DNA of 34,101 nt, from the NCBI GenBank assembly GCA_015231955.1, contig JADGAN010000049.1, positions 1 to 34,101 of the forward strand, given 5' to 3'. Below the pieces are notes generated by a model. The model did no database searches and was not told the DNA's origin. It worked only from the letters and a program-made list of their open reading frames with translations. This DNA is from Oligoflexia bacterium. GTDB lineage: Bacteria > Bdellovibrionota > Bacteriovoracia > Bacteriovoracales > Bacteriovoracaceae. Positions 1-34,101 of the stretch are shown in pieces. The position numbers were made by a program, and so were the translations under genes. Every line of letters begins with the position of its first letter. Positions within the stretch are counted from its first letter, which is position 1.

Positions 1-1
1 T

Positions 2-139
2 GAGACCTCTGTTAAAGTTAATAAAGTCAACTATTGGATTCACTCCTATAGTGCTGGTGATCTTACTCTTCAATTTGTTCATGCTAATCGAGGAACCGAG
101 GCCATTAATGATATTGGCATTATCCCTGGGGAATATTAG
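2..139 (+). CDS. C-terminal end of an unknown protein (5' end outside window)
   Basis: The frame is open from the window edge to a TAG at 137-139 and encodes 45 residues ending in AINDIGIIPGEY. The sequence alternates polar and aliphatic residues (VNYWIHSYSAGDLTLQFVHA), which suits beta strands of a secreted or surface domain, but I recognise no family. Its stop is about 90 bases before the stop of the convergent protease gene. The function is unknown because most of the gene lies outside the window. Confidence 0.45.
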   Translation, partial: ETSVKVNKVNYWIHSYSAGDLTLQFVHANRGTEAINDIGIIPGEY

Positions 140-232
140 GTTTAATAAAGAGACTTAAAGCTGATAGCAGTAATTGCTGATAGCATCTGGATGAAAGTTG
201 ATGGTTGAAGGGAGTGAGCAGTTACATATTAT

Positions 233-1774
233 TTACTTACGAAGCTCTATCCAGTTGTACCCTGAAGGAAGGGGGGTGGGGATGTCTTGGCGAGAGAAGA
301 AGGTTTCGACGCCGAGGAAACTACGGGGGCCATTTGAAGCTGCGATATAAAATCGGTACATTTCAAGGGGAGTCCCGGTAGCACGAGCGTGGGCGAAGCT
401 ATTTTTAAAGAAGTAGGGAAGGAGTTTGCAAGGAGTGTCCTTGAGGATAATCACAGGCCGATTTGTTTGTGGATCATTTTCGATGCGGATATCTGAGAGG
501 AGAATCTCACCGGCCTCAGTAAGCGCACGGAGAATTGGCGCGGGAAGAGAGGGGGAGGCAGCGTTACTGTTAAAAAAATTGATAACGCTGTTTTTGGAGA
601 AGGTGCGTTCTTTGCTTTCACTTGCGAGTTCGCCTTTGATTAAGAGAGCGACACCGGCAACAATGGCGGCGGCGTTGGAGGTGCCTCGGTTTTGAGTACC
701 GTCACTGAAGATGATTTCTGAATGAGCGATGGTGATTTCTGGTTTATTATTCTTGCCACGAGCAGAGAAGCTCTCTTTGCTGCCAATGGTGAGTACGCTT
801 TTATTGTCTCCAGGAATCATGATTTCGTCATCGGAGGTGTGGTTTATGAAGTTTATGGAGTTGTCACTTTTTTGACCCAAAAGGGTCAGGCGCATACGAT
901 CAGTGTGAGCAAACGCGCCTGCCATTTTTTTGATATGAATGGAATAATGGCCTCTCGATAAGGTAACGGTAAGTCGCTCGCGTGCGTGCGATGTGCTCTT
1001 GCGAGAGTCATCTGCATTTTTTTTTACTTGCGCACGATTGGCGATGTCAATCACCTTGCCACTCTCATCGAGAAGCTCAAAATCCAAATCTTTGTTGGTT
1101 TGATAATCTTCACTCTCTTGAAAGTCGTTCCAGCTAAGAGTGATCGCTAGCGAGTTTTCATCGAGAAGGTTTTCAAAGCGCAGGATACGCTCTTCAACTT
1201 TTCCATTATAGACACTGCTGCCGTAATTTCCAGCGGCATTGATCCAAAGAATCCCACGTGAGCTGGCTTCGTTTACGATGGCATTGATAAAACCTCGGCC
1301 ATCGAAATTTCCACCGTACTCCCAATTTTGACTATAAAGAATAATATCGACTTTTTTATCGATAGCAAACTTTACACTGTTCCTTAAATTAGTTAGCCCA
1401 TTAGCATTGAGAAGATAAAATTTAGGAGCGAGACTTTGGTAGTAGGGTTTGCCTATCACGGCCCATACGATTTGTGCCATCCGTAGCCCATGCGGTGTCC
1501 ACTCTAAGGGGTTACCACTGACGAATCCTCCTCCCGAATAGCTACTGATCATTTCAGTGGATGCCGGGAGATCTTTTTTTTCGGGGGAGTGGCCATGAAA
1601 ACCGTTATCGAGGATAGCGATCTTTAGATTGCTTAAATAGTGAGCGCTCTTCTGCAGTTTTTCACTCAAAGCAAGGGCCTGTTGCCACTCGCGATCGTTT
1701 AACACTTCGACTGCAAGTAAACTCTTGCTAAGAACAAGGCAAGCTATTAATAGAGTAAAGATTATCCTATTCAT
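233..1774 (-). CDS. Secreted subtilisin-like (S8) serine protease
   Basis: The 513-residue protein begins with a signal peptide (hydrophobic stretch at residues 4-21). The S8 catalytic elements are visible in the usual order: Asp56 in AILDNGF, His95 in TPHGLRMA, the oxyanion Asn183 in NAAGN, and Ser366 in RGTSNAAA. About 180 residues separate the oxyanion region from the serine, so a beta-rich insert probably sits between them. The likely role is a periplasmic or secreted endopeptidase; the substrate cannot be read from the sequence. The gene starts 25 bases after the stop of the secreted protein gene upstream on the same strand, so the two are probably co-transcribed. The family assignment is firm, the biological role open. 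Confidence 0.85.
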   Translation of the reverse strand: MNRIIFTLLIACLVLSKSLLAVEVLNDREWQQALALSEKLQKSAHYLSNLKIAILDNGFHGHSPEKKDLPASTEMISSYSGGGFVSGNPLEWTPHGLRMAQIVWAVIGKPYYQSLAPKFYLLNANGLTNLRNSVKFAIDKKVDIILYSQNWEYGGNFDGRGFINAIVNEASSRGILWINAAGNYGSSVYNGKVEERILRFENLLDENSLAITLSWNDFQESEDYQTNKDLDFELLDESGKVIDIANRAQVKKNADDSRKSTSHARERLTVTLSRGHYSIHIKKMAGAFAHTDRMRLTLLGQKSDNSINFINHTSDDEIMIPGDNKSVLTIGSKESFSARGKNNKPEITIAHSEIIFSDGTQNRGTSNAAAIVAGVALLIKGELASESKERTFSKNSVINFFNSNAASPSLPAPILRALTEAGEILLSDIRIENDPQTNRPVIILKDTPCKLLPYFFKNSFAHARATGTPLEMYRFYIAASNGPRSFLGVETFFSRQDIPTPLPSGYNWIELRK

Positions 1775-1799
1775 AAACTAAATCTCACATTTAAAAATT

Positions 1800-2309
1800 T
1801 TAGTAATAACAGTGCCACCAGTTGTTGGAAGCGTAACGACCACTGCGATTGTGGTGATAGTAGTTTCTCCAGTAGTAGGGTGTTTGTGAATAATAGAAAT
1901 ACGATTGTGACCAGTATTGATGTCCATACGATTGATTCGTGTATGGATACCAAATAGAGGTTCCGATGGGACGCCAGTTGTGACCGTTATAAGGATGAAA
2001 CCAGTAGGCACCAGTAGAGGAGGTTTCATCAAGTTCAGAGCGAGGGGTATCACTATCTTTTACTTCACTAACAATTGTTGCGCTTGCTTCAATTTTGGTG
2101 ATGGAGTCAGCATTTAAACTGCCATCAGCGCTTAAGACCTCTTTCATATCTTCGACGTGATAGACTGTTTTGCTGTTGCCGCTTTCACTAATTTTAACAA
2201 CAATTCCACTTTGAACATTGCGCTCGTCTAATTCGGAGTTTGCAAAAACAGAGGGAGAGAGAGAGGCCAGCAGGAGAGAAAAAGAAAACAATAGTGCTCT
2301 TTTTTTCAT
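1800..2309 (-). CDS. Small secreted protein with aromatic-rich C-terminus
   Basis: The 169-residue product has a clear signal peptide (MKKRALLFSFSLLLASLSPSVFA, cleavage probably after VFA). Residues about 25-100 are an ordinary acidic region. Residues about 103-169 are extremely rich in Tyr, Trp, His and Asn (for example NHQ-, YYW- and NWWH-type runs), low complexity typical of exported envelope-associated proteins. I do not recognise a family. It precedes the S8 protease gene on the same strand and could be its substrate or partner, which is inference from adjacency only. A -35/-10 pair lies just upstream (2358-2385). Confidence 0.7.
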   Translation of the reverse strand: MKKRALLFSFSLLLASLSPSVFANSELDERNVQSGIVVKISESGNSKTVYHVEDMKEVLSADGSLNADSITKIEASATIVSEVKDSDTPRSELDETSSTGAYWFHPYNGHNWRPIGTSIWYPYTNQSYGHQYWSQSYFYYSQTPYYWRNYYHHNRSGRYASNNWWHCYY

Positions 2310-2357
2310 AGGTGCAATCCTTTTTTAAGCTAAAGGGTTTGTAATAGGGCAGAGTGG

Positions 2358-2385
2358 TATATAATTAGTATGTAAAGGTTGGCAA
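2358..2385 (-). promoter_or_regulatory. Candidate sigma-70 promoter of the secreted protein / protease pair
   Basis: On the minus strand TTGCCA (2380-2385) is followed after 16 bases by TATATA (2358-2363), about 50 bases upstream of the start codon at 2309. This is a reasonable but unverified -35/-10 pair. Confidence 0.4.
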
Positions 2386-2444
2386 GTGAAGATTTTTTCG
2401 GGAGAGTGCGTCTTTTTTAGGCGAGGTTATTCAAGGTGGAGAAG

Positions 2445-2795
2445 TTAGTAGCTTAAGGCGAGAGCATTTGTCCTTGATTTCCAACGGATACGTTCGCGAT
2501 GGCGGCCAATAGTTTCTATTAAAGAGTCTGCAAGTTCTGCAACGGCCACATATAAATTAGTGGAAGAGCGCTGTTGGATAAGTGATCCAAGCTTTTTTCC
2601 TTTGGAGATAAACTTTACAGAAAAGAGGTCAGGGCCTGCTTGACGAGGCGAATTTTCCATACTGAGAGTAACAGTTACTGGTTGGTTTTCAAAGTCGGGA
2701 AATTTGTCGACGACGGTACTCAATTTTTCAGTGACAATGTCGCGAAGGATGTCTGAGTGTTTGAGGTTCTTAAAGACGACTTGAATCTTTGACAT
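2445..2795 (-). CDS. hpf: Ribosome hibernation promoting factor, short HPF/RaiA type
   Basis: The protein (116 residues from the chosen start) has the HPF/RaiA (S30AE) pattern: an N-terminal strand KIQVVFKNLKHSDILRDIVTEKL, a middle strand PVTVTLSMEN, then FSVKFISKGKKLGS and a helix YVAVAELADSLIETIGRHRERIRWK with the usual basic end. These proteins bind the 30S decoding region and silence ribosomes in stationary phase or stress. The length fits the short form, without the long-form dimerisation domain. The start chosen is the ATG 7 bases after AAAGGAG; an in-frame TTG two codons earlier is too close to that site. It appears monocistronic, with its own promoter at 2849-2876. Confidence 0.8.
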   Translation of the reverse strand: MSKIQVVFKNLKHSDILRDIVTEKLSTVVDKFPDFENQPVTVTLSMENSPRQAGPDLFSVKFISKGKKLGSLIQQRSSTNLYVAVAELADSLIETIGRHRERIRWKSRTNALALSY

Positions 2796-2848
2796 GATCA
2801 ATCTCCTTTAAAAAAAATCAAAATCCAAAAATTAGGACTTCATATGAA

Positions 2849-2876
2849 AATATAATACGATATTTTTTAAAGGCAA
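2849..2876 (-). promoter_or_regulatory. Candidate promoter of hpf
   Basis: On the minus strand TTGCCT (2871-2876) and TATATT (2849-2854) are separated by 16 bases, about 55 bases upstream of the hpf start. It is a plausible sigma-70 promoter read by eye only. Confidence 0.35.
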
Positions 2877-3049
2877 TGCTCCATAGATAATTATGAATTA
2901 GAAATAGTTTAATGCTATCGTTGAAATAGAAGTGTAAGAAATTTTGTATTTTATTTATTTGGTTTTGGCCCAGATAGAAAATAGTTTACAAAGTTTGTTT
3001 GGGAGTATTATGAAGAGATGCAGTAATATTATTGGGGAGGTAAATGCAT

Positions 3050-4066
3050 ATGCAAGAAAGTATCAAAAGTAAGATTTCTGGAGTTGCTTCTTTTCTTCCT
3101 GATAGAGTTGTCACTAATTATGATCTAGAAAAAATCATGGATACCACCCACGATTGGATTGTTCAGAGGACTGGAATTGTTGAGCGGAGGTGGGTAGAGG
3201 GCACTAAGGTTACAACCTCTGATCTTGCCTATGAGGCTTCATTACGTGCTCTTGCTGATGCAAAAATCGATAAGAGTGCAGTGGATATGATTTTACTTGC
3301 TACTCTTAGTCCCGATCACGAGTTTCCCGGGACCGCTTGTTTTTTACAAGCAAAACTCGGCCTTAGTGAAATTCCTGCGATCGATATTAGACAACAGTGT
3401 AGTGGTTTTATCTACGCCTTATCTATTGGTGATCTTTTTATTAAAAGTGGCCGTTATAAAAATATTTTAGTTGTGGGATCTGAATTACAATCTCGCGGAT
3501 TGGATAAGAGTACAGAAGGGCGTGATGTGACGGTACTCTTTGGGGATGGCGCTGGTGCTGTGGTCTTATCGCGTGCAACGGAAGGAGATCACTCCAATAT
3601 TTTATCTACTCACATTCATGCTGATGGACAGTTTGCAAAGGAGCTTTGGGTTCCAGCACCGGGGCTGGCACTTGGGGATGATGCGCGAATCACAGAAGGC
3701 CACATGAAAGAGAAGCTTCACTACCCCCGGATGAATGGAAAGGCGGTGTATGTTCATGCAGTAAAGAGAATGATTGAAGGACTGCATGAGTGTTGTGATC
3801 ATAATCAGCTGAATATGAACGATGTAGATCTCTTCTTATTTCATCAGGCCAATTTAAGAATTGTAGAGGGGATTGTTGATCGTTTAAAGCTCCCTCCTGA
3901 AAAAGTATTTAATACGATTGAGCGATTTGCGAATACAACTGCTGCGACTCTTCCTATTGGAATGGATTATGCGATTAAGGAAAATCGCTTAAAGCGAGGA
4001 ATGCTGGTGGCCCTCTCAACTTTTGGGAGTGGCTTTACTTGGGGATCGGCACTGCTGCGCTATTAA
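3050..4066 (+). CDS. fabH: 3-oxoacyl-ACP synthase III (FabH-type)
   Basis: The product is a thiolase-fold condensing enzyme of usual FabH length (338 residues). Counting from the chosen Met, the catalytic triad is visible: Cys117 in QQCSG, His265 in FHQANLRI, and Asn295 in FANTTAAT. FabH condenses acyl-CoA with malonyl-ACP to start fatty acid synthesis. The ATG at 3050 lies 9 bases after GGGGAGG (3034-3040); the ATG at 3044 is only 3 bases away and less likely. The gene stands alone, not in a fab cluster, so a specialised KAS III (for example for unusual starter units or OleA-like chemistry) cannot be excluded. Its stop codon overlaps that of the convergent lipA-lipB fusion. Confidence 0.82.
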   Translation: MQESIKSKISGVASFLPDRVVTNYDLEKIMDTTHDWIVQRTGIVERRWVEGTKVTTSDLAYEASLRALADAKIDKSAVDMILLATLSPDHEFPGTACFLQAKLGLSEIPAIDIRQQCSGFIYALSIGDLFIKSGRYKNILVVGSELQSRGLDKSTEGRDVTVLFGDGAGAVVLSRATEGDHSNILSTHIHADGQFAKELWVPAPGLALGDDARITEGHMKEKLHYPRMNGKAVYVHAVKRMIEGLHECCDHNQLNMNDVDLFLFHQANLRIVEGIVDRLKLPPEKVFNTIERFANTTAATLPIGMDYAIKENRLKRGMLVALSTFGSGFTWGSALLRY

Positions 4067-5568
4067 CATTGTAATGAAGAGTATTTGTTGATAAGAATGT
4101 TTTGAAATTTTTCTTTGAAAATTTTGCGATTTACCTTGCTTCCTAAAAGTTCCTCCATAGAAATCATTGTTTCCGAAGTAAAACCACAGGGATTGATTCC
4201 TTGGAAGGCATTAGCATCATAATCGAGGTTGATGGCCATTCCATGGTGGGTGATCCAACGTCGAATGGCCACTCCAATGGAAGCTAATTTCCGCTGGCCC
4301 ACCCATACTCCAGTGTATTTCCCATCACCGGGTGTGGTGGAGCTGCTGCCAGTGGCGGTAATGTTATAATGCTCGCGTAGAAGGTAAACAAGGGCCTCTT
4401 CAAAGGTTCGAAGAAAAAGATGAATATCGCGTCCATAGTTTTGTAAATTAAGAATAGGGTAGATGATAAGTTGGGAGGGACCATGATAAGTGGCCTTACC
4501 TCCACGTCCGATATGGAAGATTTTTCCACTAAAGTTGCCAAGATCGTGTGCTTCACTATTTTTTCCAAGGGTGACTACAGGGGGATGGGAGCAAAAGAGG
4601 ATTGTTTGGCATTCACCTTTGGCCACAAGCTCGACCATTTCGAGCTGTTTCTTTAGGCCTTCTTCGTATTCGATGCACCCAAGGTCGAGTGATGTGAGCT
4701 TGATATTTTTTGGAGAAGATGATTTGGAAAAAAATTGGTGAGCACGATAGGAGCTACGGACGAGCGGTCCCGCGATCACTTCGAGAAAACCGTAAGAGTA
4801 GGCCAGCTCTTGCAAATCTTGAAAGTGTTCACTCTTAAGGTATTCAACAACTGCTGCATTTTTAGGAGTGGGGCGAAGGTATTGTCCAAGAGTGAGAAAG
4901 TCACAACCAACACTACGAAGATCATGAAAGGCGGCCTTTAAATCTTCACGATTTTCACCCACACCTAGCATTAAGGATGATTTGGTATAGATGGAGGGAT
5001 CGAGTGCTTTGATTGTTTGCAAAAGTTTTAAGGAGTAGTCATAGTTTGCTTTAGGATCACGAAGGGTAGTGGTGAGGCGCCTGACACATTCGAGATTATG
5101 GGCCCAAACAGTGGGCCTTGCTTTTGCGATAGGGGCAAGGGCATCCTTTTCCTGACCAAGAAAATCGGGTGTGAGAATTTCCACCAGCGTGTGTGGGGAG
5201 TATTTACGGATAGCGGTGATAGTATCAACATAGTGCTGGATGCCTCCATCAGGGAGGTCATCGCGAGTGACACTAGTAAGAACCGCATACTTTATTTTCA
5301 TCTCGGAGATGGCCTTGCCCACACGCTCGGGTTCGCTATTATCGAGCGCTTCCGGAGGGTTGCTTTGAACTGCGCAAAAATTGCAGTTGCGGCTGCAATT
5401 TTTTCCTAGCAACAGGAAGGTGGCAGTGAGATCATTCCAGCATTCGCTACGATTCGGGCAGTGGGCCTCTTGACAGACGGTTCCTAAGTTTAGGTTTTGT
5501 AAAATCTTTTCTGTCTCTTTAAAGTTTTGGGAGCAGGAGAGACGAATTTTGGGAAGTTGAGTTATCAT
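4063..5568 (-). CDS. lipA-lipB: Fused lipoyl synthase (LipA) - octanoyltransferase (LipB)
   Basis: This 501-residue protein joins the two enzymes of de novo lipoylation. Residues 1-285 are LipA, a radical-SAM enzyme inserting two sulfurs into octanoyl groups: auxiliary cluster cysteines C32, C37 and C43, radical-SAM cysteines C58, C62 and C65 (CSRNCNFC), and the RSSY motif at 271-274 that binds the auxiliary cluster. After a Ser/Lys-rich linker (281-290), residues about 292-501 are LipB, which transfers octanoate from ACP to lipoyl domains: GRGGKATYHGPSQ at 354-366, catalytic Lys427 in RKLAS and Cys461 in NPCGF. All key residues of both halves are present, so a working bifunctional enzyme is expected. 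The two are normally separate genes. The Shine-Dalgarno sequence is weak. Confidence 0.92.
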   Translation of the reverse strand: MITQLPKIRLSCSQNFKETEKILQNLNLGTVCQEAHCPNRSECWNDLTATFLLLGKNCSRNCNFCAVQSNPPEALDNSEPERVGKAISEMKIKYAVLTSVTRDDLPDGGIQHYVDTITAIRKYSPHTLVEILTPDFLGQEKDALAPIAKARPTVWAHNLECVRRLTTTLRDPKANYDYSLKLLQTIKALDPSIYTKSSLMLGVGENREDLKAAFHDLRSVGCDFLTLGQYLRPTPKNAAVVEYLKSEHFQDLQELAYSYGFLEVIAGPLVRSSYRAHQFFSKSSSPKNIKLTSLDLGCIEYEEGLKKQLEMVELVAKGECQTILFCSHPPVVTLGKNSEAHDLGNFSGKIFHIGRGGKATYHGPSQLIIYPILNLQNYGRDIHLFLRTFEEALVYLLREHYNITATGSSSTTPGDGKYTGVWVGQRKLASIGVAIRRWITHHGMAINLDYDANAFQGINPCGFTSETMISMEELLGSKVNRKIFKEKFQNILINKYSSLQC

Positions 5569-5673
5569 AAGTTGATGACCTAACTAAATAGGGTGAAACA
5601 AAATAATATGTACTAATACTTCTTAGTATGGGAATAGTGAAGAAAGTTTTGAATTAAAAGAGAGTGAAAAGTT

Positions 5674-6402
5674 ATGAACAATAACAACAGTAGTAACAAT
5701 AATAATAGCAGCAATAATAACAGAGGAAGTAGTAAGGATATTCGGGAGAATAGGGATAGGGGGCGTAGTAGATTTCGAGGTCGCTCCTACAATAATCGTA
5801 ATCGTGATCGTGATCACGATCGGCGCGATAGTCGAGAAAACCGAGATAACCGAGATAACCGAGATAATCATGATAACCGTGAGCAAGGACAAGGCAAGTA
5901 TACTACTGGGATCAATAAAAATCGGATTTTTGATGAGATGTGGGATCGCTTGAGTAAACTTCATGAAAAATATTTGCAAATGCGGAAAAAATTTTTTGAG
6001 GGACAGTACCGTATGAAGGAGCGTGAACGAACTAAATCGGAGGGTGAGCTTGTAAATTCGCTGAGAACGATTCGTAAGTTAGAGGAGATGATCTCTAAAA
6101 ATCATCGTGGATTATATGAGAGAAAGGTAACAGCATACCGGCAAGATAATTTGTACTCTTTAGCAAAGCGGGATGAAGTGGCCTTGGGTCAAGGAGCAGC
6201 ACAGAATCAGAATCAGAATCAGACTCAGGCAAAAGCGGCTTTTGCTTTTGCGGAGGTTGGCCCTTCTTCTATTGGTATGGGGGGGCCTCACCAGACGTTA
6301 GAGCAAGGTAAGCGAACAAGTTTTAAAGGTGATACTGAGGAGAGTGTTGGGAGTATGCTCGACTATCAGGAATATCGTTCCAGTAAAAAGAAGAGCGAGT
6401 GA
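5674..6402 (+). CDS. Asn/Arg/Asp-rich protein with central coiled coil
   Basis: The 242-residue protein has three parts. Residues 1-75 are low complexity: Asn/Ser runs, then Arg-rich repeats including RDNRDNRDNHDNRE, reminiscent of RNA-binding disordered tails. Residues about 80-165 (RIFDEMWDRLSKLHEKYLQMRKKFFEGQYRMKERER...) are helical and probably a coiled coil. The C-terminal part is Gln/Asn- and Gly-rich. I do not recognise a family. The gene ends 2 bases before the chosen murJ start, so it is probably translated together with murJ; any role in envelope growth is inference. It is divergent from lipA-lipB. Confidence 0.6.
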   Translation: MNNNNSSNNNNSSNNNRGSSKDIRENRDRGRSRFRGRSYNNRNRDRDHDRRDSRENRDNRDNRDNHDNREQGQGKYTTGINKNRIFDEMWDRLSKLHEKYLQMRKKFFEGQYRMKERERTKSEGELVNSLRTIRKLEEMISKNHRGLYERKVTAYRQDNLYSLAKRDEVALGQGAAQNQNQNQTQAKAAFAFAEVGPSSIGMGGPHQTLEQGKRTSFKGDTEESVGSMLDYQEYRSSKKKSE

Positions 6403-6404
6403 GC

Positions 6405-8003
6405 ATGGGGGATCAAGAGAGGGGGACCATTTTGCGCTCATCGATCGTGATGAGTATCGCAACTTTTGCAAGTAGAATTTTGGGGTTGGTTCGAGAGCAA
6501 GTGATGGCCATGACCTTTGGGGCCTCTCACTTGACCGATGCCTTTTTAGTGGCCTACCGAATCCCTAATCTGTTACGCGATCTTTTGGCAGAGGGAGCTT
6601 TCTCCGCATCCTTTGTGCCAGTGTTTACCGAGGTGAAAATCAAGGGAGGAGATAACGCTGCTCGTGAGCTGCTCTACTCCATTGCTATTTTATTGGCCCT
6701 CATTACAGGAATTGTTGGTGTTTTGATTTTTATCTTTACACCAGAGATCATGGGGGCCTTTGCTCCCTCCTTTAAGAGCGATCCAGGGAAATTTGCCATT
6801 GCGGTCAACTTGACAAGGTGGATGGCAAGTTATCTTTTATGCGTCTCCATTGCGGCCCTCTTCACAGGTGTGCTAAATTCCCATAAAATTTTTTTCCTAC
6901 CATCGCTTTCTCCTGCGCTCTTTAATGTGGTGATGATCTCCTTTTGTCTGTTGTTGCCTACACTTTTAGAAAAGTATGGGTACTCGCCTGTGTATTGCTT
7001 AGGAATGGCCGTGATGGTGGGTGGTTTTTGCCAGGCGTTAATGCAGTTGCCGATGCTCTTTCGTAAGGGGTATTTGCCGCTAATTCCAAAAGTGATCTTT
7101 TCCGCAACAGCAGTGCGAGTGGTAAAGCGCCTAGGACCTGGCCTGATTGGATTTGCAGCGGGGCAAATGAATCTTTTTGTAACTACAGTTTTGGCCTCGA
7201 GTATTATAGGGGCGGTGTCGTGGTTAAACTACGCTTTTCGCCTCTTTCAATTCCCTGTTGGTATCTTTGGGGTGGCGGTTGCCAACTCGCACTTGGTGCA
7301 TTTTAGTTATGCTATCAAGAGTGGCGATTATGAGCGTGCCCAAAAATTGATTCGTGAAAGTTACCATCTTATCTTGTCGATGTTGCTTCCCGCAACAGTC
7401 TTGCTTTATGTGCTTGCTAGTGAAATGACTCACATCATATTCGAGCATGGCCATTTTAAAACTTTTGATACTATCATGACTGCAAAAGCGCTTTGCCTTT
7501 ATGCGATTGGTCTTCCTGGTTATGGGATCTATAAGCTCTTAGTGCCAACTTTTTACGCTCTCGATAGGCAGCGCATTCCGACCATAACAACGCTTGCAAC
7601 TGTCGGAGTTAATATTGTGCTATGTATTTGGCTGACGCCAAAGTTCGGTTTTCAGGTGCTGGCATTTGGGACAACAGTGACCATGCTTCTTAACTCGCTG
7701 ATCCTGATGGAATTTTTGCAGCATTACATGAAGCTTCCTGCCACCTTTTTTATAGGGATGCCGGTGTTGAAATATTCTGCTGCATCACTAGTGATGGGTG
7801 TGGTCACTTATTTTGCGGCCTCTCGCTTTTTCTATTTTGATTTAAGCGTGGGCCTACTGACGAAAATTTGCCAGCTTTCAATGCTGCTGGGGCTAGGGGG
7901 AACAATCTACTTACTCGCAATGGGGTGCATGGGAGAGCGTGAAGTGCTTCTCTTTGTCTGGGAAAAAGTTAAGAGATTTAGAGCGAAACTCTCTATTTTT
8001 TAA
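6405..8003 (+). CDS. murJ: Lipid II flippase MurJ (MviN)
   Basis: This is a polytopic inner-membrane protein of the MOP exporter superfamily (532 residues, about 14 predicted helices). The N-terminal signature is typical of MurJ: SIATFASRILGLVREQVMAMTFGAS followed by DAFLVAYRIPNLLRDLLAEGAFSASFVPVF, with the conserved Arg residues and the EGA motif. MurJ flips the peptidoglycan precursor lipid II to the periplasm. I chose ATG 6405, 9 bases after AAGAG; an in-frame GTG at 6399 overlapping the previous stop is the alternative. It is adjacent to the coiled-coil gene upstream and followed by a 148-base leader of the next gene. Confidence 0.93.
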   Translation: MGDQERGTILRSSIVMSIATFASRILGLVREQVMAMTFGASHLTDAFLVAYRIPNLLRDLLAEGAFSASFVPVFTEVKIKGGDNAARELLYSIAILLALITGIVGVLIFIFTPEIMGAFAPSFKSDPGKFAIAVNLTRWMASYLLCVSIAALFTGVLNSHKIFFLPSLSPALFNVVMISFCLLLPTLLEKYGYSPVYCLGMAVMVGGFCQALMQLPMLFRKGYLPLIPKVIFSATAVRVVKRLGPGLIGFAAGQMNLFVTTVLASSIIGAVSWLNYAFRLFQFPVGIFGVAVANSHLVHFSYAIKSGDYERAQKLIRESYHLILSMLLPATVLLYVLASEMTHIIFEHGHFKTFDTIMTAKALCLYAIGLPGYGIYKLLVPTFYALDRQRIPTITTLATVGVNIVLCIWLTPKFGFQVLAFGTTVTMLLNSLILMEFLQHYMKLPATFFIGMPVLKYSAASLVMGVVTYFAASRFFYFDLSVGLLTKICQLSMLLGLGGTIYLLAMGCMGEREVLLFVWEKVKRFRAKLSIF

Positions 8004-8060
8004 ATTTTCTTGCTGACAATCCTAGCGGATACAATCAGAATAGGTATCGGTACGTTCCGT

Positions 8061-8110
8061 TGTGATCACGTGTGAGTATCTGTGATCACAGGAGTTCAGT
8101 TGTGTTCAGT
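8061..8110. promoter_or_regulatory. Helically phased TGTGA / GTTCAGT repeats upstream of the DUF507-like gene
   Basis: TGTGA occurs at 8061, 8071 and 8081, exactly 10 bases apart; the first and third form the palindrome TGTGATCAC. It is followed by GTTCAGT at 8094 and 8104, again 10 bases apart. Spacing of one helical turn puts all copies on one DNA face, as expected for cooperative binding of a regulator. The half-site resembles CRP/FNR sites, but the standard 6-base spacer is missing. Confidence 0.4.
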
Positions 8111-8151
8111 CACATTTAGCTTGCGCTGAATTAAGAAGGAAGATATTTATC

Positions 8152-8592
8152 ATGAAAACCGATTTTGAAACGTTACGATCTCTAGCTAGATATACAATTG
8201 ATCACCTTATTGAGAAGCGTTACATCCATTTTTCTCCGGAAAATCGTGAACCATTGATTGACGGGCTTGCAACTGAGTACGGCGTTAGCTTTTCGACGGA
8301 CGAAGACATTAAAGAACAGGCCATTGAAGAGGTTGAGGACAAGCTGGGCGAGGGAAATATTCCTGAGAACATTACGGAAACAGAGATGTTTAATCATGCT
8401 CGCAAAGAGATCATCAAGTCGTTTCAGGGAGAGACAATCGCTGGGTTGTACCTGGTCGAATCACTCCACCAAGTGGCCCATCGAGTGAGTAGCTTTCTTA
8501 TGCAATCGCCTCATATTGAGGATGTGTTTGCAAGTGATGAAGAGCTACTGATTCTGCTAGTTCAAAAAATCAAGGGATTTTCTATTAAATAA
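8152..8592 (+). CDS. Small acidic helical protein, possibly DUF507-like
   Basis: The 146-residue soluble protein starts at an ATG behind AAGGAAG. It is mostly predicted helix and acidic: LARYTIDHLIEKRYIHFSPENREPLIDGL, then DEDIKEQAIEEVEDKLGEG, and a C-terminal helix ending LLILLVQKIKGFSIK. The pattern of an N-terminal helix, an I-x-F-S turn and acidic helices is reminiscent of DUF507 proteins of delta-proteobacteria, but I cannot confirm membership. There is no signal peptide or membrane segment. Its leader contains the phased repeats at 8061-8110, suggesting specific regulation. Confidence 0.6.
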   Translation: MKTDFETLRSLARYTIDHLIEKRYIHFSPENREPLIDGLATEYGVSFSTDEDIKEQAIEEVEDKLGEGNIPENITETEMFNHARKEIIKSFQGETIAGLYLVESLHQVAHRVSSFLMQSPHIEDVFASDEELLILLVQKIKGFSIK

Positions 8593-8762
8593 ATAGGCCA
8601 TCATAAAAAGTTTCTACACCTAGTCTTATTATTCTCTATATTTTTAGTTCTGTAACTGCGATTTACTTTTACCTTGTCCTTGAAGGCGTTGAGTAATAAC
8701 ATTAAAAGAGTAAGCGTCTAAAGCATCGTGTTTTTTATTGAAGCTTGAGGAAGGGTATTCAT

Positions 8763-10394
8763 ATGATCAAACTAGCTAGAACCGCTCTTAGGGTTACTGT
8801 AGGATTAACTTTCGTTGGGTTAATAGGTGTTAGTGTCATTGCTTCTGCGGATATAGGGCGCCAGCAATACATGGGAAGCAGTGGTGGTGGTGGTGGTGGT
8901 GGTGGCTACGGTGGTTACAGAGGTAGCGATTACAGCTATGGCCAGGATGATGATTACACTGATATGCGAGATGATTTGGGAGGAGATGGCGGTCGTGGCG
9001 GCAGTGGTGGTGGCCGTGGTGGCATTAGTGCCGGTGGATATGCTGGAGGCAGTCTCTCCTATGGACTGAGTGAATGTTCTGGGCTTAGTGGGAACGATGC
9101 AGCTTTATGTAGAAAGCTTGCAATGTCGAAATATTTTGGCGGAGAGGGTGGTGTCGATTGTATTGAGTGTATGATGGAGGCATCACAACCAGAACCCAGT
9201 GGATGGGAAAAGGCCGCCATGGTTTTAGGGGCAACCATGCCCTCGCTAGCAAGCTTAGGCTCTAATATTGCGTGGGCGCATAACTGGGGACAGTCTCAAG
9301 ATACTTGGGCCAACGCTTACAACAATGGTCTTAACGCTTGCAATACTCGCTTTCAAAATTACACCAATTACTTGAGCACCAATGGCATGAATCCTCTTGG
9401 ACCACAAGATGCCTATATGATGATGCAATGTAATGGTTTGCCGACGGGCGGTTATGCAGGATTTAATGGAATGCTTGGTAATGGTCTTGGTGGATCTGGA
9501 AATCCTTACTTGGGTGCTGGCTATACTCCAGGATTTTTAGGAGGAATGGGCGGGCCATATATGGGTGGCGGACTCAATGCAACTTTGGGGCTTGGGCCAT
9601 TTGGGGGCCAATTTGGAATGGGTGGTCCTTCTGGTGGAATGGGTGGCCCTTTTGGTGGTGGCACGGGATTTGGAGGTATGGGGCCTGGTATGGGCAGCGG
9701 CCTTGGAGCTGGTTTTGGAATTGGAATGGGCGGTAGTCCTTTTGGCGGAATGGGTGGTTCTTTTGGTGGTGGAATGAATGGTGGGTTTGATCCCTTTGGT
9801 GGAATAAATGGAGGATTTGGAGGAGGAGGCAATGGTGGGTTTGGTGGCGGACTCAATCCTTATGGTGGTGGAACGAATGGTGGATTTAATCCTTATGGTG
9901 GACTTGGTGGTGGGTTTGGGGGCAGTATTGGATTCCCAGGTTTACCGATGATGGGTGGTAATATGGGTTACCCTGGCCTTGGCGCTGGACTTGGCCTTGG
10001 TGTAGGTGGGCCTGGAGCAGGGATGATGCCTTGGGGGAGTGGTGGTATTGGTGGATATTGGGGGGCAAGCGGCGGTTGGGGTGGTGGAACTCCTGGAATG
10101 CCAGGAGGAACCGGGGGGGCGATAGATCCCTACACTGCAAACTATCAACAAAACATGATGCTTTCGTCGAGGTATCAAACGAACCTTTATGCCAATAGCT
10201 TGGCCAATATGCAACTAGGTCAAGATTATCAACGCGCAGGAACGAACTACTATAATAATGCTGGTAGCATGGGCATGGGTATGGGTATGAATCCTTATGC
10301 TGGTCTTGGAGGAGGTCTCAATTTCGGGGCCGCTCCTTTCTCCATGGGAAATCTTGGTGCCCAATTTAGCATTGGCGGAGGCTTCGGTTATTAG
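8763..10394 (+). CDS. Large secreted glycine-rich protein
   Basis: The start is ATG 8763, after GAGGAAGG; an in-frame TTG at 8745 is less likely. The 543-residue product has a signal peptide (MIKLARTALRVTVGLTFVGLIGVSVIASA). Residues about 30-95 are Gly/Asp/Arg-rich. Residues about 100-235 form a less biased region containing cysteines (ECSGLSG, LCRKL, CIECMME), possibly disulfide-bonded. Residues about 235-450 are irregular Gly repeats such as GGMGGPFGGG, NGGFDPFGG and LNPYGGG. The C-terminus is Met/Gly/Asn-rich. It is probably an exported surface or matrix-like protein; the function is unknown. Its stop codon directly abuts that of the convergent spoVR gene, with no base between. Confidence 0.75.
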   Translation: MIKLARTALRVTVGLTFVGLIGVSVIASADIGRQQYMGSSGGGGGGGGYGGYRGSDYSYGQDDDYTDMRDDLGGDGGRGGSGGGRGGISAGGYAGGSLSYGLSECSGLSGNDAALCRKLAMSKYFGGEGGVDCIECMMEASQPEPSGWEKAAMVLGATMPSLASLGSNIAWAHNWGQSQDTWANAYNNGLNACNTRFQNYTNYLSTNGMNPLGPQDAYMMMQCNGLPTGGYAGFNGMLGNGLGGSGNPYLGAGYTPGFLGGMGGPYMGGGLNATLGLGPFGGQFGMGGPSGGMGGPFGGGTGFGGMGPGMGSGLGAGFGIGMGGSPFGGMGGSFGGGMNGGFDPFGGINGGFGGGGNGGFGGGLNPYGGGTNGGFNPYGGLGGGFGGSIGFPGLPMMGGNMGYPGLGAGLGLGVGGPGAGMMPWGSGGIGGYWGASGGWGGGTPGMPGGTGGAIDPYTANYQQNMMLSSRYQTNLYANSLANMQLGQDYQRAGTNYYNNAGSMGMGMGMNPYAGLGGGLNFGAAPFSMGNLGAQFSIGGGFGY

Positions 10395-12038
10395 TTAGGT
10401 TAGAGGGCGCATCTCTTTGCCATCGTAGATGAAGATGACCTCTTTGTTGTCGTACTTGGTTGCGAGGTTTATGGGGCGTCTCCAGATGGCAAAAATGTTT
10501 TTCATAGTATCGTGAGCGTAGTTGAGGTCGAGGTCAACACCGTAGTGGCGATGGCAGAGGAGAATTTCCCCTCGATTGTTGTAATTGCCATTTTCGATTT
10601 CGATCACCGGAGAGCCAAAGTTGGTGAGCGAAGTGAGTAGCTTTTGTTTGATGGCGAGGAAGTCGCGTGTATCAATTTCGTTGCGGCCAGTGCGCGGGTT
10701 GAATTTATAAGTAAAGATTTGTTGGCGATTACAAAATTCGGGAGTAAGAAACTCGTCGATAAAGGTGATATCGTTGTGAGAGCGACGAACATCAAAAATT
10801 TTTGCCTGTCCACCTTTAAGGCGTAAATCCCAGTGCTCCTTCTCGTAGAGATTTTCACACTCATTGTACTCTTTTCCAAAACGGCCGGTGTTCCAGCGAT
10901 ACTCGATATCGCGGAAGAGTTCTAGCCCCACTTTGTAGGGGTTGAGTTGCTTTCGGCTCATCTGCATGATGCCGGAGTGGTGATCGGCAAAGTCGGTGAT
11001 TTCGGAGGAGCAGGCGGCCTTTTCTGTCATGATTCGCGAGTGCCAGTAGCTGGCCCAACCCTCATTCATTATTTTGGTGAGGCGTTGAGGAAGAAAGTAG
11101 TAGGCCTCTTCACGCAGGATGCTGATGACATCAGATTGCCACTCGGTGAGTGGAGCGTGCTGGGCCAAAAATTGCATGATATCTTTGCGAGAGGAGGAGG
11201 GTGCTTTGTGAATCTCCCCGGTTTTTGCGAGTGCATGAACCGCCTCTGCTTGTGCTGTAGGATTGTTGGGATCGAGGGATGCTGCTTTCTCTTTCTCCTG
11301 ATCCTCTTTTACAGATTTTTTATCGTGGTGTTTATCTTTGTGCTTTTTGTGCTCTTTTTTGGAGTGTTCTCCTTTGTCTTTATCCTTGTCTTTATAGTAA
11401 GGGCTGCGCATAAAGGAGCGCAAGGCCTCACTGCGGTCATCGTCATCGGAGCGCAGGCTTTCGTCTTTCGCCTGTTTATCGATCTCTTTGCGTTCACGTT
11501 GCAGTTCTGGCGTTTCAAAGAGTGCACTGATATCGATGAGATTGTCGAGAGACAAGACTTTATCGATAAATTGTTCGACCACATCAGATCCATGCTGTTC
11601 CATGTAGCGACGGATTTTAGTGCGATGGTTGGCCATGGTGTCCATCATTTTACGATTGGTGGTGGAGAACCAATAGTTATTTTTGAAGAAATCGGCGTGT
11701 CCGTAAACGTGGGCCATCACCGTTTTTTGATCGACCATGTAGTTGGCATTTAGGAGGTAGGCGTAGCAAGGATCGGTGTTGATCACCATTTCATAAATTT
11801 TTTGAACACCGTAAGCGTAGCCTTTGGAGAATTGGTCATAATCCATTCCAAATTTCCAATGGGGGTAGCGAGTAGGAAAGCCTCCTTGTGCGGCCAAAAT
11901 GTTGACGGTCTCATAATCGCAAAGTTCAAAAATTACTTCGTAGAAAGAGAGGCCGTAATCGACAGCATATTGGCAAATTACTTTTTGTAGTTCCAGTAAC
12001 TCTCCACTGATTGGTCTGGTTTTTTCCATTACGCTCAT
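10395..12038 (-). CDS. spoVR: SpoVR family protein (YcgB-like) with charged insertion
   Basis: The N-terminal half carries the SpoVR signature: LQKVICQYAVDYGLSFYEVIFELCDYETVN, then FPTRYPHWKFGMDYDQFSKGYAYG and HVYGHADFFKNNYWFS. The C-terminal half contains INEGWASYWHSRIM and YRWNTGRFG, also family motifs. SpoVR (YcgB in E. coli) accompanies the PrkA kinase and DUF444 protein and is linked to stress and stationary-phase adaptation; the molecular activity is not established. Between about residues 195 and 265 there is a Lys/Asp/His-rich low-complexity insertion (repeats such as KDKDKDKG, KKEHKKHKDKHHDKK). At 547 residues it is somewhat longer than the usual roughly 500. It starts 3 bases after the DUF444 stop, with AAGGGAA as ribosome binding site. 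Confidence 0.9.
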   Translation of the reverse strand: MSVMEKTRPISGELLELQKVICQYAVDYGLSFYEVIFELCDYETVNILAAQGGFPTRYPHWKFGMDYDQFSKGYAYGVQKIYEMVINTDPCYAYLLNANYMVDQKTVMAHVYGHADFFKNNYWFSTTNRKMMDTMANHRTKIRRYMEQHGSDVVEQFIDKVLSLDNLIDISALFETPELQRERKEIDKQAKDESLRSDDDDRSEALRSFMRSPYYKDKDKDKGEHSKKEHKKHKDKHHDKKSVKEDQEKEKAASLDPNNPTAQAEAVHALAKTGEIHKAPSSSRKDIMQFLAQHAPLTEWQSDVISILREEAYYFLPQRLTKIMNEGWASYWHSRIMTEKAACSSEITDFADHHSGIMQMSRKQLNPYKVGLELFRDIEYRWNTGRFGKEYNECENLYEKEHWDLRLKGGQAKIFDVRRSHNDITFIDEFLTPEFCNRQQIFTYKFNPRTGRNEIDTRDFLAIKQKLLTSLTNFGSPVIEIENGNYNNRGEILLCHRHYGVDLDLNYAHDTMKNIFAIWRRPINLATKYDNKEVIFIYDGKEMRPLT

Positions 12039-12041
12039 TCG

Positions 12042-13151
12042 TTAGTTCCCTTTACTCAAGAATTCTTTGATGGAGTCGAGGATTCCATCTTTGTTTTTAA
12101 TCTTGCTTAAGATTACATTCTCACTGCGCTCACCATACTTTTCAAAGAGATCTTTATAGAATTGTCCTGATCCGTAGCGACTCTCAACTTGTCCGTAGCA
12201 GAACATGTTGGAGACTGGGAGAATATCTTTTTCGAGAAGCTCTAAACAAAGTTTGGTGTCGTCGAGGGACCAGTTGTCCCCGTCAGAGAAGTGAAAAGGA
12301 TAGATGTTCCATTCATTAACATCGTAATCTTTTTTTATGATGTCTTTACAGAGAAGGAAAGCAGAGGATATGAGTGTACCTCCGCTCTCCCTGGTCTTAA
12401 AGAAGGTGTCTTCATCAACCTCTTTGGCGGTAGCATCGTGAATGATGTAGCGAATTTCAATGTTTTTGTATTGATGCCTTAACCAGAGGTTGATCCAAAA
12501 GGATTCAGTGCGAACGATCTCTTTTTGTTCATCACCCATGGAGCCGGAGACGTCCATCATGTAGATGACTACCGCAGAGTTTTCATACTCAACTTTAGTG
12601 TGAGCAGCTTTGTAGCGGTAATCATCTTTGGTAGGAATGATGATGGGATTATTAGCATCGTAAGTACCAGTGATGATCTGTCGCTTGAGCGATTCACGAA
12701 AAGTGCGTTTAAAGTGGCGAAGCGATTCCGGTCCAATGATTCCAATCGTAGTGTAACGATCTTTTCGTGATTCGATCTGGTGTTTGCCTTTGGGCTCGAT
12801 ATTAGGAAGCTCGAGTTCTTCTCCTAAAATTTGCGCTAACTCCTCGAGCGTGAGATCTACCTCAATATCTTTGCTGCCTGGCGATTGTCCAGCTTTGCCT
12901 TCACCACTTTCGTTTGGTTGCCCATCAACGGGGTCTCCACCTTGACCTTGTCCTTGTCCCATGCCTCCTTGAGAGCGATCGCCGAAGCGAAAATGTGGTG
13001 TTTCAATGTGAGGTACGGGAATGGAAAAACGCTTTCCTCCCTTGGGAATAACCATATCACTACTGGAAACGTATTTACGAAGACCTTCGCGTATCTTTCC
13101 TTTAATGATTTTTCGAAATCGAGCGTGATCCCTTTTAATTGGATGGTCCAC
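12042..13151 (-). CDS. yeaH: DUF444 protein with vWA domain (YeaH-like)
   Basis: The 369-residue protein has the YeaH/YhbH layout. An N-terminal basic segment (HARFRKIIKGKIREGLRKYV) is followed by a Gly/Gln-rich linker, then a von Willebrand A domain with the MIDAS motif DVSGSMG near residue 200 and GGTLISSA around 260 (the second metal-site loop). It is the middle gene of the conserved prkA-yeaH-spoVR operon, and its product is thought to act with PrkA in stress adaptation. Translation starts at GTG, 8 bases after AAAGGGG. It lies 35 bases downstream of prkA. Confidence 0.9.
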   Translation of the reverse strand: MDHPIKRDHARFRKIIKGKIREGLRKYVSSSDMVIPKGGKRFSIPVPHIETPHFRFGDRSQGGMGQGQGQGGDPVDGQPNESGEGKAGQSPGSKDIEVDLTLEELAQILGEELELPNIEPKGKHQIESRKDRYTTIGIIGPESLRHFKRTFRESLKRQIITGTYDANNPIIIPTKDDYRYKAAHTKVEYENSAVVIYMMDVSGSMGDEQKEIVRTESFWINLWLRHQYKNIEIRYIIHDATAKEVDEDTFFKTRESGGTLISSAFLLCKDIIKKDYDVNEWNIYPFHFSDGDNWSLDDTKLCLELLEKDILPVSNMFCYGQVESRYGSGQFYKDLFEKYGERSENVILSKIKNKDGILDSIKEFLSKGN

Positions 13152-13186
13152 GAGAAACCCCTTTGATTAAGATAAGTAACTGAACT

Positions 13187-15241
13187 CTAGCTCTTTGCTG
13201 AGTCTCCTTTTGCAAAAATCGATGCTACAAAATTCAGCGCATCTGTCGCACAGATCTCACAATAACCTTGGTTTTTAATGAGACGTGCTTTAACCACATC
13301 AATCTTCTCTTGGGTCGATTTATCCACAACGTTGGAGATGATCGTTGTAAGTTTGATGGTATCCTTTTGATCTTCAAAGAGCTTAAGCTCGAGTGCACGG
13401 TGGAGGCGCTCATTCTTTTTATAATCGAAATTTTTACCTTCAATGGCGAGTGCTCCAATGTAGTTCATGATTTCTCGACGGAAATCATCTTTTCTTGATT
13501 CTGGAATATCGATTTTTTCTTCGATAGAACGCATGAATCTTTCATCGGCCTCTTCGAGACGGTTGGAGTATTTATTGCGAATTTTTTCTTTTTGCGTGTG
13601 TGCTTTGACGTTATCAATATAGTTGGAGCAAAGAGTTTGAATTGCTTGCTCGTCTACACTGATGGCCTTTTGCACATCATTCTTCACAATGTCCTCATAC
13701 TCTTGGCGTGCGATTGCCAACATTTCACGATAGTGATCGAGCATTTCAGGGGAGTTGACAAGGGCGTGGTGCTTTAACCCGGCCTCTAGTTCATTAAATA
13801 CCATAAAAGGATTTAAACATCCGACGTGTCCATGCTTTACCAGGGAGTTAGAGATTTTATCTTGAATATAACGAGGAGAGATTCCCTCCATCCCTTCGCG
13901 CATAGCTTCTTTGCGCAACTCTTTCACATTCTCTTCGTTGTAGCCGGGTAGTGTTTTCCCGTTGTAGAGTTTCATTTTTTGCAAGCGAGTGAGATCCGAT
14001 TTTTTTGGTTCTTCAATACGCGTAAGCACCGCCCAAGTTGCGGCCATCTCGATGGTATGAGGAGCGATGTGGATACTGCCAATGGTTTTTTGATTGAAAT
14101 CACGCTCATAAATGCGAATCTCTTTATCGAGGCGAGTGATGTAAGGCACATCGATTTTTACCGTACGATCGCGGAGTGCTTCCATGAATTCGTTGTTTTG
14201 CAATTTCTTGTACTCAGGCTCATTGGTGTGTCCCAGAATAATCAGGTCGATATTGGTTTGAGAAAATTTCTTGGGCTTAATACACTGTTCTTGAGAGGCG
14301 CCAAGCAGGTCGTAAAGGAAGGCCACATCGAGTTTTAACATCTCAATAAATTCTACCATTCCGCGGTTGGCGATATTGAATTCACCATCGAAGTTAAAGG
14401 CGCGAGGATCGGAATCGGAGCCGTAACGGGCGATATTGCGATAGTTGATGTCACCGGTGAGCTCTGTGGAGTCTTGGTTCTTCTCATCTTTTGGCTGGAA
14501 AGTTCCAATACCGAGACGATCTTTTTCCGAAAGGATCAGGCGTTTTACCTTAATATGCTTCATCACTTGGGTCCAGTCGCCATTATACTTGAGCAGGTAT
14601 TGCTTTAAAATATAGCGACATGCTGGATTGACTTCACCGCGGATGGTGACCTTGCGATCTTTTTGACTGCGATTCATGTCTTGCAAGAATTTTTCACGAA
14701 CTTCAAAGGGGAGGAGTTTTAGAGGCTCTTCGTGCATAGGAGAGGCAAAAACTTTATGGCCACCGAGAATTTCTGATTCACTCTCATCCACCCATTCGTA
14801 AGTATAAAGTGCACCATCGTCGGTTTTTGAGTAGTATTCCAATCCTTTCTTTAATAAACGAGCAATTGAGGATTTTGCTGATCCGACAGGTCCATGTAGG
14901 AGGAGAATTCTTTTTTCTGTGCCGTAACCTGCGGCCGCAGATTTAAAGAAGTTCACTAATTTCATAAGGTGAACATCGATACCAAAGACGGCATCTTTGC
15001 CATTATCAAAAGGATCATCAAAGAAATTATAACGAGTGATCTCTTTTTTGTACTCCACATATTTGGTGGTGCCAAAGCTGATGATCATATCATAAATGCG
15101 CTGAAAAGCGTTTCTAGTGACTCCTGGTCTTTCAGAAACAACGTCAAGGTAATCTTGATAGGTTCCTACCCAGTTGAGATGAGCAAAATCAGCGACTTTA
15201 TAATTGTCCAGCATGAACTTTTTAATATCTATTTTTGACAT
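13187..15241 (-). CDS. prkA: PrkA serine protein kinase / AAA+ protein (YeaG-like)
   Basis: The 684-residue protein matches PrkA in length and layout: an AAA+ module with Walker [10 protein letters not shown] around residues 116-124, followed by long helical regions and the C-terminal kinase-like domain. PrkA/YeaG is described as a Ser/Thr kinase with AAA homology that is induced in stationary phase or starvation; a protease activity has also been suggested for some homologues. It is the first gene of the operon with yeaH and spoVR. It has an excellent ribosome binding site (GGAGGAGG), and a 26-base perfect palindrome starts 24 bases upstream of the ATG. Confidence 0.92.
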
Positions 15242-15264
15242 GAAATCCTCCTCCTTGGTGCCAT

Positions 15265-15290
15265 TTTATGTAAAACCGGTTTTACATAAA
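15265..15290. promoter_or_regulatory. 26-base perfect palindrome in the prkA leader
   Basis: The left arm TTTATGTAAAACC (15265-15277) is the exact reverse complement of the right arm GGTTTTACATAAA (15278-15290), with no spacer. The site lies 24 bases upstream of the prkA start, overlapping its leader or promoter. A zero-spacer DNA palindrome suits a dimeric repressor or activator better than an RNA hairpin, since an RNA stem would need a loop. Confidence 0.6.
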
Positions 15291-15581
15291 CTGTTACGGC
15301 ATTTTTGTATTTGATATATCCAAAATAATTAATTTCATTCTTTTTTTTCTAAGCAGGCAATTTTTTACTACTGAATCGGCCTATAGTTTAATTTTATGCC
15401 TATTATGAAAATTATTCTATTGGTAAGCAAATTGATTCCTATTGTGTTTTTTTTCATTTTAAAGTTGAGGTTTTTGTTAAATTAATAATTTTGCTTGGGC
15501 ATTGATTATGCTATTTGCTAGAATTAACTTCAGCAGAAAGTGCTATTATGGGGTAATATATTATTCAAGAGGAAGATTTAT
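15291..15581. other. Divergent intergenic region between prkA and the PP2C gene
   Basis: This AT-rich region contains no gene that I can support. It must carry the divergent promoters of the prkA operon and the phosphatase gene. A weak candidate for the latter is TTGGGC and TAGAAT 18 bases apart (about 15494-15523). The phosphatase ribosome binding site AGAGGAAGA lies at its right end. Confidence 0.35.
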
Positions 15582-16328
15582 ATGGGAATACTGTCTATAG
15601 GGAAAACAGATATTGGCCGTGTCCGCAAGAATAATCAAGATGCTATCTATCTTAATCATCAAGTTCACCTCTACCTTGTAGCTGATGGTATGGGAGGGCA
15701 TAGTGGAGGAGAAATTGCGTCTAGTATTGCAGTCGAAAGTATTTCAAAATATTTTATGAGTAACGTTAACAAACTTGCTCCAGAGGAGCTTTTAAAAAAT
15801 GCCATCAAGTTTGCTAATCAGAGTATTTTTCAATACTCCAAGAACTCACCTGCGCTACGAGGAATGGGGACAACGGCGTGCTTACTCTTTTTTAGTGGGT
15901 CAAATCTCTATGTGGCCAATGTAGGAGATTCTAGGGCGTATTTGATTAATCGCGGGTATTTGTATCAATTGAGTAAAGACCACTCTTTGGTACAAGAGAA
16001 AATTAACCTGGGGATTTATACACGAGAGGAAGCGGCCAAAGATCGGCAAAAAAATGTGTTGGTTCGAGCAGTAGGGCATGAGGAGCGAGTCGAGATTGAT
16101 GTTTTTAATTATCGCGTCTCTAGGAACGACATGTTCATTATTTGTTCCGATGGGTTGCATGGGAAGGTAAGTGATCGCGATCTTCTCTATCTAGCTTCCA
16201 AGCAGATTGCCGATCCTGCGGTGGCGAGCAAGGAGCAAATAGAAGCATTAGCTCTCAAATTGATTGAGCAGGCCAATTGCAATGGAGGTCAAGATAATAT
16301 TTCTGTGATTGTTTCTGTTGCTCAGTAG
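15582..16328 (+). CDS. PP2C-family protein serine/threonine phosphatase (Stp1/PrpC-like)
   Basis: The 248-residue protein shows the PPM/PP2C motifs in order: DIGRVRKNNQDAIY, VADGMGGHSGGEIAS (metal ligands), GMGTTACLLF, VGDSRAYLI, SDGLHGKVSD and GGQDNISVI. These metal-dependent phosphatases remove phosphate from Ser/Thr, often acting opposite Hanks-type kinases or PrkA-like kinases. It is a single-domain cytosolic form. The start is the ATG after AGAGGAAGA; the longer in-frame start at 15540 has no ribosome binding site. It is divergent from prkA, and reversal of PrkA phosphorylation is a tempting but unproven idea. Confidence 0.9.
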   Translation: MGILSIGKTDIGRVRKNNQDAIYLNHQVHLYLVADGMGGHSGGEIASSIAVESISKYFMSNVNKLAPEELLKNAIKFANQSIFQYSKNSPALRGMGTTACLLFFSGSNLYVANVGDSRAYLINRGYLYQLSKDHSLVQEKINLGIYTREEAAKDRQKNVLVRAVGHEERVEIDVFNYRVSRNDMFIICSDGLHGKVSDRDLLYLASKQIADPAVASKEQIEALALKLIEQANCNGGQDNISVIVSVAQ

Positions 16329-16419
16329 GAGAATAAGTATTAAATTTTATGCGACAAAACAAGTTCATAGAGGTTTGTTTGGTGCTGATGGCTAAACATG
16401 CCTAGCAAGGAGCTGGTGA

Positions 16420-17517
16420 TTGAATCGATTTTATACAATCATGATTATTCCTGAACATGGCGAGAAGGTGATCTCCTTTCGTATTCCAAGACTCCTTTTT
16501 CGAGCGCTCCTGCTTCTCTTCTTTGTAGGAGCACTCTTTGCAGTGCTTTTGGCCTACGACTATAAGCAGATTTTAAATCAAGTTTATGAGAATAAGTATT
16601 TGGTGCTGGAGAATTATAAACTTCGTGATCAGTTAGGGGTTTTCCAGCTAAAGATTAACACGCTGTCGAATGATCTCCAGCGTATTTCAATCTTTGAGAA
16701 GAAGTTACGGATGCTAACCGGAGTGGGTGATGGTAAGGGGGAATCAAAAATGATCCCACCGCCAGAAGGAGAGAGGCCAGAGGGTGATCCTCTTGGTAAC
16801 CTTACCGCCCCTGGTATTGGTGCTGGTGCTCATCGGGCCATAGGTGGTAGTGAGCGTGAGATTGATATGAAAGTGTTGGAGGGAACCAAGGAGTTTATTG
16901 ATTTGCGTGATCTTTACTACCAACAGCTTGCTCGCGATTTTGGCATTCCAGTTGACTATTTTTATACGGCAACTTGGTCAAAACTGGTGAAAAAAGGTTT
17001 GGTGTTGGCCGATCAATTTGCACTCTTCGATTTTCGCTATAATGCACTTAAATCCTCTGTGGGAAAGTTGGAAGTTGCCATTAATGAACTGGATCGTTTT
17101 TGGTTGGATCGGGAGTCGGTCTTAAAATCGACGCCTTCGATTCTGCCGTCAGTTGGGTGGCTTACTAGTTTTTATGGAGTTAGGCAAAGCCCTTATGCAG
17201 GAAGGCCTAAAATTCATGAAGGGCTTGATTTAGGTGCACGCACTGGCACCCCGATTGTTGCATCTGCTGATGGTGTGGTAATCTATTCTGGTCACCGTCC
17301 CGGACTTGGAAAGTATGTGCAAATTGACCACGGGTATGGTTTGGAGACGGTGTATGGACACTGCAACCGATTGTTTGTGACCTATGGGCAAAAAGTGAGC
17401 AGAGGTGATGTGATTGCGGAGGTGGGAAATACGGGGCTATCGACAGGCCCCCATCTACATTATGAAGTGAGAGTGAATGGTATAGCGGTTGATCCGCTCT
17501 ATTTTGTACTTGAATAA
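16420..17517 (+). CDS. Membrane-anchored M23 (LytM) peptidase
   Basis: The 365-residue protein has one N-terminal transmembrane segment (about residues 25-45: [22 protein letters not shown]), then a periplasmic coiled coil (about 48-95), a Gly/Pro-rich linker, and a C-terminal M23 domain (about 245-362). The zinc ligands are visible: HEGLDLG (His and Asp) and HLHYE. M23 enzymes cut peptidoglycan cross-links; the topology resembles NlpD/MepM-like or SpoIIQ-like factors. The start is a TTG at 16420 with AAGGAG 7 bases upstream; the internal ATG seven codons later lacks such a site. It is followed 19 bases later by secA. Confidence 0.9.
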
Positions 17518-17536
17518 AAATCAGGAGATATTGACG

Positions 17537-20155
17537 ATGTTAAAGGCAGTGTTAGAGAAGATATTTGGAGATCGTACCGATAAAGATTTAAAGCAGCTGT
17601 GGCCCATTGTTCATGAGGTGAATGCTCTAGAGAAGAAGATGCAGGCGATGAGCGATGATGAGCTTAAAGCGCAGACGCCTAAATTAAAGGAGATCTTGGC
17701 GCAAGGAAAAAGCTTAGAGGATATTTTGCCAGAAGCGTATGCAACGGTTAGAGAGGTCTCTTGGCGTGTATTGAAGATGCGCCATTTTGATGTGCAAATC
17801 TTGGGAGGGATTGTGCTTCATCGAGGAATCATTGCCGAGATGAAGACAGGAGAAGGAAAAACGTTGTGTGCGACTTTACCCCTCTATTTAAATGCACTGT
17901 CGGGCAAGGGTGCACACCTAGTGACAGTTAACGATTATTTAGCAAAAAGAGACGCCAATTGGATGGGTGGGATTTATAATTTTCTTGGGATGAGTGTGGG
18001 CGTGATTATCTCTGATCAGAGTGATGAGGAGAGGCATGCGGCCTATCGGACAGATATCAGCTACGGAACCAATAATGAGTTTGTCTTTGATTACCTTCGT
18101 GACAATATGAAGTTTCGCCCTGAGGATTATGTGCAAAGGCCTCACAATTTTTGTATTGTGGATGAGGTAGACTCAATCTTGATTGATGAAGCAAGAACTC
18201 CACTTCTCATTTCCGGACCTAGTGAGAGCAATCCTGAGCTGTATCAGATGGCAAATAAGATTGTACCGATGTTAAAGCGTGATGAGCATTTTACTTGTGA
18301 TGAGAAAGTAAAATCGGTGGTGATGACCGATGCGGGGATTGTTAAAATTCAAGAGATGCTGCGAATAAAAAATCTCTACGAAATGCAACATGTGGCCTTA
18401 TTACACCATTTAAATCAAGCGCTGCGAGCGTGGACACTCTTTCATAAAGATGTCGATTATGTGATTAAAGAGGGCAAGGTTGTGATCGTTGATGAGTTTA
18501 CTGGTCGATTGAAGGAGGGGTCGCGCTGGTCTGATGGTCTCCATCAATCGATTGAAGCAAAAGAGGGTCTTACTATTCGCACCGAGAATCAGACTTTGGC
18601 CTCGATTACCTTTCAAAACTATTTTAGGATGTATAAGAAACTCGCCGGAATGACGGGAACGGCAAAGACGGAGGCAGAGGAGTTTCGAAAAATTTATAAC
18701 TTAGCTGTGCGCTCGATTCCTACTCATATGAAGATGGTTCGAAACGATCTTCCCGATGTGATTTATAAAGACCGTACTTGCAAGTTTAATGCTGTTGTAA
18801 AATTGATTGAGGAGCTTTACAAAAAGGGGCAGCCAGTTTTAGTAGGTACGATCTCCATTGAGACTTCAGAGCTGATTTCTAATAATTTAAAGAAGCTTAA
18901 TGTTCCTCACCAAGTTTTAAATGCCAAACAACATGAGCGCGAGGCGGAGATCATTGCCAGCGCTGGTGCTAAAGGTATGGTCACCATCGCAACCAATATG
19001 GCGGGGCGAGGAACCGATATCAAGCTTACAGAGGAGACAGTAAAGCTTGATGGTCTTTATATTTTAGGAACAGAAAGGCATGAGTCGAGGCGAATTGATA
19101 ATCAGCTAAGAGGCCGTTCTGGACGTCAAGGGGATCCTGGTACTTCAAAATTTTTCTTATCGCTTGAAGATGATTTAATGAGAATCTTTGGTTCTGAGCG
19201 GATCAAGAAGATTATGAACACGCTAGGGATGAAAGATGATGAACCGATTGAACACCGGATGATCAGCAATGCTATTGAGAAGGCACAAAAGAAAGTAGAG
19301 TCACACAACTTTGATATTCGTAAGCACCTGCTCGATTATGACAACGTTATGAATGAGCAAAGAAAAGTTGTCTATGCTCTTCGTCGCGATATTTTAAATG
19401 ATGTCGGTAACGTGGAGTTAGTGCATGAGATGATTGAGGATGTTTCTGATGCTATTGTTGAGCAGATTCGTCCTGTGTCCAACTCATCCCTTGATAATTG
19501 GTCTTGGCCCGATTTGGAGACCGCTTTTAAAAATACTTTTCACTCCGAATACAGGATTAGCAGAGAAGAGTGTGGTGATAAGTATGATGCCGATGTGACG
19601 ATCTACTTTGCCTCGAAGGCCAAAGAGATATTGGAGCAGAAATTTACAAAGTATGATCAGCAGCAGGTAAAGTTAGTGTTTAGAGAGATTTTACTGAGCA
19701 TTCTTGATCATCATTGGAAAGATCATCTTTTGAGCATGGATCATCTAAAAGATGGAATTTCTTTGAAGGCCTATGCTCAACAAGATCCTCTGAATGCGTA
19801 TAAAAAAGAGTCGTTCAATATGTTTGAGCGCATGCGCATGAATACCAAGCATACAGTGGTTCACAATATTTTTGCAGTTCAACTTTATACGAAAGAAGAG
19901 ATCGAGAAGATTGAAGAGATGAAACGGCAAAAAGAAGAGTTTCTGAAGGCCCAGCTAGCAGCACACAAGCGCTCAGTGCAAGCGGAAGCAGATGCAGAGG
20001 CAGCAGCAGCAGCTACTGCGAAAGAAAGAGAACTTGATGAAAGGAAAGAGCAAGAGCATAAAGCGCTTGCAAGAAAAGGAGGGGATAAAGTTGGTAGAAA
20101 CGATCCTTGTCCTTGTGGTTCTGGAAAAAAATACAAGCACTGTCACGGGGCCTGA
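17537..20155 (+). CDS. secA: Preprotein translocase ATPase SecA
   Basis: The 872-residue motor drives Sec-dependent export through SecYEG. Visible features are the Walker [12 protein letters not shown], the [15 protein letters not shown] motif, the second nucleotide-binding fold ([21 protein letters not shown]), the helical scaffold, and the C-terminal zinc-binding SecB-interaction tail [17 protein letters not shown]. The start is ATG 17537 after CAGGAG; an upstream in-frame ATG (17489) overlaps the peptidase gene and has no ribosome binding site. Before the tail is an Ala/Glu/Lys-rich linker (about 805-850). The gene appears intact and essential. Confidence 0.97.
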
Positions 20156-20185
20156 TTTTGATGGAACTTCCATGGAGGGAAGATC

Positions 20186-21484
20186 ATGGCAAAAAATGGC
20201 GATCAATCGAAAAGTGATCTCACTGCAATTGAAAATTTAGGCGAGTATCTCCACGTTGAGGATGCGGATGTGGATAAGCTTCTTGGCGTTGGAGAAGAAG
20301 CGCCTACAGTACCACTTCCAGAAGAGGCCAGTGCATTTGAATTTTCAGATACTCCTGAAATTCCAGATACTCCTGATTCTGTGATGGAAGAGTTGCCAGA
20401 GACACCTTTTCTTGAAGGCGCAACGGAAGCAGTCGAAACTGAATTTGAAACTGTGCCAGAAGCTTTAGTTGCTGACGTTGTTGAAGTTGATGAAGTTGCT
20501 GAGGTTGATGAAGTTGCTGAGGCTGATGAAGTTGCTGAGGTTGAAGCAGAAGAGGGGCCTGGTATCTCCTTTTTGGAGAGTGATGAAGAGGCCAGCACAG
20601 AGATTGAATCTTCTTTTAATGATGCTAAGACAGAGCAAACACAAGCAAGTATCAAAACCACACAGGAGAATTTTCAAGACTTGAAGGATTTTGCCAATAA
20701 TGTAAATTATGGCAAAGTTGAAGATATTGTCATTGGTTCTGGAGGCCCTCCTTTTAGTGTGGTTTTGAAAAATATAGTTTATCAAGAGGATGCTGACGAT
20801 ATTTTAGGTGTGCTTCGAGAGATGAAAATTGTTAATGATGCCAATAAAGAGAGCATGAAAAAATCTTTATCGGCAGGACAAGTTCTTCTATCACAATTAT
20901 CAGAGTATCAGGCCATTCATTTAGTTCACCGGATTCGCCGTTTTAAAGTTGAGGTGATGATGGGACTTTCTGAAGAGATTCATCCACCCAAATTATATGC
21001 AAATGCTAGAGGATTAGTGAATAAACACTCCCTCCGACAAAATTTGGCCGAGGCAAGAAACATCGATGATGGAGTAATTGATGTGAAATCGATCCTTTTG
21101 GCAACGACACCCATCTTAGAAGGCTATCAAATTTTGCAATACTTAGGGATTGCAAGTGAGCATATGGTGATTCGTGAGGATGAGCTTTTAAATGGGCAAA
21201 ACCAAGAAAGGCCGAAACAAAATAGTAATCATGCAGAAGAGATAGAAGAGACAGAAGAGCTGACAGAGGATGAAAAACTCCTTTTAAAATATTATCCAAC
21301 ACTTGATGAACGTTACCAAACACTAGCAAATAAATTAAGACCGATTGCTCATAAGATGAAAGGCAATGCGGTTGTTGGTATTAACTATCAACTGACCCCC
21401 TTAACGATCAATAAACCGGATAGGCATGAAACTAGCAATTACTACAAAATCACCTGCACCGGAAGCGTAGTTATTGTTAGATGA
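20186..21484 (+). CDS. Acidic-repeat protein with C-terminal YbjQ-like (UPF0145) region
   Basis: The 432-residue protein begins with about 145 acidic, Pro/Glu/Val-rich disordered residues, including tandem DEVAEV units. Residues about 165-260 form an unidentified alpha/beta region (DADDILGVLREMKIV... GQVLLSQLSEYQAIHLVHRIRRFKVEVMMGL). The last 120 residues resemble YbjQ/UPF0145: ILLATTPILEGYQILQYLGIASEHMV near 310-335, and GNAVVGINYQL... with a final strand TGSVVIVR. The family has no firm function; some members are suggested to bind metal. GGAGGGAAG precedes the ATG. It lies 30 bases after secA and may be co-transcribed with it. Confidence 0.6.
   Translation: MAKNGDQSKSDLTAIENLGEYLHVEDADVDKLLGVGEEAPTVPLPEEASAFEFSDTPEIPDTPDSVMEELPETPFLEGATEAVETEFETVPEALVADVVEVDEVAEVDEVAEADEVAEVEAEEGPGISFLESDEEASTEIESSFNDAKTEQTQASIKTTQENFQDLKDFANNVNYGKVEDIVIGSGGPPFSVVLKNIVYQEDADDILGVLREMKIVNDANKESMKKSLSAGQVLLSQLSEYQAIHLVHRIRRFKVEVMMGLSEEIHPPKLYANARGLVNKHSLRQNLAEARNIDDGVIDVKSILLATTPILEGYQILQYLGIASEHMVIREDELLNGQNQERPKQNSNHAEEIEETEELTEDEKLLLKYYPTLDERYQTLANKLRPIAHKMKGNAVVGINYQLTPLTINKPDRHETSNYYKITCTGSVVIVR
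20489..20542 (+). repeat. Three tandem 18-base repeats encoding DEVAEV / DEVAEA
   Basis: The unit GATGAAGTTGCTGAGGTT occurs three times in a row; the middle copy differs by one base (GCT for the last GTT). The near-identity at DNA level, including silent positions, indicates recent slippage-type duplication. Copy-number change would alter the protein length by 6 residues without a frameshift. Confidence 0.85.
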
Positions 21485-21497
21485 GAAAATCACCTCA

Positions 21498-21547
21498 TGT
21501 GCCAGGTGCTTTTTGAGACTCATGGCGAGCAGAAAGCACCTGGCACA
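21498..21547. repeat. Long intergenic inverted repeat, REP-like palindrome or bidirectional terminator
   Basis: Arms TGTGCCAGGTGCTTT (21498-21512) and AAAGCACCTGGCACA (21533-21547) are perfect 15-base reverse complements around a 20-base loop. The element lies between convergent genes (the YbjQ-like protein and htrA). It is followed by short CACATTCA direct repeats. The GTGCCAGG / CCTGGCAC core is like dispersed extragenic palindromes mobilised by RAYT transposases. There is no long T-tract, so a simple terminator is the weaker reading. Confidence 0.6.
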
Positions 21548-21588
21548 TTCACACATTCACATTTCGGGCGCCTATGACTATTTTTTTT

Positions 21589-22806
21589 CTAGTCGGTGAG
21601 GGCAATAAGCTTGATTTTGAGTTTAAGCTCTTTGTGATCGCGGAGGATGGTAACCTCGACTGTATCGCCGACTTTGAGCTTATCTAAGGCCAAGTAGATG
21701 TCGTCGATGCTATTGACAGCTTCATTGTTGACAGCGGTAATGATATCACCAATGTGTGGTTCACCATAGCGATCGATAGTAATACCTTTGAGTCCTGCTT
21801 TGGTTGCGCTGCTTGATTTAGAGACAGAGGAGACGATGATCCCTTTTGCGATGCCAAGGCGCTCTTTGTAGTAGTCAGGAACCAGAGAGATACCAAGTCC
21901 TGGACGGGTCTCTTTGCCGTGTTTGATGAGCTGAGGAACAACGTTGTTGATGGTGTCGACGGGGACAGCAAAGCCAACACCAGCACTCGTTCCCGATCTG
22001 GAAAAGATCATGGTGTTCATTCCAATCAGGCGACCTTGAGAATCGAGGAGTGGCCCTCCAGAGTTTCCAGGGTTGATGGAGGCGTCGGTTTGAATCATTC
22101 CATCGATTTTGACGCCGCCAATCCCCTCAATTTTTCGCTCCAGTGCGGAGACAATCCCGGTAGTCATGGTGTGATCGAGACCAAAGGGATTTCCAATGGC
22201 GATCACCTTTTGGCCAACGAGGAGATTTTTAGAGGTGCTGGCGTTGATGGGAACAAGAGTTGCTGGACGCTCTTCTAGTTTTAAAACGGCAATATCTTTG
22301 CGAGGGGATACCCCAACTTTCACCGCCGCATACTGTTTTTTATCCTTGTTGAAAGAGATGAGAAATTTTTCACTGCTTGCGACCACGTGGAAGTTGGTCA
22401 CAATGTATCCATCGCTGTTCCAAACAAAACCAGACCCGGCCCCTTGAGGCACCTCTATGATTTCCGCTTCCCAAAGGCTTTTTCGAATTGCCATATTGGC
22501 AATGCTGGTGACGTTGACAACGGATGGCCCCGCATGAGCATAAACGGTGATGGTATTTTTTTCATCATCAAGCAGAGAGTCCCAGCGGGCCTTGTCAATG
22601 CTTACTCCTGAGGGAACAGCATCGGAAGAGTTAGAGCTATTGTTGGGGGCCATGGCCAGCGCGTATTGATTATTTTCTGGATTTTTGTTACTCGGCAAGA
22701 GTGTGGGGGCAAACTTCGCTACGGCAATGGCGAAGAGGAGAGTCAGGATGACGGTGATCAGCGAGCGTGATACAATGTTTTCTTTTGGGATGGTGTTGCT
22801 TTTCAT
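21589..22806 (-). CDS. HtrA/Deg-type periplasmic serine protease with one PDZ domain
   Basis: The 405-residue protein has an N-terminal membrane anchor or signal (about residues 13-31) and a trypsin-like domain with the full triad: His140 in TNFHVVA, Asp171 in RKDIAVLKL, and Ser249 in PGNSGGPLLD. A single PDZ domain follows (about 300-400; GLGISLVP... DIITAVNNEAVNSIDD). It is expected to be a membrane-anchored DegS/HhoA-like quality-control protease, perhaps trimeric. A Ser/Asn-rich spacer (about 50-70) separates the anchor from the protease. The ribosome binding site is GAGGTAAT. It is divergent from psd. Confidence 0.9.
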   Translation of the reverse strand: MKSNTIPKENIVSRSLITVILTLLFAIAVAKFAPTLLPSNKNPENNQYALAMAPNNSSNSSDAVPSGVSIDKARWDSLLDDEKNTITVYAHAGPSVVNVTSIANMAIRKSLWEAEIIEVPQGAGSGFVWNSDGYIVTNFHVVASSEKFLISFNKDKKQYAAVKVGVSPRKDIAVLKLEERPATLVPINASTSKNLLVGQKVIAIGNPFGLDHTMTTGIVSALERKIEGIGGVKIDGMIQTDASINPGNSGGPLLDSQGRLIGMNTMIFSRSGTSAGVGFAVPVDTINNVVPQLIKHGKETRPGLGISLVPDYYKERLGIAKGIIVSSVSKSSSATKAGLKGITIDRYGEPHIGDIITAVNNEAVNSIDDIYLALDKLKVGDTVEVTILRDHKELKLKIKLIALTD

Positions 22807-22905
22807 AAAATTAGATTACCTCGGTTGGTTTTTACTTGGATCTTAACTTTAGTTTTTTTTCATACTACGTTTGATTTATTTTTAAAAGCAGAGGAAGTGG
22901 ATATT

Positions 22906-23886
22906 ATGACGAAAAAAAAGGCGATTCGCACCTTAACATTAAGGCGGAAAAGACGCACCAAGAGCGCGCAGCAGCAAATCTCCTACTACGATCGACAAGA
23001 AGGAAAGATGGAGCATGAGTTGATCTACGGAGATGGGCTATTGCGATTCTTATATGAGAGTAAACGGGGACAGCTGCTGTCGGGGATTTTGTCCCATTGG
23101 CTCTTTAGTCGCCTCTATGGATTGTATCAGAATACCCCCTTAAGTAAAAAGGGCATCCCCTCCTTTGTAAAGAAATTTCATATTAAGATGGAGGATTATA
23201 GTGAAGAGGTTGGTAAGGAGTTTCCATATAAGAATTTTAATGAATTTTTCATTCGTGAATTTAAAAAAGGTGCGCGCCCTTTTGTGAAGGAGAAGGGCCT
23301 GATGCCCGCCTTTGCAGAGGGGAAGTATCTGGCCTATCGTTCGATTGCTGAAAATGAGAGTTATTTCATTAAAGGAAAGGCGCTGACTATTGGGGACATT
23401 TTAAAGAGTAGCAAGTGGGAGAAGGTGTTTCGAGATGGGCCGCTCTTTATCGCTCGCCTTTGCCCTGTTGATTATCACCGCTTCCATTTTCCAGATGATG
23501 GCGAGGTGCTAGATTACTACAAACTCAAAGGAAAACTGCACTCGGTAAATCCTCTGGCGCTCAAGAAGAAGAAAAATATTTTTGCGATTAATGAGCGGCA
23601 GGTGACTATTTTGGAGACTAAAAATTTTGGGAGGCTTGCTTATATTGAAGTTGGTGCTTTAGCGGTGGGAAAAATCAAACAGACACACTTGCTCGACCGC
23701 CCTTACAAGCGTGGTGAAGAGAAGGGATATTTTTTATTTGGCGGTTCGACGGTAATTTTAATTGGAGAGAGTCCCAGCAAAGGGCAAGGATCACGTTGGC
23801 TTCCCGATGAAGATATTATTGCAATGACCAAGAAGAAGATTGAGACTTTTATCCGTTTAGGAGAGAGAGTTGCTCACCAACAATAA
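22906..23886 (+). CDS. psd: Phosphatidylserine decarboxylase proenzyme
   Basis: The enzyme converts phosphatidylserine to phosphatidylethanolamine at the inner membrane. Visible features are FNEFFIREFKKGARP, the catalytic His region CPVDYHRFHFPDDG, NERQVTI and VGALAVGKI, and the self-cleavage site FGGSTVIL near the C-terminus, where the Ser becomes the pyruvoyl group (GGST for the common LGST). At 326 residues it is of ordinary length. The start is ATG 22906 with GAGGAAG upstream; a longer in-frame TTG start exists at 22825 but lacks a clear site. The C-terminal 17 bases overlap the recD2 start, indicating translational coupling. Confidence 0.92.
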   Translation: MTKKKAIRTLTLRRKRRTKSAQQQISYYDRQEGKMEHELIYGDGLLRFLYESKRGQLLSGILSHWLFSRLYGLYQNTPLSKKGIPSFVKKFHIKMEDYSEEVGKEFPYKNFNEFFIREFKKGARPFVKEKGLMPAFAEGKYLAYRSIAENESYFIKGKALTIGDILKSSKWEKVFRDGPLFIARLCPVDYHRFHFPDDGEVLDYYKLKGKLHSVNPLALKKKKNIFAINERQVTILETKNFGRLAYIEVGALAVGKIKQTHLLDRPYKRGEEKGYFLFGGSTVILIGESPSKGQGSRWLPDEDIIAMTKKKIETFIRLGERVAHQQ

Positions 23887-26476
23887 CAATAACAATAACA
23901 ATCTGAACGCAGAAGCAGAAGAGCTGGATTCATTCATAGGAATTGTAGAGAGAATTACTTACCATAATCCTGAGAATGGATGGACAGTGCTCAAAGTTTC
24001 TCCACAAGGAGGAGCAGCAAGACGTCGCTTCAGCAATGAAGGGATTGTACCGGTTGTGGTTCACCAAGTGAAAATTTTTGCTGGGGCCACCATGGAATTT
24101 AGAGGGGAGTGGATCGATCATAAAGAGTATGGGCGACAATTTAAAGCAAGTGAGGCGATTGAGCATCGACCAGCAACAGTGGCCGCCTTGGAAAAATACC
24201 TTGGTTCGGGATTAATTTATGGAGTTGGTCCCAAAACGGCAAAAAAAATCGTTAAGCATTTTGGCAATAAAACGCTAGAGGTATTTGAAGATCGCATTGA
24301 GCGCTTGGTAGAAGTGAGTGGGATTGCCGATTGTAAATTAAAAAAGATCAAGGAGTCCTGGTCGGAGCATCGAGAGATTCGTGATATTATGATGTTTTTG
24401 CAATCACATGGAGTAAGCACACTCTTTGCGGTGAAAATTTATAAAACCTACGGTAACCGAGCAAGTGAAGTGGTTAGCAAAAATCCCTATCAATTGGCGG
24501 CCGATGTCTATGGCATTGGTTTTTTTTCTGCTGATCGGATTGCGCTTAAAATGGGATTTGCGCCAGAGAGTGAAGAGCGCATGAGTGCAGCGATTCGGCA
24601 CGCTCTTAGCAGCAGTCGCGAGGAGGGACACTGCTATCTTACGTGTGAGCAGATTAAAAAGGCAGTGATTGAACTCTTAAAAGTGGAAACGATTGTCGAC
24701 GATCTTTTTACATCACTACTAAAGCGGATCGCTGAAAAGAAGGAGATCATAGCGCGAGAGCTTAAAGGGAACCTTTGTTACTATTCGCCTTCGCTCTTTT
24801 ATGATGAGATTGCAGTGGCAAATAAAATTAGAAAATTGCTGGGCAATCAAGTTTTGCTGGATGGTGCACGTGTAAAAGCGTGGCTTGATAAGTACACAGG
24901 AAAGGAAGGACTCACATTGAGTGATGAACAAAGGGATGCCGTGGAGAGAATTGTTGGCAGCTCTTTTGCGATTCTCACGGGTGGTCCTGGCTGTGGAAAG
25001 ACCACGACGACCAGAGTGCTGGTAAAATTATTGCAAGCGATGGGCAAGCAAATTTTATTGGCAGCACCGACTGGAAGGGCCGCGCAGAGAATGATGGAGG
25101 TAATTGGGTTAGAGGCAAAAACATTGCATCGCTTGCTGGTATGGAATCCTCAAAATGGTCGCTTTAAGAAGTGTGAGACGGATCCTTTGGAGTGCGATTT
25201 TTTAATTGTGGATGAATCTTCCATGCTCGATATTTCGTTGGCGGCCGATTTATTGGCGGCAGTTCCGGTAAAAGCGCAGCTCTTGCTTATTGGTGATGCT
25301 GATCAATTACCGGCGGTGGGAGCTGGGAATGTGCTAAAAGATTTGCTGGCAGTGCGCTCGATTCCTTGCTTTAAACTCACAAAAATTTTTAGACAGGCAG
25401 AGGCCTCTTCGATTATTCGCTACGCTCATGAGATTAATAAAGGAGTCGTACCAAAGATTGAATCGCCTATTCACCGACCGACAGTCTGGGAAGAGAAGGT
25501 GGATTGCCTTTTTATCGATTCGGAGGAGATCAATCAAGAGGGAATGCAGTTTATCTATAAAGCAAGAAAACTTTTTCAAAGTGCTAAGTTTCAAGATGAG
25601 ATGGTTAAACGCCACAATAAAAAACAGGGCGATTATGTACAACGGGTGTGGTCAAGTAATGAGGGCGATATCAATGTTGAAAATTGTTATATTCCGGAGG
25701 AACAGGAGCTTAGTAATGCAGCGGCAACAGCAACAGCTATCTTTACTATTCCTAAAAAGTTGGAGCATATAGATTTGCAAAAGTTGGCGGTTGCAAGCCT
25801 TGGCGGCCAAGAGATTGAAGAGATTAAAAATGTTTTAAAGAGGGTGCACCCTTGGTCGACGCTTAATTTTGGAGTGAGAGCGATCGATATGATCAAAAAA
25901 CTTTATCTGGAGACAATACCTCGCTATCTGGGTGATGGTAGTAGCAGAGCAGTGGAAATACAGCTGCTTTCACCCATGCTTCGAGGAGGATTAGGAACGC
26001 TTAATCTTAATTTGGAGTTACAGCAAACCTTAAATCCTGCGCGTGCAGAGGTAGCACAAATGAAGCTTGGAGATAAAATTTTTCGTGAAGCGGATCGAGT
26101 TATTCAAAAACGCAACAACTACGACTTAGGCGTTTTTAATGGAGACATCGGAAAAATTGTGACGATCGATCCTATAGAGATGATGTGTGAAGTGGAGTTT
26201 GATCACAAGGTGGTGATGTATGAGAAAGAGCATTTGATGGATCTTGATCTTGCCTATGCAATTACCATTCATAAATCGCAAGGGAGTGAATTTGATGTGG
26301 TGATCATTCCGGTGATGACTCAGCATTTTAAGATGCTTTTTAGGAACTTAATTTATACGGGACTTACGCGTGCCAAACGTTTGGCCATCTTTGTCGGTAC
26401 TCGCAAGGCCATGTGCCTGGCCATTAAAAACGTGGATGCACGAGAGCGCCAGACCACCCTTCGTTACCTGTTTTAA
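23870..26476 (+). CDS. recD2: RecD2-type ATP-dependent DNA helicase
   Basis: The product is an SF1B helicase (868 residues). It has an OB-like N-terminal region (FIGIVERITYHNPENGWTVLKV), helix-hairpin-helix region (YGVGPKTAKKIVKHFG), Walker A LTGGPGCGKTTTT, Walker B DFLIVDESSMLD, the motif AAPTGRAAQRM, and the C-terminal 2B/SH3 region with AITIHKSQGSEFD and YTGLTRAKR. RecD2 unwinds 5'-3' and serves DNA repair without RecBC. The length exceeds the usual 720-750; an extra, poorly conserved segment of about 130 residues lies near 545-675. The start is TTG, 6 bases after AGGAG, and the N-terminus is a poly-Asn run. Confidence 0.93.
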   Translation: MLTNNNNNNNNLNAEAEELDSFIGIVERITYHNPENGWTVLKVSPQGGAARRRFSNEGIVPVVVHQVKIFAGATMEFRGEWIDHKEYGRQFKASEAIEHRPATVAALEKYLGSGLIYGVGPKTAKKIVKHFGNKTLEVFEDRIERLVEVSGIADCKLKKIKESWSEHREIRDIMMFLQSHGVSTLFAVKIYKTYGNRASEVVSKNPYQLAADVYGIGFFSADRIALKMGFAPESEERMSAAIRHALSSSREEGHCYLTCEQIKKAVIELLKVETIVDDLFTSLLKRIAEKKEIIARELKGNLCYYSPSLFYDEIAVANKIRKLLGNQVLLDGARVKAWLDKYTGKEGLTLSDEQRDAVERIVGSSFAILTGGPGCGKTTTTRVLVKLLQAMGKQILLAAPTGRAAQRMMEVIGLEAKTLHRLLVWNPQNGRFKKCETDPLECDFLIVDESSMLDISLAADLLAAVPVKAQLLLIGDADQLPAVGAGNVLKDLLAVRSIPCFKLTKIFRQAEASSIIRYAHEINKGVVPKIESPIHRPTVWEEKVDCLFIDSEEINQEGMQFIYKARKLFQSAKFQDEMVKRHNKKQGDYVQRVWSSNEGDINVENCYIPEEQELSNAAATATAIFTIPKKLEHIDLQKLAVASLGGQEIEEIKNVLKRVHPWSTLNFGVRAIDMIKKLYLETIPRYLGDGSSRAVEIQLLSPMLRGGLGTLNLNLELQQTLNPARAEVAQMKLGDKIFREADRVIQKRNNYDLGVFNGDIGKIVTIDPIEMMCEVEFDHKVVMYEKEHLMDLDLAYAITIHKSQGSEFDVVIIPVMTQHFKMLFRNLIYTGLTRAKRLAIFVGTRKAMCLAIKNVDARERQTTLRYLF
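23879..23902 (+). repeat. AACAAT hexanucleotide microsatellite (4 copies)
   Basis: Four perfect copies of AACAAT span the psd stop codon and the first codons of recD2. In the recD2 frame they encode Asn repeats. A change by whole units would not shift the frame but would alter the RecD2 N-terminus and, by moving the psd stop, could leave psd unaffected, since the stop lies in the first unit. Confidence 0.8.
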
Positions 26477-26486
26477 CATGGGAAAA

Positions 26487-26506
26487 GAAGCCCCAACAGG
26501 GCCTTC
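26487..26506. terminator. Weak hairpin between convergent genes
   Basis: GAAGCCC and GGGCCTTC can pair around CAACA with one bulged base. It lies between the recD2 stop and the 3' end of the convergent hypothetical gene. There is no T-tract, so termination is only a guess. Confidence 0.25.
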
Positions 26507-27641
26507 AAAGGTCAATGATTTGATCAAGTGATACTGTTTGATTATCCTCGGAACTGACTCCACCTTCCGTATCAATAAATTTGATAACGACCTGCTCACT
26601 TTCATTGATACCATCAACTCTAATCTTTCTCGTTGGCGAATAAGAGATGTTACTTATTCTTTTCATTCCTATTTCACCAATAAACTCTTTTGCATCCAAC
26701 TTCCCATCAGCAAGATCAATTCTCCGAAGCGAATAACCATTTGTTTTATCGGCCCATTTTTCAGTAGCATATGTCCATGCATACTTCCCAAGTCCTAAAA
26801 TTTTTTGATAGCGGACTTCTCTGTCCGCTACAAGAAACCGTTTAGCAATTTCCCTAGAATCACCATTGGAACTTATTTTTACGATGCTTCCAAAGTATCC
26901 TACTGCAACCATACCACCATCCATAGTTAAGACCTTATTAAAAGAAGTAAAAGGAAGAGCTTGATTATCTCCTGATCCTATTCTTTCCTCTACCTCAAAA
27001 GTCGCCAAGTTAATTTTTGCATTACTTGTCAGCACCCAATTTTTAAACTGCATTGTTTCTGTCAATATTGAGTCTTTTAAATTTTTTGTTACATTTTTAA
27101 ATCCTGAGGATTCATTCCCACAGTAGACAGCACCTTTCGCCTGGTTTACTGCTGGCAGTAACAAACATACATTCTCACTTCCTGCACTACTCTTATCTAA
27201 AAATACATCAGAAAAACCAATAGATTCACTTTCCATCTCCGTTTCAAATATTTTTCTTGCTTCTTGATCATCCTCTCTCCATTTCCATAGTGCAGCTTTT
27301 TGTCCATTGACAAAAAAGACTTGGTCTTCATCAGTCTCAAACCCTAACTTACTAAAATACCCATTATCAACGGCCATTTCTGGGTAATACGTTCCTACGC
27401 GAATTTTGCTCAAGCACTTTATTTCATCAGACTTGGCATTTTTAGGTATCGCCATTAGAGTACAATCCAACTTATCATCTTTTTTATAAACAATAGTATG
27501 ATCAACAAAGGATCCAGAAATAATAATATAATTCTTTGTTGTCTTTATCGCATAAACCTGGAGAGGAATGTTTAAAATCCTCTCAACCTTTGCTTCGGCA
27601 TTGATGGACACAATTTCTTGCTCTGTTAAATTATTTGCCAA
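26505..27641 (-). CDS. Hypothetical repeat-like protein, probably lacking its natural start
   Basis: I do not recognise this 378-residue protein. Short strand-like stretches recur (YIIISGSFVDHTIVY, MVAVGYFGSIVKISSNG, YAWTYATEKWADKTNGYSLRRIDLADG), which suggests a beta-propeller-like fold. It lacks an evident signal peptide. The listed start is a TTG with a poor ribosome binding site. The frame remains open another 34 codons to 27743, with no ATG, GTG or TTG but coding-like (IQEKINEELSSANAAGKVLIG), so the true 5' end is probably lost. An AGGAG-ATG pair within it is in the wrong frame. It directly abuts the opposite-strand toxin fragment, so both seem cut at one rearrangement point. Confidence 0.5.
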   Translation of the reverse strand: MANNLTEQEIVSINAEAKVERILNIPLQVYAIKTTKNYIIISGSFVDHTIVYKKDDKLDCTLMAIPKNAKSDEIKCLSKIRVGTYYPEMAVDNGYFSKLGFETDEDQVFFVNGQKAALWKWREDDQEARKIFETEMESESIGFSDVFLDKSSAGSENVCLLLPAVNQAKGAVYCGNESSGFKNVTKNLKDSILTETMQFKNWVLTSNAKINLATFEVEERIGSGDNQALPFTSFNKVLTMDGGMVAVGYFGSIVKISSNGDSREIAKRFLVADREVRYQKILGLGKYAWTYATEKWADKTNGYSLRRIDLADGKLDAKEFIGEIGMKRISNISYSPTRKIRVDGINESEQVVIKFIDTEGGVSSEDNQTVSLDQIIDL

Positions 27642-27710
27642 ATGTGCATCTGTCGACTTTCCACTTATGGAGCTTCCAATTAAAACCTTCCCTGCTGCGT
27701 TTGCTGATGA

Positions 27711-28397
27711 AAGCTCTTCATTGATTTTCTCCTGAATATTGCTTTAAGTGGTGTTGCTGGCAACATAAGAACAACTGTAAACCATCCCTTCTTTTCTCCT
27801 ACCAAGCAGACTTGGGTAGACGCCAAAGACCTGCAAGTTGGCGATCAATTGCTGACAATAGATAAGAAAATTGTCACGGTTTCAAAGATTGAAGATGAGT
27901 ATGGGGAGTTTCCTGTATACAATCTTCATGTAGATAAGAATAATACCTACTATGTTTCTTTGGATGGGGTGCTTGTTCATAACTGTGGAGGTAGCGCTAG
28001 AACAGATGCGGTTGAAACAGTAGCAAGGCATGCAGATGATATTGTAAAAATTGGAAGGGACAGTGGTTTTTCAAATGTGATATATCCTAGAGGACAGGGT
28101 GCTTCGACACTTCCAGCACCGTCTGGGTATACTAAAGTTAGTCGTTGGATAAATGAATCAGAGTCAAAAATGTGGGTTGAAGGTGGGGGAACTCATATCC
28201 CTACAGATGTTGGAGCTGGCGGAAGAGTATATGTGACTTCACCAGGGGCACCAAAACCTGGAGGAACAGGATCAATTAGAGTTGATTTTTATGTCCCAGA
28301 GGGAATGCTTCAAAAAGCTGGTAATGAACAATGGTTTCAAATTATGCAACCTCAAGCCAACACACCAATATACAATGTAGAAATATTTAAACCATAG
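27711..28397 (+). CDS. Orphan polymorphic-toxin tip: partial Hint domain plus C-terminal toxin domain
   Basis: The open frame runs from a stop at 27708 to 28397 without a good start codon (TTG 27849 is the first reported). It begins in the middle of a Hint (intein-like) domain: VNHPFFSPTKQTWVDAKDLQVGDQLL (27777-27854), then YNLHVDKNNTYYVSLDGVLVHNC, where the HN/C junction (27981-27986) is the typical Hint C-terminus. The N-terminal half of the Hint, with its nucleophile, is absent. The following 137 residues are a toxin domain (VSRWINESESKMW, GRVYVTSPGAPKPGG, RVDFYVPEGML, NTPIYNVEI). It reminds me of TreTu-type ADP-ribosyltransferase tips, which is a weak recollection. A candidate immunity gene follows after 7 bases. 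Confidence 0.65.
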   Translation, partial: KLFIDFLLNIALSGVAGNIRTTVNHPFFSPTKQTWVDAKDLQVGDQLLTIDKKIVTVSKIEDEYGEFPVYNLHVDKNNTYYVSLDGVLVHNCGGSARTDAVETVARHADDIVKIGRDSGFSNVIYPRGQGASTLPAPSGYTKVSRWINESESKMWVEGGGTHIPTDVGAGGRVYVTSPGAPKPGGTGSIRVDFYVPEGMLQKAGNEQWFQIMQPQANTPIYNVEIFKP

Positions 28398-28404
28398 GAT
28401 ATTT

Positions 28405-28692
28405 ATGAAGAAAAGTGTTCGCATAACAAATTTTTATGGATTAGTAATAAAAAGATCAGCAATAGACATGCTACCTATTTCTATAAAAAAAATAGATGAA
28501 GCTATGGAAATGAAGCCTCTTGATATAAATGAACAACTTATTTCTTATGGACCTAGTTTTGGTCAGGAAGCTGCTGATGAATTTATACGCAGGCTGGAGA
28601 GTCTAGGATTAAAGCATATTGATGATTTTTTTGTTTTTGAAGGTGATTATCCTGATTGGATATCTTTTAGTGCTGAACTCGCAAAAGATTAA
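28405..28692 (+). CDS. Candidate immunity protein for the toxin tip
   Basis: The 95-residue acidic, soluble protein is of unknown family. It begins 7 bases after the toxin stop, with AGGAT before the ATG. Its size, lack of signal peptide, acidic C-terminal half (HIDDFFVFEGDYPDWISFSAELAKD) and position directly after a toxin tip fit an immunity protein. This is an inference from context. Its AT content and use of ATA codons resemble the toxin fragment and differ from the upstream chromosome. Confidence 0.6.
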   Translation: MKKSVRITNFYGLVIKRSAIDMLPISIKKIDEAMEMKPLDINEQLISYGPSFGQEAADEFIRRLESLGLKHIDDFFVFEGDYPDWISFSAELAKD

Positions 28693-29110
28693 GGAATTGC
28701 TTGGTTTTGCATTGTTATTTTTGGGATAAAATCAACTGCCAAAAAATACAAAAAATCCACAAAATCCAAAATATCCCTTGCTTTTGATCCTATCGCCACT
28801 TTGTCGCCAAAAAATCCAGAAAATTCAAGGAATCTAAAAAATCCACTCCTGTTTTGGTGTTTAGGAGTCGCGGCCTTTTTCTCTTTGCATAACATTTTTC
28901 GCCTTCAAATCGGCACCAAATATCGGCCTTCACTAACCATCGCTTGATGGAAAAAGGAAATCGTGGCGGCGGCCCTGCCAGTGAAGATCAATTTTTTTTA
29001 TTTAGAAGATCGGCTATGGAATTGTTGATGGTAGTCTGCTTATGTTTTGGGCGGATTTAAGTTGTCTTATCTTACGAAGTGCCGCCCGTCGCAGTTCGTC
29101 GCTAAAAATC
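28693..29110. other. Gene-poor AT-rich stretch with A-tract repeats
   Basis: I see no convincing gene here. Between 28739 and 28841 are two blocks of A-tracts at about 9-10 base spacing with the recurring words AAAAAATCCA and AAAATCC, which would make the DNA intrinsically curved. A GAGTCGCGGCCTTTTT word at 28865 recurs, with one change, to the right of the reverse transcriptase locus. A minus-strand frame of 68 codons covers 28689-28895 but is dominated by the repeat and is probably chance. Confidence 0.4.
28865..28880 (+). repeat. Left copy of GAGTYGCGGCCTTTTT
   Basis: GAGTCGCGGCCTTTTT here matches GAGTTGCGGCCTTTTT at 32191-32206 in all but one base. Both are followed within 15 bases by a CATAA word. 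They lie on opposite sides of the AlpA-RT locus in the same orientation and may mark its ends. Confidence 0.45.
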
Positions 29111-29111
29111 G

Positions 29112-29195
29112 TGCAATTGATTGCAGATTTTTTTCCATAAAAAGTTTTGCAATCAATTGCAAACTTTCCGATTTCTATTTTTGCAATCAATTGCA
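29112..29195. repeat. Three copies of the 14-mer TGCAATTGATTGCA
   Basis: The 14-mer lies at 29112-29125 and, in inverted orientation, at 29148-29161 and 29182-29195. The first two copies can form a perfect 14-base stem with a 22-base loop; spacing is 34-36 bases. The two inverted copies lie within or at the 3' end of alpA. A degenerate fourth copy is at 32157-32170 beyond the RT locus. These may be protein-binding sites or attachment-type core sites. Confidence 0.65.
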
Positions 29196-29389
29196 ACATT
29201 TCTTCTGCTCAACAACAACTCATCAACTTCATTTTCGATCCAGCCAAATCGTCTATGGTCAGGAGTTAAGCTAATTCGCTCTGGAAAATCGCTATCTCTC
29301 ATTAATTTGAGAACTGTGTTCATGCTCAAAGAAGTTTTCTTTGCAGTCTCTTTGAGTTTGATTATTCTTATTTGTTTATCTTGATTCAT
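29153..29389 (-). CDS. AlpA-type DNA-binding regulator
   Basis: The 78-residue protein looks like the AlpA/CP4-57 regulator family: IIKLKETAKKTSLSMNTVLKLMRDSDFPERISLTPDHRRFGWIENEVDELL, i.e. a winged helix with the P-x-R/I-x-L turn and a final W-x-E-x-E-V helix. Such proteins control excision genes in mobile elements. The start chosen is ATG 29387-29389, with AAGGG just upstream, rather than the ATG 11 codons earlier. It is divergent from the reverse transcriptase gene. Its 3' end is made of the TGCAATTGATTGCA repeats (NVAIDCKNRNRKVCN), so the tail may be acquired. Confidence 0.75.
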   Translation of the reverse strand: MNQDKQIRIIKLKETAKKTSLSMNTVLKLMRDSDFPERISLTPDHRRFGWIENEVDELLLSRRNVAIDCKNRNRKVCN

Positions 29390-29407
29390 GTTGATCCCTT
29401 GATAAGA

Positions 29408-29446
29408 GCTATGATAAATCATAGCATATTTTGCGAGTGAAGATAA
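29408..29446 (-). promoter_or_regulatory. alpA promoter with palindromic operator
   Basis: GCTATGAT-AA-ATCATAGC (29408-29425) is an inverted repeat with 8-base arms. On the minus strand its TATGAT can serve as -10, with TTATCT 17 bases upstream (29441-29446) as a poor -35. The palindrome over the -10, just upstream of the alpA ribosome binding site, suggests autorepression and possibly control of the divergent RT gene. Confidence 0.45.
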
Positions 29447-29463
29447 GATTAAAATTTCAAAAA

Positions 29464-29628
29464 ATGCGAATGAAATTGAACGCTAAAAATAAAAAACATA
29501 TTCACAGAAATCATCATCAATTAATTGCTCCGAAGGCCGCACCTCTTGAAGTTGAATGCCAATATCGCAATGATCTTCAACGAACAATTATCTTTATTGA
29601 TAAGGGGAGACAATCCTCAAGAGCATGA
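29464..29628 (+). CDS. Probable N-terminal part of the reverse transcriptase (other frame)
   Basis: This frame (ATG at 29464; open from a TTG at 29431) encodes a basic segment ending in EVECQYRNDLQRTIIFIDKGRQSSRA. The part QRTIIFIDKG resembles the first finger strands of reverse transcriptases. The RT frame downstream has no good start codon and is shifted by one base. Skipping one base at GGGG (29604-29607) gives TIIFIDKGDNPQEHEERKRL, which joins smoothly. I therefore read it as the 5' part of the same gene, broken by a one-base shift, sequencing error or programmed frameshift. Confidence 0.45.
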   Translation: MRMKLNAKNKKHIHRNHHQLIAPKAAPLEVECQYRNDLQRTIIFIDKGRQSSRA

Positions 29629-30433
29629 GGAACGGAAAAGATTGCATCAATACTTGGCCGAGCGTATTGGGAAGTATATCCATCCAAATATTTATGGAAG
29701 TCTTGCTGGTCGGAGTGCTACCGATTGCATCCTTAACGTTATCATCGGAAAAGTCATCAACAAGAAAACCATTTTGAAATTGGATGTAGCGAAGGCATTT
29801 CTCAATGTTGATGTCTTTCGCCTGGCCAGTTTATTGAAGCGATTTTTTGCAAAGGCCGCGATTCCCGAAGAAGAACAGAATGCTCTTATCAATCAAATCT
29901 TTCGCCATTTTGAAGTCAAGAATGGTAAGGGAGTTAGGTTTAGAGGGTTAGCTCAAGGAGATATTCTCTCAAGTCTTTTGTTTTCGATCTTCATGACTCC
30001 TGTCTTTAATCGCTTTGGAAGGCGATATAAGGTCTTTGGGTATGTGGATGACAACCACATCATCCTTGATAAGAAGGAGGATGCCATTGCGGCAGAGGAG
30101 CATTTCATTGAATGTCTTTGCCGCAATGGTTACTATCGAGAGGATGAGGTTGGCAACATTTTAGGAAATCGCCAACTTTTCTTAAATGATGATAAAAGAG
30201 GACTGTCGGCACCCGATGAGGACACTTCTGTTCTCGGATTAATCATCACCAAAGATTTTCAATTACTACCAAGGCCTGACAGATCAATCAGCACCTTCCT
30301 TGATCGTGCGGATAAGATTTCAAAAAAATTGTTCAAAATGAAAATGAATGATCCAAGTGTTGGTTACTACAAGTTGCTGTCAAATCTAGAAGCAATTTCT
30401 TATAGGAGAGGAGTCGCGGCCTCTAATGGATAA
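29525..30433 (+). CDS. Reverse transcriptase, unassigned bacterial lineage (YVDD)
   Basis: The 302-residue frame carries a complete RT core: motif 2-like IYGSLAGRSATDCILNVI; motif A KLDVAKAFLNVDVF (first catalytic Asp); motif B RGLAQGDILSSLLFSIFMTPV; motif C FGYVDDNHIIL (two catalytic Asp); motif D/E LFLNDDKRGLSAPDEDTSVLGLII. Motif B has GDILSS in place of the usual G/S-x-L-SP. There is no maturase or HNH endonuclease domain as in group II introns, no retron NAxxH/VTG pair that I can see, and the SQ form of motif B seen in DGRs is absent. The start is unsettled: TTG 29525 follows a stop, and the N-terminus probably lies in the frame starting at 29464. The last 8 bases overlap the next gene (ATGGATAA). 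Confidence 0.85.
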   Translation: MLRRPHLLKLNANIAMIFNEQLSLLIRGDNPQEHEERKRLHQYLAERIGKYIHPNIYGSLAGRSATDCILNVIIGKVINKKTILKLDVAKAFLNVDVFRLASLLKRFFAKAAIPEEEQNALINQIFRHFEVKNGKGVRFRGLAQGDILSSLLFSIFMTPVFNRFGRRYKVFGYVDDNHIILDKKEDAIAAEEHFIECLCRNGYYREDEVGNILGNRQLFLNDDKRGLSAPDEDTSVLGLIITKDFQLLPRPDRSISTFLDRADKISKKLFKMKMNDPSVGYYKLLSNLEAISYRRGVAASNG

Positions 30434-30617
30434 CACAATGAATACATCTACACATTTTGATGTTTGGGCCGCGACTAAAAAAGAGATCGCAAGAAGTGGA
30501 TTTGAGCATGAGTACGATGATTTCTTGAGGTTACTACTGTTTTCTCAAAACCATAGAGACGATTCTCTGTTCAATCCAGAAGGTGCAGGAAAACTCTTCA
30601 CTCACACATTTTCGTAA
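30426..30617 (+). CDS. RT-associated unknown protein, N-terminal fragment
   Basis: This 63-codon frame starts at an ATG overlapping the RT stop (ATGGATAA), with GGAGAGGAG 13 bases upstream, a typical coupled arrangement. The product (THFDVWAATKKEIARSGFEHEYDDFLRLLLFSQNH) is helical and unfamiliar. It stops at TAA 30615-30617, but the next frame, open since 30557, continues without a good start. A -1 shift at TTTT (30609-30612) gives GKLFTHTFFVNEDRSPLGRL and a protein of about 400 residues. I take both frames as one gene. Confidence 0.5.
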   Translation: MDNTMNTSTHFDVWAATKKEIARSGFEHEYDDFLRLLLFSQNHRDDSLFNPEGAGKLFTHTFS

Positions 30618-30658
30618 ACGAAGATAGATCACCTCTAGGCCGCCTACACACCCTCCAT

Positions 30659-31630
30659 TTGGCCTACAGATGGTTAAGCACCTTGGATCGAGTATGGAAA
30701 GAAGGAAAGGAAAAAACGATTTGGGATTTGCAAGGGCAAGTTCTTCAAGGCAAGTATAAGCGGCCCTCGGATTTAATTGTTCAAACCTATATGGATGAAA
30801 CCGCTTCCAAGGCCCTAGACCTCTACCATTGGTCAAACTCAAGCACAATTGCTTTGGAGAAGGCCATCAAGAACTATGCTTATGCCATTCATAGGAATCG
30901 AAGAGAGGATGTTATCCTTGGTCGCTTTGACTACCTCAAAAAAGAGTTGGCCGCAAGATTCATTCACTTTGCACCTTTCCCCACAATTAGCAGAGAATTT
31001 AGAAATCCCCATTATATGATCGCTACCGATGGAAAATATTTTAAAGGCAGCAAGAAGCTCAAAATTTACGATGGTGAACTTTCATTTGATCTTGGATTTT
31101 CCGCTCAAAGAGAGATGAAATTTGAATTTGGTGATGAGTTGATGAATGCAACCACACTTTACTTCAACGAATTGAAGGCCATCAATAATTTTTATTTTCC
31201 CTTAACCACGATTAATCTTTCAGAAGCATACCTCACTAGAGGGCAAATTCAGGTTGTTTTGAGAGGCAATGCCCTAGAGAAATACTTTTCTTATGGAGTA
31301 ATTCCCCACTCACCAATCAAATTTAGCGATGAGATTTGCTGGATTGTCGGCCATGTAAAAAAAACAACATTGGAAGTTTTGGAGGTGATAAGGGCCTTTG
31401 TGGAAGAGGTGAATGCAAAAACATTGACCAAAAGCAAAAAAGGCCGCGACTCTCTCCCTAAAAAATTCATGCTCCTAATGAAAAGAAAATGCGGCCTAGA
31501 TGTAAGAGTAAACTCCACCATAAGGGAGAGGATCGGCGGCCGCCTAGAGAATATTGAACGAGAAGAACAATACAGGATTAGAAGGGGAACGCTGACGCAC
31601 TCAAAAAGTTCCTCGGCCGACGGTTATTGA
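30659..31630 (+). CDS. RT-associated unknown protein, main part
   Basis: The frame is listed from a TTG at 30659 but is open from 30557 and has no ribosome binding site of its own, so it is probably the body of the gene that starts at 30426. The 323 residues listed are soluble, basic and mixed alpha/beta: an N-terminal helical region (YRWLSTLDRVWKEGKEKTIW), a middle part with strand-like segments (NPHYMIATDGKYFKGSKKLKIYDG), and a Lys/Arg-rich C-terminus (KKFMLLMKRKCG). I recognise no domain. Its tight link to the RT suggests a partner (nucleic-acid binding or effector), which is inference. The structured non-coding region starts after it. Confidence 0.5.
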   Translation: MAYRWLSTLDRVWKEGKEKTIWDLQGQVLQGKYKRPSDLIVQTYMDETASKALDLYHWSNSSTIALEKAIKNYAYAIHRNRREDVILGRFDYLKKELAARFIHFAPFPTISREFRNPHYMIATDGKYFKGSKKLKIYDGELSFDLGFSAQREMKFEFGDELMNATTLYFNELKAINNFYFPLTTINLSEAYLTRGQIQVVLRGNALEKYFSYGVIPHSPIKFSDEICWIVGHVKKTTLEVLEVIRAFVEEVNAKTLTKSKKGRDSLPKKFMLLMKRKCGLDVRVNSTIRERIGGRLENIEREEQYRIRRGTLTHSKSSSADGY

Positions 31631-32087
31631 AAATAAAGGCCGTTCAATTAAGTCGGCCGCGCTCTTTAACAATTGAATACTAGTGATTGCAATTGCCTTG
31701 ATATTTAGTTTGATTAGGTTTTCACCAAAAGAACTTATCAGTGCATAGTTTACATAACAATTTCATCTATGAAATTAACTTTGTTCTGGCCACAAATCTA
31801 ATATCGCTCTTATGCAAATATAGGAATGATGGAGGTTAGGTATGGCCAAGAGGCAAAGTTAATACTTAAAGAATTGCTAGTTTGAGAAGAATGAAACGTC
31901 TTTTGTCCTTTGGTGATTTCATCACCGCCATGTTTTGTTCGTTCTTAGAGGGATGATTATCGTTGGGCCATTACATGGCCAGGATCATTTTCCCCTTTAC
32001 GCTATTGGGATTATTTCCTGTGGGTGTTATTGCCGACCTCAAGGGTCGGGCAGTTCTAGAGCACAAATGTAGTTAGAGTTTTCATTC
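31631..32087 (+). ncRNA. Candidate structured RNA downstream of the RT operon
   Basis: This stretch has no coding frame I trust but several local hairpins: GGTGAT-TTC-ATCACC (31912-31926); GGCCA-TTACA-TGGCC (31966-31980) enclosed by ATGAT/ATCAT (31953-31957, 31984-31988); and CCGACC-TCAAG-GGTCGG (32033-32049). An intrinsic terminator follows at 32088-32128. The concentration of stems before a terminator, on the RT strand, suggests an RNA, perhaps the RT template or primer. A possible promoter is TTAACT and TAATAT 18 bases apart (about 31774-31803). Without comparison to homologues, this remains a candidate, and a simple 3' UTR is the alternative. Confidence 0.4.
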
Positions 32088-32128
32088 GGGAAATCGACTT
32101 TTGAAATTGGGTTGGTTTCCCTTTTTTT
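32088..32128 (+). terminator. Strong intrinsic terminator
   Basis: GGGAAATCGAC (32088-32098) pairs over 11 positions (two G-T wobbles) with GTTGGTTTCCC (32111-32121), followed directly by seven T (32122-32128). It ends transcripts coming from the RT operon or the candidate RNA. Confidence 0.75.
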
Positions 32129-32156
32129 ATTAGGATTTATTTATCAAGAAAAGTTC

Positions 32157-32170
32157 TGCAATTGATTGTA
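32157..32170 (+). repeat. Right-hand degenerate copy of TGCAATTGATTGCA
   Basis: TGCAATTGATTGTA matches the 14-mer at 29112 in 13 of 14 positions and is followed, like that copy, by a short spacer and a run of T. Being in the same orientation on the far side of the RT locus, it could be one end of a 3.05-kb unit. Confidence 0.45.
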
Positions 32171-32208
32171 CATATTTTTTTTGGGGGAGAGAGTTGCGGC
32201 CTTTTTTG

Positions 32209-32298
32209 CGTTTCATAATCAGTTGTCATGTTAACGTTTCATAAAGGTCAGCGGTGAACGTTGCATAAACCTCATGCCGCCATTTGTGTAACGTTTCC
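32209..32298. repeat. Direct repeats of CGTTTCATAA
   Basis: CGTTTCATAA occurs at 32209 and 32235, CGTTGCATAA at 32259, and a partial CGTTTCC at 32292. The spacing of 24-33 bases (two to three helical turns) and the nearby recombinase relic suggest recombinase-binding subsites. No gene is visible at 32129-32271. Confidence 0.5.
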
Positions 32299-32361
32299 TC
32301 TCAATTCTCTGTGGATGGTTGCGGCCGAACATCCGTACGGCGAAAAAATCTTTCGCTCGAG
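32272..32361 (-). pseudogene. Relic of a serine recombinase C-terminal HTH
   Basis: The minus-strand frame reads LERKIFSPYGCSAATIHRELRGNVTQMAA and stops at 32272-32274. It aligns without gaps to SYRKIAELAGCSAATVHRELKES in the intact recombinase at 33099-33728, with GCSAAT-HREL identical. No recombinase catalytic domain lies upstream, so this is a fragment left by duplication, recombination or decay. Confidence 0.6.
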
Positions 32362-32385
32362 AGTTGATGTCTAAACAATTCTTTA

Positions 32386-32807
32386 TTATTTTTTGAATCG
32401 GGAAATAAACTGTGCTGGCGATTCTATTTTCACACCTTGGACAGAAATAAGCGGCAGTAGATGTTTTTTATCGCCAGTAACGAGAATATCGCATCCAGCA
32501 TTGATAGCGACCTCTAAAACCAAATTATCTTTAACATGAGATATAATTTCCATGTCTCCCACTGGAACAAAGAGTGATGCTACATTTTTGAGGTCATCTA
32601 AGACAGTAGAGACTTCACTTGGAGATAATCCCAATTTTGAAACAAGTTTCCCTGACACTTCTGATATTATGTTAGTTCCTAATACTAGATGGTATTGACG
32701 AGAGAGTGCCATCTCTAATAATCGTAGAGGCAAACCACCAAATACGATTCCAGAGATTATAACATTTGAATCAAGGCAGACTGTGAAAGGATTTTTGATT
32801 TATTCAT
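32386..32807 (-). CDS. PIN-domain toxin (COG1569-like), frame broken near its 5' end
   Basis: The 3' frame encodes a PIN domain: LGTNIISEVSGKLVSKLGL, VKDNLVLEVAINAGCDILVTGDKKHLLPL. Such toxins are Mg-dependent RNases. The frame lacks a usable start: its first ATG/GTG/TTG would delete the first catalytic Asp. However, an ATG (32805-32807) overlaps the antitoxin stop in ATGAATAA; adding one A in the run at 32792-32796 gives a protein starting MNKSKNPFTVCLDSNVIISG, with the expected D-x-N. So the gene is either a recent pseudogene, needs slippage, or contains a sequencing error. Confidence 0.65.
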
Positions 32808-33012
32808 CGAAATCCTTCATGGTGAGGCCCTTGTTCTTTGCCTTGCTAGATGCTTTCTTGTGAAGGGAGTGCAATCTTTTTTGGGCCATATACTGTCGAA
32901 AAGTTTCTCTTAAAAGTTCAGATATAGTTCTCTGTTCTTCTTTTGCAACTTTTTCAATCTCTTTCCCCATCTCGGAGGGAAGAGATATAGTAATCGTTTT
33001 TGCGGATGGCAT
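32800..33012 (-). CDS. Ribbon-helix-helix antitoxin (CopG-type)
   Basis: The 70-residue protein has the RHH pattern KTITISLPSEMGKEIEKVAKEEQRTISELLRETFRQYM: one strand, then two helices. The Lys-rich C-terminus (HKKASSKAKNKGLTMKDFDE) would wrap and inhibit the toxin. It starts after AAGGAG and its stop overlaps the start of the PIN toxin gene, the classical antitoxin-toxin order with coupling. It probably represses its own promoter upstream (33013-33098). Confidence 0.75.
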   Translation of the reverse strand: MPSAKTITISLPSEMGKEIEKVAKEEQRTISELLRETFRQYMAQKRLHSLHKKASSKAKNKGLTMKDFDE

Positions 33013-33098
33013 GAAAACTCCTTGGAAGTAGGGTAAGAAATAATCTTAATTTATCTTATCCTACAAATTCACTCCGTTCAAGGGTTTTTATGCAAAAA

Positions 33099-33728
33099 TT
33101 ACGCAGCGTCCTTGCTACTATCCTTCCCGTTAAAATAAGATTCTTTTAGCTCCCTATGTACAGTCGCGGCCGAACATCCGGCCAACTCCGCTATCTTTCT
33201 ATACGAGAGGCCCTGAGCGGCCAAATTTTGGATTAGAAGAGATTGCCTTGATCTAGGCCGTCCTAACTCTGCTCCCTTTGCCTTAGCGTTTATAAGGCCG
33301 TTTTTAACCCGTTCTGCAATGAGATCACGCTCAAGGGTAGCAATGGCCGCGATGATAACAAATACCGCTTTGCCGATGGCAGAATTGGTTTCGATCTTTG
33401 CACTCAAACTTATAAAGGCCACACCACTTGCTTGAAACTCGGTCAGCGCGGCCAAGAGATGTTGAGTGCTTCGGGCGAAGCGAGAGAAGCTATAAACGAT
33501 CACGGCCTCAACTGTGTTGCCCCTCACATCTTCCATTAGCTTATCCAGTTCAGGCCGCAATCCCTTAGTTCCCGATATGCCAGCGTCCTCGTAGCAACGA
33601 TAATTTAAGATGCCGTTATCATCACAATATTTGATTAAGGCCCGTCGTTGGGATTCCAGACCACTGTCTTGTTTATCGGTGCTTGTCCGACAGTAGAGTG
33701 CTATGTGCTTATCTGGTTTGTTGCTCAT
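33099..33728 (-). CDS. Serine recombinase (resolvase/invertase family)
   Basis: The 209-residue protein has the small-resolvase layout: catalytic Ser16 in ALYCRTSTDKQDSGLESQ, the arginine-bearing YSFSRFARS region, the long helix ERDLIAERVKNGL, the linker KGAELGRPRS, and a C-terminal helix-turn-helix GLSYRKIAELAGCSAATVHREL. It catalyses site-specific resolution or inversion. The start is the ATG with GAGGGGG 5-6 bases upstream (an earlier ATG at 33782 lacks one). It appears intact. A relic of the same C-terminus lies 0.8 kb away at 32272-32361, and it is next to a broken tyrosine integrase. Confidence 0.9.
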   Translation of the reverse strand: MSNKPDKHIALYCRTSTDKQDSGLESQRRALIKYCDDNGILNYRCYEDAGISGTKGLRPELDKLMEDVRGNTVEAVIVYSFSRFARSTQHLLAALTEFQASGVAFISLSAKIETNSAIGKAVFVIIAAIATLERDLIAERVKNGLINAKAKGAELGRPRSRQSLLIQNLAAQGLSYRKIAELAGCSAATVHRELKESYFNGKDSSKDAA

Positions 33729-33753
33729 ATATCCCCCTCTTGAAATAACTAAA

Positions 33754-33997
33754 TTAAAAATCAAATGGTGATGGATCATCAATGCTGATTGATTTCAAGT
33801 GTCCGTACAAGTCGATGGTGAGCTGTACTGATCGGTGCCCTAAAATGCTTTGGATTTGGTACATCTTCTTGCCCTTCAACAAAGCATTGTAGCAGAACGA
33901 GTGCCGCAGATCGTGCGTACGCCACTTCTTTTGGTGTATTTATTCAGCGTGATTTGAGAAAAAAATGAGCTAAGGCCTTAAAATAGTTCTGGGCCTC
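33754..33997 (-). pseudogene. Tyrosine recombinase (phage-type integrase), C-terminal remnant
   Basis: The minus strand encodes KKWRTHDLRHSFCYNALLKG and then ILGHRSVQLTIDLYGH before a stop at 33754-33756. This includes the box II H-x-L-R-H and G-H-R signatures and the catalytic Tyr of DLYGH. Upstream, the sense continues in other frames (SQITLNKYTK, then EAQNYFKALAHFF), with shifts at AAAA and at a run of seven T. The N-terminal half is missing. This is a dead integrase, probably of the original island, truncated on the right. Confidence 0.7.
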
Positions 33998-34025
33998 TTA
34001 TTGTTTTTATAAGATACTACCGATT

Positions 34026-34101
34026 ATGACAGTAGGAAGTATCAATATTGAAGAAACAATTAAGAGCGTACAAGAGCAATTAAAGAGAGATCGAACAGTT
34101 T
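34026..34101 (+). CDS. Start of a possible IS66-type transposase (cut by window end)
   Basis: Only 25 codons are visible: MTVGSINIEETIKSVQEQLKRDRTV. The pattern of an acidic helix followed by a basic one resembles the N-terminus of IS66-family transposases, but it is too short to be sure. No clear ribosome binding site or inverted repeat is seen. An insertion here would explain the truncated integrase. Confidence 0.3.
   Translation, partial: MTVGSINIEETIKSVQEQLKRDRTV

Follow-up and report, generated by a model that had tools for sequence, protein, structure and literature searches.

The octanoyltransferase LipB and the lipoyl synthase LipA of E. coli are encoded by separate genes in the order lipB-ybeF-lipA, with ybeF between them. 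The roles of the motifs of both enzymes are taken here from excerpts of PMC9307952 and PMC12246082. According to the latter, the CX4CX5C motif and the serine of RSSY belong to the auxiliary cluster of LipA and CX3CX2C to the radical-SAM cluster, and in human LIAS the RSSY motif bears the auxiliary-cluster ligand. An acyl-attaching enzyme joined to LipA is also described in NCBIfam, as the bifunctional lipoate--protein ligase/lipoyl synthase NF053790 (LplA-LipA), whose attaching domain is N-terminal and of the LplA type. A literature search on fusion, both enzymes, their interactions and Bdellovibrio yielded no report of a LipA-LipB fusion in titles or abstract starts, and excerpts of PMC10332631 and PMC3917532 describe none. 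As far as these searches show, the reactions, the folds and the gene pair are known, and one chain with LipA ahead of LipB has not been described.

Such a chain is encoded on the minus strand at positions 4063..5568 of the window, the 34,101 nt stretch of DNA analysed here. The lipA-lipB fusion gene has an ATG start and 501 codons without a single internal stop. The LipA half (residues 7-284; 4717..5550, minus strand, an interval also returned by the match in its own genome) reached 314.9 bits against TIGR00510, with a curated cut-off of 310.25. The LipB half (residues 290-501; 4066..4701, minus strand) reached 118.7 bits against TIGR00214 over residues 322-485 (curated cut-off 83.55), and with longer LipB models of NCBIfam the match begins at residue 287. 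Pfam assigned a Radical_SAM domain and a lipoyl ligase/transferase catalytic domain. The sequence-only reading of a LipA and a LipB in one protein was thus borne out. Against NF053790 the fusion scored 337 bits, below the cut-off of 800, and aligned only to profile positions 338-605, the LipA part; it differs from that family in having the order LipA-LipB. The gene at 4063-5568 appears to be a real gene fusion of a fairly ordinary kind, known from one genome so far.

The motifs are those of E. coli LipA and LipB, and the two predicted reactions are the same. All six cluster cysteines and the RSSY motif are present in the LipA half (CX4CX5C at residues 32-43, CX3CX2C at 58-65, RSSY at 271-274), and the LipB half carries RGG at 355-357, Lys427 and Cys461. 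The latter two are invariant between the fusion and LipB of seven relatives (alignment A2) and line up with the Lys/Cys pair in the solved LipB chains 2qht and 1w66. The motif check and these alignments agree with the earlier statement that the catalytic residues of both enzymes are intact, including the residue numbers given for them. Alignments A1 and A3 misplaced C-terminal parts of LipA and were left out of the conservation claims; A4 was used in place of A3.

The junction follows directly after RSSY (residues 275-289; 4702..4746, minus strand) and contains a T7 and an A6 run. The linker of 10 residues proposed earlier is roughly right: residue 274 is the last of RSSY and residue 291 the first of the earliest predicted LipB strand, and the exact length is a matter of definition. 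An AlphaFold2 model, calculated from a 14-row alignment in which four rows covered LipA, contains both folds. Its best PDB matches were human LIAS for the first half and LipB (2qhs and 1w66) for the second. With a pTM of 0.50 and a pLDDT <50 for residues 270-287, the model leaves undefined how the two sites are arranged.

The host genome (G000) belongs to Bdellovibrionota and is 5.61 Mb in size, in 114 contigs and 95% complete. The fusion is its sole LipA and also its sole LipB-type protein. Besides the fusion, two further proteins with PF21948 were found, both encoded elsewhere in the genome and best matching the lipoate-protein ligase TIGR00545, one above and one below the cut-off. The fusion is therefore the genome's own lipoate pathway and not a spare copy. 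A GcvH and a SucB-type E2, both above cut-off, are candidate substrates, as are two more E2-type proteins that score under the equivalog cut-offs. In addition, a lipoyl-type domain resembling E2 N-terminal domains lies in a short frame of 84 aa (L139; G000:C27:59059-59277), which may be a carrier on its own or the remnant of a broken E2.

Next to the fusion, a convergent beta-ketoacyl-ACP synthase III gene (fabH-type; 3044..4066, plus strand) overlaps its end by 4 bases (4063-4066). On the other side, a divergent gene (5674..6402, plus strand) encodes an Asn/Arg-rich protein without a Pfam match. A scan for promoters and terminators yielded no signal above chance level of relevance to the fusion question. 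Farther away in the window, genes for SpoVR, DUF444 and PrkA follow each other on the minus strand (10395-15241). A small ORF on the plus strand (27849-28397), whose start resembles by eye the end of a Hint-type module, matched TreTu_C weakly (25.4 bits, below the cut-off of 27); downstream of it lie an RVT_1 reverse transcriptase (29525-30433) and then a resolvase (33099-33782).

To place the fusion among its relatives, we read 24 loci of the family including that of the host. At one of them (G305) lipB is missing from the vicinity, and 22 have lipA and lipB as adjacent, unfused genes, arranged in the order seen in the fusion. In 20 of these 22, a listed lipB start lies at -11 to +15 bases from the lipA stop, and eight of the 20 show an ATGA or GTGA overlap. 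The two exceptions by their first listed lipB starts are G178, at +38, and G143, far upstream. For 19 of the 22 relatives the LipA tail past RSSY comprises 19-33 residues, and for G178 it comprises 12; G024 and G306, the two closest relatives, have it cut to 7 and 9 residues. These two also have the sequence RSSYxAH in common with the fusion. As E. coli LipA extends merely 12 residues past RSSY, a short tail need not harm the enzyme.

Phylogenetic trees grouped both halves of the fusion with G024 and G306, with support values of 94/96 for LipB and of 92/69 for LipA, the LipA tree having long branches and a warning issued by the tree program. Within this clade the LipA branches are far longer than those of LipB (4.4-4.7 versus 0.3-0.85). 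The divergent Asn/Arg-rich neighbor lies upstream in the window and, judged by eye, recurs in a similar form beside lipA-lipB in the two closest relatives (L065 and L058). Because of the trees of both halves and this similar neighbor, the fused gene corresponds in position to the lipA-lipB pair of G024 and G306. The pair of G024 matches it in order and strand, has a similar neighbor, and differs in that a stop and an ATG separate its two genes. Given the coupled pairs in the relatives and the cut lipA tails in the two closest ones, the fusion most likely arose when a coupled lipA-lipB pair lost the lipA stop and the lipB start. In such a course, the C-terminal tail of lipA would have been shortened first, and a change in the junction would then have removed the stop and the start to give one frame.

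The sequence-only reading had not regarded the order LipA-LipB as common and had proposed a database search for its spread, and the order does appear rare. Stop-free LipA-LipB matches occurred in one of 58 genomes (52 with a match) and, among the matches listed, in one of 129 genomes of the family (110 with a match) and one of 368 genomes of the phylum (329 with a match). In each case the one was the genome of the window, which is counted in all three overlapping sets. In the family and phylum lists, any fusion with a similar score would appear among the first matches, while a more diverged one matching in two pieces could be missed. A second species of the same genus was not among the genomes returned by the searches. 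Among the best 80 of 516 LipB relatives in a contig database, none was in frame with LipA. The fusion appears rare within Bdellovibrionota; as other phyla were covered only through these 80 loci and a plasmid search, we make no such claim for all bacteria.

Several candidates were rejected in the course of these searches. In four genomes (G016, G203, G130 and G295) the match spans both halves; a single TAA lies between the genes, which are separate and share a frame by chance. A search with the LipA model gave a match in 280 of 290 phylum genomes. Among the matches listed, long LipA frames (G152, G180 and six others including G016) had no adjoining LipB motif, except for G016. A frame of 1035 aa around LipB at L110 is a chance frame in a GC-rich genome, running over an ORF that by eye is dihydrolipoyl-dehydrogenase-like and has its own ATG. 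The plasmid search matched 214 records, seven of which had one place covering >80% of the query; two of the seven are annotated under the match, both with separate lipA and lipB, and five have no annotation there. Separately, in another genome of Bdellovibrionota (L050; G180:C163:300-3400, minus strand), LipA lies in a frame of 539 aa that by eye resembles an RsmD-type RNA methyltransferase in its first part and may be an RsmD-LipA fusion.

A base lost or gained in the junction during sequencing or assembly could have joined two genes that are truly separate. The T7 and A6 runs lie there, the relatives that were read carry two genes, and lengthening either run would give a LipA of 318 aa and, in principle, an overlapping LipB with a GTG start. 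However, such a LipA would have a tail of 44 residues plus the overlap, unlike any relative tabled, and shortening T7 or A6 would give a LipA of 304 aa and leave LipB without a start. Among 840 single-base edits across residues 271-305, 12 gave a LipA stop within 45 residues past RSSY together with any ATG, GTG or TTG start for LipB; none of the 12 alters the length of a homopolymer and none yields an ATG. From RSSY to Met311 the LipB frame contains no ATG, GTG or TTG, and Met311 lies beyond the first predicted LipB strand (291-298). Judged by these sequence features, an error is unlikely to be behind the fusion. Even less probable in our view is that the protein is made with one half impaired, most likely LipA, and that scavenging by the two LplA-type ligases carries the load. 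Those ligases are encoded in the genome, and the narrow margin of the LipA half above the TIGR00510 cut-off (4.7 bits) together with the very long LipA branches to G000 and to G024 plus G306 makes a weakened LipA function possible. Against this stand the retained six cysteines and RSSY and the frame intact across 501 codons.

We therefore regard the protein, with good confidence, as a real, lineage-restricted bifunctional enzyme derived from a coupled lipA-lipB pair. Its LipB half would take octanoyl from the acyl carrier protein onto Cys461, with Lys427 as partner, and transfer this group to a lipoyl-domain lysine (GcvH, E2). The LipA half would then insert two sulfurs into the octanoyl group by radical-SAM chemistry. 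A further possibility, raised already in the sequence-only reading, which would add to this explanation rather than replace it, is true channelling, with the LipB site handing the octanoylated lipoyl domain straight to the LipA site. LipB and LipA perform consecutive steps on one carrier protein, and LipB joins where the C-terminal helix of LipA follows RSSY, which in human LIAS is the auxiliary-cluster ligand motif (excerpts of PMC12246082). LipB, replacing most of the LipA tail, might thus be tethered within about 16 residues of the cluster ligand in RSSY, so that the carrier domain might be finished without release. We hold both this geometry and the direct transfer to be doubtful, as the domain arrangement is undefined in the model and tethering alone may suffice.

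Lipoyl domains are mobile carriers, and tethering together with an equal supply of both activities may therefore be the whole benefit. We infer that the gene yields one polypeptide in which both halves work, and that its chief benefit is tethering and supply at a 1:1 ratio, not true channelling. A natural single-chain enzyme combining LipB and LipA would be a handy tool to test the coupling of the last two steps of lipoate assembly, and would also be handy for producing lipoylated proteins. Together with the neighboring genes and the shortened tails in the relatives, it also illustrates how a coupled gene pair may become a fusion, and the step from one to the other is easily understood.

Follow-up and report, generated by a model that had tools for sequence, protein, structure and literature searches.

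The question raised by this locus is whether the hairpin-rich stretch that follows a reverse transcriptase (RT) operon is a functional non-coding RNA and, if so, whether this RNA works with the RT. The DNA analysed (positions 1-34,101 of contig JADGAN010000049.1 of an Oligoflexia bacterium; 34,101 nt, hereafter the window) had been given a first-pass annotation in which the gene-free interval 31631-32128 was described as several perfect hairpins with a terminator, all on the RT strand, and was regarded as the best candidate for the template or primer of the RT.

The RT gene (29464-30433, plus strand; Pfam RVT_1, 1.1e-16), which encodes a YVDD motif, gives a read-through product of 322 aa, the open frame as listed being 29525-30433. 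It forms an overlapping two-gene plus-strand operon with ORF2 (30426-31630), which encodes an orphan protein of ~401 aa and whose start overlaps the RT stop. An AlpA-type regulator gene (29153-29422, minus strand; Pfam Phage_AlpA, 4e-10) is divergent from the RT gene. The RNA region lies behind the operon on the RT strand, 30 nt from ORF2, and no promoter-like site was found between the two. Convergent to the RNA region on the minus strand are a toxin-antitoxin pair, i.e., a PIN-domain gene (32386-32820; Pfam PIN_3, 7e-7) and a small antitoxin-like gene (32800-33012), and a serine recombinase gene (33099-33782; Pfam Resolvase, 4e-41). To the right of the RNA, at 32206-32295, the motif CGTTKCATAA occurs three times and once inverted in an iteron-like arrangement, a count (one mismatch allowed) that was reached in none of 100 shuffles. 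At 27849-28692 there is a fragment of a polymorphic toxin (HINT, TreTu-like C-terminus), behind which comes a small gene, possibly for immunity. At the right edge of the window there is the truncated tail of a tyrosine integrase gene, interrupted by the start of a multi-copy IS-like sequence (33936-34101) that is repeated at many contig ends.

Single-base frame breaks were found in the RT at a GGGG run near 29605 and in ORF2 at a TTTT run near 30610, both genes being otherwise open, and in the PIN gene at AAAAA near its start (near 32800). The PIN break is identical in a second contig of the same genome, C11, and the housekeeping genes of the window are intact. Since RT and ORF2 each carry such a break, the system in its present copy is possibly, or even probably, decaying, with sequencing error in the homopolymers as the alternative.

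The RNA region is unusually well folded. Its core (31774-32122) reached -119.8 kcal/mol on the RT strand, with z = -5.15 against dinucleotide shuffles and none of 100 shuffles as stable; the opposite strand gave z = -2.86 and the larger interval 31631-32135 gave z = -4.99. When 26-33.7 kb was scanned, plus-strand-biased stability was found at 31601-31950 (z -3.3) and 31951-32300 (z -4.5), and the sole comparable window, 29851-30200, lies inside the RT gene and is equally stable on both strands. The hairpins described in the first-pass annotation are all present: a perfect 8-pair hairpin AATTTCAT/ATGAAATT at 31759-31776, GGTGAT/ATCACC with 7 pairs at 31911-31927, GGCCAT/ATGGCC near 31966-31980 and CCGACC/GGTCGG near 32034-32050. 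The terminator and its T7 run (32122-32128) are also there, but the stem, described as having 11 bases, is a 13-pair stem including G-U pairs (32088-32121), its 11-base version being strictly complementary at 82% and hence not quite perfect. Four terminator-like sites were found against 3.4 expected, so that the terminator would be unremarkable by itself; what stands out is the fold as a whole. The longest ORF in the region has 45 codons, and a protein-coding reading was rejected on this ground and on the indels of 28, 9 and 1 nt between the two copies of the RNA compared below.

The region can be divided into a leader and six domains. The conserved core is 31774-32122, so the interval originally delimited holds for the core but not for its first ~140 bases (31631-31770), which belong to the leader. 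D1 (31774-31863) is a long imperfect hairpin, D2 (31886-31947) is a stem with the inner hairpin GGTGAT/ATCACC, D3 (31948-31995) is a hairpin with a GGCCATTACATGGCC tip, D4 (31996-32028) is variable, D5 (32029-32070) is the hairpin CCGACC-TCAAG-GGTCGG, and D6 (32071-32128) is the 3' end with the intrinsic terminator, all on the plus strand.

A second copy of the RNA was found on C11 (L004:9449-9832), matching 31777-32122 of the window. The two copies are 86% identical outside gaps, with 47 substitutions in 346 aligned bases and four gap openings, and the conserved parts are D2, D3, D6 and a portion of D5. D4 is a length-variable region: the alignment is longer by 38 columns in the C11 copy, and this extra sequence is built of short GGTTATT-type repeats (L004:9668-9750 against window 31996-32030). 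The C11 copy begins 13 bases behind nuoN, its 3' end joins the PIN gene via the common string TTTCCCT, and no RT or ORF2 was found near it. The antitoxin and recombinase genes come after the RNA in both loci, and on C11 the PIN and recombinase genes are both truncated. The toxin-antitoxin stretch (32646-33060 against L004:9825-10240), including the antitoxin-like gene, is ~99% identical between the loci while the recombinase stretch is ~87-89% identical, and because of this difference the loci are mosaics. As a side observation, the ~99% identity between flanks of 86-89% could be read as recent exchange or homogenisation.

In the recombinase overlap between the loci, dN is 0.040 and dS is 0.443, and the RNA has diverged by ~0.14 per site, i.e., 0.24 in D1 (24%, the most diverged domain), 0.11 in D2 (11%) and 0.04 in both D3 and D6 (4%). 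Because the ~14% of substitutions in the RNA compares with a synonymous divergence of 0.44 in the adjoining recombinase gene, the RNA is probably under purifying selection, an estimate that assumes that RNA and recombinase diverged together even though the loci are mosaics. The two-copy consensus fold reached -88.3 kcal/mol; copies simulated without constraint gave -72.7 +/- 6.5 kcal/mol, and 5 of 500 of them were as good. In this consensus, 85 pairs are unchanged, 12 are changed on one side, two are changed on both sides and none is broken, the fold having been chosen on the same sequences. No domain was individually significant with folds taken from the window alone and two sequences, and since there are only two sequences, proof by covariation is impossible here.

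The leader carries a boxA antitermination signal, GCTCTTTAACAATTGAATA (31661-31679, plus strand), of the type present in the rRNA leaders of the family. It is directly preceded by a GC-rich hairpin, CGGCCGAC/GTCGGCCG (31614-31659, plus strand), in a boxB-like position. With up to two mismatches, the 19-mer was found in 47 of 76 genomes of the family, often ~100 bp from contig ends, and a reversed-pattern control gave only a few matches. In both loci checked (L028 and L038) the order is tRNA, boxA, 16S rRNA, and from this placement the GCTCTTTAACAATTGAATA class is the rrn boxA of the family. An rrn boxA is necessary and sufficient for formation of the Nus complex (PMC10250234), and for this reason the simplest reading would be that the RNA is a long untranslated transcript shielded from premature termination. 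Boxes of the rrn type were also seen near integrase or helix-turn-helix operons of relatives (L007:1501-1542, L008:1501-1522 and L042:1501-1519), in L007 and L042 with a GC-rich hairpin in front; it is possible that boxA serves as an antitermination signal of integrative elements in the family. The locus thus resembles an rRNA operon leader in having the rrn-type boxA of the family, a hairpin before it and a long untranslated structured RNA after it, and differs in lacking any rRNA or tRNA and in lying behind an RT operon.

Taken together, the fold, its strand bias, the second constrained copy, the boxA leader and the terminator make it well supported that the region is a functional structured non-coding RNA of ~350 nt (31774-32122). 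The candidate named at the outset thus stands as an RNA, but what ties it to the RT as template or primer is position, and the expectation that the region would be conserved together with the RT was contradicted by the sole other copy, that of C11, which lacks the RT, a sample of one.

Relatives of the RNA were sought widely. Rfam gave nothing at gathering scores; relaxing the threshold to E 10 brought up only unrelated families whose scores were far below cut-off. A DNA search of 291 genomes of the phylum returned only the two own copies, plus boxA. A covariance model (R1) run over 369 genomes of the phylum gave one further match (G261, E 0.02, 27.5 bits), which was rejected as a probable chance hairpin because of its poor alignment in D3. 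Exact RNA motifs were absent from viral contigs, and the matches in plasmids were rejected as chance.

The RT is likewise isolated. Its model scores were 44 bits for CRISPR-RT, 42 for generic RT, 36 for group II, 29 for UG26 and 27 for UG21; the best NCBIfam match was the group II intron RT/maturase at 36.4-36.5 bits against a cut-off of 300, and Drt3a gave 20 bits against a cut-off of 200. No retron model was among the RT matches in PADLOC, NCBIfam and PHROG. The RT is an orphan whose nearest relatives, weakly, are group II intron and CRISPR-associated RTs. No relatives were found in 369 genomes of the phylum at E up to 1e-8, and none was confirmed by peptide patterns in 84,980 species genomes or in viral contigs, these pattern searches requiring short exact motifs that distant RT relatives could escape. 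The choice of patterns was steered by artificially varied RT copies, which are not data. Plasmids and phages gave only distant group II-type RT matches of ~25% identity. For ORF2, neither Pfam nor PADLOC (E up to 10) gave a match, nor did plasmids or phages, and there was one marginal PHROG match of unknown function (E 0.02). Single-sequence AlphaFold models of RT and ORF2 had a pLDDT of 36. No homologous locus with RT, ORF2 or the RNA was found elsewhere in the genome, plasmid and viral searches.

An RT with a nearby ncRNA is, as a general kind, well known from DRT2, DRT9, DRT10 and retrons. Class 2 DRT systems (DRT2, DRT9/UG28, DRT10/UG17) are similar in having an RT gene with an adjacent structured ncRNA on the same strand, a YxDD active site and an extra operon protein, as SLATT in DRT10. 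They differ in that the RNA here is downstream of a second gene and is ~350 nt long against 137 nt in DRT10, that the RT matches UG models weakly (UG26 29 bits, UG21 27 bits) and that ORF2 is unrelated to any known partner. Assignment of the RT to a defined UG/DRT group was rejected on these UG scores and that of Drt3a. Retrons also combine an RT with a neighbouring structured RNA, and an inverted repeat surrounds the RNA here; however, the retron msr-msd, which has flanking a1/a2 repeats and a priming branch G, usually lies upstream whereas this RNA is behind the RT operon, neither a retron RT model nor an Rfam family was matched, and the inverted repeat here spans the terminator and coding sequence. 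A group II intron RT/maturase is the best NCBIfam match of the RT (36.5 bits, cut-off 300), but maturase profile coverage does not extend past the RT part and the RNA lies outside the gene. A group II intron was rejected, as cmscan of 28600-34101 at E up to 5 found no intron family and no domain V and the RT fell below cut-off. A diversity-generating retroelement was also rejected; differences between the two RNA copies affect all four bases (T, G, A and C) alike, with no adenine bias, and the RT motif is QGD/YVDD. The present RNA, RT and partner protein are outside all catalogued groups tested.

Repeats surround the unit. The direct repeats 28865-28892/32191-32218 (82%) and 29104-29134/32149-32179 (81%) flank AlpA, RT, ORF2 and the RNA, and across the 5.6 Mb genome there are exactly three occurrences of the 16-mer GAGTYGCGGCCTTTTT, all within this unit. 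These repeats mark AlpA-RT-ORF2-RNA as a discrete unit, in the manner of element ends. The direct repeats (28865-28892, 29104-29202 and 32149-32218) contain GAGTYGCGGCC-T5 and TGCAATTGATTGCA palindromes. In addition, a 36-nt plus-strand segment within ORF2 (31430-31465) is 89% complementary to one beyond the terminator (32178-32213), so that a long inverted repeat surrounds boxA and the RNA. Its 5' arm is ORF2 coding sequence, KSKKGRDSLPKK, and its 3' arm, on the minus strand, reads similarly as KRKKGRNSLPQKK; the inverted repeat may have arisen by inverted duplication of part of ORF2.

Whether the RNA is the partner of the RT is a separate matter, and we propose it tentatively as the best reading, at somewhat less than an even chance: the RNA would serve as scaffold and template (or primer) within an integrative element, where what we infer is that it is co-transcribed with the operon, is bound by the RT and is used as template, and what ORF2 does. 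The structured ~350-nt RNA (31774-32122) would belong to the element and would probably be transcribed together with RT and ORF2, as the 3' portion of their transcript. The boxB-like hairpin and the rrn-type boxA would load Nus factors, allowing the polymerase to cross the untranslated stretch, and the terminator (32088-32128) would set the 3' end. By analogy with the ncRNAs of defence-type RT systems, the RNA would most likely associate with the RT and act as its scaffold and template (or primer), and ORF2 would be the partner protein. The supported parts of this proposal are the fold, the constraint, the family boxA and the terminator. In favour of the partnership, the RNA lies on the RT strand behind ORF2, the RT domain has the YVDD motif, and DRT2, DRT9 and DRT10 systems regularly have an ncRNA associated with the RT (PMC12483538, PMC12632851). 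On the other hand, the other RNA copy is without RT and ORF2, the frames of RT and ORF2 are broken, only two pairs changed on both sides, no homologous locus was found that would show co-occurrence, and the RNA lies behind the second gene. In DRT2 and DRT9, by contrast, the ncRNA directly precedes the RT, and in DRT10 it precedes the SLATT gene (PMC12483538, PMC12632851). A fuller version, in which an unclassed RT, an orphan protein and a 350-nt RNA, antiterminated by boxA and enclosed by the long helix, would form a new RT-ncRNA system with the RNA partly copied into DNA by the RT (perhaps in D4), is considered quite improbable.

The likeliest rival reading, though in itself rather unlikely, is that this genuine RNA is part of the mobile element of the PIN/antitoxin and serine recombinase genes, as a regulatory or insulating 3' structure with the RT as a chance neighbour. 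C11 keeps the RNA beside the same PIN, antitoxin and recombinase genes without an RT, and the occurrence of boxA near integrase or helix-turn-helix operons of relatives suggests that the leader may be an element-wide antitermination device. However, C11 is a truncated remnant, cut at both RNA ends and inside the PIN and recombinase genes, so loss of its RT by deletion is as likely, and the RNA runs on the RT strand, convergent with the toxin-antitoxin genes. The breaks at homopolymer runs in RT, ORF2 and PIN, together with the IS-like sequence on the right, the integrase truncated there and the polymorphic-toxin fragment nearby, could instead point to a dead relic whose RNA was once functional and is now unused here. 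We regard this as unlikely, as there is only one break per gene with the rest open at full length; sequencing error is possible at the breaks, though the PIN break is common to both contigs, and the RNA copies keep their constraint relative to dS, though this reflects their past. Finally, the helix 31430-31465/32178-32213 could close around boxA and the RNA and release it like a pre-rRNA, comparable to a leader-trailer helix or to retron a1/a2. Its RNA duplex has -53.6 kcal/mol and 32 matches out of 36, whereas 200 shuffles gave no more than 28. Of its pairs, 26 are found in the minimum-energy fold of 31420-32225, and rrn operons are known to combine boxA with a long helix enclosing the RNA (PMC10250234). 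Yet the intrinsic terminator precedes the 3' arm, the 5' arm codes for part of ORF2, the direct repetition of the arm in a third copy at 28865 points to a repeat dispersed over the element, and one other 900-nt window among 60 on the contig likewise reached 32 matches; we regard such release as very improbable.

Should the RNA be the partner of the RT, none of the catalogued retron and DRT groups tested would accommodate the pair, ORF2 would be a partner protein from no known family, and the RNA itself seems to be guarded by rRNA-type antitermination; such a system would widen the known range of bacterial RNA-templated DNA synthesis. An RNA without ties to the RT would still be an undescribed structured RNA of an integrative element, for which boxA gives a concrete lead on transcription.
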